This document shows positions 1-64,000 of a DNA stretch of 64,000 bases, piece by piece. Origin of the DNA: Arthrobacter sp. FW306-2-2C-D06B (lineage in GTDB: Bacteria > Actinomycetota > Actinomycetes > Actinomycetales > Micrococcaceae). Location: NCBI RefSeq assembly GCF_021789175.1, contig NZ_CP084560.1:2480001-2544000 (forward strand), given 5' to 3'. The first letter of the stretch is position 1; every line of letters starts with the position of its first letter. Below the pieces are notes generated by a model, which made no database searches, had not been told where the DNA came from, and saw only the letters and a program-made list of their open reading frames with translations. The position numbers and the translations under genes were made by a program.

Positions 1-1017
1 CAATTCTCCCGCGCTATCCGTTCCTGGCGCATTGGTGATGTACCCGCGAATCCAACGCGCTAGCCTGTCGTAAGCGTCGGCGCGCACCGGACCGGCCGAC
101 AGGAAGACATCGTGGAGGCCGCCATCCACGCGTTCCAGGGTGACGGTCCGGCCAAGGGTCATGGCGCGGACGGCCATGGTGTTGACGTCCAGGACGGCGT
201 CCGAATGCCGCATGGACTCCTGCCACACCATGCCGTTGGCGCTCGCCCCGGAAATCAAGACCAGGATCGGGATGTCTATTCTCAGCCCCCGGGCTACCCT
301 CGAGTGGCCGCTGAGGACCGCGCTGAGCCAACCGGCCCGCATGGGGAACGCCAATGGCGGGCGGTATTTTTCGTCGAGGAGCCATTCACCTTCGGCCGAG
401 CTGCTGATGCTGCGGAAATAGAAGCCTCGTTCAGGCAGACGGAGGATTGTCTTGGGCCGGAACCGTGCGAGCGGCTTCACCATCGTCTGCGCGGCGCGGC
501 GGACCACGGAACTTCCGTGCATTTCAAGCCACGGGCTGTTCAGTACGAGGTACTGGACGGAGCCTGGGTGGCTGCTGGCCCACAAAGCGGCAACGAGGCC
601 CCCGGTGGAATGTCCCATGAGGGTCAACGAACCGGGCTCCTGTCCATGCTGGTCGGCGGAACGGATCATGTCGATGGCTTTGCTGATTTCGGCGTCGTAG
701 TCGTTCAGGTGCTCGACGTAACCGCCTGGCGTGTCCGCTTGCAGGCTGCGGCCATGGTTGTGCATGTCCAACGCGTAGAACTGGAAACCTTGTCCCGTCC
801 AGAATTCCGCGAGGGCGACGTTGAAAAAGTAATCACTCCAGCCGTGCAGGAACAGGACCGAACGGTTGGCCGGCAGGGGAGGATCACCGGGACTTCCGGC
901 GCCCTGGCGCGGGACATGGCGGACGAGCGTTGCGCGCCGGACAACTCCATCAGGTCCGGTCGCCTCGAATGCGCAACTCTCGAAGTCCGCACCGAGGATA
1001 TCGGTCTGCCACTCCAT
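1..1017 (-). CDS. alpha/beta hydrolase, lysophospholipase-like (C-terminus cut by window edge)
   Basis: The reading frame is open from an ATG at 1017 to base 1, giving 339 codons with no stop, so the gene continues outside the window. Visible hallmarks are the oxyanion-loop motif LFLHGW (about residues 55-60), the nucleophile elbow GHSTGG with Ser137, and a late DGGLHDVF segment that supplies the likely catalytic His. The DMHNHGRS stretch near residue 84 is typical of monoglyceride lipase or lysophospholipase-type hydrolases (Hydrolase_4). Substrate cannot be told from sequence. The start lies only 9 nt after the stop of the upstream FAD dehydrogenase gene, so the two are probably cotranscribed. 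Confidence 0.85.
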   Translation of the reverse strand, partial: MEWQTDILGADFESCAFEATGPDGVVRRATLVRHVPRQGAGSPGDPPLPANRSVLFLHGWSDYFFNVALAEFWTGQGFQFYALDMHNHGRSLQADTPGGYVEHLNDYDAEISKAIDMIRSADQHGQEPGSLTLMGHSTGGLVAALWASSHPGSVQYLVLNSPWLEMHGSSVVRRAAQTMVKPLARFRPKTILRLPERGFYFRSISSSAEGEWLLDEKYRPPLAFPMRAGWLSAVLSGHSRVARGLRIDIPILVLISGASANGMVWQESMRHSDAVLDVNTMAVRAMTLGRTVTLERVDGGLHDVFLSAGPVRADAYDRLARWIRGYITNAPGTDSAGEL

Positions 1018-1026
1018 GGGAACAGC

Positions 1027-2709
1027 TTAGACACTCGCCGCGGCATCGCGCCCGGCTGCGCGTCCGGAGAACAGGCAGCCGCCGAGGAACGTTCCTTCCA
1101 ATGCCCGGTAGCCATGGATTCCTCCACCGCCGAAGCCGGCAGCCTCGCCGGCCGCGTACAAGCCCGGCACGGGAACTCCGGAATCGTTGAGCACGCGTGA
1201 ACGAAGGTCCGTTTGGAGTCCGCCGAGGCTCTTACGCGTCAGGACAGAGAGCCGGACAGCCAGGAGCGGGCCTTGTTTCGGGTCGGTGAGCCGGTGCGGA
1301 GGGGCCACCCGCATGATCTTGTCGGTGGCGAATCGCCGGGCCGCCCGGATCGCGGCGAGCTGCGGATCCTTGCCCAGCCCGCTCACCACTTGCAGGTCCC
1401 GGTCGTGGATGAGTGAATCGAGCCGGGCGGGATCTATCAGCGCTGAACCGGTCAGCTGGTTCATTTTCGCGGCGAGCTCGGCGGGCGTTGCGGCTTGCAG
1501 GAAGTCAACGCCACGGTCAAGGAAGAGGCGCAATGGCGAGTCGCTGCCGGGACTGAGCCTCGAGGCAAGGAGCCTGATGTCCTTGCCAGTGAGGTCCGGG
1601 TTCTGTTCCGAGCCTGAGAGGGCGAACTCCTTCAGCGCGATGGTGCGGTTGCACACAAACCACGAATGCCCGTGGCCGCTCGCCAGGATATGCCGGAGGG
1701 CGCCCAGCGAGTCGAAGCCCGGAAACAGCGGGGCTGGCAGCTGCCGTCCCGTCGCGTCAATCCACAGCGACGACGGACCGGGCAGTATCCGGATGCCGTG
1801 CGAAGGCCACACAGGGGAGTGGTTGTGGATGCCTTCGGGGTAGTGCCACATGCGGTCGCCACTGATGAGCCGCCCGCCGACGGCTGCGGCGGCAGCGAGG
1901 AACTCGCCGTCGACCGACGCGGGTACACCGCTGAGCATGCTGTCCGGCGCACTCCCGCCGGGCCATTGCCTCCGCACCAAAGCATGGTTCCCGCCGATCC
2001 CGCCGGTGGTCACGATGACCGCGCCCGCGGTCGCCGCAAAATGCCCGACGACGGTGCTCGGCGACGCTTCGCCGCGTCCGGCTCCGGACGCCTCCAGGAT
2101 TTCGCCGCCGACCCCGGTGACGCGGCCCGCCGTCGTCGTGATCTGCGTGGCGCGGTGCCGGAAGTGGAGGGATATCCTCCCGCGGTCCGCGCCTTCGTTG
2201 ACTTTTGCCAGGAACGGTTGCACGACGCCGGGTCCCGTGCCCCACGTGACATGGAACCGCGGGACGGTGTTGCCGTGGCCTTGGGGACCATAGCCGCCGC
2301 GTTCGGCCCACTGCACGAGCGGAAAGAGCCGCACGCCAAGGGAGTGCAGCCACCGGCGCTTCTCGTCGGCGGCGAAATCCACGTAAGCTTCTGCCCACTG
2401 CTTGGCCCAGGAGTCTTCCGGCCGGTCAAAGGCCGCGGACGCCAGCCAGTCGCTCAAGGCGAGCTCGGCGCTGTCCTTGACCCCCAGCCTCCGCTGCTCG
2501 GGGGTGTTGACCAGGAACAATCCGCCGAAAGACCAATGTGCCTGGCCGCCCACGGAGGCGGGCGGTTCCTGGTCCAGGACAGCAACCCGTTTGCCGTCGG
2601 CGTAGGCTTGGGCGGCGGCGACCAGTCCCGACAATCCCGCGCCAATAATGACAACATCGGCGTCGACGATTGCCCGGGAGTGAACTCCATCACGTGGATT
2701 GCTCGGCAT
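1027..2709 (-). CDS. FAD-binding dehydrogenase, KsdD/fumarate-reductase flavoprotein family
   Basis: This 560-residue flavoprotein has an N-terminal Rossmann dinucleotide motif GAGLSG at about residues 23-28, followed by an acidic residue in VAVLDQE. The C-terminal FAD-closing segment GLYAAGEAAGFGGGG lies at about 515-530. The architecture matches the 3-ketosteroid dehydrogenase/fumarate reductase flavoprotein group, and the length is close to the uncharacterised mycobacterial Rv0785 type. Such proteins oxidise or desaturate small carbon substrates, but the substrate here is unknown. It is divergent from pyrD, with 68 bp between the starts, and is followed closely by the hydrolase gene. Confidence 0.85.
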   Translation of the reverse strand: MPSNPRDGVHSRAIVDADVVIIGAGLSGLVAAAQAYADGKRVAVLDQEPPASVGGQAHWSFGGLFLVNTPEQRRLGVKDSAELALSDWLASAAFDRPEDSWAKQWAEAYVDFAADEKRRWLHSLGVRLFPLVQWAERGGYGPQGHGNTVPRFHVTWGTGPGVVQPFLAKVNEGADRGRISLHFRHRATQITTTAGRVTGVGGEILEASGAGRGEASPSTVVGHFAATAGAVIVTTGGIGGNHALVRRQWPGGSAPDSMLSGVPASVDGEFLAAAAAVGGRLISGDRMWHYPEGIHNHSPVWPSHGIRILPGPSSLWIDATGRQLPAPLFPGFDSLGALRHILASGHGHSWFVCNRTIALKEFALSGSEQNPDLTGKDIRLLASRLSPGSDSPLRLFLDRGVDFLQAATPAELAAKMNQLTGSALIDPARLDSLIHDRDLQVVSGLGKDPQLAAIRAARRFATDKIMRVAPPHRLTDPKQGPLLAVRLSVLTRKSLGGLQTDLRSRVLNDSGVPVPGLYAAGEAAGFGGGGIHGYRALEGTFLGGCLFSGRAAGRDAAASV

Positions 2710-2777
2710 TCGTACATGCTACCGCCCGGTAACCGCCCTGGTTTGGTGCGCGACCCGTAAACCGGAAAACTAGGACC

Positions 2778-3878
2778 ATGCGCGTTTACCCCACATTCTT
2801 CAAGCTGGCCTTCTCCTGGATGGATGCCGAGAAGGCCCACAAGATCGGCTTCCAGGCGATCCGCTACGCACACCGCTCAGGCGCAGGACGCGTCCTGGCC
2901 AAAATGACGGCCCCGCATCCCTCCCTGCGCACGGAGGCTTTCGGGCTGACGTTCCCTTCGCCCTTCGGCCTCGCGGCCGGCTTCGACAAAGAGGGCCACG
3001 GAATCGAGGCCCTCGCTGAACTGGGCTTCGGCCACGTGGAAGTAGGAACGATCACCGGCCAGGCACAGCCCGGCAACGAGAAGCCACGGCTTTTCCGCCT
3101 GATCGAGGACAAGGCCGTGATCAACCGCATGGGCTTCAACAACGACGGCGCGGCAGCCGTGGCCCCAAGGCTCAAAGCCGCGAGGGCGGCCTTGCAGCGG
3201 ACGCATTCAGGGGTTCGTCCCGTGATCGGAGTCAACATCGGCAAGACCAAGGTTGTCGAGCTCGACGACGCCGTCGAGGACTATTTGGTCAGCGCACGCA
3301 ACCTGGCACCCGCCGCCGACTATCTCGTAGTGAACGTGAGCTCGCCCAACACGCCGGGACTGCGACTGCTCCAGAACGTCGAGACGCTCCGCCCCCTCCT
3401 TCGCGCCGTCGGAGACGCCGCTGACGAATCCGCCGGCCGTCACGTGCCGCTGCTCGTCAAGATCGCGCCGGACCTGAGCGACGAAGACATCGACGACGTC
3501 GCCAGGCTCGCCTTGGACCTCAAGCTCGACGGGATTATCGCCACAAACACCACCATCGGCCGGGAAGGCCTGACTTCGGATCCGGACAAAGTGGAAGCGT
3601 GCGGCGCCGGCGGACTCTCCGGTGCGCCGCTCAAGGGGCGTTCGCTTGAGGTACTGCGCCGGCTGAAAGCTGCTGTGGGGGAGGGCCTCGTGCTCATCGC
3701 CGTCGGCGGAGTGCAGTCCGCGGCCGACGTCCAGGAGCGGCTCGATGCCGGAGCAACCCTCGTTCAGGGATACACGGCATTCCTCTACGAAGGTCCGTTC
3801 TGGGCCGCCGGCATCAACAGGGCCTTGGCCAAACGTCGCAGTCAAGCGTCGCCGCTGAGCAGGGGGACGAGCATCTGA
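2778..3878 (+). CDS. pyrD: quinone-dependent dihydroorotate dehydrogenase (class 2)
   Basis: It catalyses oxidation of dihydroorotate to orotate in pyrimidine biosynthesis, passing electrons to membrane quinone. The 366-residue protein has the N-terminal amphipathic extension typical of class 2 enzymes (residues 1-40). It also has the FMN-site segment [10 protein letters not shown], the substrate-site NRMGFNN, and [10 protein letters not shown], whose Ser is the class 2 catalytic base. Late glycine-rich phosphate-binding loops (AVGGVQSA) are present. The ATG at 2778 has an AGGA-like sequence only 3-4 nt upstream, so initiation may be weak or leaderless. A strong bidirectional terminator follows. 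Confidence 0.96.
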
Positions 3879-3905
3879 ACCGCACCTGAACCGCCAAGTG
3901 CGGAC

Positions 3906-3940
3906 AAAAAGACCCTGGAACAGCTGTTCCAGGGTCTTTT
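3906..3940. terminator. bidirectional intrinsic terminator after pyrD
   Basis: A perfect inverted repeat (GACCCTGGAACA and TGTTCCAGGGTC, centre about 3923) is flanked by an A tract on the left and a T tract on the right. It would form a terminator hairpin read from either strand. It sits between convergent pyrD (+) and the DUF3043 gene (-). Confidence 0.9.
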
Positions 3941-3978
3941 GATTCGTCGGACTGTTGTCCTTGGCGATCGGGGGGGTA

Positions 3979-4572
3979 TTAAGCGGGGTACTGGCCTCGC
4001 TGCACCTGCGGCTTCGGCAGGCGCAGTCGACGGAATTGCAGGGAACGCATGCTGCCGTACCAGACCGTGCCGCGCTCGACGTCGCCGAACTTCTGCGTCA
4101 GGCCCTTGCGCAGCTTGCGGGAAAGGATGAACACATCCGCGAAGACCGCGAGGAACATGACCCAGAAGCCGATCAGGATATAGCTCAGGGCATCGCTTCC
4201 TGAAGGAATGACGAAGGAGATGACCACGAACAGCAAGGCACCGAACATCAAGTACTCGCCGAGGCTGAAACGGGCATCGACATAGTCGCGCGCAAAACGC
4301 TTCTGGGGCCCCTTGTCCCGCAGCGGCAGGTACTTTTCGTCCCCGGTGTCCAAGGCCTGGCGCATTTTCTGGCGCTGATCCTGCACGGCAATGCGCTCGG
4401 CTTCCTTCGAGGCCTTGCGGTCCGTCGGCACGAGGGGGCGCTTGCGGGCCGCTTCCTGTTCCTTGCGCTTGGGCGTGGGAGCGCCCTTGCCAGCGCCTTT
4501 CACGGCGGCATCGGCGGCAAGCTGGTCTACTTGGTCTTGAGCGCTCGGCTCATCCTTTTTACGTCCAAACAC
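3979..4572 (-). CDS. DUF3043 membrane protein
   Basis: This 197-residue protein has a highly charged N-terminal half rich in Lys, Arg, Glu and Asp (about residues 1-95). Two adjacent hydrophobic segments follow (EYLMFGALLFVVISFVIP and YILIGFWVMFLAVFADVFIL), and then a basic tail. This matches the actinobacterial DUF3043 family, whose function is unknown. I chose the GTG at 4572, which gives the family start VFGRKKDE. The longer upstream frame runs into the divergent peptidase gene. It lies head-to-head with the M20 peptidase gene, with about 120 bp between them. Confidence 0.85.
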   Translation of the reverse strand: MFGRKKDEPSAQDQVDQLAADAAVKGAGKGAPTPKRKEQEAARKRPLVPTDRKASKEAERIAVQDQRQKMRQALDTGDEKYLPLRDKGPQKRFARDYVDARFSLGEYLMFGALLFVVISFVIPSGSDALSYILIGFWVMFLAVFADVFILSRKLRKGLTQKFGDVERGTVWYGSMRSLQFRRLRLPKPQVQRGQYPA

Positions 4573-4693
4573 CACTACAGAATACCCCGCAGGAACCGCC
4601 CCAAAGTCGACGTGACGTGCCGCCCCGGGAATGAGCCCGCCACGCCGCCAGGTCCGGTTCCCCAGCGGCACTCCCGGCGGTAGTGTTTTCGCC

Positions 4694-6121
4694 ATGACTT
4701 CAATGAATGCGGAGATCCCGCAGACCTTTTCCGGCGGCTCCGGCACGATCAATGTTGATGCGCTCAAGTCCTCGATCGATGCTTCTTTCGACGAGACCAT
4801 GACCCGCTTGAAGGACCTGGTCGCTATCCCTGGGATCGCCTGGCCCAGCTTTGACCCGGCTGAACTGGAGCGGAGCGCCGAGGCTGTTGCGTCGCTGGTC
4901 CGTGAGTCGGGCTTCCGCGACGTGCAGATCCTGCGCTGCGACAAGGCCGACGGGACTCCCGGAGGCCCTGCCATTGTTGCCCGCCGCGTTGCCGCGCCGG
5001 GCAAAGCAACGATCCTGCTTTATGCGCACCACGATGTGCAGCCGCCGGGCGACGTGACCTTGTGGGACACCGAGCCCTTTGTGGCCGAGGAACGCGATGG
5101 CCGCCTGTATGGCCGAGGCGCAGCCGACGACAAGGCCGGAATCATGGCCCACCTGGCTTCCTATGCCGCTGTAACCCAGGTACTGGGGGACGATTTCGGC
5201 CTTGGGGTCACCTTGTTCTTCGAGGGCGAAGAAGAGGCTGGCTCGCCGACGTTCCGCACTTTCCTCGAAACACACCGCGAGCTCCTCGAAGCGAACGTCA
5301 TCGTTGTTGCGGATTCAAGCAACTGGAAGGTCGGGGTTCCCGCGCTGACAACCAGTCTCCGCGGCTTGGTGGACGGCACCTTCGAGGTGCGGGTCCTGGA
5401 TCACGCCGTGCACTCCGGCATGTTCGGTGGTCCCGTGCTGGATGCGCCGACTCTTCTGTCCCGCCTCATCGCCACCCTGCACGACGACGACGGAAACGTG
5501 GCCATCGAGGGCCTGGTGGCAACGGACGACGTAGTAGAGGACGTTGACGAGGAACAGTACCGCGCCGATGCCTCCGTGCTCGACGGCGTACGGCTTGCCG
5601 GCAGCGGCAGCATCGCCTCGCGGCTGTGGACCAAGCCCGCGCTCTCCATCATCGGCATCGACGCACCCGCCGTCGACGTCGCGTCCAACACGCTGCTCCC
5701 CGCCGCGCGGGCAAAGTTCAGCCTGCGCCTTGCTCCCGGGCAGGATCCCGATGCCGCCATGGACGCAGTGGGACGGCACCTGGAGGCGAACGCACCCTTC
5801 GGAGCGAAGGTGACGTTCGTACCGGGGGAGCGGGGCAACGCCTTCTCCACCGATACAACATCGGCCGCGGCCCGGATAGCGATGTGGGCACTGGGCGAAG
5901 CCTGGGGCGTGCCGGCCGTTGAAATGGGGATCGGTGGATCCATACCCTTCATCGCGGATCTCACGGAAACCTATCCCGATGTCCAGATCCTGGTGACTGG
6001 TGTCGAGGACCCTGACTCCCGGGCCCACAGCGCCAACGAATCGCTGCACATCGGCGATTTCCGCAATGCCGTCGTGGCGGAGGCACTCATGCTCGCCCGT
6101 TTGAACATGGAAGGCCTCTGA
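4694..6121 (+). CDS. M20 family dipeptidase/metallopeptidase
   Basis: This 475-residue zinc aminopeptidase-type hydrolase belongs to the ArgE/DapE/CNDP group. Metal and catalytic motifs are visible: LLYAHHDVQP (zinc His and catalytic Asp), RLYGRGAADDKAG (bridging Asp) and FFEGEEEAGSP (catalytic Glu pair). A central dimerisation domain contains HSGMFGGPV. It probably cleaves dipeptides in the cytoplasm. The frame opens at 4631, but the ATG at 4694 fits the family start. A TAGTGT hexamer ends 7 nt before it, so the mRNA may be leaderless. It is monocistronic as far as can be seen. Confidence 0.9.
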   Translation: MTSMNAEIPQTFSGGSGTINVDALKSSIDASFDETMTRLKDLVAIPGIAWPSFDPAELERSAEAVASLVRESGFRDVQILRCDKADGTPGGPAIVARRVAAPGKATILLYAHHDVQPPGDVTLWDTEPFVAEERDGRLYGRGAADDKAGIMAHLASYAAVTQVLGDDFGLGVTLFFEGEEEAGSPTFRTFLETHRELLEANVIVVADSSNWKVGVPALTTSLRGLVDGTFEVRVLDHAVHSGMFGGPVLDAPTLLSRLIATLHDDDGNVAIEGLVATDDVVEDVDEEQYRADASVLDGVRLAGSGSIASRLWTKPALSIIGIDAPAVDVASNTLLPAARAKFSLRLAPGQDPDAAMDAVGRHLEANAPFGAKVTFVPGERGNAFSTDTTSAAARIAMWALGEAWGVPAVEMGIGGSIPFIADLTETYPDVQILVTGVEDPDSRAHSANESLHIGDFRNAVVAEALMLARLNMEGL

Positions 6122-6191
6122 GCCCCCTCCTGCAGCGACCGGAGAGCCGACCGGGGAACAAGGTAACGCTCCCTGCGGTTACGTTAGAAGT

Positions 6192-6229
6192 TATAGCTAT
6201 GCGCCGGCTCGACGTAGCATGTAGCTATA
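6192..6229. repeat. inverted repeat upstream of erpA
   Basis: The arms TATAGCTA (6192-6199) and TAGCTATA (6222-6229) are perfect inverted copies separated by 22 nt. A second inner TGC/GCA match supports a longer dyad. It lies 74 bp before the erpA start and could be an operator or a promoter-proximal hairpin. No specific regulator is assigned. Confidence 0.45.
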
Positions 6230-6302
6230 GCCCGCACGTATTTGGGTAAGGGCAGGCCGCGCGAAGGCGCAGCCGCCAAGAGCTTCATAAGAAGGTAGGC
6301 CA

Positions 6303-6689
6303 ATGAGCACTGCAACCAACGAAAACAGCACCGGAGCGCAGCTCGCAGGCGGCGAGCTTCCTGAGCACGAGGTCAAGTTGACCGATGTCGCCGCAGGTAA
6401 AGTCCGGAGCCTTCTCGAACAAGAAGGCCGCACGGACCTGCGGCTCCGCGTCGCTGTTCAGCCGGGCGGCTGCTCGGGCCTGATCTACCAGCTCTATTTC
6501 GACGAGCGCCTGCTTGACGGCGATGCCGTCCGCGATTATGACGGCGTCGAAGTGGTTGTCGACAAGATGAGCGTGCCTTACCTGAGCGGTGCCAGCATCG
6601 ACTTCGAGGACACGATCTCGAAGCAGGGGTTCACCATCGACAACCCCAACGCCGGCGGGTCTTGCGCCTGCGGCGATTCGTTCCACTAA
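6303..6689 (+). CDS. erpA: iron-sulfur cluster insertion protein, HesB/IscA type
   Basis: This 128-residue A-type carrier passes Fe-S clusters to target apoproteins. The three conserved cysteines are visible: Cys57 in PGGCSGL, and Cys121 and Cys123 in the C-terminal SCACGDSF. The N-terminal 20 residues form a short disordered extension. A good Shine-Dalgarno sequence (GAAGGTAGG) precedes the ATG. It lies just upstream of the cytochrome oxidase genes, and the Rieske protein encoded nearby is a plausible client. That link is inference from position only. Confidence 0.93.
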   Translation: MSTATNENSTGAQLAGGELPEHEVKLTDVAAGKVRSLLEQEGRTDLRLRVAVQPGGCSGLIYQLYFDERLLDGDAVRDYDGVEVVVDKMSVPYLSGASIDFEDTISKQGFTIDNPNAGGSCACGDSFH

Positions 6690-6709
6690 CCCGGGCATTC
6701 GCAGACTGT

Positions 6710-6756
6710 TGGCCCAGTTCAGGAACGGGTTGAACCCGTGCCGACGCACTGGGCCA
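6710..6756. other. nested hairpin between erpA and ctaC
   Basis: Outer arms TGGCCCAGT (6710-6718) and ACTGGGCCA (6748-6756) enclose a second dyad, ACGGGTT/AACCCGT (6725-6739). No T tract follows, so it is not a classical terminator. It may be a Rho-independent-like end of the erpA transcript or a leader structure for ctaC. Confidence 0.45.
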
Positions 6757-6871
6757 GCATGTCGGCGAAAACCGCTCGGTAGCGGTAAGCTCTACATCGG
6801 GTAGTAAAACTTTAGTGTGCCCGGTGGGCTTCCGGCCGGCCGGGCTGCAGCAACAAGAGGAAGGGCCGTCT

Positions 6872-7744
6872 GTGAGTTCGCAGAACCGAACCGGCAGCCG
6901 ACGCATAAAGATCACCTCGATCACTGGCTTGGCACTAGCCGGCGCGTTGGTTTTGACCGGATGTTCACCAGAGGTAGAAAAAGGCTGGTTGCCCACGGAA
7001 CGTGGCACCACCAGCAACACCGATCGGATCATGGACCTCTGGGTCAACTCATGGATCGCCGCCCTCGCCGTCGGCATTATTACTTGGGGCCTGCTGGTCT
7101 GGTGCATCATCGCCTACCGCCGCCGCAAGGGCACCACGGGTTTCCCGAAGCAGCTTAGCTACAACCTCCCTCTGGAGGTCTTTTATTTGACCATTCCGCT
7201 GTTCATGGTGCTGGTGTTCTTCTACTTCACCGATCAGGACCAGCGCGCAATCGATGACCGCTCCCAGGCGGCTGACGTCACGATTGACGTCCGCGGCAAG
7301 CAGTGGGCTTGGGACTTCAACTACGTGAAGGGCACGGTCATCACCGAAGACCTTCACGAGGCCGGCGTTCAGGCGCACCTCACGGGCAACAACGTGGACA
7401 AGGACAAGCTCCCCACCTTGTACCTGCCGGTCAACAAGTCGGTTGACCTGGAATTGAACTCCCGCGACGTCATCCACTCTTTCTGGGTACCCGCCTTCCT
7501 TCAGAAGCGCGACATGATCCCCGGCAAGACCAACTACATCAGGTTGACCCCCACCAAGGAGGGCACCTATGACGGCAAGTGCGCCGAACTTTGCGGTGAA
7601 TACCACTCAGAGATGCTGTTCCGCGTGAAGGTCGTTTCCGAGGCTGAGTTCCAGGCTCACATGGACCAGCTTCGCCAGAGCGGCAACACCGGTCTTCTCG
7701 ATTCGAAGTACGACCGCAACCCGAACCTGAACGCAAAGAATTAA
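6872..7744 (+). CDS. ctaC: cytochrome c oxidase subunit II (lipoprotein form)
   Basis: This is the CuA-bearing subunit of the aa3 oxidase, receiving electrons from the diheme cytochrome c of QcrC. The 290-residue protein starts with a lipoprotein signal peptide whose lipobox LTGC places Cys31 as the mature N-terminus. Two membrane helices follow (about residues 55-120). The periplasmic cupredoxin domain carries the CuA ligands His202, Cys237, Cys241, His245 and Met248 within [12 protein letters not shown]. The GTG at 6872 has a strong AGGAAGG Shine-Dalgarno sequence; the frame opens further upstream at 6815 without one. ctaD follows after 10 nt. Confidence 0.95.
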
Positions 7745-7754
7745 GGGAAGCGAC

Positions 7755-9473
7755 GTGGCTACTTACACTCAATCCGCCGGAGTCCTTGACGCTCCGGTAG
7801 TACCGAAGTCCAAGGGACGCATCGTCGTCAACTGGATCACCTCCACCGACCACAAGACCATCGGGTACATGTACCTGATCGCGTCCTTCGTGTTCTTCTG
7901 CCTGGGTGGTGTCATGGCGCTGCTGATCCGCGCCGAGCTCTTCGAGCCCGGCATGCAGATCCTGCAGACCAAGGAACAGTACAACCAGCTCTTCACGATG
8001 CACGGCACCGTGATGCTGCTGATGTTTGCGACGCCGCTCTTCGCGGGCTTCGCGAATGTCATCATGCCTCTTCAGATCGGTGCCCCCGATGTTGCCTTCC
8101 CGCGACTGAACGCACTGGCCTTCTGGTTCTTCCTCTTCGGCTCCACCATCGCGGTGTCCGGCTTCATCACCCCGCAGGGTGCCGCCTCCTTCGGCTGGTT
8201 CGCCTATGCCCCCTTGTCGGACACGACTTTCACCCCGGGCGTGGGCGGAGACCTGTGGGTCTTCGGCCTGGCTTTGTCCGGTTTCGGAACCATCCTGGGT
8301 GCCGTGAACTTCATTACCACGATTATCTGCATGCGCGCTCCCGGCATGACGATGTGGCGCATGCCGATCTTCACGTGGAACACCCTCGTGACGGCAATCC
8401 TGGTTCTCATGGCCTTCCCGCCGCTCGCCGCCGCTCTCTTCGCGCTCGGTGCCGACCGCCGCTTCGGCGCACACATCTTCGACCCGGAGAACGGCGGGGC
8501 TGTCTTGTGGCAGCACCTGTTCTGGTTCTTCGGCCACCCGGAGGTTTACATCATTGCGCTGCCGTTCTTCGGCATCGTGTCCGAAATCTTCCCGGTGTTC
8601 AGCCGTAAACCGATCTTCGGCTACAAGGGCCTGGTCTACGCGACCATCGCCATTGCCGCCTTGTCGGTTACCGTCTGGGCACACCACATGTACGTCACCG
8701 GATCGGTGTTGTTGCCGTTCTTCTCCTTCATGACGATGCTGATCGCGGTACCCACCGGCGTGAAGTTCTTCAACTGGATCGGCACGCTGTGGCAGGGCTC
8801 GATTACTTTCGAGACTCCCATGCTCTGGAGCATCGGCTTCCTGGTCACCTTCCTCTTCGGCGGCCTGACCGGCATCATCCTGGCCTCCCCGCCGCTCGAC
8901 TTCCACGTCTCGGACTCCTACTTCGTCGTAGCGCACTTCCACTACGTCGTCTTCGGAACTGTCGTGTTCGCCATGTTCGCGGGCTTCTACTTCTGGTGGC
9001 CCAAGTGGACCGGAAAGATGCTCAACGAACGCCTCGGCAAGATCCACTTCTGGCTTCTGTTCCTGGGCTTCCACGGCACGTTCCTGATCCAGCACTGGCT
9101 CGGCGTCGAGGGCATGCCCCGCCGCTACGCGGACTACATGCCGCAGGACGGCTTCACCTGGATGAACCAGTTCTCCACCATTTCGTCCTTCGTGCTCGGC
9201 GCCTCGCTCCTGCCGTTCTTCTGGAACGTCTACATCACCTGGCGCAGCAACAAGAAGGTAGAAGTGGACGATCCCTGGGGCTTCGGCGCTTCGCTCGAGT
9301 GGGCCACGTCCTGCCCGCCGCCGCGACACAACTTCACCTCGCTGCCCCGCATCCGTTCCGAACGTCCTGCCTTGGACCTCCACCACCCGGAACTCGCCCA
9401 GCACCACACTGCACAGAGCCCCGAGCCGGCAGCAAAGGTGCTCGGCAACGCTGACCAGAAGGACGCCAAGTGA
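7755..9473 (+). CDS. ctaD: cytochrome c oxidase subunit I
   Basis: This is the catalytic subunit of aa3-type cytochrome oxidase, with twelve membrane helices, low-spin heme a and the heme a3-CuB site. The 572 residues include TMHGTVML (heme a His), [10 protein letters not shown] (CuB His cross-linked to Tyr), AHHMYVTG (CuB His pair) and HFHYVVFG (heme a3 and heme a ligands). The extended C-terminus (about 520-572) is cytoplasmic and Pro/His-rich. The GTG start at 7755 follows an AAGGGAAG Shine-Dalgarno sequence. Its last codons overlap the ctaF start, so the two are translationally coupled. Confidence 0.97.
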
Positions 9474-9871
9474 AAATCGAATCATGGATTTTTGGAGCCG
9501 GGACCTTTTTCTTCGTCCCCGTCGCACTGGCCTACGGCTTCCTGACCCACTGGTCTGAGTGGGTCGGAACCCTCGGCATTCTCCTGGTCGGTGGCCTGGC
9601 AGGCATGATCGGCGGCTACCTCGGTTTCACCGGCAAGCGAGTCGGCATGCGCCCGGAAGACCGACCGGACGCTGAGATCCACGAGGGCGCCGGCGAACAG
9701 GGACACTTCAGCCCCTGGAGCTGGTGGCCGCTGGTCCTCGGCCTGGCGTGTGCCGGTGGATTCCTTGGCCTTGCCGTAGGTTTCTGGATCACGTTTGTCG
9801 CAGCCGGCCTGGCCCTCGTGGCCTTGGTCGGTTGGGTCTTCGAATACAGCCGTGGAGACCACGCGCATTAG
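9470..9871 (+). CDS. ctaF: actinobacterial cytochrome c oxidase subunit IV
   Basis: This 133-residue protein has four predicted hydrophobic segments in two hairpins, separated by a hydrophilic loop (about residues 58-80). This matches the actinobacteria-specific subunit IV of the aa3 oxidase in the bc1-aa3 supercomplex. The GTG start overlaps the ctaD stop (GTGA), which points to stoichiometric coupled translation. A perfect 23-bp-armed hairpin 10 nt after the stop ends the ctaC-ctaD-ctaF operon. Confidence 0.9.
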
Positions 9872-9881
9872 AAGTACGTGA

Positions 9882-9927
9882 ACAACGACGGCGGGCCCCA
9901 CCAATTGGTGGGGCCCGCCGTCGTTGT
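9882..9927. terminator. strong hairpin terminator after ctaF
   Basis: A perfect palindrome with 23-bp arms is centred on CCAATTGG at 9904/9905. Each arm carries the GC-rich core GACGGCGGGCCCCACC. It separates convergent ctaF (+) and ptsH (-) and should stop transcription both ways, although the T tract is short. Confidence 0.85.
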
Positions 9928-9970
9928 ATCCGGATGTCACATGAGGCGCACGCTCGGCACGATTGCCGGC

Positions 9971-10264
9971 TCACTGCCCTTCTACGGCCTCCAGGACGGC
10001 CGAAAGCGCAGCCAAGGCATCGTTGACCTCGTCAAGCGTGCGGCCGGCTTGCAGCGCTTCTCCGGAGACCGACAGCACCACCTCGCACCCGTGGCCGAAG
10101 TCTTCGGTCATGACCTCAAGCAAAGACCGGGCATCCACCGCTTGCTGGCCGGGCTTACGAATCGTCACGGGAAGGCCCGTGGCCGTCACAGCCCGCACGA
10201 ACATGGCAGCAGCCCGTGCATGGAGACCGATCTCTGCGGCGACGATGGCTTTGTGCTCGGGCAA
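9971..10264 (-). CDS. ptsH: HPr family phosphocarrier protein
   Basis: This is the phosphocarrier of the sugar phosphotransferase system, relaying phosphate from enzyme I to sugar-specific EIIA. I place the start at the TTG at 10264, preceded by AAGGAG with a 6-nt spacer. This gives a 97-residue protein with the active His exactly at position 15 (GLHARA) and a regulatory-site Ser at 47. The frame stays open upstream to 10315, which would add 17 residues not seen in HPr. The usual Pro18 after HAR is replaced by Ala. It is divergent from a DasR-like regulator with a dre-like site between them. Confidence 0.88.
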   Translation of the reverse strand: MPEHKAIVAAEIGLHARAAAMFVRAVTATGLPVTIRKPGQQAVDARSLLEVMTEDFGHGCEVVLSVSGEALQAGRTLDEVNDALAALSAVLEAVEGQ

Positions 10265-10359
10265 ACCGGCTCCTTTGGTTCGGACGGCCAGATGCCGACT
10301 GCGATTTTGATCCATACAAGCCTAGCGCCGCAACACGACGGCGCCGTCCGCGGAGATCA

Positions 10360-10375
10360 GCTGGTCTAGACCTGC
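10360..10375. promoter_or_regulatory. dre-like DasR operator
   Basis: GCTGGTCTAGACCTGC is a 16-bp near-perfect palindrome centred on TCTAGA. It contains the TGGTCTAGACC core of the Streptomyces DasR-responsive element (dre, roughly ACTGGTCTAGACCAGT). It lies between ptsH (-) and the GntR gene (+), where it could control both. Confidence 0.75.
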
Positions 10376-10428
10376 CCGCGGATTGGCCTACGCTTATTTC
10401 ATGAGAGATTTCGTTGCCGGAGACCGTC

Positions 10429-11220
10429 GTGCCCGCTGAGGCAGCACGTATCGCGGGGGAGATCGACCGCAAGAGCGGCACTCCCATCTACGTTCAACTG
10501 CGCGAGATCCTGCGCAGCTACATCTCCGAGTCCTGCAAGCCCGGTGCGGCGTTGCCTTCGGAGCGCGACCTCTCCGAACGGTTCGGACTTGCCAGGATGA
10601 CGGTGCGCCAAGCCATTGATGCCCTCGTCGGCGAGGAAGTCATTGAACGCGTGGTTGGATTGGGAACTTTCGTCCGCAAACCGAAGCTGGACCTCCAGGT
10701 GAAGCTCACGTCGTACAGCGAAGAAATGCAACGCCGCGGCATGGTTCCGGCGGCCAAGGTCCTGAGCTTTGAACAGATCTCGGCCAGCGCCTTCCTGGCG
10801 AGGGAACTCCAGCTGGAGGAGGGGACGCCATTGGTCCGCTTCAGGCGGCTCCTCCTGGCAGACAACGAGCCCATGAGCGTGGACGAGAACTTCATCCCTG
10901 CCCACCGCGTGCCAGGTCTCTTGGACGATGCGCCCCCCACGTCGCTGTACAACGTGCTGAGTGAGAAGTACGGACTGGTAATGGAGTGGGGAGAGGACAT
11001 GATCGAAGCAACAGCAGCCTCGCCATCAACGGCGCGGCTCTTGAACGTGGACGTCGGCACTCCGTTGCTCAAGATTCAGCGCCACGCATTCGTCGCACGC
11101 GCGATGGTGGACTACTCCGTCTCCTACTACAGGGCAGACCGGTACAAGTTGTGGGTCCCGTTGCAGCGTCCGGGCGTCCGGTCCACGCGAAGCCAATCCA
11201 CGGGGTACCGCACCCACTAG
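10429..11220 (+). CDS. GntR/HutC family transcriptional regulator, DasR-like
   Basis: This 263-residue regulator has an N-terminal winged helix (PIYVQLREIL through LPSERDLSERFGLARMTVRQ, about residues 20-80). A UTRA effector domain follows (about 95-250), with LTSYSEEM and YRADRYKL segments like those in DasR and NagR. These family members sense aminosugar phosphates and repress GlcNAc uptake and PTS genes. The dre-like palindrome upstream and the divergent ptsH support a PTS/aminosugar role. Start chosen at GTG 10429 with GGAG 6 nt upstream; a TTG 15 nt earlier is in frame. A terminator follows. Confidence 0.87.
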   Translation: MPAEAARIAGEIDRKSGTPIYVQLREILRSYISESCKPGAALPSERDLSERFGLARMTVRQAIDALVGEEVIERVVGLGTFVRKPKLDLQVKLTSYSEEMQRRGMVPAAKVLSFEQISASAFLARELQLEEGTPLVRFRRLLLADNEPMSVDENFIPAHRVPGLLDDAPPTSLYNVLSEKYGLVMEWGEDMIEATAASPSTARLLNVDVGTPLLKIQRHAFVARAMVDYSVSYYRADRYKLWVPLQRPGVRSTRSQSTGYRTH

Positions 11221-11262
11221 ATCAAAGCATCCAGGACCGCCCGCTTGAAGGCCCGAAGAAAG

Positions 11263-11298
11263 AGAGAAGGCCCCGTCCACATGGACGGGGCCTTCTCT
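11263..11298. terminator. bidirectional terminator between the GntR gene and qcrB
   Basis: The arms AGAGAAGGCCCCGTCCA and TGGACGGGGCCTTCTCT are perfect inverted copies around a 2-nt loop centre. They sit between two convergent genes. Confidence 0.85.
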
Positions 11299-11314
11299 GT
11301 GCTATCTGCTGGAA

Positions 11315-12988
11315 CTAGTGGCTAAGGCTCTTGTGCTCTTCGCCGGACTCGATGGCCTCATGGTGGCCGTGTCCGTGGGCAGCTTCAAGCTCTGCCGGCG
11401 TTGCCGGAGCAACACGGTCTTCGAAGAACCACCTGGACAACGCCGCGCGGCGTTTCTCCTTCGGGGTGACGACGCCATGCTCGTTCGGCTCGGCCGGCAA
11501 CGGGGATGGCGATTCGAAGCCCACAAGCTTGTAGTGCTTGTAGTCATCCAGTGGTGCGTGAACCTCAATGAACTCACCATGCGGCAAGCGCACGATGCGG
11601 CCCGTTTCACGGCCGTGCAGGGCAATCTCGCGGTCCTTGCGCTGCAGAGCAAGCGCCACGCGCTTCGTCACCATGAACGCGATGATCGGGCCGATGAAGA
11701 ACAGCGTGCGCAGCCAGTAAGTGACGTCGTTCAGGGCAACGTGGAAGTGCGTTGCGATGAGGTCGGAGCCGGCCGCTGCCCACATGACGCAGTACCAGGT
11801 AAACCCTGCTACGCCGATGGCAGTACGGGTAGGTGCGTTGCGGGGACGGTCCAGAACGTGGTGTTCACGGTTGTCCTTGGTAATCCAGCGTTCGATCCAC
11901 GGGTACATGAACAGCACCGTGAAAATGATGCCGGCCGGAACCAATGCAGGCAGCAGCACATTCAGCGTCAGCACGTGGCCGAAGATGATGTATTCGAAGT
12001 GGAAGTCGTTGACAACGCCAGGCATGAGTCGCAAGGCGCCATCGACGAAGCCGATGTACCAGTCGGGCTGGGTACCTGCCGACACAGGGGAGGGGTCGTA
12101 CGGCCCGTAGTTCCAGATCGGGTTGATCGTGAACATCGCAGCCATGAGTGCGACAACACCGAACACGATGAAGAAGAAGCCGCCGGCCTTTGCGGCGTAA
12201 ACCGGTCCCAGGGGGTAACCCACGACGTTGCCGTCGTTGCGTCCCGGGCCGGGGTACTGCGTGTGCTTGTGCACAACCACCATGAAGAGGTGGATGACGA
12301 TCATGAGCAGAATCATGGCCGGCACGAGCAGGATGTGCAGCACGTACAGGCGCCCGATGATGGCTGTACCCGGGAACTCGCCTCCAAAGAGGAAGAACGA
12401 TATGTACGTTCCGATCACAGGGATGGACTTGATGACACCGTCGATGATTCGCAGGCCGTTGCCGGAGAGCAGGTCATCGGGAAGCGAATATCCCGTGAAG
12501 CCTTCGGCCATGGCCAGGATGAGCAGGACGCCGCCCACCACCCAGTTCATTTCGCGCGGCTTGCGGAAAGCACCCGTGAAGAACACGCGCAGCATGTGCA
12601 CACCAAGCGATGCCACGAAGAGCAAAGCCGCCCAGTGGTGCACCTGGCGGAAGAACAAGCCACCGCGAATGTCGAAGGAAATGTTCAGCGACGAGTTGTA
12701 CGCGACGGACATTTCGACGTTGGTCAGCGGGGTGTACGAACCCGTGTAGTGGGTCTCAGCCATGGACGGGTCAAAGAAGAACGTCAGGAAGGTACCGGAC
12801 ATGAGGAGAATGACAAAGGAATACAGCGCCACCTCACCGAACATGAAGGACCAGTGGTCGGGGAAGACCTTCCGGCCGAATTCACGCAGGATTCCGGATC
12901 CGCCGACGCGCTCGTCAACGAAGTCCGTGATCCGGCCAACCTTGGTTTTGGGTACGAAGGGGACTTCAGCTGTTGATGAGGCGCTCAT
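11315..12988 (-). CDS. qcrB: cytochrome bc1 complex cytochrome b subunit
   Basis: This is the membrane core of the menaquinol-cytochrome c reductase, binding two b hemes and the quinol sites. The 557-residue protein carries QVHHWAALLF and the matching later His pair (VIHLFMVVVHKHTQ). It also carries the PxW-type Qo loop region and a long cytoplasmic C-terminal extension of about 150 residues, typical of Actinobacteria. I use the ATG at 12988, where GGGAG sits 10 nt upstream; the GTG at 12997 would have no usable spacing. It overlaps qcrA by 23 nt, showing tight coupling. Confidence 0.94.
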   Translation of the reverse strand: MSASSTAEVPFVPKTKVGRITDFVDERVGGSGILREFGRKVFPDHWSFMFGEVALYSFVILLMSGTFLTFFFDPSMAETHYTGSYTPLTNVEMSVAYNSSLNISFDIRGGLFFRQVHHWAALLFVASLGVHMLRVFFTGAFRKPREMNWVVGGVLLILAMAEGFTGYSLPDDLLSGNGLRIIDGVIKSIPVIGTYISFFLFGGEFPGTAIIGRLYVLHILLVPAMILLMIVIHLFMVVVHKHTQYPGPGRNDGNVVGYPLGPVYAAKAGGFFFIVFGVVALMAAMFTINPIWNYGPYDPSPVSAGTQPDWYIGFVDGALRLMPGVVNDFHFEYIIFGHVLTLNVLLPALVPAGIIFTVLFMYPWIERWITKDNREHHVLDRPRNAPTRTAIGVAGFTWYCVMWAAAGSDLIATHFHVALNDVTYWLRTLFFIGPIIAFMVTKRVALALQRKDREIALHGRETGRIVRLPHGEFIEVHAPLDDYKHYKLVGFESPSPLPAEPNEHGVVTPKEKRRAALSRWFFEDRVAPATPAELEAAHGHGHHEAIESGEEHKSLSH

Positions 12989-14036
12989 GCTCGTCACGCT
13001 CCCAGTAACTCGGTCCTACAGGTTCTTTGAAATCGCTCGTGGCTACGAGGTAGCCCTCAGCGTCCACCGCGATGGGCAGCTGGGGGAGCGGACGGCTGGC
13101 GGGGCCGAAGATAACCTTGCATTCCTTGGTGAGGTCGAAGGTTGACTGGTGGCACGGGCACAGCAGGTGGTGCGTTTGCTGCTCGTAAAGAGCAACCGGG
13201 CAACCGACGTGGGTGCAGATCTTGGAGTAGGCAACGATTCCGTTGTAGCTCCAGGTTTCGCGGCCCTTGGAAATGCTCAAGTCATCCGGGTTGAGGCGCA
13301 TGAGCAATACGACGGCTTTTGCCTTCGCGTTGAGCTTGCCCTCCTGGAGTTCGTTGAGGCCTTCCGGGATCACGTGGAATGCGGAACCGATGGTCACGTC
13401 CGATGCCTTGATCGGAGTTCCGTCAGGGTCGCGGGTGAGGCGCTTGAGCTTGCCGTCCTGGGGAGCCCACATGGTGTGTGCGAGCGTGTTGTCGGGACGG
13501 GGACCAAGGTCACCGAAAACTGCCAAAGCCGGAAGAGGCGCCAGTGCCACGGCACCCAAAAGGGTGTTGCGGATCAGCGGGCGACGCTTGATGCCGGTTT
13601 CCTCGACGATGTCCTCGACGATTCGCACGGCCGCCTGCCGGTCTTCCTCGGTGCGGATGGCGTGGCGCTCTTCCGAAACCTCGTGGTCCGGCATGAGGGC
13701 CTTGGCCCAGTGCACGATGCCGGTGCCGATGCCGAGCATCGCAAATGCGGTGCCCAGGCCAAGCAACAGGTTTTGGGTGCGGATCGTTGCGATCGTGGAA
13801 TCTTGCCCAAGATCGATGGCAAAGTACGACACCAGGAAGATCACCGTGCCGATGACCGAGATGCCAAACAGTATGGCCACCTGTCGCTCGGCTCGCTTAG
13901 CGGCTCTCGGGTCCGTGTCAGCCAGGCGCAAACGGTGCGGAGGAAGCCCAGGATCCTGGAACTTCTCCACATCATTCTGACCAGCCGTAGCTACGGTGCC
14001 CGAGTGGTTCGGACTGCCGTCACTATGGTTGCCCAT
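12966..14036 (-). CDS. qcrA: cytochrome bc1 complex Rieske iron-sulfur subunit
   Basis: This 356-residue subunit has three predicted N-terminal membrane helices (about residues 50-190), the actinobacterial form. A C-terminal Rieske domain carries CTHVGC (Cys274, His276) and CPCHQS as the 2Fe-2S ligands. It transfers electrons from quinol at the Qo site to the diheme cytochrome c. The ATG at 14036 is preceded by GAGG with a 6-nt spacer; an upstream ATG at 14048 lacks room for a site. It sits between qcrC (99-nt gap) and qcrB (overlap) in the ctaE-qcrCAB operon. Confidence 0.94.
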   Translation of the reverse strand: MGNHSDGSPNHSGTVATAGQNDVEKFQDPGLPPHRLRLADTDPRAAKRAERQVAILFGISVIGTVIFLVSYFAIDLGQDSTIATIRTQNLLLGLGTAFAMLGIGTGIVHWAKALMPDHEVSEERHAIRTEEDRQAAVRIVEDIVEETGIKRRPLIRNTLLGAVALAPLPALAVFGDLGPRPDNTLAHTMWAPQDGKLKRLTRDPDGTPIKASDVTIGSAFHVIPEGLNELQEGKLNAKAKAVVLLMRLNPDDLSISKGRETWSYNGIVAYSKICTHVGCPVALYEQQTHHLLCPCHQSTFDLTKECKVIFGPASRPLPQLPIAVDAEGYLVATSDFKEPVGPSYWERDEHERLINS

Positions 14037-14135
14037 AATTCGCCTCATCCTTCTCTCGTTGTCCCGGCCGTAACCGGGTTGATGTTCAATTCAAAACTGC
14101 TGTGGGGACAGCAGAAGTTTTTGTCGTGCGCTGGC

Positions 14136-14924
14136 CTAGGACGTGCGGGACGTCAGCCAGATGGTGAAGGCGATGATGACGCCGAGGCCGGCAACCCAGA
14201 CGAAGAGACCTTCAGATACCGGACCCAGGCCTCCGAGGTCGTTTCCACCAGGCGAGCCGTTGGTTTCGATCTTCTTCAGGAAGGTGATGATGTCGCGCTT
14301 GCCCTCAGGGGAGATGTTGGCGTCGTTGAAGACGGGCATGTTCTGCGGACCTGTGGCCATGGCTTCATAGATGTGCTGGCCCGAGACGCCAGCCAGGGCC
14401 GGAGCGAACTTTCCACGGGTCAAGGCACCGCCTGCGGCTGCAGCGTTGTGGCACATCGCGCAGTTCACGCGGAAGAGTTCGCCACCCTTGGCGGCATCTC
14501 CCTTTTCGTCGAGCAACGATGCGTCGGGAATTGACGGGCCAGCGCCGAGCGAAGCGACGTAGGCCGCGAGCTGCTGGGTCTGCTGTTCGTTGAACTGCCG
14601 CGGCTTTTCCTGGGCCTGGGGTCCGTTCATCTGCATGGGCATACGGCCGGTGCCAACCTGGAAGTCAACTGCAGCAGCACCTACGCCGACCAGCGAGGGG
14701 CCGTCCTTGGATCCGCTGGCGCCCATGCCGTGGCAGGTGGCGCAGTTGGCGGCGAAGAGCTTGCCGCCTTCCTGGGCGTCGCTTGCGCTGAAGGTAGTGG
14801 TGTCTGCCTTCGCCTGGTTGACCGTTGTGGCAACGGCGTAGAGCCCACCAGTGACGAGGAGTCCCATCAGCAGCAGCGCAATGGCTGCCAGTGGATGACG
14901 TCGCTTCTGCGAGAGTGCCTTCAC
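14136..14924 (-). CDS. qcrC: cytochrome bc1 complex diheme cytochrome c subunit
   Basis: This 262-residue membrane-anchored protein has an N-terminal signal anchor (about 12-32) and two c-type heme motifs, CATCH (Cys61-His65) and CAMCH (Cys155-His159). A C-terminal membrane helix follows (about 235-258). In Actinobacteria this diheme protein replaces soluble cytochrome c and wires bc1 directly to the aa3 oxidase. The start is a GTG at 14924 with AGGA 8 nt upstream. Confidence 0.95.
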   Translation of the reverse strand: MKALSQKRRHPLAAIALLLMGLLVTGGLYAVATTVNQAKADTTTFSASDAQEGGKLFAANCATCHGMGASGSKDGPSLVGVGAAAVDFQVGTGRMPMQMNGPQAQEKPRQFNEQQTQQLAAYVASLGAGPSIPDASLLDEKGDAAKGGELFRVNCAMCHNAAAAGGALTRGKFAPALAGVSGQHIYEAMATGPQNMPVFNDANISPEGKRDIITFLKKIETNGSPGGNDLGGLGPVSEGLFVWVAGLGVIIAFTIWLTSRTS

Positions 14925-15012
14925 GTGGTGGTTCCTTTATTCGATCCTGCGTCGGCTCCGCGAGCCGCTTCTTTAAAATTCATCCTCTTGTGGAACAAGA
15001 GTGGGTGCCGGG

Positions 15013-15651
15013 CTACTTCAGTACGTAGATGACCAGGAAGAGGCCGATCCACACAACATCCACGAAGTGCCAATAGTACGAGGTGACGATTGCCGAGGTC
15101 GCTTCAAAGTGTCCGAACTTCTTGGCGGCGTATGCGCGGCCAATGATGAACAGGAAGGCGATGAGGCCGCCGATGACGTGGAGACCGTGGAAGCCGGTTG
15201 TCATGTAGAACGCGGAGCCGTATGCATTGGCCGAGAGCGTCACGTGCTCGGACACAAGCATCGCGTATTCGGTGGTCTGCCCGGCAACGAAGAAGGAGCC
15301 CATGATGAACGTCAGGATGAACCATTCGTTCATGCCCCAGCGGGTGAACTGCAGCACACCACCTCGACGGCGCGGCTCAAGTCGTTCGGCAGCGAAGACG
15401 CCCATCTGGCAAGTGAAGGAACTCGACACAAGGACGATCGTGTTTACAAGCGCAAACGGGAAGTTGAGCTTGCCGGTTTCTTCCGCCCACAAGGCGCCCG
15501 ACGTGGAGCGCAGCGTGAAGTACATGGCGAAGAGACCGGCGAAGAACATCAACTCACTGGAAAGCCACACAACGGTTCCAACGGAAACCAGATTGGGGCG
15601 ATTCAGCGTCGGGTGCGCCGGGGTACTGGGGGCATGGGTCGCAGATGTCAC
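15013..15651 (-). CDS. ctaE: cytochrome c oxidase subunit III
   Basis: This 212-residue membrane protein has five hydrophobic segments and the family signatures [11 protein letters not shown] and [10 protein letters not shown]. It forms part of the aa3 oxidase core next to subunit I. I start it at GTG 15651, which gives a family-like N-terminus ([10 protein letters not shown]). The frame is open 36 nt further upstream, but no Shine-Dalgarno sequence exists. A CATAAT hexamer ends 6 nt before the GTG, which suggests a leaderless mRNA. It heads the operon with qcrC, qcrA and qcrB. Confidence 0.93.
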
Positions 15652-15657
15652 AAGGAC

Positions 15658-15687
15658 ATTATGTCTGTAAAAGTCCGGACTTCCCAA
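15658..15687 (-). promoter_or_regulatory. putative promoter for a leaderless ctaE-qcrCAB transcript
   Basis: On the minus strand TTGGGA (15687-15682), an 18-nt spacer and CATAAT (15663-15658) precede the ctaE GTG by 6 nt. That spacing would place the transcript start on or next to the initiation codon. Confidence 0.5.
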
Positions 15688-15796
15688 CGCGAACCGCCAT
15701 TTGGGGAGACTTTTTCTACAAACACGCGAATTCGCGCGGAAAAGTTCCCGGCCTCCTTAGCATTGGTCACGGAGCAGGGTGGATCGCTAGCATCAA

Positions 15797-16858
15797 GTGG
15801 TGACTTCACAGGCATCTGCAGAGCAGGCAAGCAACTCGTGGCCCGGACTCATCTCCGCATTGATCAACGGGCATGACCTCTCGGTCGGGAACACCGCGTG
15901 GGCCATGAACACGATCATGTCCGGAGAAGCCGCCCCCTCCCAGATTGCCGGCTTCCTCGTGGCCCTGCGCGCCAAAGGGGAAACGGTCGAGGAAGTCACT
16001 GGATTGGTGGAGGCAATGCTCTCCAACGCCAAGCCCGTGAGCATTCCGGGTGAAAAGCTTGACATCGTAGGCACCGGCGGCGATCGGCTGAACACCGTCA
16101 ACATCTCGACGATGGCTGCCCTTGTGGCGGCCGGCGCTGGAGCACGGGTCGTAAAGCACGGGAACCGGGCGGCATCGTCGTCGTCGGGCTCTGCAGATGT
16201 CCTGGAAGCCTTGGGCGTGAGGCTCGACTTGCCGATCGAACGCGTTGCCCGCAACGCCGAAGAGGCAGGGATCACCTTCTGTTTCGCCCAGGTATTCCAC
16301 CCTTCGTTCCGGCATACCGGTGTTGTCAGGGCGGAACTGGGAATTCCCACGGCCTTCAACTTCCTGGGACCAATGACCAACCCTGCCCACGTCCAGGCTT
16401 CAGCCGTGGGTGTTGCCAACGCCACCATGGCTCCTTTGATCGCCGGAGTCTTGGCGCGCCGGGGGAGCCGCGGATTGGTGTTCCGCGGGGAAGACGGACT
16501 CGATGAACTCACCACCACCGGACCATCCACGGTGTGGGAAATCAGGAACGGGCACGTCACCGAGCAGCGGTTCTCGCCGGCCGACCTTGGGATCGCCGCG
16601 GCGACCGTCGCCGATCTTCGAGGCGGCGACGCCAACGCGAATGCCGCCGTCGTGCGCGAAGTACTTGACGGGAAGCCGGGCCCGGTCCGCGATGCCGTCG
16701 TGCTCAACGCCGCCGCAGGCCTGGTGGCCTTCGATACTTCTGCCGACGGGTCGTTCCTGGAACGAATGAAGTCGGCCTGGCTGCGGGCTGCGGAATCCAT
16801 TGATTCCGGGGCGGCTTCAAGGGTCCTCGACACGTGGGTCGGACTCAGCCGAAGCTAG
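15797..16858 (+). CDS. trpD: anthranilate phosphoribosyltransferase
   Basis: It transfers phosphoribose from PRPP to anthranilate in tryptophan synthesis. The 353-residue protein contains the PRPP/phosphate loop [14 protein letters not shown], the KHGNRAASS substrate loop and the following [11 protein letters not shown] segment. Full family length is present. Two tandem GTG codons (15797 and 15800) can start it. There is no Shine-Dalgarno sequence, and TAGCAT ends 6 nt before the second GTG, hinting at leaderless initiation. It stands alone, divergent from ctaE, as in related genomes where trpD is separated from other trp genes. Confidence 0.95.
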
Positions 16859-16881
16859 CCGCGGCGCCAGGATTCCGGCCG

Positions 16882-17163
16882 TTATTGCTCGAAGCCGAGC
16901 GAAAATGCGGCGTCCAGATCATGCTGTGAGTAGGCGCGGAAGGCGATGTGCGTGGTGGTGTGAACCACTGCGGGAACCTTGGATAGTTTGTCGGCGATGA
17001 CGTCCGCCAACTCCTCGTGCTTCGCCACGCGCGCCACGGCAATAAGGTCCCATTCCCCGGTGACGGAGTAGACCTCGCTGATCCCTTGGATGGCGGAGAT
17101 CTCTTCGGCCGTCTCCGGGATGCGTGAAGCGTCGGTCTTGATCAGGACAAAAGCGGTGATCAC
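16882..17163 (-). CDS. stand-alone Lrp/AsnC ligand-binding (RAM) domain protein
   Basis: This 93-residue protein consists almost wholly of the alpha/beta RAM fold of Lrp/AsnC regulators. It has the pattern AFVLIKTDAS, an ISEVYSVTGEWDLIAV core and a closing THIAFRAYS strand. It lacks the helix-turn-helix, so it probably binds a small ligand, often an amino acid, as an oligomer without contacting DNA itself. Its position beside trpD is suggestive of amino-acid sensing but not proof. The start is GTG at 17163. Confidence 0.85.
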   Translation of the reverse strand: MITAFVLIKTDASRIPETAEEISAIQGISEVYSVTGEWDLIAVARVAKHEELADVIADKLSKVPAVVHTTTHIAFRAYSQHDLDAAFSLGFEQ

Positions 17164-17224
17164 TGGGGGCGGCCTTTCCGAAGTGCAGCAGTGGACGTAG
17201 CAAGCCTAGTCCATCGGCGGGTGC

Positions 17225-17623
17225 TTAGGACTGGCGGCTCCGTCGACGGACCCGCACCACAAGGGCGATCACGGCGCGGTAGCCAAGCAGCAGGATCGCC
17301 AAGCTGATCAAGGCGACAATGATGAATGCGAGAACCACGGTCTGGCCGGTGGCCGCACGCAAAAGCATGCCCCCGGCCACGCTTCCGATCCATATGCCGA
17401 CGCCGGCCGGCCAGGTCTTGAAGGGTGCCTTCCAAGCCCGCACAGCGAGCCAACCGATCACGGCACCGGCAAGAAACGGCCAAGCCGTGGCAAAGACCCC
17501 GGTCAGCACATCGGCACGCTGGTGTGCGTCGCGGCCAATGGCCGCGAAAACAAGAATGAGGATTGCGTCTGCCAGTCCGGCGATGAGGGCAGTGCGGACC
17601 AGGGCGGATTTTGCAGAAGGCAT
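17225..17623 (-). CDS. DUF3054 family membrane protein
   Basis: This 132-residue protein has four predicted membrane helices, the pattern GLADAILILVFAAIGRDAH in the first and a short basic tail (RRRSRQS). This matches the actinobacterial DUF3054 family, for which no function is established. I chose the ATG at 17623; the frame runs on upstream to 18286, but that part is antisense to the VOC gene and has no family match. It is 58 nt downstream of the RAM-domain gene start. Confidence 0.82.
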   Translation of the reverse strand: MPSAKSALVRTALIAGLADAILILVFAAIGRDAHQRADVLTGVFATAWPFLAGAVIGWLAVRAWKAPFKTWPAGVGIWIGSVAGGMLLRAATGQTVVLAFIIVALISLAILLLGYRAVIALVVRVRRRSRQS

Positions 17624-17776
17624 GGAAACGACACTATCCCGCACTGATGCCGAACTCGAACCGAAGCTCCTACGCCGCCACCGGGCTCTTGATCCCGCAC
17701 CTCTTGAACCAGCATTGAGTACCGCGGAAGATGTGGCTACGACTCTTGAATCGACGTCGATCCCCGGAGGTACAAC

Positions 17777-18151
17777 ATGAGGTTGATCCAGGTTGCCCAG
17801 CGGGCGGTGGACCTCGACCGCGCATCCGCGTTCTACTCCCGACTGCTGGGCAGTGAGCCGACGGGAAGATTCGATCCGCCCGGCCTGCTCTTCTTCGATC
17901 TCGACGGCGTCCGGCTTCTCCTGGATCGCGGCGCTCCGTCGTCGCTGATTTACCTTGAAGTAGCCGATCTCCGGCTCTCTGTTGAAGAGCTCCGCGCCTC
18001 CGGGGCAAAGATCGTCCAGGAACCACAATTGGTCTATAGCCACGTCGACGGAAGCCTTGGGCCGGCCGGGACCGATGAATGGATGGCCTTCGTCAAGGAC
18101 AGCGAGGGCAATACAGTGGGCCTCGTGGGCCGCGAGGCAAGCGGCAGTTAG
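17777..18151 (+). CDS. VOC (glyoxalase/dioxygenase fold) family protein
   Basis: This 124-residue protein has the paired beta-alpha-beta modules of the vicinal oxygen chelate fold. The first (VAQRAVDLDRASAFYSRLLG) and second (VADLRLSVEELRASG ... WMAFVKDSEGNTVGLV) repeats are clear. Members include glyoxalases, dioxygenases and drug-binding proteins; the reaction here is unknown. A strong CCGGAGG Shine-Dalgarno sequence precedes the ATG. A second, unrelated VOC gene follows after 118 bp. Confidence 0.85.
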   Translation: MRLIQVAQRAVDLDRASAFYSRLLGSEPTGRFDPPGLLFFDLDGVRLLLDRGAPSSLIYLEVADLRLSVEELRASGAKIVQEPQLVYSHVDGSLGPAGTDEWMAFVKDSEGNTVGLVGREASGS

Positions 18152-18269
18152 GGAGCGGACAGCCGCCGTCGGGCAGGAAGGAATTACCTGTGGATGGTCC
18201 CGGCGAGCGCTGTTAGCATGACGAAAAGGTAGCTGATCGCGCTGCCCCCAAACACTGAGGAGCCATGTC

Positions 18270-18689
18270 ATGACCACGAACCTCAACCCCTACATCAGCT
18301 TTCGGGACAACGCCAAAGAGGCAATGACTTTCTACCAGTCGGTCTTCGGCGGCGAACTGACCCAAAGCACGTTCGCGGAGTTCCACGCGAGCGAAGACCC
18401 CGCCGAAAGCGACAAGATCATGCACTCGGCACTCAAGACAGACAACGGATTGCTGCTCATGGCCGCGGACACCCCCAACAGCATGGATTACAGCCCGGGA
18501 AACAACATCTCGGTGTCGCTTAGCGGCGACGACGAAGCGGAACTTCGCGGCTATTGGGACGGACTGGTCGACGGCGGGACGGTCACCGTGCCGATGGAGA
18601 AGGCGCCGTGGGGGGACATCTTCGGGATGCTCACTGATAAGTTCGGCATCGCTTGGCTGGTCAACGTTTCGGGAGAGCAGCCTCAGTAA
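18270..18689 (+). CDS. PhnB-like VOC family protein
   Basis: This 139-residue single-domain protein begins LNPYISFRDNAKEAMTFYQSVFGG. That is the signature of the PhnB/DUF1428-like branch of the VOC superfamily, often annotated as demethylubiquinone methyltransferase-like. It includes HSALKTDNGLLLMAAD and ends IFGMLTDKFGIAWLVN. No catalytic activity is established for most members. An ATG with AGGAG 7 nt upstream starts it, and a hairpin terminator follows the stop. Confidence 0.87.
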   Translation: MTTNLNPYISFRDNAKEAMTFYQSVFGGELTQSTFAEFHASEDPAESDKIMHSALKTDNGLLLMAADTPNSMDYSPGNNISVSLSGDDEAELRGYWDGLVDGGTVTVPMEKAPWGDIFGMLTDKFGIAWLVNVSGEQPQ

Positions 18690-18696
18690 CGCGAAA

Positions 18697-18744
18697 ACAG
18701 AAAGCGCCCTCCGCCCCGCAAAGCGGGACGGAGGGCGCTTCTGT
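18697..18744. terminator. bidirectional hairpin terminator
   Basis: The arms ACAGAAAGCGCCCTCCG and CGGAGGGCGCTTCTGT pair with a single-A bulge, and the inner CCCCGC and GCGGGA close the loop. It sits between the convergent PhnB-like gene and the LCP gene. Confidence 0.82.
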
Positions 18745-18753
18745 CTTCTGCGG

Positions 18754-20280
18754 CTATCCGACCGGGTTGGTCGTCTGGCAGGTCTGGTCCTGGGCGGTCT
18801 GGGCGACGACATCGTTGGGCTTGGGGGCCGGCAGCGTCGGCTTGTCGCCTGTGGCGAAATCTTGACCTGCGTAGAGCTGGACTCCCTGGACACTGGCGAC
18901 CTGCTGCACGCTCGTCGCCGGCAACCCGAACATCGCGGCGACATCCGCGGCAACATCGGCAAAACCAGCACCGTAGTAGACCATGGTCTGTGGCCTGGCA
19001 TCGGCTTGGATCTTGGCCAGCTTCGTGAATCCACCGGCGGAGAGCAGCGATCCGATCTCCTGGCTCCTGCCGGTCACGCCCGTTCCATTGGCGACGGTGA
19101 TCGGTTGAAGCGCCTTGTTGTATCCGGCCTTCGGAGCTTCGGTGGTTGGAGCAGCGGATGCAGCGGCACTTGGTGCGGGCTGGCTCAGGTCGGGGCTCTT
19201 CGTCAAGGCGGCAAAGAAGTTGCTCGCCGCCGGTTGGTCGAGGTCGAGCCGGTTGGGATCGGACGCCGCCGGGACGTTGGGCACGGTGATGAAGTTGACC
19301 TTGGCCGGGTCAATGTTCTTGAGCCTGCCCGCGATGGTCAACAGTGCCGGAACCGAGGCGAGACCGTTGTCGACGGTGAGGTTCTTCGTGACTGTATCGG
19401 CGATGCCCAGCATCTTCTGGGGGTTTCCGAGCGTTCCGTCAGCTTTGAGCTTCCGCACGAGGGAACCGAGGAACGACTGCTGCGCCTTGATCCGTCCGAG
19501 GTCTCCGCCATCGGAAAATGCGTGGCGGGTGCGCAGGAACGCCAGGGCCTGGTCGCCTTCCACCTGTGAGGTGCCCTTGGGCAAATGCAATCCGGAGTCG
19601 GGGTCGTTGACGGCAGTGCTCACGCAGACGTCGACGCCGCCGACGGCCTTGGATAGTTCGGTCACTGCGTTGAAGTCGGCCATCATGAAGTGGTCAACTT
19701 CCAAACCCGTGAGCTTGTTGACGGTGTCAACAGCGCAGCCGATTCCAGCCTCGGCCATGGCGCTGTTGATCATCGCATTTTGCCGTTCGGGGTATTGCTT
19801 GCCGGTTTTGTTGTCAGTGCAGGCCGGGACGTCCACCAACAAGTCCCGCGGGAAGCTGATCACGTTGACATGGTTGTTGTCCGCGGAAATATCCAGCAAC
19901 ATCATGACGTCGGACTGGCCGTAGCCGGAGGATTGGTCGGTAGTACCGAACTGCCCGTTCTTCCCGCTTCGGGTATCAGTACCCAGGACGAGGATTTGAA
20001 GCCGGTCCTTGCTGTCGTCCACCGGTCCTTCCGTCCTGATGCCTCCGGCGCCGAGTGCGGACGATGAGATGTTGGACTGAAGGCGCCATACCCAATACCC
20101 TCCGAACGCGATGACTGCGATCAGCAGGACAGCCACTGCGGCGCTGGTGATTTTGAACCAGCGGGGCGAGCGGCGAAAGCTGAACCGCCGGCTGCGGGCA
20201 GCCAGCTTTCCCTGGCCCGGGTAGGCAACAGGGGGTGACTGACCCGGCTCCGGGCTGGGTGCATCGTGGCGAGTGACCAA
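18754..20280 (-). CDS. LytR-CpsA-Psr (LCP) family cell-wall glycopolymer transferase
   Basis: This 508-residue protein has a short cytoplasmic N-terminus, one membrane anchor (AAVAVLLIAVIAFGGYWVW) and the extracellular LCP domain. Family motifs include LGTDTRSG, DVMMLLDIS, SFPRDLLVDVP and FLRTRHAFSDGGDLGR. A C-terminal LytR_C domain follows (TVANGTGVTGR onward). LCP enzymes attach secondary polymers such as teichoic acid or arabinogalactan to peptidoglycan. I use TTG 20280, with GGAGAGG 11 nt upstream. A GTG at 20364 in the same frame is possible and would be leaderless. Confidence 0.88.
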   Translation of the reverse strand: MVTRHDAPSPEPGQSPPVAYPGQGKLAARSRRFSFRRSPRWFKITSAAVAVLLIAVIAFGGYWVWRLQSNISSSALGAGGIRTEGPVDDSKDRLQILVLGTDTRSGKNGQFGTTDQSSGYGQSDVMMLLDISADNNHVNVISFPRDLLVDVPACTDNKTGKQYPERQNAMINSAMAEAGIGCAVDTVNKLTGLEVDHFMMADFNAVTELSKAVGGVDVCVSTAVNDPDSGLHLPKGTSQVEGDQALAFLRTRHAFSDGGDLGRIKAQQSFLGSLVRKLKADGTLGNPQKMLGIADTVTKNLTVDNGLASVPALLTIAGRLKNIDPAKVNFITVPNVPAASDPNRLDLDQPAASNFFAALTKSPDLSQPAPSAAASAAPTTEAPKAGYNKALQPITVANGTGVTGRSQEIGSLLSAGGFTKLAKIQADARPQTMVYYGAGFADVAADVAAMFGLPATSVQQVASVQGVQLYAGQDFATGDKPTLPAPKPNDVVAQTAQDQTCQTTNPVG

Positions 20281-20399
20281 AAGGGGAACTACCTCTCCAG
20301 GGGAAATACGGACGGCCCTATTGTAGCCGGGGGGTCTGGGAAGCTTCCGTGAGGCCCGCGGCACCCAGTGCAGATACCGCGCAATGATTCAATGGAAAC

Positions 20400-21032
20400 A
20401 TGACTCTGAGTTCACTTGCGGCGTTCGTCGGATTGTGCGTGATTTTGGCGCTCACACCTGGCCCGGACTCGTTGCTCGTCCTGAGGTACAGCCTGTCAAA
20501 CGTCAAGGCCGGCCTCTCAGCGGGCCTCGGTTCCTCGCTTGGCAGCATCTTTTGGGCAGGGCTTGTCGGCATTGGATTGGCAGCCATTCTGGAGCAGTCG
20601 GCCGAGGCCTACCGGGTAGTGAAAATCATTGGTGGCCTATATCTGATCTATCTCGGGATCAGCGCCTTTATCCACAGCCGGCGCGGGCATCCCACCCGCC
20701 AGGCACAGGATGCCCCGGAGAACGGCCCCAAACTGCGCTCGAGTTTCTTCGCAGGACTTGTTTCGTGCATGCTCAACCCCAAAGTCGGCCTGTTCTTCCT
20801 CGCTGTGGTGCCCCAATTCCTTCCTCCCGGTGAAGCATCCCTTGGGCAGACGATGATTCTCGGAATCATCGACTTCGCAATTTCGATGCTCTACCTCGGA
20901 GTCTTGTCTTTGGTGGCAACCAAGGCCGTTCTCTGGCTGAAGAAGCCATCTGTGACGAAGGCACTCGAACGGACGTCTGCCGCGATCCTTACGGCGCTTG
21001 GCCTAGGGACCGCGGTTTCAGCAAACAGTTGA
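20400..21032 (+). CDS. LysE/RhtB family amino-acid exporter
   Basis: This 210-residue integral membrane protein has six predicted helices and the family signature LTPGPDSLLVLRYSLSNVK near the N-terminus. A mid-protein GLVSCMLNPKVGLFFLAVVPQF segment is also diagnostic for RhtB-type transporters. Members export amino acids or homoserine lactone-like compounds; the substrate cannot be told. It is divergent from the LCP gene. No clear Shine-Dalgarno sequence precedes the ATG. Confidence 0.9.
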   Translation: MTLSSLAAFVGLCVILALTPGPDSLLVLRYSLSNVKAGLSAGLGSSLGSIFWAGLVGIGLAAILEQSAEAYRVVKIIGGLYLIYLGISAFIHSRRGHPTRQAQDAPENGPKLRSSFFAGLVSCMLNPKVGLFFLAVVPQFLPPGEASLGQTMILGIIDFAISMLYLGVLSLVATKAVLWLKKPSVTKALERTSAAILTALGLGTAVSANS

Positions 21033-21112
21033 GCTGGGGTGACCTATTCGTTGTGAATAGTATTTGATCCCGCCCAAGGGGCTGGCAGCGTCGCGTACCT
21101 AGTGTTCCCGGT

Positions 21113-23188
21113 ATGAGGCCTCTTCCAGTACGCAAGCCGTTGGCTGTGCAATTGTCCATGTTCCTGCTCGCGAGCGCCGTTGGAGCTCTGGGACTCAGCG
21201 TTCCTCCTGCAAGTGCTGCGCTACCAGCCGTGTCCGTCGCTCCGGATCCAACTCCCACCAAACTGGACTTCGCCAACGTCAATGGAGACACGTGGATCGT
21301 GCCAGCCGGTGTGCGCTCCATCGATGTCCGGGCCTGGGGCTCCGCCGGCGGCGGTGGCGGACCAGTCAATATTCCTGGTACCGCTTTTGTTGTGAGCAAT
21401 GATGGTCCCGGCGGAGCAGGGGCCGACATTCGCGCCCGGCTGCAGGTGACGCCCGGCCAGGCACTGAAGATTTACGCTTCAACACCTGGCGGGGGAACAG
21501 GGTCGCGACACAACCCAGGCGGCGGGGGCGCGGGTTTCATTCGCGGAGGTTCAGGTGGTACCGGATCCCTCGCCGGATCTGCTGGTGGCGGTGGCGGCGG
21601 CGCGAGTGCCGTAGTCGACGTGCAAGGGACGCCGCTTGTTGTCGCCGCCGGTGGGGGCGGCGGCGCAGGCCACGGAGCTGCTTTCCTGTACTGCAACGGC
21701 GGTGCCGGCGGCGCCGCCAACCAGAATGGCCAGTCGGCCGACGGGTGGTGCGCTGGCGGGGCACCTGGCGCTGACTCTGGAGTTATCGGGCCTGCCGGCG
21801 CGGCGGGAACCAGCGGTGGCGGAGCCGGAAGTTCGTCCAGCGGCGGCGGCGGAGGCGGTGGCGGCGGCGGTTGGCTAAGTGGTTCAGGTGCTCTAGGCAG
21901 CCGCGTAGGTGGCGCCGGGGGCGGTGGTGGCGCTGGCGGCAGCAGCTACGTCGACCCCACCGCAAGCAACGTGATCAGGGGCTACAACGCGGGTAGCGGC
22001 TGGGTCAGCGTCTGGTACACCCCCGACTACGCGACAACGACTAGCGTCATCTCGACAACGAATCCTTCCATCTTCGGCACTCCCGGCGGCTACGTCGCAA
22101 CAGTCGTCAACTCCGACCTCCGCGGAGTGGTTCCAAGGGGCGAGGTTGCAGTTATGGACAATGGCGGCACGGAGCTGGTAACCGCTCCTGTTGACGCCGC
22201 TGGAACTGCCAACATCAGTGCAATCGACCTACCCGCGGGTTCCCACGATCTCACCTTCCAGTACCGGCCACGCAACACCGATTCCTACAAATTCCAGTCC
22301 TCCGCGGCACCCTTGACCCAACTCGTACAGCCTCTCGCAACGCGGATCGTCAATGCGACGGTTTCCGCCGACCTCCTGAGCAAGCCCGCTACGATAACGG
22401 GCACGGTTTCGGCTGATATGGCCGCGGCGGCCGCGAAGGTCGCGACCGCTTCGAGCGCTCCTTCTCCTGCCGTGCCCACGGGGCAAGTGACATTAAGTTC
22501 GAACGGCGATGTTCTTGGGACGGCCCCGTTGGATTCGCGAGGTGACTTCACCACCGCAATCCCCTGGGCTGAGGGTAATCGCACAGTTCAACTCAGCTAC
22601 GACGGTGACACCAACTTCAAGCCCGCTGAACCGGTAAAGGTTCAAGTGAACGCCGCGCGGGCCCAACCGACGGTCCTTCTTGTTCCATCGTCGATTTCCG
22701 TCTCGGAAGGCCGGACCGTGGACCTACGGGTAAATGTCACGGCGAGCAGCGCGCTTCCGGTGCAGCCTGGCGGAACCGTCATTCTGACAGTTGACAACCA
22801 GGTCCGCCTGGCCGCGGTGACCCTGGTCTCCGGCTCGGCCGCTGTCACCCTTCCGGCGTTGTCCACGGGGAACCACGAAATAACGGTGGAGTACTCAGGC
22901 GACGCCTATTTCCTGCCCGCCTCGGGAACGCCGGCTTCGGTCACAGTGACGGCTCCGGTCGTGCCAACGGTGCCGGCATCACCCCGCGCGCCGGGCATGG
23001 CGTCGTCAACCGTGGTCTTGCCCGCGGCATCGACAGCGTCGGTTGGCAACCTGGCGTACACCGGGTCCAACGGTCCGGTCTTCACAGGATTGGGTCTCGG
23101 GGCCGTTGCGGCGCTCGTTCTGGGTCTGTTCCTCCGACTTTGGAGTCGACCTCGACACATTGGCAGAACCCGCGGCCCACAGGGATGA
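21113..23188 (+). CDS. glycine-rich, Ig-repeat surface protein with LAYTG sorting signal
   Basis: This 691-residue secreted protein has a signal peptide (residues 1-35, ending ASA). A very glycine-rich region follows (about 75-285, dense GGGG runs). Then come about three Ig-like repeats of the Big_3_5 type, with recurring VQLSYDGDTNFKPAEP-like strands (for example HEITVEYSGDAYFLPASGTP). The C-terminus has LAYTG, a hydrophobic helix (LGLGAVAALVLGLFLRLW) and a basic tail. LAxTG is the motif of class E sortases, so covalent cell-wall anchoring is likely. The ligand is unknown. The N-terminal Gly-rich block resembles receptor ectodomain-type glycine-rich folds. Confidence 0.85.
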   Translation: MRPLPVRKPLAVQLSMFLLASAVGALGLSVPPASAALPAVSVAPDPTPTKLDFANVNGDTWIVPAGVRSIDVRAWGSAGGGGGPVNIPGTAFVVSNDGPGGAGADIRARLQVTPGQALKIYASTPGGGTGSRHNPGGGGAGFIRGGSGGTGSLAGSAGGGGGGASAVVDVQGTPLVVAAGGGGGAGHGAAFLYCNGGAGGAANQNGQSADGWCAGGAPGADSGVIGPAGAAGTSGGGAGSSSSGGGGGGGGGGWLSGSGALGSRVGGAGGGGGAGGSSYVDPTASNVIRGYNAGSGWVSVWYTPDYATTTSVISTTNPSIFGTPGGYVATVVNSDLRGVVPRGEVAVMDNGGTELVTAPVDAAGTANISAIDLPAGSHDLTFQYRPRNTDSYKFQSSAAPLTQLVQPLATRIVNATVSADLLSKPATITGTVSADMAAAAAKVATASSAPSPAVPTGQVTLSSNGDVLGTAPLDSRGDFTTAIPWAEGNRTVQLSYDGDTNFKPAEPVKVQVNAARAQPTVLLVPSSISVSEGRTVDLRVNVTASSALPVQPGGTVILTVDNQVRLAAVTLVSGSAAVTLPALSTGNHEITVEYSGDAYFLPASGTPASVTVTAPVVPTVPASPRAPGMASSTVVLPAASTASVGNLAYTGSNGPVFTGLGLGAVAALVLGLFLRLWSRPRHIGRTRGPQG

Positions 23189-23217
23189 AAAGGCTGATCT
23201 GCAAATAATATGGCGGC

Positions 23218-26022
23218 ATGACGTCACGTACGGTCGTACATCCCGCTCTATCAAGCGATGACACTCCCGCCGCTGTACTGAAACGCACACGCCAGTACCG
23301 TGGCGGGATTGTTGTGCTCACTGGGATTCAGGGGATAGGAAAAACGACGTGGTGCTTGCAGTTCATGGATGCCCTAAGGCGGGCAAACGTGGTGGCGTGC
23401 AGTGCGGACACTTTTGAAAGCAGCCTTCCACTCTCCTTTGTTGACAAGCTTCTTGTGGCCTTGGGCCATCGCGAGGCCGAACCCCTCTCGGATCCAGTAA
23501 TTGCCGCCCGCCAACTATTGTCTGCGCTAGCTTCCCGGCCGAAGAACATTAGTTGCATTGTCGTAGACAATGCCCAATGGATAGATGAACGCTCCGCCAA
23601 GGCCCTGCGGTTCGTGCTGCAGAGACTCGCCGACGACAGGATCACAGTTGTCTTGGCAGGTGTTTCAGGGCCCGGTACCGCAGCCATCGATCGGATGGTG
23701 GCTGATGACCTGTCCTGGGGCTTTATCAAACGGGTCAACATGGAACCACTGAGTCCGGAACAGGTCCAGGATTACGTGGCGCGGGTCTGGGATCGAACCA
23801 TGTCGGCGCGTACGGCTGAACGGCTTCGATGGAGCACCGGAGGTACTCCCTTGTTGATCAACGCCGCAATGGAGCACGCCGCCGGGCCCGTATATTCCGC
23901 CCAGAACCCCTGGCCCGATGCCCTGCCGTATGTCGCCCCCGGAAACAATCCCTTTGCCGCCATGCTCGACGCATTGGAGCTTGGACCTGTCCGATCCGTC
24001 GTCGAGTTCGTGTGTGTCAGCCGCGACCCGATTGAACAAGAGCGCTTGCAGCGGATTGGCTTCGCTTTGAATGAACCAACGGATGTCGCGGCAGCATTGG
24101 CGAGCGGGCTGGTCCGTGGCACACGGGTCGGGCAGACCGTGCAATTGCGCCCGTTTCATGATCTGCTCGCTGTCGGGGTGCGGGACAACCTCAAGAGCCA
24201 CCGCTTGTCTTCCATCCACCGCGCGATTGCAGGCGAACTCGATGATCCGAGACTTGCTCTGCAACATCGATTGCTGGTGCAGGAACCCGGGACGGTCGCA
24301 CTCTATGCGGATGTGACCTCCGGCGTCGATCACGCTTTGGCCGATGGCCAGCCGGAACTCGCGTTGCAATACCTACGCTCGGCGATGGACAGGTTCCACG
24401 GAAGCCGCCGGGACGACTGCATCATCGAAGCCTGCGTCATTGCGTCCGTCCACCATCGCATTGCCGAAGTGATGGACCTTCTGCCTCAGGTGCAATCCAT
24501 GCGTCCTGGCGTAGTGCGGGACTTCGCGCTGTTGCAGTTGCTTCAAATGAGGCCGGATCTGGACCGTGTCGGCCAATTTGCCGAAGAGCTGATCGCGAAG
24601 GAACTGAACCACCCTGACGAGGCCCTGCTGCGGGCCCACATTTCGTTGGCGATAGTCGTCTCGCGCATGGTCTCCGAGGATAAGTCCTCCACCGCCGTCG
24701 CCGTCGCCCAAGCGCACCGATTCCTGGAGCAGCTGAGCCGGTCCAAGGGCGCAGTCCTCGACCCTAGGCTTCGGCACCTGCCCTCAGGAGCGGACTTGGG
24801 CCTGCAATTCGATGGATTCAACCTCATCGGTGCGAGCGGCACCCAGGATCCAAACCTGATCTCGAAGGCTTTCGTGTCGCTCAGTGCACGGATCGCTGGT
24901 GCGAACGACAGTCCTGCCTTGGCCGACGCATTGACCTGCAGAGCCGGCTTCCTCAGCGTGACCGGTGGCATCGAACAGGCCACTGTCGACCTGGAGAGGG
25001 CCATGGAAGTCTCGGCTTCGACCGGGGCGGGCCTGGCAATCGGGCACACCAGGGTTGTGCTCGCATACTGCTATTTCCTGCTGGGAAGGGTGCAGGAGAT
25101 GCTCACGGTGGTCCGCACGGCGCAATTGCTTTCTCTGGATGTCAGCGATGTCTCCTCCCGCCCCCTCGTCTTCTCGATGTCCGCGGTCCTCGAGGCATTA
25201 CAGGGCCGTTCGGAATCATACGAAGCTGCGTTGCGCCGCGCGGAAGAAGTCCGAATCAGCGAATATGACACTTTCGGAGTCGAACTCAGGGGCCTCGCAA
25301 AGCTCGAACGGGCCCGTTCCTTGGCCGAATGGCAACAACAGCTGGACGCATCAGAGGCGATCACATTAGCCACGCCATCGACACACAGTTACAGGATTGA
25401 CGCCTTGGCTGGACTGGGTCGTGCGGAGGAAGCGGACAGGTTGTTGCAGGCCTGCAAGGATATGAATGGTCGCGGATGGTGGCCGGTGTATGGCTCGCTG
25501 GACTGGTTGGAAGGCAGGGTCAGAGAAGCGTATGGACTATCCAGCCGGGCGGCCAAGTTCTACCGGCTCGCGGCGAAGGAATCGCGCTTCCCTTTGGCGC
25601 AGGGCATTGCCCACCTCGACCTTGGCCGGCTGCTCATCTCGATGGGAAACACGAAGGCCAGTGCGACCGCCCTGAGGGGTGCCGTAAGGATCTTCCTTGC
25701 ACTCGGCGCCGCGCCGTACCTCAGCCGTGCGATGAAGTTGCTCGACGGGGTGAGCGACAGGCCTGGCAATCCGTACCTACAGGCATTCGAGTCCCTTACT
25801 GGACGGGAACGGGAAATCGCGTTCTATGCCGAACGAGGCATGACCAATAAGCAAATCGCCGCCCAGCTATTTGTTTCGCCCGCCACGGTGAACTTCCATA
25901 TCCGGAATGTCCTGGCCAAGCTCGGCCTCCGCTCTCGGCGGGAACTCGGCCAGCTATTCAGTGCCGGCTTTGAAGGCTCCGCTCCGAGCCAAGCCCGCAC
26001 GCCCTTGCGTCATCCCTTCTGA
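23218..26022 (+). CDS. large ATP-binding LuxR-family transcriptional regulator (LAL type)
   Basis: This 934-residue protein has an N-terminal AAA/STAND ATPase (Walker A GIQGIGKTT at about residues 37-45; Walker B-like ISCIVVDNAQ). A long helical repeat middle follows, then a C-terminal LuxR helix-turn-helix (LTGREREIAFYAERGMTNKQ, about 860-925). LAL regulators act as ATP-gated activators; the inducer is unknown. A TAATAT hexamer ends 6 nt before the ATG, so initiation may be leaderless. It starts 29 bp after the surface-protein stop and overlaps the convergent GbsR gene by 13 bp. Confidence 0.88.
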   Translation: MTSRTVVHPALSSDDTPAAVLKRTRQYRGGIVVLTGIQGIGKTTWCLQFMDALRRANVVACSADTFESSLPLSFVDKLLVALGHREAEPLSDPVIAARQLLSALASRPKNISCIVVDNAQWIDERSAKALRFVLQRLADDRITVVLAGVSGPGTAAIDRMVADDLSWGFIKRVNMEPLSPEQVQDYVARVWDRTMSARTAERLRWSTGGTPLLINAAMEHAAGPVYSAQNPWPDALPYVAPGNNPFAAMLDALELGPVRSVVEFVCVSRDPIEQERLQRIGFALNEPTDVAAALASGLVRGTRVGQTVQLRPFHDLLAVGVRDNLKSHRLSSIHRAIAGELDDPRLALQHRLLVQEPGTVALYADVTSGVDHALADGQPELALQYLRSAMDRFHGSRRDDCIIEACVIASVHHRIAEVMDLLPQVQSMRPGVVRDFALLQLLQMRPDLDRVGQFAEELIAKELNHPDEALLRAHISLAIVVSRMVSEDKSSTAVAVAQAHRFLEQLSRSKGAVLDPRLRHLPSGADLGLQFDGFNLIGASGTQDPNLISKAFVSLSARIAGANDSPALADALTCRAGFLSVTGGIEQATVDLERAMEVSASTGAGLAIGHTRVVLAYCYFLLGRVQEMLTVVRTAQLLSLDVSDVSSRPLVFSMSAVLEALQGRSESYEAALRRAEEVRISEYDTFGVELRGLAKLERARSLAEWQQQLDASEAITLATPSTHSYRIDALAGLGRAEEADRLLQACKDMNGRGWWPVYGSLDWLEGRVREAYGLSSRAAKFYRLAAKESRFPLAQGIAHLDLGRLLISMGNTKASATALRGAVRIFLALGAAPYLSRAMKLLDGVSDRPGNPYLQAFESLTGREREIAFYAERGMTNKQIAAQLFVSPATVNFHIRNVLAKLGLRSRRELGQLFSAGFEGSAPSQARTPLRHPF

Positions 26023-26504
26023 TCATCGCGGCGCTTCCAGTCATCGCGCTGCTTCTCCCATTCGGTCATGAGTTCGGGAAGCCGGGCATCCAGGAATCTG
26101 TAGAAGCTCGCCATCTCCTCCAGCCGGCCGGCTGCCGTGGAGGTGCGGTCACCAATTGTTTTGCTTGCGGCGTCGGCGAGGTCGGCGAGCGCGCGGTAGA
26201 CCGGACGTTCCTGGGCGAACGCTGCCAACCAGGAATTCGGCGGAACCTCGTAACGGTCCCGGCGACTGCCGGGCTGGGCCACCCTCCTCACGATCGCTAT
26301 GGATTGCAGATACCGCACCGCACCGGAGATTGCTGCTGCGCTGACACCGAGCACCTCACCCAGTTCGAGTGCAGTCAGCCCCCCGTCTTCCGTGACAGTC
26401 AGTGCCATGAGAACGCGGGCAGGCATCTTGGGCATGCCGGCGGCAGTAAGGATGGCGGCCGATTGTTCGGCCGCCTCGCGAAGTGATCGTTCGTCTCTGG
26501 CCAT
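26010..26504 (-). CDS. GbsR/MarR family transcriptional regulator
   Basis: This 164-residue winged-helix regulator has the GbsR-type signature AAGMPKMPARVLMALTVTED followed by LTALELGEVLGVSAAAISGA and SGAVRYLQSI. A wing, GSRRDRYEV, and a C-terminal dimer helix complete it. Genes of this type usually sit beside an ABC-2 exporter and repress it. Here it is the third gene after an ATPase and permease. The palindrome ATTCACAAATTTGTGAAT before the ATPase is the likely operator. The ATG has GGAAAG upstream. Confidence 0.87.
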   Translation of the reverse strand: MARDERSLREAAEQSAAILTAAGMPKMPARVLMALTVTEDGGLTALELGEVLGVSAAAISGAVRYLQSIAIVRRVAQPGSRRDRYEVPPNSWLAAFAQERPVYRALADLADAASKTIGDRTSTAAGRLEEMASFYRFLDARLPELMTEWEKQRDDWKRRDDQKG

Positions 26505-26550
26505 TCGTTGCTTTCCTTTCTCGGCCCGCCCGTCCGGCCGTTCCTCGGCG

Positions 26551-28176
26551 CTAAGCCGTGTTCAGTTCGCGCCGCTTCATGCCCGCTGTCGCCACAATCG
26601 CGACCACCACCGCGATGCACAACATCCAAAAGCCTCCGCTCCAGTCCGTGGAGGTGCCGATCGGCACGGGGGAGTGGGTGAACGGTGAAATGTCGCGAAT
26701 CCATTCAGGCATGCCCACGAGCCCGCCGAACAGCCCGAATACCGTGCCCAGGCCCAACAGGGTCCACCCCAGGCCAACCGTCCACCCGGGCAGCGCGACG
26801 AACACGAGCGCCAGCACGCTGAGGTACAGCAATGCTGCCGGCAGCTGGGCTGCTGCCGCGGCGAAGGAGTCGCCGACGCGCGCAGAGTCGTCGCCTACTG
26901 CCACGGCGCTGAGCCCGGACGCGGCCGCGCCACTGAGAAGCACCAGCACGATTGAAGCGGTGCCCACAGTAAGGTAGCCAATCAGCCACCGGGCTCGTGA
27001 TACCCGCGTGGCGAGCACTTGCTCAGCTGTTCCGACGGCCTCTTCCTGACGCATCCTGATGATGACCTGTGTTGCGCAGGCGGCGGCAAGCACGCCGACC
27101 ATGACGAAGATCGCCGAGATAAAGAGCTGGACGAGCGAACCTTTGCCTCCGGGAATGAGGCCTTCCATGATCTTCTGCACATTTGGGTCCGCTGTTGCCG
27201 CGCCGGCGACCGCGTGGGCAAGGCTCCCCGTAAGCAGGCCTCCGAATGCGCTGCCAACGCACCAACCCACTACTGTGGGCCACTGCAGTCGCCAAGCGAG
27301 ACCCAGTGACGTGGAGAGGGAGCTACGGGCGTCAACGCGGCCGAGGCGGCCGGCGAGCAAGCTGGCGCCGCTGTCGCGTTGTGCCTGAAGAAGGAACACG
27401 AGCGAGAGAAACGCGACAGTGAGCGCCAGGTTGAGCAGCAGGGGAGTGAGAGTGTTCGCGTCGTAGGCGAGGGTTTGCTGGCCCCAGCCGATGGGCGAGG
27501 CCCAACTCCACCATGCCACCGTCATGTGGAGGTGGTCGGACGAAGGGGTGCCGAGGGCGTCACCGATCCCACGGATGACGTATGCGGCTGTGACTGCAGC
27601 CGCGGCCACGCCGTTCGCGCCGCGGGAGGTGCGCATGAGTTGGGCGGCGAATAGTCCGACCGCGAGGAAGGTGAGTCCGACGGCGGCCGTCGCGCAGCCT
27701 GCGACGAACGATCCCTTGGCGTCCAGTCCGCCAGCAATGAAGGCGAGCGCCACGAAGAGCCCGATAGAAACATTGACGAGGGCGCCGTAGATGATCGTGG
27801 CTACCGTGGGCAAAGAACGGCCGGCAGGAGTCGCGGCGAGGAGTTCAGCCCGCCCGGACTCCTCCTCGGCCCGCGAGTGCCGTACCGACAGGAAGGTGTT
27901 CATGAGGCCGGCGAGCACGGCGATGAACGTGAAGATTTCGAAGAAGACGAATTGATCAAGGCCCGCTCCTTCGGGTGTTCCCCGAAGCATCAGAATGCTC
28001 GGGTTGGCGACGGCGAGCTGCAGGATGTTCTCGCGTCCCGCGGGGTCGCCGTACGTCTTTTCAACCGCGGAGACGGAGAAAAGGGCCAGTAGTGCGATGC
28101 CGATAATCCAGATCAGCAGTTGCAAGCGGTCGCGCCGCATTCGCTGGAGGAGCAAAGTGACCAAAGTGCTCATCAC
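26551..28176 (-). CDS. ABC-2 type exporter permease
   Basis: This 541-residue membrane protein has roughly twelve hydrophobic segments arranged as two halves, as in actinobacterial 'exporter of polyketide antibiotics' permeases. It starts [20 protein letters not shown] and ends with a basic KRRELNTA. The start is GTG 28176 or ATG 28173; both overlap the ATPase stop, and AAGGAGG lies 7 nt before the GTG. It probably exports a drug, lipid or peptide with the partner ATPase. The substrate is unknown. Confidence 0.87.
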
Positions 28177-29156
28177 ACGCTCGCCTCCTTGGCGGCTTCC
28201 CGACGTCGGGCCTTGCGCGAGGGGCGCGCCGCGAGCGACGCTTCGGCCGGATTGAGCTCATCACCGTAGTGGCGTAGGAACAGCTCCTCGAGCGACGGCG
28301 GAGCGATCCTCAGGCCTTTGACGTCTAGTTCAGTGAGCACGGGCAGCAGGGACGAAATCTTGTCGCTGTCCACGGTGAAGCGGGCACGGCCGTTGACAAG
28401 GGCTACGTCGTGCACGGATGGAATGCGGGCTATGTCGGCATCGGTCAGCCCGTTGCGTGCAAAGGACACCTCGGTGCGGGTCAGGTGGCGCAGCTCCGCA
28501 AGGGTTCCGGATTCCACCGTCTTGCCGGCGCGGATGATGGTCACCCGATCGCAGAGCTGCTCGACCTCGGACAGGATATGGCTCGAGAGCAGTACGGTGC
28601 TGCCTAGCGAAGCCGCTCGCCTGATCTCCTGGTTGAAGACGCCTTCCATGAGTGGATCGAGCCCGCTGGTGGGTTCGTCGAGAATGTACACGTCAGCCGG
28701 CGACACAAACGCGGCTACCAGGGCTACTTTCTGGCGATTGCCTTTCGAATAGGACCGGCCCTTCTTGGACGGGTCCAACTGGAAGACTTCGATGAGCCGG
28801 GCCTTGCGCTCAGCGTATGCCGCCTTGTCGTCCGTGCCGCCGCGCAAGCGGCTGAGCAGGTCGATCGCCTCGCCACCGGAGAGGTTGGGCCACAGGCTGA
28901 CATCGCCGGGGACGTAAGCAATGCGCTTGTGCAGTTCCACCGCGTCAGTCCACGGGTCCTTGCCGAAGACCGTCGCGCTTCCGCCGCTGGCCCGGGCAAG
29001 GCCAAGCAACACCCTGATGGTGGTGGACTTGCCCGCGCCGTTGGGGCCAAGGAATCCATGCACCTCCCCGGCGTCGACAGAGAGGTCGAGTCCGTCGAGT
29101 GCGCGAACCCGTCCATAGCGTTTCTCAAGGCCCCGGGCCTCAATCACTGTGTTCAT
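28173..29156 (-). CDS. ABC transporter ATP-binding protein
   Basis: This 327-residue ATPase has Walker [10 protein letters not shown], a signature region ([15 protein letters not shown], a YSKGNRQK variant of LSGGQ), Walker [14 protein letters not shown] and the switch His in LLSSHILSE. The C-terminal ~90 residues form the accessory domain seen in drug-exporter ATPases, ending with a basic tail. It is the first gene of the ATPase-permease-GbsR operon, preceded by an 18-bp palindrome 20 bp from the ATG. Confidence 0.92.
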
Positions 29157-29175
29157 GTTTCGAACGCTACGCTCG

Positions 29176-29193
29176 ATTCACAAATTTGTGAAT
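29176..29193. promoter_or_regulatory. perfect 18-bp palindrome, likely GbsR-family operator
   Basis: ATTCACAAATTTGTGAAT is a perfect palindrome 19 bp upstream of the ABC ATPase start. Its length and A/T centre fit a dimeric winged-helix repressor, and the GbsR/MarR gene in the same operon is the natural candidate. Confidence 0.72.
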
Positions 29194-29225
29194 GTTCTTA
29201 ACGGAACCTTAACGCGGAGGCGGGC

Positions 29226-29909
29226 TCAACCTACGGAGGCAGCAGCCTTCCTGATAACGTCGGCGACCACCTTCGGCCGCGACACATAGACGGCGTGGCT
29301 TCCTGGCGTCTCGCTCACCGTTGCGCCTATCCGCTCTGCCATACTGGCCTGCGCCACCGGTGGGATCATTTTGTCCTCGGTGACATGGAGGTACCAACTG
29401 GGCTTCACCCGCCAGGCGGCTGAGGAAACGACCCCGCCGAGTGCTTCCAAGCCCCAGGGGACCTGGGCGTCGGCCATAAATGCCGCTTCCTCGGGGGTGA
29501 CGTCGCCAGCGAAGGACTCATGGAATTTATCGCGGTCGAGGAAGAGGTATCCGTCGACGGGAGGCAGGATGGGTGGCTGCGGGCCGTCGGCTGGGAACGT
29601 CCCAAGCAAGGAGTTCACTGACTCGCCTTGGTCCGGGGCGAACGCGGTGATGTAGACAAGCGCGGAGACCTTTTCGTGATTACCTGCTTCGGTGACGACG
29701 GCCCCTCCGTACGAATGACCCACGAGGACCACAGGCCCATTCGCTTCGTCAATCACTTGCAGGGTGGTTGAGGTGTCGTCGGCGAGGGACTTTGTCGGGT
29801 TCTGCACGACGCGCACTTCGAAGCCATCTGCCGTCAGCTCGTCGTACACACCCCGCCAGCCTGTTCCGTCGACGAATCCACCATGAACGAGGACGATTGT
29901 TGGTTTCAT
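29226..29909 (-). CDS. alpha/beta hydrolase
   Basis: This 227-residue alpha/beta hydrolase of the salicylate-esterase/MES-like group (Abhydrolase_6) has IVLVHGGFVDG at the oxyanion loop and GHSYGG with the nucleophile Ser near residue 83. The catalytic His is in ETPGSHAVYVSRP. Many such genes are induced with stress or aromatic metabolism; the substrate is not predictable. AGGAG precedes the ATG at 29909. The upstream gap carries a 12-bp palindrome and, beyond it, the end of a large LuxR regulator gene. Confidence 0.88.
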   Translation of the reverse strand: MKPTIVLVHGGFVDGTGWRGVYDELTADGFEVRVVQNPTKSLADDTSTTLQVIDEANGPVVLVGHSYGGAVVTEAGNHEKVSALVYITAFAPDQGESVNSLLGTFPADGPQPPILPPVDGYLFLDRDKFHESFAGDVTPEEAAFMADAQVPWGLEALGGVVSSAAWRVKPSWYLHVTEDKMIPPVAQASMAERIGATVSETPGSHAVYVSRPKVVADVIRKAAASVG

Positions 29910-29970
29910 GCTTTGCTCCTAACAGTGTTGGACAGGAGCAACGCTAGGCTTCCGTTCGCCCGTGGTAATC

Positions 29971-29982
29971 CGTCAATTGACG
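29971..29982. repeat. 12-bp palindrome upstream of the hydrolase gene
   Basis: CGTCAATTGACG is a perfect palindrome 62 bp before the hydrolase ATG and just after the stop of the large LuxR gene. It could be an operator. Confidence 0.35.
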
Positions 29983-29987
29983 TACAT

Positions 29988-32834
29988 TCAAGGACGTAGA
30001 TTGTTCGGGCCGGCCGAGAGGGCGTCACGCAAGCCGGCCCGCGTCGAGATCCCCAGCTTCGAGAAGGTACGCGAAAGATGAGTGGAGACAGTCCGCGGTG
30101 ACAGGAAGAGGGACTCGGCGATCTGTTTGTTCGAGAGGCCCGTCGCCGCGAGGTCGGCAACCGCGGATTCTTGGGGGGTCAGCACGCCGGAGCGCGCCTC
30201 GGGTGAGCCAAGTGCGCGAAGTTCCCGATCCGAGCGCAAAGCCCACGCATTGGCACCCAGCTGAAGAAACATCTTCCTCGCTTCGCCGAGTTGGATCTTG
30301 GCGGCGGAGCGTTCCCGCCGGCGTCGAAGTTCCTCTCCGAACAGAAGCCGGATCCGCGCGTGATCGAACCGCCAGTGCTCAACGTCCGGGGTGGCAAGGG
30401 CGGACTCGAACTTTTCGTTCCAGTGAGGGCCCTCGTCCAACAACCCGTGGGCGGCCAAGACAAGGGCACCCAACCGCGAGGAGTGGCTGGCGACTTCAGT
30501 ACTTTCCAACGCCCGCAGGTGCATTTGTGCCTGGGTCCTGCGTCCCGATCGCGTGCCGGCTTCAATGAGATCGAAAGCCGACCAGATGGCGTGTGGGATG
30601 TACGGCGGAAGAATGCCCGGCGGGCTGATCGTCGCCGCATGGGTGAAGGCTTCTTCGAATCGGCCGGCCGGCAATGCCGTGAGGCACCGGATGTGCGACG
30701 AATAATTCGCGAGGGCGACAAGCCGCCGGGGCGCAGCCCAAACAAGGAGATCTTCGGCGGTGCTATGAGCGAGGGCTTCCTCTCCATGGGCCGCCTGGAC
30801 GAGTGCCAACAGGAACCTGGCCGGTGCGGTGGTCAGTGCGTAACCGTGTTCTATCGAGAGGTCCATGCCTTCTTGGACCACCACCTCCAGTTCGTCCCAG
30901 CTGCCACTGAAGTAGTCGTCATTGGCGAGTAAAAAGAGCGCTTGAATGGCGGGAGTGATGGCTTCGCCTCTGCGCCCGTCTTCGACAACTTGCCAGAGTG
31001 CCTCGCGCATGGCTCCGAGAGAATCGATGTAGGCACCAGCGGTGGCGAAGCGAACTATGTGCAGAGGATCGGTAACGAATCGAAGTCGATCAATCGCGCG
31101 ATGAAAGCGCTCGATCGCTGCCCCCTCAGCGTGAGCCGCATCGACGAAGAGGTCGATCTGAAACTGGAGTACTTCCGGCAGGCTTTCGGGTGACGCCTGA
31201 GCCAAGAGAGTTTTCCAGAAGTCCCCATTACCCGCGAAAAAACCGACCAGGACGAGTGTGTAGAGAGCTTCGGCATAATCACGGGCATCCGCATCCGGCT
31301 CGGACGTTCCCGGTGCCAGGGCGGCAAGCAGGAGTCTGCGTGCAGTTGCAACGTCCCCCTCGCTGTTGAGCAGGTTGTACGTCACAGCGATGACGGTCGC
31401 CAGCTGTGGTGAACGGGATTGGTTGCGAAATGATTCGGCGAGCAGAGCCGGACTTTCTCCGATTGTCCCGTCAATCGATGATCCAAGGTATGCCGCGCGT
31501 GCCACTCGGCGCTCACGGCCACTGATGGACGGAGTCAGTTCCGCAGCCTTGAGCATTGCAGCGGTAGCCCGGGTGCCGTCGCCAATCTCGAGGAACCGCT
31601 GGGATACGTTTTCGAGAAGCGCCGCGACTTCCTCATCGGGGCCCGTTGCCGCCTGTCCGAGGTGCCAGGCCCGCCGAACAGGATCGCTGGCGAAGGCATC
31701 GGCGAGGGTTGAGTGCACGCGCCGGCGCTCTTCGTCCGTCGAGCGCTCGAACACGGCCGAGCGAATCAGAGGGTGACGAAATTCCCAACGCCCGGAACGG
31801 GAGTTGAAACGGACTATGCCGGCGCGCTCAGCGGGCGAGAAATCATTGTGGCCGGCGCCCGTTGGAAGGCATTTTTCGATGGCCATCCTGTTCTCGGCGC
31901 CGGCAAGAACGACGAAGAGCAACAGATCACGCGTGTGCGGAGGCAGGGCCGACAGGCGGTCTTCGTAAAGCGATTTCAGCCGGTTCGTGAGCGGAAGCAT
32001 GCTGGGCATCTGCTGTGCGCTGGGGTATTTGAGCGCTGCGGGGAGCTCAAGCAGTCCGAGCGGATTGCCGAGCGCCTCACCTTGGATCCGCCGTCGAACG
32101 CTTGCGGGGAGAGCCGGAAACCGATCGACAAGCAGAGCGTCCGCGGCGTCGTCGCTTAACGGAGGTACAAGGAGAGACGGAAAGCCGCTCCGGACGAAGA
32201 CCTTGTCCTCATCCAGTCGTGCTGCCGCAAGGATCTTGGCCGATACCCCGCGAAGACGGCGGCCAAGGTAGGTCAGCGTCATGGCGGAAAGCAGGTCCAT
32301 CCATGGCGAGTCATCCACCATCAGGAGCACTGAGTCCGATTTTGCGGCGGTCAGTTCCACGAGGGAAAGCGCGGCGGCTCCCGCAACGAGGAGGCCGGGC
32401 ATCGCGCCTGTCCGAAGTCCGCAGATGATGCCGATCGCCTCCTGGTGATCCGGCGCGAGCTGGGGGAGCGAGTCGATCAACGGGAGCAACAGCTGGTTGA
32501 CCGTGCTGTACGGAAGTTCGGCTTCAAACTCAAGGGCACGCGCGCGGAGCACTCGAGTGCCGTTCATTTCTGATCGATCGCCGATGAATTCAAGCAGGGC
32601 CGATTTCCCGACTCCGGGTTCTCCGGTGACCATGAGGAGGGAGTCACGTCCGGACTCGTTCAGGAAAGCATCGATCCGCTCGACCTGGACATCCCGACCA
32701 TGCAACGTTGCTTCAATCAACGTGAGTCTCCGACGCGCGGCCTTCACCCATGAGGAAAGGTTAGGAGACGAGCTGAAGCGTGACAAGGATTTGCTCGTGA
32801 CGGCCATGTCGCGACGGGCAGCCCGGATGGCCAC
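29988..32834 (-). CDS. large ATP-binding LuxR-family transcriptional regulator (LAL type)
   Basis: This 948-residue STAND/AAA regulator starts its ATPase with LHGRDVQVERIDAFL and Walker A VTGEPGVGKSALLE (about residue 72). It has a Walker B-like VLLMVDDSPWMD. A C-terminal LuxR HTH (LTPQESAVADLAATGLSNKQ, about 880-940) follows a long alpha-helical repeat region. The start is uncertain: GTG 32834 gives this length, and ATG 32804 is an alternative; neither has a good ribosome site. It follows the MFS gene by 12 nt on the same strand, so it may be the last gene of the MarR-isochorismatase-MFS operon. Confidence 0.88.
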   Translation of the reverse strand: MAIRAARRDMAVTSKSLSRFSSSPNLSSWVKAARRRLTLIEATLHGRDVQVERIDAFLNESGRDSLLMVTGEPGVGKSALLEFIGDRSEMNGTRVLRARALEFEAELPYSTVNQLLLPLIDSLPQLAPDHQEAIGIICGLRTGAMPGLLVAGAAALSLVELTAAKSDSVLLMVDDSPWMDLLSAMTLTYLGRRLRGVSAKILAAARLDEDKVFVRSGFPSLLVPPLSDDAADALLVDRFPALPASVRRRIQGEALGNPLGLLELPAALKYPSAQQMPSMLPLTNRLKSLYEDRLSALPPHTRDLLLFVVLAGAENRMAIEKCLPTGAGHNDFSPAERAGIVRFNSRSGRWEFRHPLIRSAVFERSTDEERRRVHSTLADAFASDPVRRAWHLGQAATGPDEEVAALLENVSQRFLEIGDGTRATAAMLKAAELTPSISGRERRVARAAYLGSSIDGTIGESPALLAESFRNQSRSPQLATVIAVTYNLLNSEGDVATARRLLLAALAPGTSEPDADARDYAEALYTLVLVGFFAGNGDFWKTLLAQASPESLPEVLQFQIDLFVDAAHAEGAAIERFHRAIDRLRFVTDPLHIVRFATAGAYIDSLGAMREALWQVVEDGRRGEAITPAIQALFLLANDDYFSGSWDELEVVVQEGMDLSIEHGYALTTAPARFLLALVQAAHGEEALAHSTAEDLLVWAAPRRLVALANYSSHIRCLTALPAGRFEEAFTHAATISPPGILPPYIPHAIWSAFDLIEAGTRSGRRTQAQMHLRALESTEVASHSSRLGALVLAAHGLLDEGPHWNEKFESALATPDVEHWRFDHARIRLLFGEELRRRRERSAAKIQLGEARKMFLQLGANAWALRSDRELRALGSPEARSGVLTPQESAVADLAATGLSNKQIAESLFLSPRTVSTHLSRTFSKLGISTRAGLRDALSAGPNNLRP

Positions 32835-32846
32835 CCGCCGTCGGGC

Positions 32847-34325
32847 TCAATGCGCCGCGGCGACGGCCGGAACGCTGCGGTCAAACGCTGTCAGGAGCAC
32901 CATCGATCCTCCAATGGCGACCAGAATCCAGGCCAGGGTGTGGAAACCCGCGTCGGTGGCGGACGGCCCAAAGGCGATACTGATGAGGCTGGAGGAGCCG
33001 ATGGCGCCCAAGTACATAGACGTCCGCAGCAAGCCCGAGGCGACTGCGATCTCCGCGGCCGTCGTTTGCAGGTACAACGCTGCCTGATTGGCGAAACTGC
33101 TGAAACCGTTGGTCAGGCCTAGCAGCAGGGTCATTCCGATGAGCAGTGCGACGCCGGAGCCGTGGTTCACCAGCAGCATCACCCCTGCGGAGAGCGTCAA
33201 AGCGACGCCTGCAAGGATCAAGGGCCAGCGGACCCACGCCCGACCGGAGACGACCCTCGCCACGACGACGCTCAGCAGACTTAGCGGAATCAGAATCAGA
33301 CCTACCGTCGCCGGGTTCAGCCCCATGCTTTGTTCCATCCACTGGCTGGCGCCATACATTGACGCATATGTGGCCAGGGCGGCCAGGATAGAACGCAAGT
33401 AGGTTCGCTGCAGCGGCCCGTTCCTGCCCAGCATCCGGACGTCGATCAGTGGACTGCGTGCGTGCCGTTCCCGCCACAATAGCGCCCCCGCGAGAACCGC
33501 GGCCAGCACGGCAAGCCACCAGGCCGGCGTCGCCAGCGCCGAAAGGAACACCAGCAGCGAGATGATCGCGCCAGCAAAGAGTGCGATCCCCGGAAGGTCC
33601 AGCATGGTGAGGAGGCTGCCCAGGCCCTGTTTACGGACCGGCGCGTCTTTCGCGACTCCAAGCAAGGTGAAGGTGAACGCCAGCAGGGCCAGCGGTATGT
33701 TGACGGCGAACAGGGCCCTCCAGCCGAACGAGCCGGCCAGCACTCCACCAAGAGGCAAGCCGACGACGGCGGTCACCTGGGCTGCGATCGAAAAGTTGCC
33801 GAGGACGCGGCCCGGGACGCCGATGCCGGACTCGTCGGCACGCCGGCGGACCAGCGCCATCGCCGTCGGGTAGCAAGCCGAAGTCCCGACTCCGATGAGT
33901 GCCCGCGAAATAAGCAGCACGCCCAGGTTTGGAGCCACCACGCCTACGACCCCGGCCAGCAGGAGGATGGCCACGCCCGAGAGGAAGACGCGTCTGGGTC
34001 CGAAGAGGACAGAGAGTTTGCCCATGGTCGGCTGGGCCACCGCGCTGCATAGGTACAGGACGGATATAAGTCCGGCGGTGGCGCCAGGACTCGAGCGAAA
34101 GTCAGCCCCGATGCCCACCAGCGCGGTGGCGATCATCGAGCTGTTGATCGGGTTCAGGGTGGAGCCAAGCAGCAGCGGTGCCGTGAACCTCCAACCCAGC
34201 GGGTTCGAGGGCCGATTCCCATGGCCTGGAGCCGGGGCGTCGGCCGCGTTCCGCGGGGGAGTCAGCGGTCGGTTGCCCATTTCAGCTGAGGGGCTCGATG
34301 GTAGGGCGGAGTCCGGCGCGGTCAC
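32847..34325 (-). CDS. MFS transporter, drug-exporter type
   Basis: This 492-residue major facilitator has a hydrophilic N-terminus of about 45 residues. The segment LNPINSSMIATALVGIGADF replaces the usual DHA motif C/D1 region, and GPRRVFL-type loop 2-3 residues follow. Around thirteen or fourteen hydrophobic segments place it nearest the DHA2 family. The start GTG overlaps the isochorismatase stop (GTGA), so translation is coupled. Control by the MarR protein two genes upstream fits a drug- or aromatic-responsive efflux operon. Confidence 0.88.
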   Translation of the reverse strand: MTAPDSALPSSPSAEMGNRPLTPPRNAADAPAPGHGNRPSNPLGWRFTAPLLLGSTLNPINSSMIATALVGIGADFRSSPGATAGLISVLYLCSAVAQPTMGKLSVLFGPRRVFLSGVAILLLAGVVGVVAPNLGVLLISRALIGVGTSACYPTAMALVRRRADESGIGVPGRVLGNFSIAAQVTAVVGLPLGGVLAGSFGWRALFAVNIPLALLAFTFTLLGVAKDAPVRKQGLGSLLTMLDLPGIALFAGAIISLLVFLSALATPAWWLAVLAAVLAGALLWRERHARSPLIDVRMLGRNGPLQRTYLRSILAALATYASMYGASQWMEQSMGLNPATVGLILIPLSLLSVVVARVVSGRAWVRWPLILAGVALTLSAGVMLLVNHGSGVALLIGMTLLLGLTNGFSSFANQAALYLQTTAAEIAVASGLLRTSMYLGAIGSSSLISIAFGPSATDAGFHTLAWILVAIGGSMVLLTAFDRSVPAVAAAH

Positions 34326-34888
34326 GACCGGGTGGCTTTGAGCACGTCCAGGATTTCTTGGGTCGTTCCGGTCTCTCCCAGTCGGGGAAAAATCGTCGTG
34401 ACGGAGTTTTCGTGGGCGTTCATCGTCAGATCGGTCATCGCGTCGAGGGCGACGGTGACGTTAAGGCCGGCTTCGTGGGCACTCCGCGCGGTGGATTCCA
34501 CGCCAATGCTGGTGGCTACGCCGGTCAGCACCACTTGGGTCACGCCAAGGTCTTCCAGGAGTGCGCCAAGACCGGTGTTGGTGAAGGCGCCCCACGTCTT
34601 CTTCGTGACAAGGTGATCGCCTGGTTGCTGGTTCAGTTCAGGGAGAAGTTCGGCGAAATCGGCGGGGAACTCCCTTCCCGCGGTGCTGCCTTGATCTGTC
34701 CGGCCGGGCGCCCCGCCAGCGACGTTGACCAGCACCACGGGCAGTCCGTGTCTACGGAAGGCATCCGCCAGGGCGGCGGAATTCCGCACGATTGGCTCGA
34801 GCGGATGAGCTTTCGGGGAGGCAGCTATTCCCCGCTGAAGGTCAACAATGATCAGGGCGGTCTGCGGGTCCAACGTGGTGATGGTCAT
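34322..34888 (-). CDS. isochorismatase family cysteine hydrolase
   Basis: This 188-residue hydrolase has the family's catalytic Asp in ALIIVDLQRG, the Lys in LVTKKTWGAF and the nucleophile region VVLTGVATSIGVESTAR. At the nucleophile position most members have Cys (GxxTxxCV), but here the residue aligned with it is Ser/Ile-flanked. A classic Cys is therefore not seen and activity needs checking. The start is ATG 34888; the frame extends upstream into the MarR gene. It lies 5 nt after the MarR gene and overlaps the MFS gene. Confidence 0.85.
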   Translation of the reverse strand: MTITTLDPQTALIIVDLQRGIAASPKAHPLEPIVRNSAALADAFRRHGLPVVLVNVAGGAPGRTDQGSTAGREFPADFAELLPELNQQPGDHLVTKKTWGAFTNTGLGALLEDLGVTQVVLTGVATSIGVESTARSAHEAGLNVTVALDAMTDLTMNAHENSVTTIFPRLGETGTTQEILDVLKATRS

Positions 34889-34893
34889 CTGTA

Positions 34894-35343
34894 TCACGGC
34901 TCCAAAAGGCGTTTGAGTAGGTGAATGGCGCCGGGCAACCGTTCCCGTTCGTCCGGCGTGAGTCTGGACTGGATGGTCCGGTACAGCCAATCGGCCTTGG
35001 CCGCCCGGCTGGCGCTGATGCGCTCCCGGGCTTCGGTTGTAAGGGACAGGATCCTCTGACGACCGTCGGCAGGATCAGGGCTGCTCTCAACGAGTCCTGC
35101 GCCGGAAAGGGCGGAAATGGTGGCTCCCATGGACTGGGGACGCATGCCCTCGGCGCGGGCCAGCTCGGACAGCGTGGCCTGGCCGTCACGCTCCAGGTGG
35201 ATCAGCACGGCCTTTTGCGCATTCGTCAGATTGTCGACTTGGGACTGCTCACGGAGCCGCCGGGTCAACTGGCCAATGAGGACACGAAGCTCTGCGGCAG
35301 CTTCGAGCATGCCCGCCGCGCCTGGATCCGGGTGGGGGTTCAT
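34894..35343 (-). CDS. MarR family transcriptional regulator
   Basis: This 149-residue winged-helix repressor has the recognition-helix region TLSELARAEGMRPQSMGATI and the wing DPADGRQRILSLT, both typical of MarR. It heads the operon with the isochorismatase and MFS genes. A perfect 14-bp inverted repeat with promoter-like TACTAT lies 15 bp upstream, so autorepression with release by a small aromatic or drug is likely. Confidence 0.92.
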   Translation of the reverse strand: MNPHPDPGAAGMLEAAAELRVLIGQLTRRLREQSQVDNLTNAQKAVLIHLERDGQATLSELARAEGMRPQSMGATISALSGAGLVESSPDPADGRQRILSLTTEARERISASRAAKADWLYRTIQSRLTPDERERLPGAIHLLKRLLEP

Positions 35344-35358
35344 AGCAATGACGCTACC

Positions 35359-35396
35359 AGATAGTAAGGCAAACTGAAAAGGTTGCCTTACTATCT
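35359..35396. promoter_or_regulatory. perfect 14-bp inverted repeat, likely MarR operator and promoter
   Basis: AGATAGTAAGGCAA (35359-35372) and TTGCCTTACTATCT (35383-35396) are exact inverted copies with a 10-nt spacer. Each arm contains TACTAT on one strand, a -10-like hexamer, so binding would block the promoter. It lies between the PhzF gene end and the MarR start. Confidence 0.75.
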
Positions 35397-35418
35397 AAGT
35401 TCTTCGTGGCGTGACTGG

Positions 35419-36285
35419 CTACGAAGGATCGGCGATCTCCACGGCTTCACCGCTTACGACAATTCCGCCCTGCGGCGGAATGTCGACAGTGAGCACACTC
35501 GCGCGGCCAACGTGGCTGCCTTGGTGCACCATCACCCGGATTGGCGTTTCCACGAGCGAAAGCAAACGGAGGTATGCGCCGAAAGCCGCGGCCGCTGAAC
35601 CTGTCGCCGGATCTTCAGTGATGGTTCCCACGGGGAAAAGGTTGCGCGAGTCGAATTCGCCGGTACCGATCTCGCAGAGCGTCGTGACGGTGCCGGCCCA
35701 GCCCTGGGCATCCATCAGCGCACGCATGGCATCCGGGTCGAAAGCGAAGGAGTCAAAGGTGCCCCGTTCGGCGAAAACAAGAATGGGGTGCCAGTTTCCG
35801 GCAAACGCAACCATAGGAGGGTAGCCGGGGTGCAGTTCGCCTTGGCCCACGCCGAGCAATCCGAGCAGGGAATCCAGAACACCATCGGGGAACTCAGCGA
35901 CCCGGGGTTCCACGCTCGTGAAGCTTGCCGTGACGGCAGCGCCATGCGGTGCAGTCTCGATGACAACGGGACCTACCGCCGTATCGAACACAAAGGTTCC
36001 GGCACCGTCGCGACCTGACAGCGCAACAGCCAATGCGATAGTGGCATGGCCGCAAAACGGCACCTCGGCGATGGGGGAGAAGTACCGCACACGGTTTCGG
36101 CGGGTGTCTCCGTCAACAGTCTTCCCGGTGACAAAAACCGTTTCCGCGTATCCGATCTCCGCCGCTATGAATTGCATCCTGGTGGCGTCGAGGCCGGTTG
36201 CATCCAGGACTACCCCTGCCGGATTTCCTCCGTCGGGAGTGGCGGTAAAGGCGGCATAACGGAGTACATCCGGAGTCTGTTCCAT
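35419..36285 (-). CDS. PhzF family isomerase/epimerase-like protein
   Basis: This protein of about 288 residues has the diaminopimelate-epimerase-like two-lobed fold. It shows YAAFTATPDGGNPAGVV at the N-terminus, AEIGYAETVFV with the conserved Glu, VPFCGHATIA, and a second-lobe signature EDPATGSAAAAFGAYL. PhzF proteins isomerise small metabolites; the PhzF of phenazine synthesis is one example, but most members are not in phenazine clusters, and none is seen here. I prefer ATG 36285 (MEQTPDVL); an ATG at 36318 is possible. Confidence 0.88.
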   Translation of the reverse strand: MEQTPDVLRYAAFTATPDGGNPAGVVLDATGLDATRMQFIAAEIGYAETVFVTGKTVDGDTRRNRVRYFSPIAEVPFCGHATIALAVALSGRDGAGTFVFDTAVGPVVIETAPHGAAVTASFTSVEPRVAEFPDGVLDSLLGLLGVGQGELHPGYPPMVAFAGNWHPILVFAERGTFDSFAFDPDAMRALMDAQGWAGTVTTLCEIGTGEFDSRNLFPVGTITEDPATGSAAAAFGAYLRLLSLVETPIRVMVHQGSHVGRASVLTVDIPPQGGIVVSGEAVEIADPS

Positions 36286-36450
36286 CCGGATATCGTCGCA
36301 CGGAGTCGCCGTCATCATTTTCGAACAGCATTTGCCCTGTTTAGCGTTCGACGGCGGTACCGGGCCGATGGCGTCAAGGCTTGGGAGAATGAGGGCAGTA
36401 GCGCGGATCCAGAAGGGGTCCGCGCCCGTTGTTCGACGGGGTGAAACGAC

Positions 36451-37083
36451 ATGAGGTTGATAACCACCACCAACGTCTCAGTGGACGGCGTGATGCAGGG
36501 GTTGGGCGGAGCGGAGGAAGATCGCAGAGGAGGCTTTGAGCGCGGGGGATGGGCGATACCACTTCTCGACACCGAAACCGGGGACTATCTCAGCCAGGTC
36601 TACAGCGGTGCAGCTTCGTTCCTCTTCGGGCGGCGGACCTACGAGATCTTCGCACCCTACTGGGGCGTGATGATCGATCCGGGCACAAACCCGATCGCGG
36701 CCGCGCTGAACAGCCGGCCCAAGTACGTGGCGTCGGCCAGCCTCACCGACCCGCAATGGGCGGGTACGACCGTCCTGCAAGGCGACCTCGCCACGGCGAT
36801 CGGCGAGCTGAAGGCACACCATGACGGCGACCTGCTGGTGCCGGGCAGCGGCGCTTTGGTCCGATGGCTACTCGCCAACAACCTTGTGGACCAGCTCGAC
36901 CTGCTCACGTATCCCGTGGTCGTCGGCCAAGGCACGCGGTTGTTCCCCGAATCCGGTCCGGACATCGCGCTCAAGCTGGTCACCTCACGGACAACGTCCC
37001 GCGGCATCACCATCCAGAGCTATCGACCTGCCGGGCGTCCTAAGTACGAAACGTCCACGGTCGCCCCGGAGGATGTGTTCTGA
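36451..37083 (+). CDS. dihydrofolate reductase/RibD C-terminal family protein
   Basis: This 210-residue protein has the RibD_C/DHFR-like fold. It shows NVSVDGVMQG at the N-terminus, FLFGRRTYEIFAPYW, and a nucleotide-binding LVPGSGALVRWLL before DLLTYPVVVGQGTRLFP. Such proteins are probable NADPH-dependent reductases of unknown substrate and are common in Actinobacteria. The ATG has a GGGGTGAAACGAC leader. It is the last gene before the low-GC gap that opens the mobile region. Confidence 0.88.
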   Translation: MRLITTTNVSVDGVMQGLGGAEEDRRGGFERGGWAIPLLDTETGDYLSQVYSGAASFLFGRRTYEIFAPYWGVMIDPGTNPIAAALNSRPKYVASASLTDPQWAGTTVLQGDLATAIGELKAHHDGDLLVPGSGALVRWLLANNLVDQLDLLTYPVVVGQGTRLFPESGPDIALKLVTSRTTSRGITIQSYRPAGRPKYETSTVAPEDVF

Positions 37084-37173
37084 GGCAGCTGCTGCCTAGG
37101 GGATCGTGATCATGCATCAGATGCGCGCTCACGATATTACTTTACATAATGTAGATTATCGGCGTTAAAACAA

Positions 37174-37203
37174 CGGGAGTAGAATTAGCTGCGAGAACTC
37201 CCG
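37174..37203 (+). repeat. palindromic-armed site L (left of recombinase trio)
   Basis: Arms CGGGAGT (37174-37180) and ACTCCCG (37197-37203) flank the 16-nt centre AGAATTAGCTGCGAGA. A second site with the same architecture occurs at 40795-40824. It lies in the 268-bp low-GC gap between the DHFR-like gene and the recombinase start; no gene is seen in that gap. Confidence 0.7.
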
Positions 37204-37351
37204 CCCCATGACGAATCTGACGTTTCCGCAGGTCAGCCGGGCTTTGCCCGGGGCGCGCATTCCTCACGCCAACGTCTGAATTTGCCCTCGGATCGCTTAT
37301 GGCTATAGGTTTCCTGCATCTAATGCATGTTTCCATGGTTTAGGGGTCGTT

Positions 37352-38476
37352 GTGAATGATGCCGTTCCAGGTTTTGTCCCGCGGATGCTGGTGGCTCCGG
37401 ACATCGGGCTGTTCCGGGCTGATGAACGGGTTTTCATGGCCATGCTTGATGGCTGGCGCGCGCAGATGCTTGCCCGCGGCCTCACGACAGAGACCATCAA
37501 GCAGCGCTGCCAGCTGCTGGAGCGTTTTCAGCGCTTCACAGGGGAATTTCCGTGGCAATGGGGTCCGGCGGACATCGATGATTTCCTGGGCGATCTGCGC
37601 TCGGGCGAAAAGCCAATCAGCCTGAAGACACTGCGCTCGTACAGTAACGCCGTGGCAATGTTCTGTTCATTCCTGACGCACCCTGGCTATGGCTGGGGCG
37701 AGTTCTGCGAACGGACCTTCGGCGATATACCTAGCCAGATCTGCTTCGAGTGGAACATGCCACGGCACACCACCGAGGATGCCGTCCCGGCGAAGAAACG
37801 CTCGTTCACCAAGGCGGAACTGCAGCGGCTTTTCGACCACCTCGATGACCTGGTCGACCAGGAATACGCCGCCGGCAGCAAGCGCTGGCTGCCCTTGTTC
37901 CGCGACTCGGTAGCATTCAAGGTCTGCTATGCCTACGGGCTTCGCCGGCGCGAAATGACCATGCTGGACCTGGAAGACTTCGGCCCGAACCCGCACCTGA
38001 GCGACTACGGACGGTTCGGAGCAGTCCAGATCCGGTTCGCCAAGGGCACGGCAGGCTCAGGACCCAGACGGCGCACCGTGTTGACCGTGCCGGAATTCGA
38101 TTGGGTCGTGGACCAGCTCAAGACCTGGACAACCGGCGGCATGCGTCAACAGTTCCCGACAGCTGAACGGTCATCGGCCCTTTGGCCCAGCGAGCGTGGC
38201 ACCCGGATGTCCTTGGGCTCCTTCGGGGACGCGTTCGCCGCCGCACGGGACGCCGTCGGCCTGCCCCAGGAGCTGGGACTCCATTGCCTCAGACACTCCT
38301 ACGTGACCCACCTGATCGAAGCCGGCTACGATGCGGCCTTCGTGCAGACACAGGTTGGGCACTCCTACGCCTCAACCACCGGGCTCTACACCTCGGTATC
38401 GTCGGACTTCAAGCAGAAAACCGTGCAACAGATGATTGCACGCCGCATCGCGAACTTGGAGGACCCAGATGCCTGA
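37352..38476 (+). CDS. tyrosine recombinase/transposase A of the trio
   Basis: This 374-residue site-specific recombinase has an N-terminal SAM-like DNA-binding domain (about residues 30-130). Its catalytic domain has all expected residues: Arg198 in YGLRRREM, a Lys in FAKGTAGSG, His311 and Arg314 in HCLRHSY, His337 in VGHSY and the nucleophile candidate Tyr346 in TTGLYTSV. It should cut and rejoin DNA through a phosphotyrosine. The GTG start at 37352 has GGGG 6-7 nt upstream. It overlaps the next gene by 8 nt. Similar in size to Tn554 TnpA. Confidence 0.92.
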   Translation: MNDAVPGFVPRMLVAPDIGLFRADERVFMAMLDGWRAQMLARGLTTETIKQRCQLLERFQRFTGEFPWQWGPADIDDFLGDLRSGEKPISLKTLRSYSNAVAMFCSFLTHPGYGWGEFCERTFGDIPSQICFEWNMPRHTTEDAVPAKKRSFTKAELQRLFDHLDDLVDQEYAAGSKRWLPLFRDSVAFKVCYAYGLRRREMTMLDLEDFGPNPHLSDYGRFGAVQIRFAKGTAGSGPRRRTVLTVPEFDWVVDQLKTWTTGGMRQQFPTAERSSALWPSERGTRMSLGSFGDAFAAARDAVGLPQELGLHCLRHSYVTHLIEAGYDAAFVQTQVGHSYASTTGLYTSVSSDFKQKTVQQMIARRIANLEDPDA

Positions 38477-38822
38477 ACAGCGCCGGATCGGCTACCGCTG
38501 GAACCTGCGAGCCCTGATGGCAAAGCAAAACCTCTGGAAGACCACCGAACTGATGCCGCTCCTGAAATCCCGTGGCATCAACCTCTCCGAAAGCCAGGTC
38601 TACAGGCTGGTCACCTCCACACCGGAGCGCATTCCGGCCAGGACATTCGCCGCGCTCTGCGACATCCTGGACTGCACACCAAACGACTTATTCGAACCTT
38701 TCGTGGAAATGCGCGCCGCGGCGACAGCCAACGCCCCCAAGCGCAGCGAAGACCTCGGCATCCAACCAGGCAACCCCATCGCCCGACGGGTCCGGCTCGT
38801 CACTTCCGAAGACGGTGAGTAG
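38469..38822 (+). CDS. small XRE-type helix-turn-helix protein of the trio
   Basis: This 117-residue protein has a Cro/C1-type helix-turn-helix (LMPLLKSRGINLSESQVYRL then ARTFAALCDILDCTPNDLFE, about residues 25-75) and a basic flexible tail. In recombinase trios a small protein of this size sits next to or between the recombinases and may set direction or repress the operon. It overlaps both neighbours by 8 nt, so all three genes are translationally coupled. Confidence 0.88.
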   Translation: MPEQRRIGYRWNLRALMAKQNLWKTTELMPLLKSRGINLSESQVYRLVTSTPERIPARTFAALCDILDCTPNDLFEPFVEMRAAATANAPKRSEDLGIQPGNPIARRVRLVTSEDGE

Positions 38823-40269
38823 GCCCCGCAAGGCAGAGGACCCCATTCGCTGGCCGGTCCCCTGCGGCCGCTGCAGCCAACACCACCAAACGGTCGCGCG
38901 CTGGCCCGACGGCGGAGTATGCGGCTACTGCTATCAGCAAGCAAAACGCACCCGCGGGGTCTGCGGATGCGGCCACGAAGGCATCCTGCCCGGAATCATC
39001 GATGAACAACCGGCATGCCGGAGATGCTCAGGCGTTCGACTCAATATCGACTGCCAGGGCTGCGGCGCCGAAGACGAACTCTATACCGGTGCACGCTGCT
39101 GGACCTGCGTCCTCGGCGACATCGTGGACAACCTACTAACCAACCCGGCCACGGGAATCATGGCCACCGAACTGATCCCGCTGGCGGCGGCACTGAAGAC
39201 CATGAAACGGGCCAACAGCGGCATGACCTGGATCCGGCAAAAACACGTCACCAACTTCCTGCGAAACCTCGCCACTGCACCCAAAATCAGCCACGATACG
39301 TTCGATGAACTGCCCGACTCACGCACCCGCGAATACGTCCGGGGACTGCTCATCGAACACGGCGTGCTCCCCCAGCGAAATGCTTTCCTGACGCGCTACG
39401 ACGGATGGGCCACCCAAGCCCTGGAACGCGTCAGCGACCCACAGAACCTTGACGTGATCCGCCGCTACATCCGCTGGCACCACCAGCGACGCATGAACCT
39501 CATGGAGGAAGTCTCCCGCGGCACCTTCCTCCGCGCAAAACAGGAAGTCACCGTCGCCATCGACCTCCTGAACTGGCTCACCGGCCACGACATCAAACTG
39601 CCCGAGCTGCAGCAGTCCCACCTGGACGTCTGGCAAGCCGAAGGACCCACGACGAGACGCATCGCTGAGCGCTTCCTCAAATGGGCCATCAAAACCAAGG
39701 CCGCCCCAGCGGGGCTCGCCATCATCCCGCACCGCCGCGGCACCAGCCACCGATTGCCCAAGCCCGGCCAGGACCAAGCACTCCAAAAAGTCATCCACAC
39801 CAACGGACTGGAGACCCGTGACCGGGCCGCCGCGATCCTCATCCTCGTCTTCGGACAACAAGCCGAAAACATCGCACGGCTAACCTGGGACGAAGTCACC
39901 GTTACCGACGACCTAGTCACCATCCAGCTCGGCAGTATCCAGATCGCGTTGCCAGACCCTCTTGCGCAACCTTGGCGGGAGCTCGCCGCAAACCCGGGCC
40001 ACGAACTGACCGCAGCACACCCCAACACCAAATGGGTGTTCCGCGGAGCATCACCCGGACGCCACATCAACCCAGGACACCTCACGACCCGCCTCAGCAA
40101 GCTCTTCAGCACCCGCGCCGCACGCCTGGGAACACTCCACGAACTCACCAAACTCGCCCCCGTCGCCATCATCGCCGAAACCCTCGGCTACTCCCCCACC
40201 ACCATCGAACGCCACGCCACAGACTCAGCCGCCGCCTACGCCAAATACATCGCGGCACGGCGCTCATGA
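38815..40269 (+). CDS. zinc-rich, catalytically degenerate recombinase-like protein of the trio
   Basis: This 484-residue protein starts at GTG 38815, overlapping the HTH gene by 8 nt. The N-terminal ~100 residues hold about a dozen Cys in CxxC pairs (CGRC, CGYC, CGCG, CRRC, CQGC, CWTC), suggesting two or three zinc ribbons. The middle and C-terminal parts follow a tyrosine-recombinase outline, but the catalytic positions are lost. FGQQAENIARLTW replaces the Arg-containing helix, TLHELTKLAPVAI stands where HxxR should be, and no LGH-Y pair with a nucleophile is convincing. It probably acts as a non-catalytic DNA-binding partner. The frame opens earlier at 38572, but that part shadows the HTH gene. 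Confidence 0.82.
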   Translation: MSRPRKAEDPIRWPVPCGRCSQHHQTVARWPDGGVCGYCYQQAKRTRGVCGCGHEGILPGIIDEQPACRRCSGVRLNIDCQGCGAEDELYTGARCWTCVLGDIVDNLLTNPATGIMATELIPLAAALKTMKRANSGMTWIRQKHVTNFLRNLATAPKISHDTFDELPDSRTREYVRGLLIEHGVLPQRNAFLTRYDGWATQALERVSDPQNLDVIRRYIRWHHQRRMNLMEEVSRGTFLRAKQEVTVAIDLLNWLTGHDIKLPELQQSHLDVWQAEGPTTRRIAERFLKWAIKTKAAPAGLAIIPHRRGTSHRLPKPGQDQALQKVIHTNGLETRDRAAAILILVFGQQAENIARLTWDEVTVTDDLVTIQLGSIQIALPDPLAQPWRELAANPGHELTAAHPNTKWVFRGASPGRHINPGHLTTRLSKLFSTRAARLGTLHELTKLAPVAIIAETLGYSPTTIERHATDSAAAYAKYIAARRS

Positions 40270-40283
40270 CGGAGAATGAAGCA

Positions 40284-40694
40284 ATGAATGAGGTGACTAT
40301 TGGACATCAAGGCACACTCATTTTCCGCGTCGAGAACACCCGCGGCAGTCGAAACGGGCAAATCGAGAACCTGACAGTTACCGCACATCTGCCCGGTCTC
40401 AACGCCACAAAGGACGTCTGGGATTTCGACGGTTGGTCGGGGTTGCTGTCCTTCTTTGAGGAACTTGCAAGCAATTGGCGAGGCTGGGACGGGGAGAAAG
40501 ACTTCGACTCCATAGAAGGCGACCTTACATTGACGGCGAAGCACGACGGCCACGTTCGCATAGCCTTTGAGCTCAGAGAATACGCCGGCGCAACTCCATG
40601 GGCGGCCAAAGGAGAACTCACCTTGGATCCAGGCGAAGAACTGACCGCCGCAGCGCAGTCACTTCGAGACCTGTTGGCCGGCACCAAGCACTAA
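40284..40694 (+). CDS. DUF6228 family protein, possible immunity protein
   Basis: This 136-residue protein contains the pattern DVWDFDGWSGLLSFFEELAS followed by NWRGWDGEKDF and a closing ELTLDPGEEL, as in the actinobacterial DUF6228 family. That family often occurs near polymorphic-toxin loci and is thought to include immunity proteins. GGAG lies 9 nt before the ATG at 40284. An alternative ATG at 40266 overlaps the recombinase stop (ATGA). It is the first passenger-like gene after the trio and ends 86 nt before site R1. Confidence 0.78.
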   Translation: MNEVTIGHQGTLIFRVENTRGSRNGQIENLTVTAHLPGLNATKDVWDFDGWSGLLSFFEELASNWRGWDGEKDFDSIEGDLTLTAKHDGHVRIAFELREYAGATPWAAKGELTLDPGEELTAAAQSLRDLLAGTKH

Positions 40695-40780
40695 GCGACC
40701 GAAGCGGAACATGTCGGTTTCAGGCTGACTCCAGCCATCCGTCGAAAACCGCCTACTCCCGGCTCACGAATACCCGTGCA

Positions 40781-40824
40781 TGCCAGTTAAGTAGGACGAG
40801 TAGAAGTAGATGAGAGAACTCGTC
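40781..40824 (+). repeat. palindromic-armed site R1
   Basis: Arms GACGAGT (40795-40801) and ACTCGTC (40818-40824) flank AGAAGTAGATGAGAGA, which is identical to the site L centre at 13 of 16 positions. The three outer arm positions differ from site L and are compensated on the other arm. The upstream TGCCAGTTAA also aligns with site R3. It lies 7 nt from the stop of the SMI1/KNR4-type gene. Confidence 0.7.
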
Positions 40825-40831
40825 TCAGAAA

Positions 40832-41386
40832 CTAAACCCATCGGCCCTCCGCTAAATCAGACCAAAAGTCGACACGATAGGTCGGTAACTTCACGTCGGG
40901 CTCCCGGAAAAACTCAGCCGCGAAGTAGGCAGCAAGATCACTGCCGTAATAGATCACGTCCGTCTGGTAGACAGAAAAAACGGGACTTCCCGTCGGCGAT
41001 GGCGCTCCTGGCAGAAAACGGTGCGAGTAGATAGGAATCAGCGTCGGCACGAATTGCATATGTTCCCGCGCTGCCTGCAAAGCCGTAGCTGTTTCACCTG
41101 GCCTTTCGCCCCATTCATCGGGCCAGAAGGCATTCTGCTCGACGTCAAACAGGACTCCTTCCAAGGGCCAGCTAAGCCGCTGACGAATCCCGTCAGGCTC
41201 CCCCAACCAATCAACCCATTTAGGGCCGAGCGGAGTAGCCAGACTCAGCAGCCCCGCATGATCAGGGCTGAACTTGATACCAAACTGCTGCTCAACGTCG
41301 GCGATCTCGTCAGTAGTTAAACCAGGACCCAACGGAATATGCGCCTCGTAAAGCGTCTCAATGGCTGTTTCGACGATAGAACCCAC
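40832..41386 (-). CDS. SMI1/KNR4-type (SUKH) family protein, possible immunity protein
   Basis: This 184-residue protein has the SUKH-like N-terminus LTTDEIADVEQQFGIKFSPD and the core WVDWLGEPDGIRQRLSWPLE. It also has GVLFDVEQNAFWPDEWGERP and a mid-protein FVPTLIPIYSHRFLPG. SUKH proteins are common immunity proteins to secreted or contact-dependent toxins, although no toxin gene is visible nearby. The gene is opposite in strand to its neighbours and fits tightly between site R1 and an inverted half-site, like a cassette. The start is GTG 41384-41386, with no strong ribosome site. Confidence 0.82.
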   Translation of the reverse strand: MGSIVETAIETLYEAHIPLGPGLTTDEIADVEQQFGIKFSPDHAGLLSLATPLGPKWVDWLGEPDGIRQRLSWPLEGVLFDVEQNAFWPDEWGERPGETATALQAAREHMQFVPTLIPIYSHRFLPGAPSPTGSPVFSVYQTDVIYYGSDLAAYFAAEFFREPDVKLPTYRVDFWSDLAEGRWV

Positions 41387-41398
41387 GCCTGAATCATG

Positions 41399-41415
41399 TC
41401 ATCTACTACTCGTCC
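41399..41415 (-). repeat. inverted half-copy of the R1 site (R2')
   Basis: Read on the minus strand, GGACGAGTAGTAGATGA matches R1 GGACGAGTAG(AAG)TAGATGA with a 3-nt deletion and no right arm. It lies 12 bp upstream of the SMI1/KNR4-type gene start, so that gene is bracketed by R1 and an inverted copy. Confidence 0.55.
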
Positions 41416-41433
41416 CACATCAACACGTCTCGC

Positions 41434-41470
41434 TGCCAGTCAATCAGCGGGAGTGGAAGTGGCTGCGCTT
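41434..41470 (+). repeat. degenerate site R3 (right boundary candidate)
   Basis: TGCCAGTCAATCAG followed by CGGGAGTGGAAGTGGCTGCG aligns with site L (17 of 20 in the second block) and with R1 (TGCCAGT exact). The right arm is not conserved. It is the rightmost copy seen. Confidence 0.5.
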
Positions 41471-41580
41471 CAGGTACTCAGTCTTCTCGACAGAGTCATT
41501 AGAAGTGCGATCGCTGATGAGATCACCGGCGAACCTTCCCTGGAGCCCGACATTGGGAACATCCTTGCACCGCCATCAAA

Positions 41581-41659
41581 CTCACAAAACTCACAGGGAC
41601 TCACACCGCCGCGGTACGCTGGCATCGGGCCAAACTCACAAGATACACAACGACTCACA
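41581..41659. repeat. cluster of CTCACA repeats with about 10-bp period
   Basis: CTCACA occurs at 41581, 41590, 41600, 41635 and 41654, with a TACACA variant at 41644. Spacings of 9-10 bp (one helical turn) within each of two groups suggest a repeated protein-binding site. It lies in the gene-free stretch 41387-42006, where I find no convincing coding sequence. Confidence 0.45.
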
Positions 41660-41835
41660 GGAGCGCGCTCCTCCGCCGTGCGGACAAAATCGACCTCCAC
41701 GCCGCAGTCCTTGGCAACTTCGCGCATGGATTGACAGTAAGACCCCGGGTCGGTTCCCCCTTGAAGCGATCGCTTCCCATGCCTTTCGGACCGCCCGGGC
41801 AACGAAAGATCTTCGACGCCAAGGGGGCGATTCAA

Positions 41836-41853
41836 CTGTCAAATTTTTGACAG
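41836..41853. repeat. palindrome CTGTCAAA-TT-TTTGACAG
   Basis: Two 8-bp arms in inverted orientation around a 2-nt centre lie 154 bp upstream of the large surface-protein gene. Operator-like in size. TGACAG also occurs singly at 41735 and 41889. Confidence 0.4.
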
Positions 41854-42006
41854 TGGAAGCCGCTGAGAATGCCCCCCTTTCACGTCGTGACAGTTCGAAA
41901 ATCAATCCCTTCTCCGCGATTGCGATTCGTCCGGCTCTCTACACACAGGACCACCCGAAGTGTGGTCATCGCGTGTATGGGCGCGTTAGAAGAGAAGGGA
42001 ACATAA

Positions 42007-44328
42007 GTGAGTCGAGGAAGATTCGAACCAGACACGGGCAACCCGCCGGGACAGACAAGGCGCTGGTCGGCGTTCGCCAAAACCGGTGCTCTGGCAGCCG
42101 CCGGCGCCCTGGCCATCTCCGCTATCGGGACCGGTGGCATCCTGGCGGCGCCTGCAGCGCAGGCCGCAACTGACCTGCCGGGCATGCACCAATCGGGCAT
42201 CACCGTCCAGGCTCCGCCGCCCCGGGCGTTTGGGGATTGGTCGATGTGGCTGGGATCCCTGAACCTGAACGGTGCCACCGGGGGTCCCACGGCTTTTTGC
42301 TTCGACGTCGGGATCCCGGCCGGACCGGCCGGATCCGGGGCGGTGGGTTCCCTCGGAAACCCGCAGCTTAACTACGCGATTCAGAAGTACCAGAGTGACC
42401 CTGCAAACCATGCAGCCTTGGCGTACCTCACTCACGAGCTCGCGGATCCGAGGTTCAACGTGCCGTGGAACGGCATTGGGGCCCCCTACCCTAACCTTCG
42501 GGATTCATCTGATCCGCAAATGCCCGGTGTCCGCGCCCGGGCCGCGGCGATGCTCGCCGACGCCCAGGCCAATTCCGGCCCGTATTCCACGCAACCTAAA
42601 CTCGCGATGGACGCTAACGGTCGCGGCGGCACAATCACCTCGACAGAGCTGGTTTCCGCAGCCGGGAACAAGCTGAGCGGCTTCTCGGCGCGCGCCATCC
42701 TGAACGGCCCCGCCGTGTGGGCAGGAACGAACTCCCAGGCAGTCAACCTCCGTACCGGAGATCAGCTCGGCTTCGCGGCGACCGGAAACGGAACAGTTTC
42801 CGTGACGCTGACGATCGACGCACCCGGGTCGTCGGCTACCACCTATTCGGTGCCCGGCTTCCAGAACCTTCTCGTTGCCGGCGGGGCTCAACCCGTCGCG
42901 GGAACGTCAGCCGACGCCAACGTGATCTTCGATTTCCAACCCGAAGCGACCTCGACCGCCGGCCGGTTTGTCGAGGGCGGCCAGCCCCTGATGGACGTCC
43001 TGCACGCGAACACGTCCACGGGAAACACCAATGACTGGGCTTTCGTGAACGGCGGCAACGTGCCTGCCCGCTTCGACGTCGACTGGTATTACAGCCCGGT
43101 CAGACTCGCCCCGAACGCCCAGATCCCGGCTGCAGTCGTGAAGGTTGCCTCCGGAACTGGCACCGCAACGGGACCGGGTGACGTGAAGGTGACCGGCGAC
43201 AAAAACGCGGACATGGCCGGCTATTACTACCCTGTGGCCCGTTTCTCAAAGGGGGCCCAGCCCGCCGAGCTGCAGCAGTACTTCCGTGCTGACTGGACCG
43301 CTGGCTTCAATGATCCCCATGAGGAGACGATCCAGAAGTACCAGCCGGCGGTGGTGACCAAGGCATCGGCCGTTGAAGACGGCAAGATCTACGACATCAT
43401 CACCGTGACCGGCAACGAGCCCGGCAAGGAACTCTCCGTGACCACGGACCTGGTTCTGACCTCCGCTGCCCCGATTGCCGGCGGCACCGACACCGTTCCT
43501 GCTGATGCCGACGTCATCGGTACCGTCACCACGAAGGTCACCGGGAACGGCGAATTCAAGACCGCGGCCGTCGAGGTTCCATGGGAGAAAATCGTCGCCG
43601 AGAAATGGTCCAAAGGCCTGAATGCCAATCTGTACTTCTCCGAGAAGATCGACGGTACCGAGTCCACCAAGGCGTGGGACGGCAAGGAACTGCTGCCCAA
43701 CGAAACTGTACCGATCAAGAAACCTTCGATCATCACCAAAGCCTCCGGGAACGGCACCGTGCCGCTCCTGGCCCATGACATCGGAATAGTCTCGGGCACC
43801 ATCCCTTCCGGCACCGGCATCAAAGTCACCACCAAAGTGAACCAGTACAAGTTTGACGACTCGACCGACGGCTCCGCCCAGGCCGTCTGCGCCAACCCGT
43901 CCTGGTCCTCCCCGGACCAGGACGTCACCGGTGCGGGGGCAATCACCTACCCGAGCCACACCATCGTCCACAAAGGCACCTACGGATACGTCGAGGAACT
44001 TAAGCTGACGATCGATAAGGGCGAGGGCAAGGAACCATTCACCGCGCAGTTGCATAAGGGCAACTGCGGCGAGAAGAACGAAACTGTCATCGCCTTCCCA
44101 GAAGCCGTCACCGTTACCCCAGACAAGCCGGCACTGATGGTCAACACCGGATTCGCGCCAACCACTGGCAGCGCACAAGAAGCCGGGCCGAACATGCCGC
44201 TGCTGATGACGGGCGGCACCGCCTTCGCACTGGCTCTCCTCGGCGGAGCAGGGCTGTTGTACCGCAAACGCTTCGACAACCTCCGAGTTGAAACGGATAA
44301 CGTCCAAGCGGACGAACATGCTGACTAG
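42007..44328 (+). CDS. large sortase-anchored surface protein with VaFE-like repeats
   Basis: This 773-residue secreted protein has a long signal peptide (about 1-57, ending AAQAA). The N-terminal domain contains AFCFDVG and QLNYAIQKYQ, reminiscent of actinobacterial thioester/adhesin heads. Two tandem beta-rich domains (about 445-560 and 565-710) begin with PAVVTKASAVEDGKIYDII and PSIITKASGNGTVPLLAHDI; they resemble VaFE surface repeats. The tail holds PLLMTGG, a membrane helix (TAFALALLGGAGLLY) and KRFDN. LLMTG is a divergent LPxTG. GTG 42007 has GAAGGGA upstream. A dedicated sortase-like gene follows, so the pair likely builds an anchored adhesin. Confidence 0.8.
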   Translation: MSRGRFEPDTGNPPGQTRRWSAFAKTGALAAAGALAISAIGTGGILAAPAAQAATDLPGMHQSGITVQAPPPRAFGDWSMWLGSLNLNGATGGPTAFCFDVGIPAGPAGSGAVGSLGNPQLNYAIQKYQSDPANHAALAYLTHELADPRFNVPWNGIGAPYPNLRDSSDPQMPGVRARAAAMLADAQANSGPYSTQPKLAMDANGRGGTITSTELVSAAGNKLSGFSARAILNGPAVWAGTNSQAVNLRTGDQLGFAATGNGTVSVTLTIDAPGSSATTYSVPGFQNLLVAGGAQPVAGTSADANVIFDFQPEATSTAGRFVEGGQPLMDVLHANTSTGNTNDWAFVNGGNVPARFDVDWYYSPVRLAPNAQIPAAVVKVASGTGTATGPGDVKVTGDKNADMAGYYYPVARFSKGAQPAELQQYFRADWTAGFNDPHEETIQKYQPAVVTKASAVEDGKIYDIITVTGNEPGKELSVTTDLVLTSAAPIAGGTDTVPADADVIGTVTTKVTGNGEFKTAAVEVPWEKIVAEKWSKGLNANLYFSEKIDGTESTKAWDGKELLPNETVPIKKPSIITKASGNGTVPLLAHDIGIVSGTIPSGTGIKVTTKVNQYKFDDSTDGSAQAVCANPSWSSPDQDVTGAGAITYPSHTIVHKGTYGYVEELKLTIDKGEGKEPFTAQLHKGNCGEKNETVIAFPEAVTVTPDKPALMVNTGFAPTTGSAQEAGPNMPLLMTGGTAFALALLGGAGLLYRKRFDNLRVETDNVQADEHAD

Positions 44329-44351
44329 AAGCACCTGGCTGTCAGATTGAC

Positions 44352-44399
44352 GCGGGGCACCCGGATCGAGCCACCCATGCTGGTCACCGGGTGCCCCGC
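44352..44399. terminator. intercistronic hairpin
   Basis: GCGGGGCACCCGG (44352-44364) and CCGGGTGCCCCGC (44387-44399) are perfect inverted copies. No T tract follows, and the sortase gene starts 23 nt later. It could attenuate or stabilise the surface-protein mRNA relative to the sortase. Confidence 0.6.
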
Positions 44400-44421
44400 C
44401 CCATACCCAAGGAAAATACAA

Positions 44422-45081
44422 ATGATCAAAATGCGCAGCTATGCCCGCGCCCGGTGGAACAACGTCGCACTGACCACGGTCGTCACCTGTAGCGTGGCCG
44501 GAGCCACCGCAAGCGTCTTGGCCTTCACCTCACCGCCCGCTCCCCCGGCGGCACCGCAGGCACCTGTGCTGGCGCCGTTCAAAGCCGCAGGACCGGACAC
44601 GTTCACCGGCCCGGCCCCGATCCACAACCTTCCGCCTAACACGCTTTCCGTCCCGGGCGTGGACCTCAAAGTAGGGCTCGTGGACCAAGGCCGTGACGGT
44701 GCCGGCTACCTGGTGGTCCCGGATGCCTCCAATGCTGCCCGCTACAGAGGGTCGGCGGCTGTGTGCGCCGAGAAGGGATCGGCCCTGCTGGCCGGGCACG
44801 TGAACTTCCCGGACGGGTCGCTCGCGCCGATGGCTTCCCTCGTCCGGGTGACCAAAGGCATGCCCCTCTACGTATCCGACAACGCCGGCGTTACCTGCAG
44901 ATACAAGATCATCGGTTTGGAATCATTGGGAAAAACGTCCCTGCCGGCAGATATCTTCGCCACCGAGGGCCCACATTTACTTCGGGTCGTCACCTGTGAT
45001 TTTGCCAGTCCCTTCGTGACGATTGCCGGGCATGCCCAGTTCGCCAACAACACCGTGGCCACCGCAATCCCCTGGCCATGA
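44422..45081 (+). CDS. class F-like sortase family protein
   Basis: This 219-residue protein has an N-terminal membrane anchor (about 14-36), a Pro/Ala-rich linker and a sortase beta-barrel. His126 (LLAGHVNFP) and Cys192 (LLRVVTCDF) sit where the catalytic His and Cys belong. The Arg that normally follows the Cys (as in the YRDN pattern) is absent: the aligned stretch reads AQFANNTVATA and there is no Arg after Cys192. It may be inactive, use another residue, or be specialised. The ATG at 44422 has AAGGAAAA upstream; the frame opens at 44347. Partner of the preceding surface protein. Confidence 0.8.
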   Translation: MIKMRSYARARWNNVALTTVVTCSVAGATASVLAFTSPPAPPAAPQAPVLAPFKAAGPDTFTGPAPIHNLPPNTLSVPGVDLKVGLVDQGRDGAGYLVVPDASNAARYRGSAAVCAEKGSALLAGHVNFPDGSLAPMASLVRVTKGMPLYVSDNAGVTCRYKIIGLESLGKTSLPADIFATEGPHLLRVVTCDFASPFVTIAGHAQFANNTVATAIPWP

Positions 45082-45114
45082 CTCACCACACCGGTCCAGA
45101 GCGGGTTGGCTCCG

Positions 45115-45978
45115 TCAGGCAGGGATGTCCTCTCGCGAATCCATTCCGGGCGACGCGTAGCTCCTGGTTCGGGCGTTCTTGGGTCTCGCCTTGCTCCAGA
45201 CCAGCGAAGCCAACGCCTCCTGGACCCCGGGCAGGGAAAGGGCGTTGGCGGGGGAAATACCCTGGAGACGGCCCCAGAGATATCCGCGTTCGCTGCACAC
45301 GAAGTCCACGAGCGCCCTCTTGTGGCCCTTGGGCACGCAGCTCAACGCCCTATTGGTTTCCAAACGGGAGAGCGCGGTTCCCGGCTCTGATCCGAAGCAG
45401 ATCTCCTCCATATGCCTGGATGCTCGATGTTCGATCACCTGCAGACCCTGCTCTGCGACGTCGCTATCCCAACCAGCCCTGATCAACAACGCCTTTAGTT
45501 CCCCCCAGAGAGGCGATGAACCGGCGGGCATTGGCGAAATGGCCAACGGAAGCTGAGGCCATTCGCACTCACGTCCGTACACCGACACCAGCGGGGTCCC
45601 CTCCCCCAGGGCGTGTTTCTTCTTCACCTCTGCCCACACGCCGTCCCGCACATCTCGCTCTGAGAGCCAGTGGCGTTGGCTGACTGTCCAGGTTCGGAGC
45701 CCGTTGCGGACAACCGTCAACAGCCACGCGCAAGCCGGGACATCCACGGGGATCCCCCGGTCGCAAAGAACTTCCGTGGCGTAGAACAGTGCATCTTCGG
45801 GGGCGATCGAGGAGAACTCGTGCTGGAAACGGGACAACAGCGCCGGAAGAAACGAACCGAACAGCAGCTGGGCCGATGGACCGTTCCGGCCTTCCCGCTG
45901 CCATCTAGCCACGAGGTCCCGCAGGAGGGCATCGCGTTCGGCCGATGTCGACAACCGGCCATGGGTTCCGGGACTCAC
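45115..45978 (-). CDS. unrecognised protein with a sigma-region-2-like segment
   Basis: I do not recognise this 287-residue protein. Its segment IAPEDALFYATEVLCDRGIP then ACAWLLTVVRNGLRTW (about residues 60-110) resembles the 'EDxxQExF..AWLxxxARN' core of ECF sigma region 2. The rest matches nothing I know. The start is GTG 45978, overlapping the upstream HTH gene by 4 nt (GTGA), so the two products probably work together. It is convergent with the sortase gene. A regulatory role for the surface operon is an inference. Confidence 0.6.
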   Translation of the reverse strand: MSPGTHGRLSTSAERDALLRDLVARWQREGRNGPSAQLLFGSFLPALLSRFQHEFSSIAPEDALFYATEVLCDRGIPVDVPACAWLLTVVRNGLRTWTVSQRHWLSERDVRDGVWAEVKKKHALGEGTPLVSVYGRECEWPQLPLAISPMPAGSSPLWGELKALLIRAGWDSDVAEQGLQVIEHRASRHMEEICFGSEPGTALSRLETNRALSCVPKGHKRALVDFVCSERGYLWGRLQGISPANALSLPGVQEALASLVWSKARPKNARTRSYASPGMDSREDIPA

Positions 45979-46718
45979 GCGGCGACACCCCACTGCCTCG
46001 CAACATCGCTCATCAGTTCCGCGGCCGCGTGGAATTGGGCGGCCAGCCGGCGTCGTCGTGCGGGGTGCGCCTCGGGCAACCGCCGGACGACAAGCTCAGA
46101 GGTTCCCATATTCCGGATGGAATCCATCAACTCCCGCAGCTGGAGTTCCGCCAGCACCGCCGCGTCGGAAGGACCGTGATCCACGCCCAAGGCGCCGACG
46201 TCAGCCAAAAACCCCTCCACATCGAAGATTCCCTCGTTGGAATCAGAGTTGGAATCAGAGTCGGAATCCGAGGGAACCAGTTCGCCCGCGATCACATTCC
46301 TTGGTCGTGCGGGTGCAATGCGGCGCATTTTGCCGTCCAGTGACAATCTCACGGATGGCAGGGTTCCACCCTCGGCAACCCCCTTTGCGAGGAGGGCATT
46401 CACAGTCTCGTGTGATACGCCCAGGACCGGGGCGATGGCACGAAGCGACAAATTTCCGGCCGACAACTCCATGGCCACACTCACCCGGGCGCTGCCTCCC
46501 AGGCTCGAAAGGACCAGCCGCTCAGTCTCCACCAACTCAGCCCACGTACTCAGGCCAAAGGCCTTCCACGCCCTCGCCCGGTACAGCTCCAAAGCAAGCT
46601 TCACGACCTGGCCGAGCAACCGGTCAACCACGCCCACTTGGCGGTCCAGCTCAGCCAAACGCAGGCGCAACCGCTTCACCTTGACAAGCGCACCCCCGAC
46701 ATCCAGATCCCCCTGCAT
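45975..46718 (-). CDS. helix-turn-helix protein, partner of the sigma-like protein
   Basis: This 247-residue protein has an N-terminal helical part with likely coiled-coil (VKRLRLRLAELDRQVGVVDR onward). A helix-turn-helix in LSLRAIAPVLGVSHETVNAL (about residues 107-126) follows, then a Ser/Asp-rich linker with SDSDSDSNSDSNE, an acidic low-complexity run. The end is Arg-rich. The ATG at 46718 has GGGGAGG upstream; the frame opens at 46796. No family is assigned beyond DNA binding. It is coupled to the downstream gene. Confidence 0.68.
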   Translation of the reverse strand: MQGDLDVGGALVKVKRLRLRLAELDRQVGVVDRLLGQVVKLALELYRARAWKAFGLSTWAELVETERLVLSSLGGSARVSVAMELSAGNLSLRAIAPVLGVSHETVNALLAKGVAEGGTLPSVRLSLDGKMRRIAPARPRNVIAGELVPSDSDSDSNSDSNEGIFDVEGFLADVGALGVDHGPSDAAVLAELQLRELMDSIRNMGTSELVVRRLPEAHPARRRRLAAQFHAAAELMSDVARQWGVAA

Positions 46719-46936
46719 ACCTGCGCACCTCCCCAAATGCACTAAGGGCCGCCCTCTTGCCGTCCGGCCGCTCGACGAACTCGGCAAGACGCACAAATGG
46801 GCTGCTATTAGAACTAGTGGCCCGTCGCTTCATTTTGTGTCGCAGAAGCTTTGAAAGCCCTGAATGCGGTTGAGTCTGCGGCTCCGCGGAAAACAGCCGG
46901 GACCCCTCAAAACGTCCACATTTCCACGCTCGGCCA

Positions 46937-46965
46937 TTGTCAACGGCATCTTCGTCGCCAACAAT
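46937..46965 (+). promoter_or_regulatory. putative promoter of the type III PKS operon
   Basis: TTGTCA (46937-46942), a 17-nt spacer and AACAAT (46960-46965) lie 5 nt before the PKS ATG. There is no ribosome-binding site, which fits a leaderless transcript. The rest of the 252-bp gap (46719-46970) shows no gene. Confidence 0.5.
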
Positions 46966-46970
46966 GAAGC

Positions 46971-48107
46971 ATGCCGGTCTACGTGAGGTCTCTGGAAACT
47001 GCCGTACCGCCCACAGTGCTTGTGCAACCACAGGCACGCGACGTTTTCGCATCCCAACCCGGGCTGACACGGCTCGGATCCAGGCTCGTGCGGACATGCT
47101 TTGACTCAGCAGCGATCGATACCCGATTCACCGCCGTCGCCGAATTGTCCCTGGACAACCACGCCGAGAATCCCTCATTCTTCGACCCCGCCACTGGCCG
47201 TGTACTTAGCCCCAGCACCAAAGTGCGCAACGAAATATTTGCCGTCGAAGCTACCAAATTGTTCATTGAGGCCGCCAAAGCCGCCGTCGGAAAATGTCCC
47301 GATATCGATTTGCTTGACATAACCCACGTCATTACTGTTTCCTGCACTGGATTTTTCAATCCCGGCCCCGATTACAAAGTAGTCCGGGCCCTCGGACTCA
47401 GCCCCGCCGTGCAGCGCTATCACCTTGGCTTCATGGGTTGCTACGCCGCGTTCCCCGCCCTCCGTGCAGCGCGGCAGTTTTGCCAGGCCGACCCCTCTGC
47501 GGTCGTCCTGGTTATCTGCGTAGAGCTTTGCTCACTCCATGTCCGGACTTCGAATGATCCGGACACGATCATGGGATCGGCGATCTTTGCGGACGGCGCG
47601 GCGGCCGCCGTCGTGACGTCCCGTGAACCTGAGGGGCCCGACCCGGTGATCAGGCTGGATCACTTCGAGACTGTCCTGACGCCGGTCGGCGAAGAAGCGA
47701 TGGCCTGGAACATTGGCGACGAAGGCTTCGAAATGGTCCTCGGCACGTACGTGCCGCACATCATCGAGGAACACATCACCGGCGCGCTCGAGCCGCTGCT
47801 TGCCCGGGAACCGTCCCTGGCGGGACTCCCCTACCGGGACATTACGCATTGGGCCATCCATCCCGGCGGCCGCAGCATCCTCGACAAAGTCGAGTCGAAA
47901 CTTGAACTCACCGAAGAACAGATGATTCCCGCACGCGAAGTCCTCCGCGCCTACGGCAACATGAGCAGCGCCACCGTGCTCTTCGTCTTGAAGCACATCC
48001 TGGGACAAACGCCGGCAGAGCGGGAGGAACGCATCTGTTCCATGGCATTCGGGCCCGGCCTCACCGTGGAGACAGGACTGTTCACCCGGATTTCCCCGAC
48101 TCTGTGA
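46971..48107 (+). CDS. type III polyketide synthase
   Basis: This 378-residue chalcone-synthase-fold enzyme extends an acyl-CoA starter with malonyl-CoA units and cyclises the product. The catalytic triad is clear: Cys157 in GFMGCYAAFP, His297 in HWAIHPGGRS and Asn330 in AYGNMSSATV. The family-wide GNMSSATVLFVL and C-terminal GFGPG-like AFGPGLTVE are present. With the methyltransferase and FAD monooxygenase that follow, it forms a compact cluster like srsA-srsB-srsC of Streptomyces griseus, which makes alkylresorcinols and quinones. The product here is unknown but probably a lipidic phenol or pyrone. Confidence 0.93.
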   Translation: MPVYVRSLETAVPPTVLVQPQARDVFASQPGLTRLGSRLVRTCFDSAAIDTRFTAVAELSLDNHAENPSFFDPATGRVLSPSTKVRNEIFAVEATKLFIEAAKAAVGKCPDIDLLDITHVITVSCTGFFNPGPDYKVVRALGLSPAVQRYHLGFMGCYAAFPALRAARQFCQADPSAVVLVICVELCSLHVRTSNDPDTIMGSAIFADGAAAAVVTSREPEGPDPVIRLDHFETVLTPVGEEAMAWNIGDEGFEMVLGTYVPHIIEEHITGALEPLLAREPSLAGLPYRDITHWAIHPGGRSILDKVESKLELTEEQMIPAREVLRAYGNMSSATVLFVLKHILGQTPAEREERICSMAFGPGLTVETGLFTRISPTL

Positions 48108-48120
48108 TCCCGGCTCTGTG

Positions 48121-48849
48121 ATGCCTGCCCTCCCCCGCCCTGGCGGCTTTCTCGGCGCACGGGACGTGACCGCCGTTGAAGACATGGACCGCCCCGATTG
48201 CGAGCTTGACCGGCTCAACCGGAGTTACGCGCGGTTTCCGATCGTCAACGCTGTGGTGTCCGGCTGGCGGGACACCTACAGCTCACGGATCAAGCCATTG
48301 CTCACGACGGCGGCCCCCACCAGGGTCCTTGACATCGGCTGCGGCGGTGGAGACGTCGCCCGCAGCCTCGCGCGCCGGGCCGCGGCAGACGGCTACCGCC
48401 TGGAAGTCACCGGAATCGACCCGGACGAGCGCGCTTTCCATTTCGCGAGCTCTGCCCCGCCCGTGGAAGGGGTCACTTACAGAAAAGCCCTCAGCTCAGA
48501 GCTCGTGTCAGAGGGGCGCACGTTCGACGTCGTCATTTCCAACCATGTCCTGCACCACTTGACTGCCCCGGAACTCGCCCCGTTCCTCCACGACTCCGAA
48601 CAGCTTTGCGGCCGGATCGCCCTGCACAACGACCTCAAGCGTAGCCGCGTGGCGTACGCACTTTTCTGGGCCGGGTCCTGGCCACTCGGCATTGGGTCCT
48701 ATATCCACGGCGACGGCCTCACATCCATCAGGCGGAGCTACACCGCAGCGGAACTCCGTGCCGCCACTCCCCCGACGTGGACGGTAGAACCGAGCGGCTT
48801 ATGGCACAACCTGCTGGTCTACCGGCCCGGAGAGGTCCCCGATGTTTGA
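48121..48849 (+). CDS. class I SAM-dependent methyltransferase
   Basis: This protein of about 242 residues has the SAM-binding motif VLDIGCGGGDVARSLA and the acidic loop VTGIDPDERAF. The post-motif ISNHVLHHLTAPELAPFL is typical of small-molecule methyltransferases. It probably O- or C-methylates the polyketide. ATG 48121 follows a GTG at 48118, either of which may start; both lie close after the PKS stop. It overlaps the monooxygenase gene by 8 nt. In Streptomyces SrsB the methyltransferase is a membrane ICMT type, so this one is not orthologous. Confidence 0.88.
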   Translation: MPALPRPGGFLGARDVTAVEDMDRPDCELDRLNRSYARFPIVNAVVSGWRDTYSSRIKPLLTTAAPTRVLDIGCGGGDVARSLARRAAADGYRLEVTGIDPDERAFHFASSAPPVEGVTYRKALSSELVSEGRTFDVVISNHVLHHLTAPELAPFLHDSEQLCGRIALHNDLKRSRVAYALFWAGSWPLGIGSYIHGDGLTSIRRSYTAAELRAATPPTWTVEPSGLWHNLLVYRPGEVPDV

Positions 48850-49984
48850 CGTCGTGGTGGTTGGAGCCGGACCTGTCGGGCTATATATGGCGGCCCTGCT
48901 GCTGCAAGACGGGCACCGCGTCGCAGTTCTGGAACGGCGCGCGACGTCGAGCCGCCAGACCCGCGCCATCGGAATCCATCCTCCCGCCCTCGCGGCTTTG
49001 GACGCAGTAGGCGCCGCACGTCCGCTGGTCTCTTCAGGTGTCCGGATCACCCACGGCGCCGCGTACAGCGGAGGCAGGAAAGTTGCCGATATGGACTTCG
49101 CCCGTCCCTCGGCCGAGTACCCCTTCATCCTCTCCGTTCCGCAATACCTCACCACCAACGCCCTCGAGTCCAGGGTGATCGACCTCGATCCGAACGCGCT
49201 CCACCGCGGCGTGCAGGTTGAGGAAGTTGTCGACGACGGCGGGCGCTTGCGTCTGCGGGGACAGCAAGAGGGCGCTCCAATGGAGGTTCTGGGCCGCTTC
49301 GTCATGGCCGCCGACGGCGTCCATTCGGCAGTGCGCGCAGGACTGGGACTGGAGCCACATCTGCGCACCTATCCCGACTACTACGTCATGGGCGATTTCC
49401 GGGATGAATCGATGTACGGCAACAAGGCGGTCCTTTTCCTTGAGCCGGGCGGAATCGTGGAGTCCTTTCCCTTGCCAGGCGGCATCCGCCGTTGGGTTGT
49501 CCGGCTTGGCGCCCCCTGCCAGGAACCCACTCCCCACGCGCTCGCCGCCCTCATCAAAAAGCGGACCGGCAGCGCGGTGGACTCCGCAAGCAATACGATG
49601 ATCAGCGCCTTCGGCGTCACCTCTAGGCTGGTCTCCCGGATGGTCCACGGACGGGTCGCCCTGATTGGAGACGCCGCCCACGAGATCAGCCCGATCGGCG
49701 GCCAAGGGATGAACCTGGGCTGGTTGGACGCCGTCGCCCTCGCCCCGATTGTCAGCGAAGCCTTGCGAACATCGGCTGGAGGCCCTGCCGGCAAAGAACT
49801 CGCGGGTTTCGAACGCGACCGGCAGCGCGCGGCGAAGAAGGCCATTCGGCAGGCCAGCCTGAACATGGCGCTGGGCCGCCCCTTGCCGCCGAAGGTCCTC
49901 AGCGCAAGGAACGCCTTGATCGGCCGGGCCATCACCTTGCCGATGTTCTCCGAGCTTGTCGCCCGGAGATTCACGATGCACTGA
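48842..49984 (+). CDS. FAD-dependent monooxygenase (PHBH-type)
   Basis: This 380-residue flavoprotein hydroxylase has N-terminal GAGPVGLYMA, the middle ADGVHSAVR (DG motif) and GRVALIGDAAHEISPIGGQG (the GD motif binding FAD ribityl). Aromatic hydroxylases with this layout oxidise phenolic rings with NAD(P)H and O2. As third gene of the polyketide cluster it probably hydroxylates the ring product toward a quinone. It overlaps the methyltransferase stop. def follows 15 bp later on the same strand. Confidence 0.9.
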   Translation: MFDVVVVGAGPVGLYMAALLLQDGHRVAVLERRATSSRQTRAIGIHPPALAALDAVGAARPLVSSGVRITHGAAYSGGRKVADMDFARPSAEYPFILSVPQYLTTNALESRVIDLDPNALHRGVQVEEVVDDGGRLRLRGQQEGAPMEVLGRFVMAADGVHSAVRAGLGLEPHLRTYPDYYVMGDFRDESMYGNKAVLFLEPGGIVESFPLPGGIRRWVVRLGAPCQEPTPHALAALIKKRTGSAVDSASNTMISAFGVTSRLVSRMVHGRVALIGDAAHEISPIGGQGMNLGWLDAVALAPIVSEALRTSAGGPAGKELAGFERDRQRAAKKAIRQASLNMALGRPLPPKVLSARNALIGRAITLPMFSELVARRFTMH

Positions 49985-49999
49985 CACTAAGCTCAATCC

Positions 50000-50677
50000 A
50001 TGGACTTTGAGACCCGCCCCCTGCCTTCCGGCCCGGACACGACGTTTACTGCCTCGGAAATCCGCAGCGCAGTTCAGGACTTACTCGGCCTCGATGGCCT
50101 CCCGCCCATCGTGCAGGTCGGCCATCCCGTGCTGCGCCAGCGAGCCGCTCCCTATGACGGCCAGCTTGGGGACACCGAATTGGCGCAGCTGATCGAACGG
50201 ATGCGGGATGTCATGCATGCCGCTCCCGGCGTGGGCCTCGCAGCGCCACAGCTCGGCATCCCCTTGCAGCTGGCTGTGCTCGAAGACCATTTCGATGTTG
50301 ATCCTGTTGCCTCCGAGCTCCGGCAAAGGACGCCGCTCAGCTTCTTCGCAATACTAAATCCCAGCTACGAGCCCGAGGGAGCATCCACGGCGTCGTTCTA
50401 TGAGGGCTGCCTGTCGATGCGCGGATTCCAGGCCGTGGTCACAAGGCACCGCGACGTTCGCCTGCACTACCAGCGTCCGGACGGCAGTGCGGCCTCGGCC
50501 GGATTCTCCGGATGGCAGGCCCGGATAGTCCAGCACGAGACCGACCACCTGCACGGCGGACTCTATTTGGACCGCGCCGAGCTCCGGTCGTTGGCAAACG
50601 ATGCAGAATACTCTGCCCATTGGGCGTACCCCGGAATCGAGGAGGCAAGCCGCGGGTTGGGCTTCCTCAAGCCGTAG
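50000..50677 (+). CDS. def: peptide deformylase
   Basis: This metalloenzyme removes the N-formyl group from nascent proteins. The 225 residues carry all three motifs: GVGLAAPQLGIP (motif 1), EGCLSMRGF (motif 2, metal Cys) and QHETDHLHG (motif 3, HExxH-type with metal His). An N-terminal extension of about 30 residues precedes the usual core. It follows the polyketide cluster closely, but that is probably accidental. It overlaps the convergent S9 peptidase gene by 11 bp. Confidence 0.95.
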   Translation: MDFETRPLPSGPDTTFTASEIRSAVQDLLGLDGLPPIVQVGHPVLRQRAAPYDGQLGDTELAQLIERMRDVMHAAPGVGLAAPQLGIPLQLAVLEDHFDVDPVASELRQRTPLSFFAILNPSYEPEGASTASFYEGCLSMRGFQAVVTRHRDVRLHYQRPDGSAASAGFSGWQARIVQHETDHLHGGLYLDRAELRSLANDAEYSAHWAYPGIEEASRGLGFLKP

Positions 50678-52718
50678 CTGAACCGTCTTCGCGCGGCGGG
50701 TTCGCTGCGGAAGGCAGGTGCTTTGCCCACCATGCGAGGATCTGTTCGAAGCGCTGTCGCCTGTGGTGTGGCGTGCCCGACCGCGATAGTTCGTGGTCTT
50801 CACCCGGGAAGAGGAGCATCGCCGTCTCGACGCCCTGCGCCTTGAGCGCGGCAAAGTAGCGCTGGCCCTGTTCAACCGGGCATCGGAGATCGTTTTCGCT
50901 GTGGATCACCAGGGTGGGCGTGCGAACTGCAGTCACCACGGCCATGGGGCTTTGGGCCGCCATCTGCTCGGGCGAGCCGCCCGTGTATTGGCCGCCGAAG
51001 AACCATCCGATATCCGAGGAACCCGCAAAGCTCACAGGGTCAAGGAATCCGCGCTCCACAATTGCTGCCTTGAAGCGGTGTTCGTGGCCGATGATCCAGG
51101 CAGTCAGATACCCGCCGTAGGACCCGCCCATGATGCCGATCGATTCCCTGTCCATCGCCGGGAAGGCTTCCAGCGCCCCCTCCAGGAAGGTGAGCACGTC
51201 CGACATGTCCACGGTGCCCATCTTTTCCTTGATGGCGCCGCCGTGCGCCTGGCCGTACCCGGCGGAACCACGCGGGTTGCACATCAGCACGGCGTATCCC
51301 GCCTCGGCGTACACCTGGGCTTCGTCAAAGAAGGCCCCCGTGTACTGGGCGAAAGGGCCGCCGTGGATCGTGAGCAGCACGGGGTGGGGGCCGGGCCCCT
51401 CCGGCAGGACCGCCCAGCCATGGACCGGATAGCCATCACTGCCGGTGGCGGTGAACTCATGCGGTTCAAGGATGGTTGCTTCGTCCCGGAGGGCCTTGGT
51501 GAAATCGGTGAGGACCTGGAGTCCACCCTTCTCCAGAACGCCGAGTTCACCATTGCTGAAAGCGTCACCGTAAGTGACAGACACCAGGTCGGCCGCCACG
51601 GAAGCGCCAATCACTACCAGGGGCTCCTTGACGAGTACCCCGCTCTCGCCCTCGGCCGTCCATTGGATCAGCTGCACGCTCCCATGGCTCGTGTTGAGTG
51701 CGAGCACCCCATCCACTCCAAAAGCTTCGAGGCGGCCGCCGATGTCCTGGTTTTCGACGTCGCTCAGCATCGTTGCCTTGCCGCCCCGGACCGGCATGAC
51801 GTACAGGGCCGTGTTCCTCGCGACGAAGTCCAAGCCGTCGTCACCGAGGTCCTGCGCCGTAAAGAACAGCCATTCACCGTTCGCGGATTCGCAGGCTTCC
51901 TGGACGAACTGCGGCGCAGCGCCCGGACGCAGCGCTCTCGCCTCGCCTCCCGTGGCGGGGACGCTGTAGATACCCGAGGCGATGTCGGCGTCGTGCCCTT
52001 CATGGAGTGAGGCGATAAAGTAGACGCTCTCGCCGTTGCGACTGAAGGACGGCGAAGTGTGGTCGGCCTCGCCGAACGTCAATTGCACCGCAGGCGGCAA
52101 CAGTGCCGCCGCCTCCGCGCCGCGGGCTTTGGCGGCCCTCCCCACAGGAACCACAGGAGGTTCCGCTCCGAGCTCGGGGACGTCGACGACGAACAGCTGG
52201 GCGGGCTTGTCCGCGGTGTAGCCCAGTCCATTGAGCCTGTACTGGTTGTCGGTGATCAACCGTGCGTCTTCGCTGCCGGCCCCGACCCCGTCAACCGTTC
52301 CGTAACGGCCTTCTTCGGGAACCCGTGAGGAAAACACAATCCTGCGCGAATCTGGCGCCCAGGAAAACTCCGAGACTCCCAACTTCTGTTCCGTGATCGC
52401 TTGCGGCTCCCCGCCGTCGGCCTCCACCACATGCAGTTGCGGTTTGCCGTCCGGCGTTGCCCGAAGGAATGCCAACGCGCTGCCGTCGGGCGAAAACGCG
52501 GGTGCGGTGTCCCGGAAGCCACGGGTGATCCGACGCGGCGGTATCGCGGGGTCAAAGGGAACACTCCACAGCTGCCCGACGTAAGCATCGGCGTCGAAGT
52601 CGGGCCGCGTCACGGACACGACGGCGCGGGTGCCGTCGGGATGGGCGGCGGGGGCGGAGACGGAATTCAGCAGCGGGAGTTGTTCGGCTTTCACGCTGGT
52701 GAGCCTAGCGGCCGTCAT
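50667..52718 (-). CDS. S9 family prolyl-oligopeptidase-type serine peptidase
   Basis: This 683-residue peptidase has an N-terminal beta-propeller (about 1-420, with several blade-like repeats such as FSPDGSALAFLRATPDGKPQ). The C-terminal alpha/beta hydrolase domain has the nucleophile Ser533 in GGSYGGYLTAW and the His642 of GEDHELSR. It probably cleaves short peptides or acyl-peptides in the cytoplasm (acylaminoacyl-peptidase or DPP-like). No signal peptide is visible. It starts at 52718, divergent from the rlmA-like gene. Confidence 0.92.
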   Translation of the reverse strand: MTAARLTSVKAEQLPLLNSVSAPAAHPDGTRAVVSVTRPDFDADAYVGQLWSVPFDPAIPPRRITRGFRDTAPAFSPDGSALAFLRATPDGKPQLHVVEADGGEPQAITEQKLGVSEFSWAPDSRRIVFSSRVPEEGRYGTVDGVGAGSEDARLITDNQYRLNGLGYTADKPAQLFVVDVPELGAEPPVVPVGRAAKARGAEAAALLPPAVQLTFGEADHTSPSFSRNGESVYFIASLHEGHDADIASGIYSVPATGGEARALRPGAAPQFVQEACESANGEWLFFTAQDLGDDGLDFVARNTALYVMPVRGGKATMLSDVENQDIGGRLEAFGVDGVLALNTSHGSVQLIQWTAEGESGVLVKEPLVVIGASVAADLVSVTYGDAFSNGELGVLEKGGLQVLTDFTKALRDEATILEPHEFTATGSDGYPVHGWAVLPEGPGPHPVLLTIHGGPFAQYTGAFFDEAQVYAEAGYAVLMCNPRGSAGYGQAHGGAIKEKMGTVDMSDVLTFLEGALEAFPAMDRESIGIMGGSYGGYLTAWIIGHEHRFKAAIVERGFLDPVSFAGSSDIGWFFGGQYTGGSPEQMAAQSPMAVVTAVRTPTLVIHSENDLRCPVEQGQRYFAALKAQGVETAMLLFPGEDHELSRSGTPHHRRQRFEQILAWWAKHLPSAANPPREDGSATA

Positions 52719-52762
52719 GCCATGACGATATGTGCCACTCCGGCCGCCGTAGGATTGTCCGT

Positions 52763-53617
52763 ATGCTTTCCGACGCCGTCCCTGCCCTGCGCTGCCCGGT
52801 TTGCCGGGGTCCGTTCGGCCTGAGCGGGCCAGCGCCGTTTACGTTACGTTGCGTCGCCGGCCACAGTTTCGACGCCGCCAAACAAGGCTACTTCAACCTG
52901 CTCAGCGGCAAGGGCACCGTCTTCGAGGCCGACACGGCAGAGATGGTCGCAGCCCGCAACGACTTCCTGGGCGCGGGCCATTACGCGCCCCTCGCTGAAG
53001 CCATCGCCGAGCTGGCGGCCCCCGTTCTGTCGGCCCCGGGATCCCTCATCCTGGATTCAGGTACCGGCACCGGCCACTACCTGCGCACAGTGCTGGACCG
53101 CGCTCCTACAGCGGCAATTGGCATCGACATCTCGAAGTTCGCCCTCCGCCGGGCAGCACGGTTGAATCCGGGCGCCACCAATCTCGTGTGGGATATTTGG
53201 CGTCCCCTGCCGATCGCCGACCACGCAGTGGATGCCGTCATCGTGGTCTTCGCACCGCGGAATCCTCCGGAATTTGCCCGGGTGCTGCGTCCAGGCGGCC
53301 GGGTGATCGTGGTGACTCCGCGCAACGGACACCTTGGGGAGATTGCCGAACGGACTGGAATGCTGGGCATTGAGCCGGGCAAAGACGAGCGCCTTGCGGA
53401 GTCCATGCAGGAGTTCTTCACCCCCGAGGACACCATTCACCTCGACGTGGACCTCGAGCTGGATGGCCGGGACCTCGCCGATGTCGCCTTCATGGGACCG
53501 GCAGGCCACCACCTTGAACGTTCCGCCCTCCTGGCGTCGACGGCCACGGAAACCTCTGTCCACGCCACTGCGAAGTTCACCCTCAGCGTTTTCGCGGCGC
53601 CGGAGGACGGCTCCTAA
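52763..53617 (+). CDS. RlmA-type 23S rRNA (guanine-N1)-methyltransferase
   Basis: This 284-residue protein begins with a zinc-binding element (LRCPVCRGPFGLSG then LRCVAGHSFDAAKQGYFNLL), the hallmark of RlmA enzymes. A class I SAM domain follows (LILDSGTGTGHYLR, IGIDISKFALRRAA). RlmA(I) methylates G745 and RlmA(II) methylates G748 of 23S rRNA; the latter gives macrolide resistance in producers such as TlrB hosts. The sequence does not let me pick between them. A TAGGAT hexamer ends 7 nt before ATG 52763, so it may be leaderless. Confidence 0.88.
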   Translation: MLSDAVPALRCPVCRGPFGLSGPAPFTLRCVAGHSFDAAKQGYFNLLSGKGTVFEADTAEMVAARNDFLGAGHYAPLAEAIAELAAPVLSAPGSLILDSGTGTGHYLRTVLDRAPTAAIGIDISKFALRRAARLNPGATNLVWDIWRPLPIADHAVDAVIVVFAPRNPPEFARVLRPGGRVIVVTPRNGHLGEIAERTGMLGIEPGKDERLAESMQEFFTPEDTIHLDVDLELDGRDLADVAFMGPAGHHLERSALLASTATETSVHATAKFTLSVFAAPEDGS

Positions 53618-53726
53618 CGGGAACCTTCGCGCCGGGCTAGGATGGAAAAACAGCGACTGTGATCTTGCCGACGCTGCAGTCCGGATCAGGCCGGCTGCTA
53701 CCGCAGGTCCGGAAACAGGGGGAACG

Positions 53727-54188
53727 ATGTTTGAATGGCTTGGCAGCAACTGGTGGGCCCTCTGGCTCACGGTGTTTCTGGCTTTCGCCGTAGTGGAGAT
53801 GCTGACGCTGAGCTTCTTCTTCATCATGCTCGGGGCCGGCGCGCTGGCAGCCCTCGCGGCTGACTTTGCCGGAGCAGATCTCTGGTTGCAGATCGTCGTC
53901 TTTTGCATCGTGTCCCTGCTGATGATCGCTTTCGTCCGGCCTATCGCACTCAAGCATTTGCACAAGGGGCCCGCCGAGCAACGTACCAACGTGGACCGCC
54001 TGATCGGCCAATCTGCGCTCGTCATGGAGCCGGTCACCGCGACCGCAGGACTGGTCAAGATCGGCGGCGACGTGTGGAGCGCCCGCAGCGCGGCTGGAAT
54101 CATCGACGCCGGCCAGACCGTGCAGGTCACCAGGATTGACGGCGCGACGGCGGTAGTCGCCTCCACAGCGGAAGACAGCCCGCACTGA
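53727..54188 (+). CDS. NfeD-like membrane protein
   Basis: This 153-residue protein has an N-terminal cluster of hydrophobic segments (about 8-78) and a C-terminal OB-fold beta-barrel (about 90-150, LIGQSALVMEPVTATAGLVK onward). This is the short form of NfeD. Such proteins partner stomatin/SPFH proteins in membrane microdomains; the SPFH gene follows by 104 bp. GGGGGA 6-7 nt upstream of the ATG is a good ribosome site. Confidence 0.9.
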   Translation: MFEWLGSNWWALWLTVFLAFAVVEMLTLSFFFIMLGAGALAALAADFAGADLWLQIVVFCIVSLLMIAFVRPIALKHLHKGPAEQRTNVDRLIGQSALVMEPVTATAGLVKIGGDVWSARSAAGIIDAGQTVQVTRIDGATAVVASTAEDSPH

Positions 54189-54292
54189 GCAGCGTCCCGC
54201 CATGGCACAAGCCGCTGCGTTCGACGACGAGCGTTCGGCCTATCGCCACACATAACCGCATCAAATACGTAACTGGGGAATGAAGGAGATGT

Positions 54293-55234
54293 ATGGACAG
54301 CTTGGGAGGAACTGCAGCCGCGATCGTGCTGCTAGTTCTCGTCATATTCGTGATTATCGTTTTGGTCCGCTCGATCAGGATCATCCCGCAAGCGCGCGCC
54401 GGCGTCGTAGAACGCCTCGGTAAGTACCAGCGCACGCTCAACCCCGGGCTCACCATCCTGATCCCGTTTGTCGACCGCCTGCTGCCGCTTTTGGATCTTC
54501 GCGAACAAGTGGTTTCCTTCCCGCCGCAGCCGGTGATCACGGAGGACAACCTGGTTGTCTCGATCGACACCGTGGTTTACTTCCAGGTCACGGATCCCCG
54601 GGCCGCGACCTACGAGATCGCCAACTACATCCAGGCTGTTGAACAGCTGACCACCACGACGCTCCGCAACGTCGTGGGCGGCTTGAATCTTGAAGAAGCG
54701 CTCACCTCTCGCGACCAGATCAACGGCCAACTCCGGGGGGTCCTCGACGAAGCCACCGGACGCTGGGGAATCCGCGTTTCGCGGGTCGAACTCAAGGCAA
54801 TCGACCCGCCGCACTCCATCCAGGACTCAATGGAGAAGCAGATGCGGGCCGAGCGGGATCGTCGCGCTGCGATTCTGACCGCCGAAGGCACCAAGCAATC
54901 GCAGATCCTGACGGCCGAGGGGCAACGGCAAGCTGCAATCCTGGCCGCAGAGGGTGACGCCAAGGCAGCCATCCTCCGCGCCGATGGCGAAGCCCAGGCC
55001 ATTCAAAAGGTCTTCGACGCCATCCACAAGGGCAACCCGGACCAAAAGCTTCTGGCCTACCAGTACCTTCAGATCCTGCCGAAGATTGCGGAGGGATCAT
55101 CCAACAAGCTGTGGATCATCCCCAGCGAGGTAGGTGAGGCCCTCAAAGGCATCGGCGGTGCGCTGGGTGGCGCCAACGGCGGATCAGGCGTCTCTGACCT
55201 GTTCAGCGATTCCACACAAGAACCGTCGGCTTAA
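54293..55234 (+). CDS. SPFH/band 7 (stomatin/paraslipin) membrane protein
   Basis: This 313-residue protein has one N-terminal membrane helix (about 8-30). A band 7 domain follows (VVERLGKYQRTLNPGLTILIP through DPPHSIQDSMEKQMRAERDR). An Ala/Glu-rich coiled coil carries four imperfect repeats of AILTAEG-like units (about 205-245). SPFH proteins form ring cages that organise the membrane. It is paired with NfeD, a recurrent combination. A GAAGGAGATGT Shine-Dalgarno leader precedes the ATG. Confidence 0.93.
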   Translation: MDSLGGTAAAIVLLVLVIFVIIVLVRSIRIIPQARAGVVERLGKYQRTLNPGLTILIPFVDRLLPLLDLREQVVSFPPQPVITEDNLVVSIDTVVYFQVTDPRAATYEIANYIQAVEQLTTTTLRNVVGGLNLEEALTSRDQINGQLRGVLDEATGRWGIRVSRVELKAIDPPHSIQDSMEKQMRAERDRRAAILTAEGTKQSQILTAEGQRQAAILAAEGDAKAAILRADGEAQAIQKVFDAIHKGNPDQKLLAYQYLQILPKIAEGSSNKLWIIPSEVGEALKGIGGALGGANGGSGVSDLFSDSTQEPSA

Positions 55235-55287
55235 CCGCGGATAGTTTGCAGGGGGCCGGCCGGATTCCCTGGCCGGTCCCCTTCGCT

Positions 55288-55317
55288 TTGTCCTGTCAGC
55301 TTCGATCCGCGTATAAT
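55288..55317 (+). promoter_or_regulatory. housekeeping-type promoter upstream of rbpA
   Basis: TTGTCC (55288-55293), an 18-nt spacer and a perfect TATAAT (55312-55317) form a strong sigma-A-like promoter, about 160 bp upstream of the rbpA ATG. It gives a long leader. Confidence 0.7.
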
Positions 55318-55348
55318 GGTGTATTTGTCCGGCCGGTTCAATCCGAAC

Positions 55349-55374
55349 GGAACATTAACGCTTGGTCAGGCGTT
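55349..55374 (+). promoter_or_regulatory. SigR/SigH-type promoter upstream of rbpA
   Basis: GGAAC (55349-55353), an 18-nt spacer and GTT (55372-55374) match the oxidative/thiol-stress sigma consensus GGAAY-N18-GTT of SigR (Streptomyces) and SigH (Mycobacterium). rbpA is a known SigR target in Streptomyces. Confidence 0.72.
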
Positions 55375-55475
55375 TCATCTAGTGATGCAACGTGTGCAGA
55401 CAGTAGTACGGGCGGCGCCTTGCGGCGCCCGGCTAGCGCGGAGCATGGTTCCGCGAACAGACAGAGGGAGTAATC

Positions 55476-55823
55476 ATGAGCGATCGCAGCCTGCGGGGCA
55501 TGCGTCTTGGCGCCCAGAGCATGGAAACCGAATCCGGTGTGGAGCCGGCGCCGCGTCAGCGGGTTGAATACCGCTGCGCGGACGGAGAGCAGGTCTTCGT
55601 TACCTTCTCCTCCGAAGCCGAGATCCCTCCCGTCTGGGTTTCCAAGACCGGCAAGGAAGCGCTCCTGGTTGATGGCGAACGCCCCGTCGACACCAACGAA
55701 AAGGCCGTCCGCACCCACTGGGATATGCTGCTGGAACGCCGCAGCCTTCCCGAGCTCGAGCAGATCCTCGAAGACCGCCTGAACATCCTGCGCGAACGTC
55801 GCGGGGAACGCCGCTCGGCGTAG
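55476..55823 (+). CDS. rbpA: RNA polymerase-binding protein RbpA
   Basis: This 115-residue actinobacterial transcription factor stabilises open complexes with the principal sigma factor. It has the N-terminal basic tail (MSDRSLRGMRLG), the core domain (YRCADGEQVFVTFSSEAEIP) and the basic linker plus sigma-interaction helix (THWDMLLERRSLPELEQILE). Only one Cys is present, so the zinc site of some RbpA proteins is absent, as in mycobacterial RbpA. Two promoters, sigma-A-like and SigR-like, precede it, and a terminator follows. Confidence 0.94.
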   Translation: MSDRSLRGMRLGAQSMETESGVEPAPRQRVEYRCADGEQVFVTFSSEAEIPPVWVSKTGKEALLVDGERPVDTNEKAVRTHWDMLLERRSLPELEQILEDRLNILRERRGERRSA

Positions 55824-55856
55824 CTGCACCGTTCTCAAGGGAACAGTTTCACGACG

Positions 55857-55898
55857 AAGGCCGGGTCCGCACTCTTCACAGAGCGCGGACCCGGCCTT
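55857..55898. terminator. bidirectional terminator between rbpA and the mannosyltransferase gene
   Basis: AAGGCCGGGTCCGC (55857-55870) and GCGGACCCGGCCTT (55885-55898) are perfect inverted arms, with a TTTT run following the right arm. They separate convergent genes. Confidence 0.88.
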
Positions 55899-55909
55899 TT
55901 CCGTTGGAC

Positions 55910-56653
55910 CTACTTTGAGACCGGGGTCTTCTTCCCGGTCAAGGCGGCCCAGCGGGAGGCGAGCCCCCACTTGGTGACGTTGATCATGGCCTCAACAACA
56001 ATGTTGCCGCTCATCTTGGAGGCCCCGAGCTCGCGCTCAACGAACGTGATCGGGCGTTCGACGATCTTCAAGCCAAGCTTGGCGACCCGCCACGCCAGGT
56101 CCACCTGGAAGCCGTAGCCGACCGATTCCACCTGGTCCAGCTTGAGCGCCTCCAGGGTGCTGCGCCGGAACGCACGGTAGCCGCCGGTGATGTCTTTGAT
56201 CTTCAAGCCAAGCATGAGCCGGGCATAGGTGCTTCCCGTGCGCGAAATCGCCTGACGGTAGAACGGCCAGTTCACCGTGCCGCCACCCGGAACCCAGCGT
56301 GAACCCATGGCGAGGTCCGCGCCGTCGTTGATCGCATCCAGCAGCAACGGAAGTTGCTCAGGCTGGTGCGAACCATCGGCGTCCATCTCGACGAGGACAT
56401 CGTAGCCGGCCGCCAGGCCCCATTTGAATCCGGCAATGTACGCCGCTCCAAGGCCTTCCTTGCCCTTGCGGTGAAGGACATGGACCTGGCTGTCCTCGCC
56501 TGCGATGCTGTCGGCGAGCTGTCCCGTGCCGTCAGGGCTGTTGTCATCGACAACCAGGACGTCGGACGCGGGCACAGCCGCGCGCAGCCGTCCGAGGGTC
56601 TTGGGTAGTGATTCCAGCTCGTTGTACGTGGGAATGATCGTCAGGACACGCAA
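55910..56653 (-). CDS. polyprenol monophosphomannose synthase (GT2)
   Basis: This 247-residue GT-A glycosyltransferase has [24 protein letters not shown] (nucleotide loop), [13 protein letters not shown] (the DxD-type metal site) and MGSRWVPGG. It matches the actinobacterial Ppm1/DPM1 catalytic domain, which makes the mannose donor polyprenyl-phosphate-mannose for lipoglycans and protein mannosylation. The apolipoprotein N-acyltransferase domain fused in some mycobacterial Ppm1 is not present. A minus-strand TATAAT at 56733-56728 could be its -10. Confidence 0.9.
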
Positions 56654-57090
56654 GAAGAGGCCTTTCCTTGATGGAGCGGTCAGTCGGCCGGAGCAGCAGC
56701 GTGGCTGGCATTCAGGCGCAACTCTCCATTATAGAACGACAACGTGCCGTACCTGGGGCCACCTGTGGCATCCGCCACACGGGTCGCGCTTGGCCGCGGG
56801 CAGGTCCACTCGCCCAGGTCCAGTGCCGGCCCGCGTGTTGACCTCGAGGCCGAACCGTTTTCTGCGGCACAGTGGACCTGCCCACTACGAGTGCCACGGT
56901 CTTGGAAAACGGGTCCGATGACTGTTTTTGGCAGCGGACCCCACCGCGGCCAGACAACCAGGTATTCCCTGTGGAAGCCTGTTGACCCTAAATGCTACGG
57001 ACTTCACAAATCCTGTCAAGCGCCGCCTGAGCTGGGGCTTTGTCCATACACGCAGGTCAGGGGCCTTCAGGACCAGCAAACCACCTGCAA
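56654..57090. other. gene-free region with interleaved inverted repeats
   Basis: No credible gene is seen in these 437 bases. GGGCAGGTCCACT (56798-56810) and AGTGGACCTGCCC (56871-56883) are perfect 13-bp inverted copies. A second dyad, GAACCGTTTTC (56852-56862) with GAAAACGGGTC (56905-56915), has one mismatch and overlaps the first in an interleaved way. TGTGGC/GCCACA (56764-56779) adds a small hairpin. A structured RNA or regulatory region is possible. Confidence 0.4.
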
Positions 57091-58767
57091 CTATGACCGC
57101 AAATTTTCACTCGTGAAGATCTCCCGGCCTTCGCGCACAGTCTGCAGGCAAGCGGGATCGCTACCACTGTCCAGCGCGGGGAGGAGGGGCGTCCGTGCGC
57201 GTGGATCGGTGGACCACGACTGGACGCGGTCATCGGCCACTTGCACCATCAGCTCTTCAACTTCCCACACCGCGAAACTTGCAGGGGCCCCGGGAACCAA
57301 TTGCCCCATCAGCGGATTGCGCTCCTGGCCGGCCCGCCAACCGGCACGGGTGTGCCCGAGGAAAGCCGCCCGCGCCGAAATGCGTTGATCCGGATTGCTG
57401 TGTTCCAGGCATGCCCTGACGCTGGACCATGGGCGCAACGGGGTGACCGGACTATCGCTTCCAAAGCACACCGGCACGCCGGTGGAGTAGTACGAAGCGA
57501 AAGGGTTCATGGCCACGCTTCGCGCCCCCAGGCGCTGATCGTACATTTTCCCTGCCCCGCCCCAGGCGGCATCGAAGGCCGGCTGTGCGCTCACTGTAAT
57601 CGAATACTTCGCCAGCCGGGCGAGATCGCCGGCGTCCGCCATTTCCACATGCTCGAGGCGGTGCGCGGAGGCACGGACCCGCTGCTCCCCCACCTCTGAC
57701 GCGGCAAGGTCGAAGGCATCCAATGCCGTCTTCAGTCCCGCGTCGCCAATGACGTGGAAGCCTGCCTGGATACCGAGCACCGAACAAGCCGCAATGTGGC
57801 CGGCAGCTTCGTCGACCGAGATGTAGAGGCTTCCGCGGTGGCCCGGAGCGTCGGCGTAGTCTGCACTGAGGGCAGCCGTTCGCGAACCGATGGAACCGTC
57901 GATGTTCAAATCACCGGCCAGGCCAAGGACCGGCACCCCCAAGCCTTCCAGGATGGCAGAGGCGTGCTCGGCCGATGTGGCGAGTTCGCCCCAATAGGGA
58001 AGGATTCCGGGGACGCCCACGCTGCCTTCGTTCCACGAGGCGGAGTTCCACGACGAAGACATCCGAAGGTCGTCCGCACTGCAAATGTGCGGGGCGGCCA
58101 TTTCGGCCAAGGCGACATAGCCGTTGGCCGCAGCCTCGCGAAGGGCCAGTTCCTGGTAACGGCGGCGTTCGGCGTCGGGGAACTGCCTGGCGACCAGCCG
58201 CGCGGCGGTGTGGGCGGCCCTCAGGACGTGGGCGGAACCATCGTAGCCATCAAGGCCGTCCAGTCCCGCCGCGGACGCCAAGGAGGATGAGGCGAGAGCA
58301 GAGTGCGCATCCACGCGCGCCAGGTACACCTTGCGCCCGCCCGCGGCGCGGTCGAGCTCCTCCGGCGTCGGCAGCGTCTTTTCGTGCCACACCGACTCGT
58401 CCCAACCGTGGCCGAGCACGGCGCCGGATGTGCCAAGAGCCTTGGCGGCCAGGGCGACGGCGTCGAGCAGTTCCCGTGCCGAGCGTACCCCGGTGAGTTG
58501 GAGGGAATCGGAAGCAATTCCGGTCTCCGTGAGGTGCATGTGGGAATCGACGAAACCGGGCGCCAGCAGCGCTCCCCGGAGATCGATGATTTCCATCGAA
58601 GAATCGGCGATCGATGTGGCTGCCTGCTCCGAACCAACCCAGGCAACAGTGTCTCCGTCAACCAGCATTGCGCTCGCGAAGGGATCGGCGGCTGTATAGA
58701 CGGAGCCGTTCCGGTACATCGTGACCTTGCGGGGGCGGGTTTCGGCGGGCACGCCTGAATGGGTCAT
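57091..58767 (-). CDS. amidohydrolase family protein (YtcJ/Amidohydro_3 type)
   Basis: This 558-residue metal-dependent hydrolase starts at ATG 58767, with AAGGAG 7 nt upstream. The metal-binding motif LLAPGFVDSHMHL lies near residue 65. HRLEHVEMADAGDL and CFGSDSPVTPL carry the later metal His and catalytic Asp. YtcJ-type enzymes hydrolyse N-formyl or cyclic amide compounds; the substrate is unknown. It follows helY by 32 nt and could be its last operon member. The frame extends upstream into helY and was not used there. Confidence 0.88.
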   Translation of the reverse strand: MTHSGVPAETRPRKVTMYRNGSVYTAADPFASAMLVDGDTVAWVGSEQAATSIADSSMEIIDLRGALLAPGFVDSHMHLTETGIASDSLQLTGVRSARELLDAVALAAKALGTSGAVLGHGWDESVWHEKTLPTPEELDRAAGGRKVYLARVDAHSALASSSLASAAGLDGLDGYDGSAHVLRAAHTAARLVARQFPDAERRRYQELALREAAANGYVALAEMAAPHICSADDLRMSSSWNSASWNEGSVGVPGILPYWGELATSAEHASAILEGLGVPVLGLAGDLNIDGSIGSRTAALSADYADAPGHRGSLYISVDEAAGHIAACSVLGIQAGFHVIGDAGLKTALDAFDLAASEVGEQRVRASAHRLEHVEMADAGDLARLAKYSITVSAQPAFDAAWGGAGKMYDQRLGARSVAMNPFASYYSTGVPVCFGSDSPVTPLRPWSSVRACLEHSNPDQRISARAAFLGHTRAGWRAGQERNPLMGQLVPGAPASFAVWEVEELMVQVADDRVQSWSTDPRARTPLLPALDSGSDPACLQTVREGREIFTSENLRS

Positions 58768-58799
58768 GGATATGCTCCTTGCTGGGAATCTGTGGTGTG

Positions 58800-61697
58800 T
58801 CAGGAGACGTTGGAGTACGCGACGACGCCGCGTCGGACCAGATCGATCGCTTCGCGGCACGCCTTGGTTTGGCGTCGTTCAAGACCTGGAATCTTTGCCA
58901 TCTGGTCCAGCAGGTCGATGATCTGCTTCGCCCAGCGCACAAAGTCACCTGCGGCGAGGTCGGTGCCGCTGAGGACCTCTTGGAGATGGCGGCCCTTCGC
59001 CCATTTGAAGATGGGCCAGACAAGTCCCAGCTCCGGCTCGGCGGTCAACGGCAACTTGTTCTTGTCCTCGACGTCCTCCAGCGCAGACCACTCACGCACC
59101 ACGATGTCTACGGATGTTTCGAGCGATACCGACGGCATTTTGGGTCGCAGGCCGCGGTCGTCGCGCTTGGCTTGGTAGACCATCGTGCTGGCCAGCGCGG
59201 CCAGCTCGGCGCCATCGAGGTCCTTGATGGCCCCTTGGCGGATGGATTGGGAGATCAGCAGGTCCTTTTCGCCGTAGATGCGGCGCAGGCGCTGGCCGTC
59301 CGCGCTGATGGTGACATGGCCGGCGTCGGACGTCTGGAGGTAACCGTAGGCAGCGAGGACATCGCACACACGGTCGAATGTCTTGGCGATCGTGTTGGTG
59401 CGGCCCTGGATCTGCCGGACGAGCCCGTCGGTCTCATGGCGAAGCTTCCACCAACGCTCGGCCCAGCGGGCATGGTCCTCGCGTTCGCTGCAGCCGTGGC
59501 AAGGATGGGCGCGCAATGCCCGGCGGAGGTCTGCGATCTTCTTTTCCTGGTCCGGCATGTACCGGGCACGGCCGAAGTCTTCGCTCCGGTTCGTGCCGCG
59601 GGCCGGCGGACGCCCCTCCCGCACCGCATTCCGCATGGCGGATGCCAGATCACGACGGGACTTGGGCAGCTTCGCGTTGAACGACTTCGGAATCCGGATC
59701 CAGGACACAGGCGCGACCGGCCCTTCGACTTCGTGGGTACCGATCCTGTGGAGCTGGTTGTCTTCCGTGAGGACCGCGGGGCGCGGTTCACGCGAGTCGG
59801 GATCGGCGTTGAGCACGACGGCGTAACCCGGCGTGCGTCCGCCCGGAACTTTGACGATGTCGCCCGGCAGAAGCCGGGAGAGGGAGTCCACGGTCAGGGA
59901 CTTGCGGGCCCGGGAAGTGCTCCTCGAGGCAAATTGCTCGGCGTCGCTGAGATCGCGCCGAAGCTTCGCGTACTCGGTGAAGTCGCCCAGGTGGCACTTC
60001 ATGGACTCGGCGTAACCGGCCAGCGACTCTTCGCGGCTTCGAACCTGCCGGGCCAGCCCTACCACGGAACGGTCCGCCTGGAACTGGGCGAACGACGATT
60101 CGAGGATCTGCCGCGCCCTGGGCCGCCCGAACTGGGCAATCAGGTTGATGCTCATGTTGTACGTAGGGCGGAAGCTTGAATTGAGCGGATAGGTGCGCCG
60201 CGAGGCGAGGCCGGCGACGGCGGCAGGATCAGTACCCGGCTGCCACAGGACCACGGCGTGGCCTTCAACGTCGATTCCACGCCTTCCGGCACGGCCGGTC
60301 AACTGTGTGTACTCCCCCGCGGTGATGTTGACGTGCGCTTCGCCGTTGAACTTGTCGAGCTTCTCCAGGACAACGCAGCGGGCCGGCATGTTGACGCCCA
60401 GGGCGAGGGTCTCCGTGGCAAAGACGGCCTTCACCAAGCCATCGGCGAAGAGTTTCTCGACGACTTCCTTGAAGGTCGGCAACAAACCGGCATGGTGCGC
60501 CGCGAGCCCGCGAAGCAGGCCGTCGCGCCAGCTCCAAAAACCGAGGACATCGAGGTCGTCTGCGGGAATCTCGCGGCTCGCCTCATCCACCCGGGACGCG
60601 ATGATCTGTTGTTCCCGCTCTGTGGTCAGCCACAGCCCGGCCGCGGCACATTGCGCCACCGCCCCGTCGCAGCCGGCGCGGGAAAAAATGAAGGTAATGG
60701 CCGGAAGCAGCCCTTGGCGGTCCAGGCTCGCAATGATCTGGGGCCGGCTGGCCTTGCGCACCGGGCTTCGCTGCTCGCTGGCAGTGTTGTCACGCTGGCG
60801 GTCCTGCCGGCGGCGGCTTCGTCCGCCGTGGCCGAAGCGGCCACGGAAGTTCATCTGGCTTTCCGCCCGGGCCATCGAAAGTAGCTCCGGGTTGACTTCG
60901 AACTCCCTCTGCAGGGGGTTCCGGTCCGGCTCCCGTACTGCCTCCGGCGCCGGTGCTTCGCCGTCCGGCGCCTCGGGAGCGATCTCGTCGAAGCTGGTAT
61001 CCCCGGCGAAGAGATCGACGATCTCACGCCCCACCATCACGTGCTGCCACAAGGGGACGGGACGGTGTTCGGAGACAATCACATCGGTATCGCCGCGCAC
61101 TGTGTCCAGCCACGCACCAAACTCTTCCGCGTTGGACACCGTGGCGCTGAGCGAAACCACCTGCACTTCGCTGGGCAGGTGGATGATCACCTCTTCCCAG
61201 ACTGCACCGCGGAAGCGGTCTGCCAGGTAGTGCACCTCGTCCATCACGACGTAGCCGAGGTCCCCCAGGGTGTCCGAGTCGGCGTACAACATGTTCCTCA
61301 GGACCTCGGTGGTCATCACCACGATCGGAGCCTCGCCGTTGATGGTGGTGTCACCCGTCAGCAGTCCCACGTTTGAGGCACCGTACTTCGCCGAGAGCTC
61401 GGAGAACTTCTGGTTGCTTAGTGCTTTGATGGGCGTTGTATAAAACGCCTTGAGCCCGCGTTCGAGCGCCAGGTAGATGGCGAACTCGCCGACGATTGTC
61501 TTCCCGGCCCCCGTGGGCGCCGCCACGAGCACTCCCTTGCCTTCCTGGAGCGAACGGCACGCGTCGCGCTGGAAGTCATCAAGCTCGAACTCCAGTGACT
61601 GGGCAAAAGTGCCCAGATAGGTTTTCGACTCAGCACTCCGTTGCGCTGCGGCTTGAAAGGCTTCTGAGGGCGAAAGCGCCCCTGAATTGGAGGACAT
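58800..61697 (-). CDS. helY: DEAD/DEAH-box RNA helicase HelY (Ski2-like)
   Basis: This 965-residue Ski2/Mtr4-type helicase has Walker A AAPTGAGKT (about residue 59-67), MDEVHYLADRFRG (motif II DEVH) and SLSATVSN (motif III). The second RecA domain carries LALGVNMPAR and QLTGRAGRRG (motif VI). An Arg-rich insert (about 285-310) and a C-terminal DSHCT-like domain follow. Actinobacterial HelY is thought to act in RNA metabolism. It is downstream of tatC in the conserved pafC-tatA-tatC-helY order. Confidence 0.94.
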   Translation of the reverse strand: MSSNSGALSPSEAFQAAAQRSAESKTYLGTFAQSLEFELDDFQRDACRSLQEGKGVLVAAPTGAGKTIVGEFAIYLALERGLKAFYTTPIKALSNQKFSELSAKYGASNVGLLTGDTTINGEAPIVVMTTEVLRNMLYADSDTLGDLGYVVMDEVHYLADRFRGAVWEEVIIHLPSEVQVVSLSATVSNAEEFGAWLDTVRGDTDVIVSEHRPVPLWQHVMVGREIVDLFAGDTSFDEIAPEAPDGEAPAPEAVREPDRNPLQREFEVNPELLSMARAESQMNFRGRFGHGGRSRRRQDRQRDNTASEQRSPVRKASRPQIIASLDRQGLLPAITFIFSRAGCDGAVAQCAAAGLWLTTEREQQIIASRVDEASREIPADDLDVLGFWSWRDGLLRGLAAHHAGLLPTFKEVVEKLFADGLVKAVFATETLALGVNMPARCVVLEKLDKFNGEAHVNITAGEYTQLTGRAGRRGIDVEGHAVVLWQPGTDPAAVAGLASRRTYPLNSSFRPTYNMSINLIAQFGRPRARQILESSFAQFQADRSVVGLARQVRSREESLAGYAESMKCHLGDFTEYAKLRRDLSDAEQFASRSTSRARKSLTVDSLSRLLPGDIVKVPGGRTPGYAVVLNADPDSREPRPAVLTEDNQLHRIGTHEVEGPVAPVSWIRIPKSFNAKLPKSRRDLASAMRNAVREGRPPARGTNRSEDFGRARYMPDQEKKIADLRRALRAHPCHGCSEREDHARWAERWWKLRHETDGLVRQIQGRTNTIAKTFDRVCDVLAAYGYLQTSDAGHVTISADGQRLRRIYGEKDLLISQSIRQGAIKDLDGAELAALASTMVYQAKRDDRGLRPKMPSVSLETSVDIVVREWSALEDVEDKNKLPLTAEPELGLVWPIFKWAKGRHLQEVLSGTDLAAGDFVRWAKQIIDLLDQMAKIPGLERRQTKACREAIDLVRRGVVAYSNVS

Positions 61698-61721
61698 GCT
61701 TCAAGCCTAATGGCCGTGAGA

Positions 61722-62558
61722 CTACAGATTCTCCAGATCGGAGGCAGGTGTGGCGACGTCGGCTGTGGCTTCCGTCTCGGCGGCAATCTTCGATTGCTGG
61801 CGCGCGCGACGTTTGTCGTTCAGCATGCAGAGTCCGATCGCGGCGAAGAAGAGCACCAAGAGCGGACCGGCGAGCATGAACATTGACAGCGCGTCCGCAC
61901 CGGGCGCGGCAATGGCTGCCAGGACAAACACGAGGAAGACCGTGATGCGCCAGGCCTTGAGGATGGTCCTGCCGCTCAAGACGCCCGCCATGTTGACGCC
62001 CACCAACACCACCGGCACCAGGAAGGCGATGCCGAGGAAAAGAAGCATATGCGTGGCGAATGTCAGGTACTGGGATGCGTCGATGTTGTTGGCGCCGTTT
62101 TGTGGCGTGAACTGCAGCAGTGCGCGCACCACGTTCGGGATGACCGTCCAGGCGACATACACGCCGGCCAGGAACAACGGCACCGCCGCGGCCATGTACC
62201 CGAGCGTGTAGCGGCGCTCTTTCTTGGTCAGGCCGGGAGTAATGAAGGCCCAGACCTGGTAGATCCAGATGGGGCTCGAGAGCACCAAACCGATCTGAAT
62301 GGCAATGCGCAGCTTGAAGTCGAAAGGATCCCCTACGCTCGCGAAGTTCAGGACCGCGGTTCGCTTGGTCTCCTCGGCGATCTTGATCAACGGATCCGAC
62401 AGGCTGTTGACTACCGGCTCATAGAGGAACCACCCTGCCACGGCGCCTAGGAGAACGCCGATGGCAGACTTGATCAGCCGGTTCTTAAGCTCCTTCAGGT
62501 GGTCTAGGAGCGCCATCCGCCCTTCGGGGTTGGCTTTGCGGCCCGTCTTCGTTGCCAC
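61722..62558 (-). CDS. tatC: twin-arginine translocase subunit TatC
   Basis: This is the six-helix membrane receptor for twin-arginine signal peptides. The 278-residue protein shows MALLDHLKELKNRLIKSAIG near the N-terminus, the first periplasmic loop, FITPGLTKKERRY and the later helix GVLSGRTILKAWRITVF. A charged C-terminal tail with AETEATADVATPASD follows. It works with TatA, encoded 6 bp upstream, to export folded proteins such as the Rieske subunit. Confidence 0.96.
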   Translation of the reverse strand: MATKTGRKANPEGRMALLDHLKELKNRLIKSAIGVLLGAVAGWFLYEPVVNSLSDPLIKIAEETKRTAVLNFASVGDPFDFKLRIAIQIGLVLSSPIWIYQVWAFITPGLTKKERRYTLGYMAAAVPLFLAGVYVAWTVIPNVVRALLQFTPQNGANNIDASQYLTFATHMLLFLGIAFLVPVVLVGVNMAGVLSGRTILKAWRITVFLVFVLAAIAAPGADALSMFMLAGPLLVLFFAAIGLCMLNDKRRARQQSKIAAETEATADVATPASDLENL

Positions 62559-62564
62559 TACTGC

Positions 62565-62831
62565 TTAGCTACGGGTTGCAGGCGGAACGTCAGTGTCGTT
62601 GCCGCTCTTGTTCGCTTCGGGGTGGTTGACCACTTTGCCTTCAACGGGGTCCGTGTCGTCCTTGGCCGCCGGTTTGCCGTCGTTCTTCATTTCCTTGACT
62701 TCGGATCTGATGATGCGCATCGACTGGCCGAGGCTGCGGGCCATGGCCGGCAGCTTGGGTGCCGCGAACAGCAACAGGGCCACGATGATGATAATGACAA
62801 TTGGCCAAGGGCCATCAAATAGTCGTCCCAC
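62565..62831 (-). CDS. tatA: twin-arginine translocase subunit TatA
   Basis: This 88-residue pore-forming subunit has one N-terminal helix (WPIVIIIIVALLLFAAPKLP) and the hinge plus amphipathic helix (MARSLGQSMRIIRSEVKEMK). A charged flexible tail follows. It lies 6 bp upstream of tatC, almost certainly cotranscribed. Confidence 0.95.
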   Translation of the reverse strand: MGRLFDGPWPIVIIIIVALLLFAAPKLPAMARSLGQSMRIIRSEVKEMKNDGKPAAKDDTDPVEGKVVNHPEANKSGNDTDVPPATRS

Positions 62832-62863
62832 GGGAAGTCCTTTCGTTGGAATACATCCTACGT

Positions 62864-63214
62864 CTAACTGAAATCGATGTCGTGCAGAGACTGGGGTTGG
62901 CCCCGTTCCGCTTTGCGCTTAACGCGCTTTTGGCGACGCACTTCCTGGCGGGAGGCCTTGGTCGTCACGTAATCATGACGCATCTGTTCCGGTGAGGCAA
63001 AAACGGCTGCGCCGAACACTTTCGCCGACGCCTCGCCGTCGTCGTCGGCGCGCTCGGGAAAGTGCGAGCGGTGACCTAGCCGCTCCCCTGCGGCACTCAG
63101 TTCGTGCACCGTGGCCATGAACTTCCGGAAAAGCCGGACGCCCAGCAGGACATAGCAAAGCAGCGACACCGCAATCAGCGCGAGCCATAAAAGGATCCAG
63201 GACCACCAAGGCAT
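62864..63214 (-). CDS. small single-helix membrane protein between pafC and tatA
   Basis: This 116-residue protein has one N-terminal hydrophobic helix (WSWILLWLALIAVSLLCYVL), a short coiled stretch and a strongly basic C-terminal region (RQEVRRQKRVKRKAERG). I do not recognise a named family. It sits in the pafC-tatA-tatC block, where mycobacteria have pafC directly before tatA. A Tat-related or proteasome-related role is only inference. Confidence 0.82.
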   Translation of the reverse strand: MPWWSWILLWLALIAVSLLCYVLLGVRLFRKFMATVHELSAAGERLGHRSHFPERADDDGEASAKVFGAAVFASPEQMRHDYVTTKASRQEVRRQKRVKRKAERGQPQSLHDIDFS

Positions 63215-63234
63215 TTGAGTAGTCTAACCAGCCT

Positions 63235-64000
63235 TCATTGCTTGTATTGGGCAAGTGCGGCAGCCACCCAGGCTGCCGAGGCGTCGGCAAGCTCTGCCGG
63301 CTGCAAAATACGGGCAGCACCGCCATGCTGCGCAACGAACATCGGCAACCAGTCCGCGTTTCCGAACCGTACCTCGGCGAGCAAGCCGCCGTCAGGGAGC
63401 ACTGCCGTCCGATCCGCATAATAGTCATCCGCCAGCCCGACGCCCTGCCGGGTCAATTGGAGGACAACGACGACGTCGTCGTCGTTCGGCGTGTACAACT
63501 TCACCGGGACGCCTTCCTCGGCGCCCGCACTCCTGGAAACCGGACGGCCGTTGGGCTCGATCTCCTCGATACGGTCGAGGCGGAAGTTCCGTAGACCGGC
63601 TTTGCTGTGGCAGTACGCCTCGAAGTACCAGGTGTTGTCCAACGAATAGAGCCGGAAAGGGTCGACGTCCCGTTCGGAAACCGAGTCGTGGTGCTGTGAC
63701 AGGTAGCGAAGCCGCAATTGACGACCCGACTGGATCGCCTTTGTGATCGTGTCGAACGGCCCGGCCTCGGCCGGGGTGACGGGCGGGCCGGCAACGGCTG
63801 CCGCCAAACGGCCGGCCTCGCCCGCCGCGCCGGTGAGCTTCAGGGTCACGGACTCCAGGGCTCCGCTTTGCTCGTCCTCCGACATTCCGGCCTGGGCAGG
63901 AAGGCCGCCCAGGGTCGCCAAGCCCGTCAGCAGGGCGCAGGCCTCGTCAACGCTAAAGCCGATGGGCCGGTTGAGTTCGAGGTGCTCGCGGATGTAGACG
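63235..64000 (-). CDS. pafC: WYL-domain regulator PafC (N-terminus cut by window edge)
   Basis: The frame is open to base 64000, so the gene continues beyond the window. The visible 255 codons show the end of an HTH-domain linker region (VYIREHLELNRPIGFSVDEA) and a WYL domain with LRYLSQHHDS and VDPFRLYSLDNTWYFEAYC. The RNFRLDRI segment and the C-terminal WCX region ending at 63235 complete it. PafB and PafC form the actinobacterial DNA-damage regulator near the proteasome locus; pafB is expected just upstream, outside the window. Confidence 0.9.
   Translation of the reverse strand, partial: VYIREHLELNRPIGFSVDEACALLTGLATLGGLPAQAGMSEDEQSGALESVTLKLTGAAGEAGRLAAAVAGPPVTPAEAGPFDTITKAIQSGRQLRLRYLSQHHDSVSERDVDPFRLYSLDNTWYFEAYCHSKAGLRNFRLDRIEEIEPNGRPVSRSAGAEEGVPVKLYTPNDDDVVVVLQLTRQGVGLADDYYADRTAVLPDGGLLAEVRFGNADWLPMFVAQHGGAARILQPAELADASAAWVAAALAQYKQ

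Follow-up and report, generated by a model that had tools for sequence, protein, structure and literature searches.

The window, a stretch of 64,000 nucleotides from Arthrobacter sp. FW306-2-2C-D06B (contig NZ_CP084560.1), very likely carries stacked site-specific mobile units next to the chromosomal dif, docked at the outer edge of its XerC arm, judging from sequence comparisons. The dif site is used by bacteria for separating joined chromosomes, and is very widespread among bacteria with circular chromosomes. A first-pass annotation of this DNA described two palindromic sites, L and R1, as the flanks of a recombinase trio and a passenger gene. This interpretation is supported in part: L and R1 do have the appearance of sites at which a recombinase trio with passenger genes recombines, and copies recur beside trios in other Actinobacteria, but they are the left ends of two neighbouring units of sister types and do not enclose a single element between them. 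That annotation did not connect them to dif.

The dif site and the adjoining units

The chromosomal dif (37139..37166, − strand) is 28 bp long, reads AACGCCGATAATCTACATTATGTAAAGT and is intact after insertion, with site L abutting it. It matches the dif sequence suggested for Frankia alni (PMC3025954) at 24 of 28 positions (counted by eye). Its pattern occurs once in its own genome and, allowing at most one mismatch, in 60 of 61 genomes of the genus; the GC skew flips from plus to minus near 37139-37166. On the XerD side of dif lies a possible vestige of a left end (37108..37138, − strand), a TGCATCAGATGC palindrome that by eye resembles the flanks of XerD-side trios elsewhere. On the XerC side, the 6-bp left junction spacer GCGTTA (37162..37167, + strand) would be target-derived under our model, its register after TTATCG being taken from occupied and empty sites in other genomes.

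Element A (37168..40788, + strand) spans 3,621 bp, and both of its ends are conserved among relatives whose outer flanks differ. It encodes, on the same strand, a tyrosine recombinase, an HTH protein, a catalytically degenerate recombinase and a DUF6228 passenger, a gene content already proposed in the first-pass annotation and borne out by Pfam profile matches, a weak one in the case of the degenerate partner. The recombinase TR1 (37352..38476, 374 aa; PF00589, 8.7e-17) contains R198, K231, H311, R314, H337 and Y346, which are invariant across 10 aligned TR1s and which we read as its probable catalytic residues. TR1 is Xer-like, but does not reach the NCBIfam equivalog level of XerC/XerD (81 bits against a cut-off of 335.15 for XerC). 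It is followed by the HTH protein of the Cro/C1 type (38469..38822; PF13443, 1e-14) and by TR3 (38815..40269, 484 aa), which joins a cysteine-rich N-terminus to a degenerate tyrosine-recombinase-like part (PF00589, 18.4 bits, below the cut-off of 27.1) with replaced catalytic motifs (alignment judged by eye). Among the 50 PDB fold matches listed for its predicted structure, 48 are tyrosine recombinases and only one has E < 0.001; because the model is poor (mean pLDDT 71.7, pTM 0.38), these matches serve as supporting evidence only. The passenger gene (40266..40694, with a start that may be at 40284; PF19739, 5.9e-29) has a WapI-like immunity family as a weak second match, and copies of it that are 68-69% identical are found in loci L043 and L084.

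Site L (37174..37203, + strand), the left end of element A, has the arms CGGGAGT/ACTCCCG around a 16-nt centre, while R1 (40795..40824, + strand), the left end of unit B, has the arms GACGAGT/ACTCGTC and is of the same type as the left ends of B-clade trios. Their geometry is as first described: the arms are 7 bp long, the centres are identical at 13 of 16 positions, and each of the three arm differences is compensated on the opposite arm, so that symmetry is preserved while the arm sequence changes. A 22-nt core pattern, searched with up to three mismatches, matches the window twice with no mismatch in either case and never in 100 shuffles; at the same threshold L and R1 are the only copies in the whole genome, and a reversed control pattern has none. 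The right end of element A was located at 40755..40788 (+ strand) and consists of ACTCCCG, CCCG and then the spacer CCAGTT. Once this right end was known, the reading in which L and R1 delimit a single element was rejected.

Unit B (40789..41441, + strand), of the sister type to element A, is a recombinase-free cassette of 653 bp with matching GACG-type ends, the right one (41408..41441, + strand) consisting of ACTCGTC, CGTC and then CCAGTC. Its passenger gene (40832..41386, − strand, 184 aa) has homologues in loci L024, L032, L066 and L071; a Pfam search gave no match for it, and we read its product as SMI1-like. Directly after unit B follows a third, truncated left end of the CGGG type (41442..41467, + strand), from which the inner arm is missing.

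Relatives, copies and junctions

Relatives of these units adjoin dif or a dif-like sequence in Arthrobacter, Sinomonas, Kocuria, Pseudonocardia and Rhodococcus, and dif-like sequences also adjoin trios on plasmids. Of the 91 TR1 genes with at least 400 nt of upstream DNA (a few loci being counted twice), 54 are preceded by a dif-like sequence with 0-4 mismatches at a distance of no more than 600 nt; after base shuffling the count is 0 of 91. Docking at dif does not extend to the whole of the wider family, since 32 of 88 TR1 relatives lack a dif-like sequence in their vicinity. In a tree of 88 distinct TR1s, all 27 XerC-side members fall into one clade of 33 rows that holds no XerD-side member; the remaining six rows comprise four with short upstream DNA and two without dif, and a left site was looked for in these two loci and not found. 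Other trio lineages occupy the XerD side of dif, where the left ends are nested palindromes (by eye) that gave no clean consensus.

The first-pass annotation had suggested checking whether copies of the motif lie beside trios. Among 295 genomes of the family, the motif is found at 31 places in 21 genomes, compared with 5 places in 4 genomes for a reversed control pattern. Thirty of these places were examined: a dif-like sequence (up to 6 mismatches over 20 positions) or a right end (up to 4 mismatches) immediately precedes 23 of them, four have 7 mismatches to dif, and three have neither dif nor a right end; at 3000 random control positions, the corresponding frequencies were 0.2% for dif-like sequences and 0 for right ends. 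Many copies have no trio gene within ~1.5 kb, which suits solo ends and trio-less cassettes, yet is also what the annotation had named as a point against its own reading.

The mobility of these units is inferred from near-identical copies and from junctions. Genome G163, which we take to be A. crystallopoietes DSM 20117, contains three copies of one element, each with a different dif-like flank. Across the 3,238 bp that were compared, the copies are identical apart from the first 3 bases of one copy, which belong to the spacer. Comparison of related genomes with and without an insertion, as the annotation had suggested, yielded two pairs of occupied and empty sites, both from other genomes, that fit insertion with a 6-bp spacer. 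In the pair L062 and L049, homology begins at the first base past the spacer, and L210 and L211 are in register with the same spacer when compared with L131, homology starting 7-8 bases past it. The flank of L128 is uninformative against its candidate empty relatives, because another left-end remnant lies at the junction.

End motifs and recombinase clades

Each element carries the arm motif at four places, including the distant right end, and all four differ between the two sister clades of recombinases; GACG arms accompany recombinases that are ~62% identical to TR1 of the window. In the 38 XerC-side left ends (rows that include copies of the same element, taken as the best palindrome by script, with L055 removed as a mis-hit), the arms are exactly complementary in 23 and have one mismatch in 15. 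The outer motif is CCCG in 22 of 22 A-type right ends, while B-type right ends have an outer CGTC in 9 of 10 and an inner CGTC in 10 of 10; the search patterns fixed part of the motif letters, which favours agreement. Right ends were searched for and not found in L042, L046 and L095. The difference between A and B corresponds to one split in the tree, so the joint change of the four motifs counts as a single evolutionary event.

These counts rest on ends placed relative to TR1, not on nearest-neighbour pairing. Automated pairing of ends gave 41 combinations, of which 22 were AAA, 7 BBB and 12 others, several of the last with false left ends inside TR1. Mixed units occur and count against the model: two small units in L034 have B-type left and A-type right ends, a further unit in L134 has an A-type left arm and a B-type right end, and L040, like its second copy L133, has a B-type right end ahead of the A-type one used in the counts. 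The right spacer is nearly constant (CCAGT), which would fit a strand-biased formation of circles like that of SEs.

Proposed mechanism, alternatives and meaning

The anatomy and boundaries of the units, their association with dif, the identical dispersed copies and the tie between arm type and clade are supported at the level of sequence; for the binding of proteins to motifs, the circle, movement in trans and the order of insertion we infer the following scheme. The left end of each unit comprises an outer arm, the 16-nt centre and an inner arm; the right end runs from an outer motif through a core motif to the 6-bp spacer CCAGTT. With the HTH protein and TR3, itself catalytically dead, as helpers, TR1 would excise the unit as a circle. 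At the joint of this circle, a weak inverted repeat, formed here by CCCGTGCATG and AAACAACGGG (complementary at 6 of 10 positions), would surround a 6-bp spacer. Insertion would take place at TTATCG-NNNNNN in the XerC arm of dif, leaving dif whole. A newcomer would enter beside dif and shift older units outward, an order in which dif would resemble the docking port of an integron. Trio-less units such as unit B could move in trans through a recombinase of the matching arm type.

Three other explanations bear on the same observations. The arms could pair within one strand, as in integron attC sites, with the recombinase acting on the hairpin, and the 7-bp arms do stay complementary while their sequence changes. 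Of the earlier suggestion of folded or dimer-bound sites, it is the docking of protein that is favoured: folding is unnecessary, as the same motif lies in the right end ~3.5 kb away, has no local partner there and changes in step, a pattern explained better by protein recognition. Each unit moreover has two unlike ends instead of one attC, and TR1 scores 51.6 bits where the integron integrase cut-off is 265. Folding is thus very improbable, and the paired arms resemble sites at which each unit's own recombinase docks. Alternatively, host XerC and XerD may integrate the unit (IMEX type), with the trio as passenger or regulator. Insertion at dif and the Xer-like character of TR1 speak for such exploitation, which we nevertheless consider very improbable: right ends carry no second dif (12-13 mismatches of 20 at three of them), unlike LME-1, the junction is found where the XerC arm ends on its outer side and not at the centre of dif, and the end motifs track the TR1 clade. 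Finally, the dif-like sequence might belong to the element as its own attachment or resolution site instead of being the target, as its presence beside trios on plasmids would allow. Against this stand the copies in G163, identical over 3.2 kb yet with different dif-like flanks, and the presence of dif in 60 of 61 genomes of the genus, empty ones included, which make it extremely improbable.

The known elements nearest in design are Tn554, SEs and GInts. Tn554-related transposons, which occur on plasmids and chromosomes of Actinobacteria, are small elements that combine tyrosine recombinases with a third protein. They have two recombinases in which a catalytic motif is possible, one being 611-828 aa long, and often TnpC (PMC3414803); a 6-bp footprint is reported for them (PMC10214605). 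The two occupied/empty comparisons agree with a 6-bp junction spacer, whereas two catalytic tyrosine recombinases with TnpC are not what is found here: a single catalytic recombinase of 374 aa is accompanied by an HTH protein and by a dead partner of 484 aa that lacks the catalytic motifs (by eye), and dif is the target. SEs likewise have a recombinase-fold partner without the RHRY motif (Tfp), a small auxiliary protein and imperfect inverted repeats around a 6-bp spacer, but they consist of intA, tfp, intB and srap with two catalytic recombinases and are described in Gammaproteobacteria, compared with three genes and one catalytic recombinase here. GInts have four genes (ginABCD), a different gene content, and their description, as far as consulted, names no dif target (PMC5385486). 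RITs differ in having three recombinases with a catalytic motif.

LME-1 at the Legionella dif and IMEX also dock at dif and keep it whole, but LME-1 has as its att 22 bp of the dif sequence, on which the host's XerL acts, and a modified dif forms downstream (PMC9765430); the right junctions examined here lack dif, so that dif-like att sites on both sides are absent. Xer-like recombinase types match end-sequence types in H. pylori TnPZ as well, which is large, with type IV secretion genes and a heptanucleotide target (PMC2731543). An integron with attC sites is ruled out by the two unlike ends per unit and by the arm motif recurring in the right end; neither an IntI-type integrase nor a single attC per cassette is present. 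Gamma-mobile-trio islands have three genes, including a tyrosine recombinase, and defence or offence cargo. Membership is rejected: no NCBIfam cut-off for GmtX, GmtY or GmtZ is reached, and only the GmtY model matches TR1 (16.8 bits against 340). A literature search, made mostly without subscription papers, listed no match describing trio elements beside dif in Actinobacteria, which is weak evidence of novelty.

A broader reading, to which we give an even chance, is that dif acts as a two-faced docking port in Actinobacteria. Separate trio lineages would read its XerC or XerD face, insert at the outer edge and leave it unbroken, and the resulting stacks of cassettes at the replication terminus would be shared with trio-less immunity and defence cassettes. 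The trios would form a distinct class of tyrosine-recombinase transposons, marked by a single catalytic recombinase together with an HTH protein and a dead recombinase, in which a code of four end motifs would determine the recombinase that moves a given cassette.

What was an unexplained pair of palindromes thus becomes a system that looks mobile, whose ends are defined and target known, and whose specificity code can be tested. The A and B sets, with recombinases ~62% identical and four motifs changed together, make recombinase-DNA recognition testable by swaps, and the system could yield a simple integration tool for Actinobacteria. A family of elements for which dif, approached from either side, is a landing site both harmless and renewable would account for the clustering of small immunity-like genes at the terminus.

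Boundaries of the stacked units

Sites L (37174-37203) and R1 (40795-40824) had been described in the first-pass annotation as palindromic sites with a shared centre and differing arms, in which changes on one arm are compensated on the other. Re-inspection of the sequence bore out the positions, arms, centre and compensated changes. Within the window their 22-nt core is matched exactly twice, versus not once in 100 shuffles, and L and R1 are its only matches genome-wide (4.56 Mb, up to 3 mismatches). They are not the two ends of one element, as had been proposed: the right end of element A (40755-40788) comes immediately before R1, which must therefore open the following unit as its left end.

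Element A (37168-40788) carries a tyrosine recombinase (TR1), an HTH protein and a degenerate recombinase-like protein (TR3), together the trio, and a DUF6228 gene. Among 25 loci with TR1 relatives taken from genome contigs, the left site precedes the start of TR1 by 173-179 nt in 18 (at up to 4 mismatches); two (L045, L047) have more diverged left ends at the corresponding position, and the remaining five are fragments, rearranged or without a left site. The DNA outside the left site varies between loci. Three short contigs (L033, L035, L036) start and stop at the element's own ends, and from their termini the right end was recognised (ACTCCCG..GAATA-CCCG-TGCATG-CCAGTT), the same motif that ends element A.

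Unit B (40789-41441) is a cassette without a recombinase, with an ACTCGTC-type right end (41408-41441) followed directly by a truncated CGGG-type left end. Its gene has homologues in four relative loci (L024, L032, L066, L071), located in L024 and L032 before right ends of the GACG-arm (B) type. We infer that unit B may descend from a B element that has become shorter and no longer carries the trio. Beyond the stack lies a large gene (42007-44328, 773 aa); over its first 1 kb, identity to L032, L034 and L053 amounts to 84-91%. L034 also holds a tandem pair of units, each about 139 bp long (11976-12253), with left and right ends of unlike type and scarcely space for a gene.

The dif site as a probable target

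Element A lies beside dif, the chromosome-dimer resolution site (37139-37166), whose 28 bp are identical at 24 positions, by manual count, to the suggested Frankia dif as quoted in PMC3025954. At up to one mismatch, the dif pattern has a single match in the host genome; 60 of the 61 genus genomes contain it, some in several copies. GC skew, in 4-kb steps, turns from positive (12-36 kb) to negative (36-56 kb) and is small elsewhere in the window, as expected near a terminus. On the XerD side of dif, a palindromic flank (37108-37138, TGCATCAGATGC) resembles the left ends of XerD-side trios elsewhere; no trio is left there.

A survey of TR1 relatives covered 99 genes in 98 loci, a few entered twice. 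A dif-like sequence (0-4 mismatches) lies upstream in 54 of the 91 with at least 400 nt of upstream DNA, versus 0 of 91 after base shuffling. Once duplicates, short hits and stop-containing hits were removed, 88 TR1s were left: 27 XerC-side, 21 XerD-side, 32 without dif and 8 with too little upstream DNA. In the tree of these 88, the XerC-side members group together in a 33-row clade (SH-aLRT 100) containing zero XerD-side members, which form two other groups (18 and 3). At six loci (L034, L039, L088, L089, L091, L097), dif separates two divergent TR1 genes arranged back to back; trio genes are annotated in the four plasmid ones. TR1 relatives are carried by 190 plasmid records (E 1e-40) and 48 of 197 family genomes (E 1e-60). 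Related TR1 genes in L148-L153 and in most of L162-L187 (L163 and L186 excepted) have no dif-like sequence nearby, and so probably use another target.

Arm types and trio proteins

The arm motif recurs at four places per element, reading CCCG (right outer), CCCG (right inner), CGGG (left outer) and CCCG (left inner) in A type, and CGTC, CGTC, GACG and CGTC in B type. The arms of 38 XerC-side left ends are exactly complementary in 23 and have one mismatch in 15, as counted by a script that picked the best palindrome and thus favoured matches (39 rows minus the mis-hit L055; L129, L132 and L133 repeat L038, L086 and L040, and L130/L131 are copies). Right ends were counted at one row per locus, excluding L129-L133 and representing L040 by its second right end. 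A-type right ends (16 distinct sequences) have outer CCCG in 22 of 22 and inner CCCG in 16, with one change in 6; B-type ends (nine trios and unit B, 8 distinct sequences) have outer CGTC in 9 of 10 and inner CGTC in all ten. On the TR1 tree, B-type arms match one subclade (9 rows, support 98) and A-type arms its sister (24 rows, 95), and the difference is a single switch. Some units depart from this pattern and have ends of mixed type. One site (L003 1501-1522) has a B-type left and an A-type right arm, possibly a recombinant.

TR1 keeps the residues read as catalytic in ten sequences from four lineages. Across seven sequences, TR3 (38815-40269 in the window) has cysteines that are conserved, and the catalytic motifs are absent; tyrosine recombinases make up 48 of the best 50 of its 80 PDB fold matches, only one of the 80 having E below 0.001. 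The 120 listed of its 444 relatives (E 1e-5) are named integrase, Fis family regulator or hypothetical, or are unnamed. The NCBI name 'Fis family transcriptional regulator', given to some of them, is a label that probably misnames a degenerate recombinase. The HTH protein is of Cro/C1 type. A palindrome before TR1, TGCATCTAATGCA, is similar to the central part of certain left ends (those of L088 and L095), so the HTH protein might bind both.

Probable insertion and recent spread, cargo and similar systems

Relative genome G163 has three element copies that, over 3,238 bp compared, differ only in the first 3 bases. They occupy three different dif-like sequences, of which two, one of them matching the consensus dif, are on contig 1; contig 3 has the third. 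In empty-site comparisons, alignment of the L049 right flank to L062 starts immediately past a 6-bp spacer (77%, 640 columns); the L131 flank can be aligned to both L210 and L211 in register with a spacer of that length, beginning 7-8 bases past it (75%, about 600 columns). The left 6 bp of L049 are identical to those of the empty site, and the right 6 bp are almost constant between elements (in most, CCAGT followed by T, C or G). From this pattern, the putative circular form of the element would take the right-hand spacer with it.

Between TR3 and the right end, 32 elements hold zero to six ORFs of at least 70 aa, called mechanically, some of which are fragments of TR3 or come from other transposons. 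In a scan of 44 proteins (43 of 44 ORFs and the gene of unit B) against Pfam and PADLOC, the first 25 families listed for each include DUF6228/WapI-like proteins, the T6SS immunity protein Tdi1, DUF6881, leucine-rich repeats and components of Pycsar, in most cases with one protein each. On a plasmid, cyclase and Pycsar effector genes (L092 4428-5757) lie immediately left of a B element.

The design is close to those of Tn554, SEs and GInts, but the gene set is another one and the target is dif. Judged from its sequence, the stack is a real, ordered, mobile-looking system.
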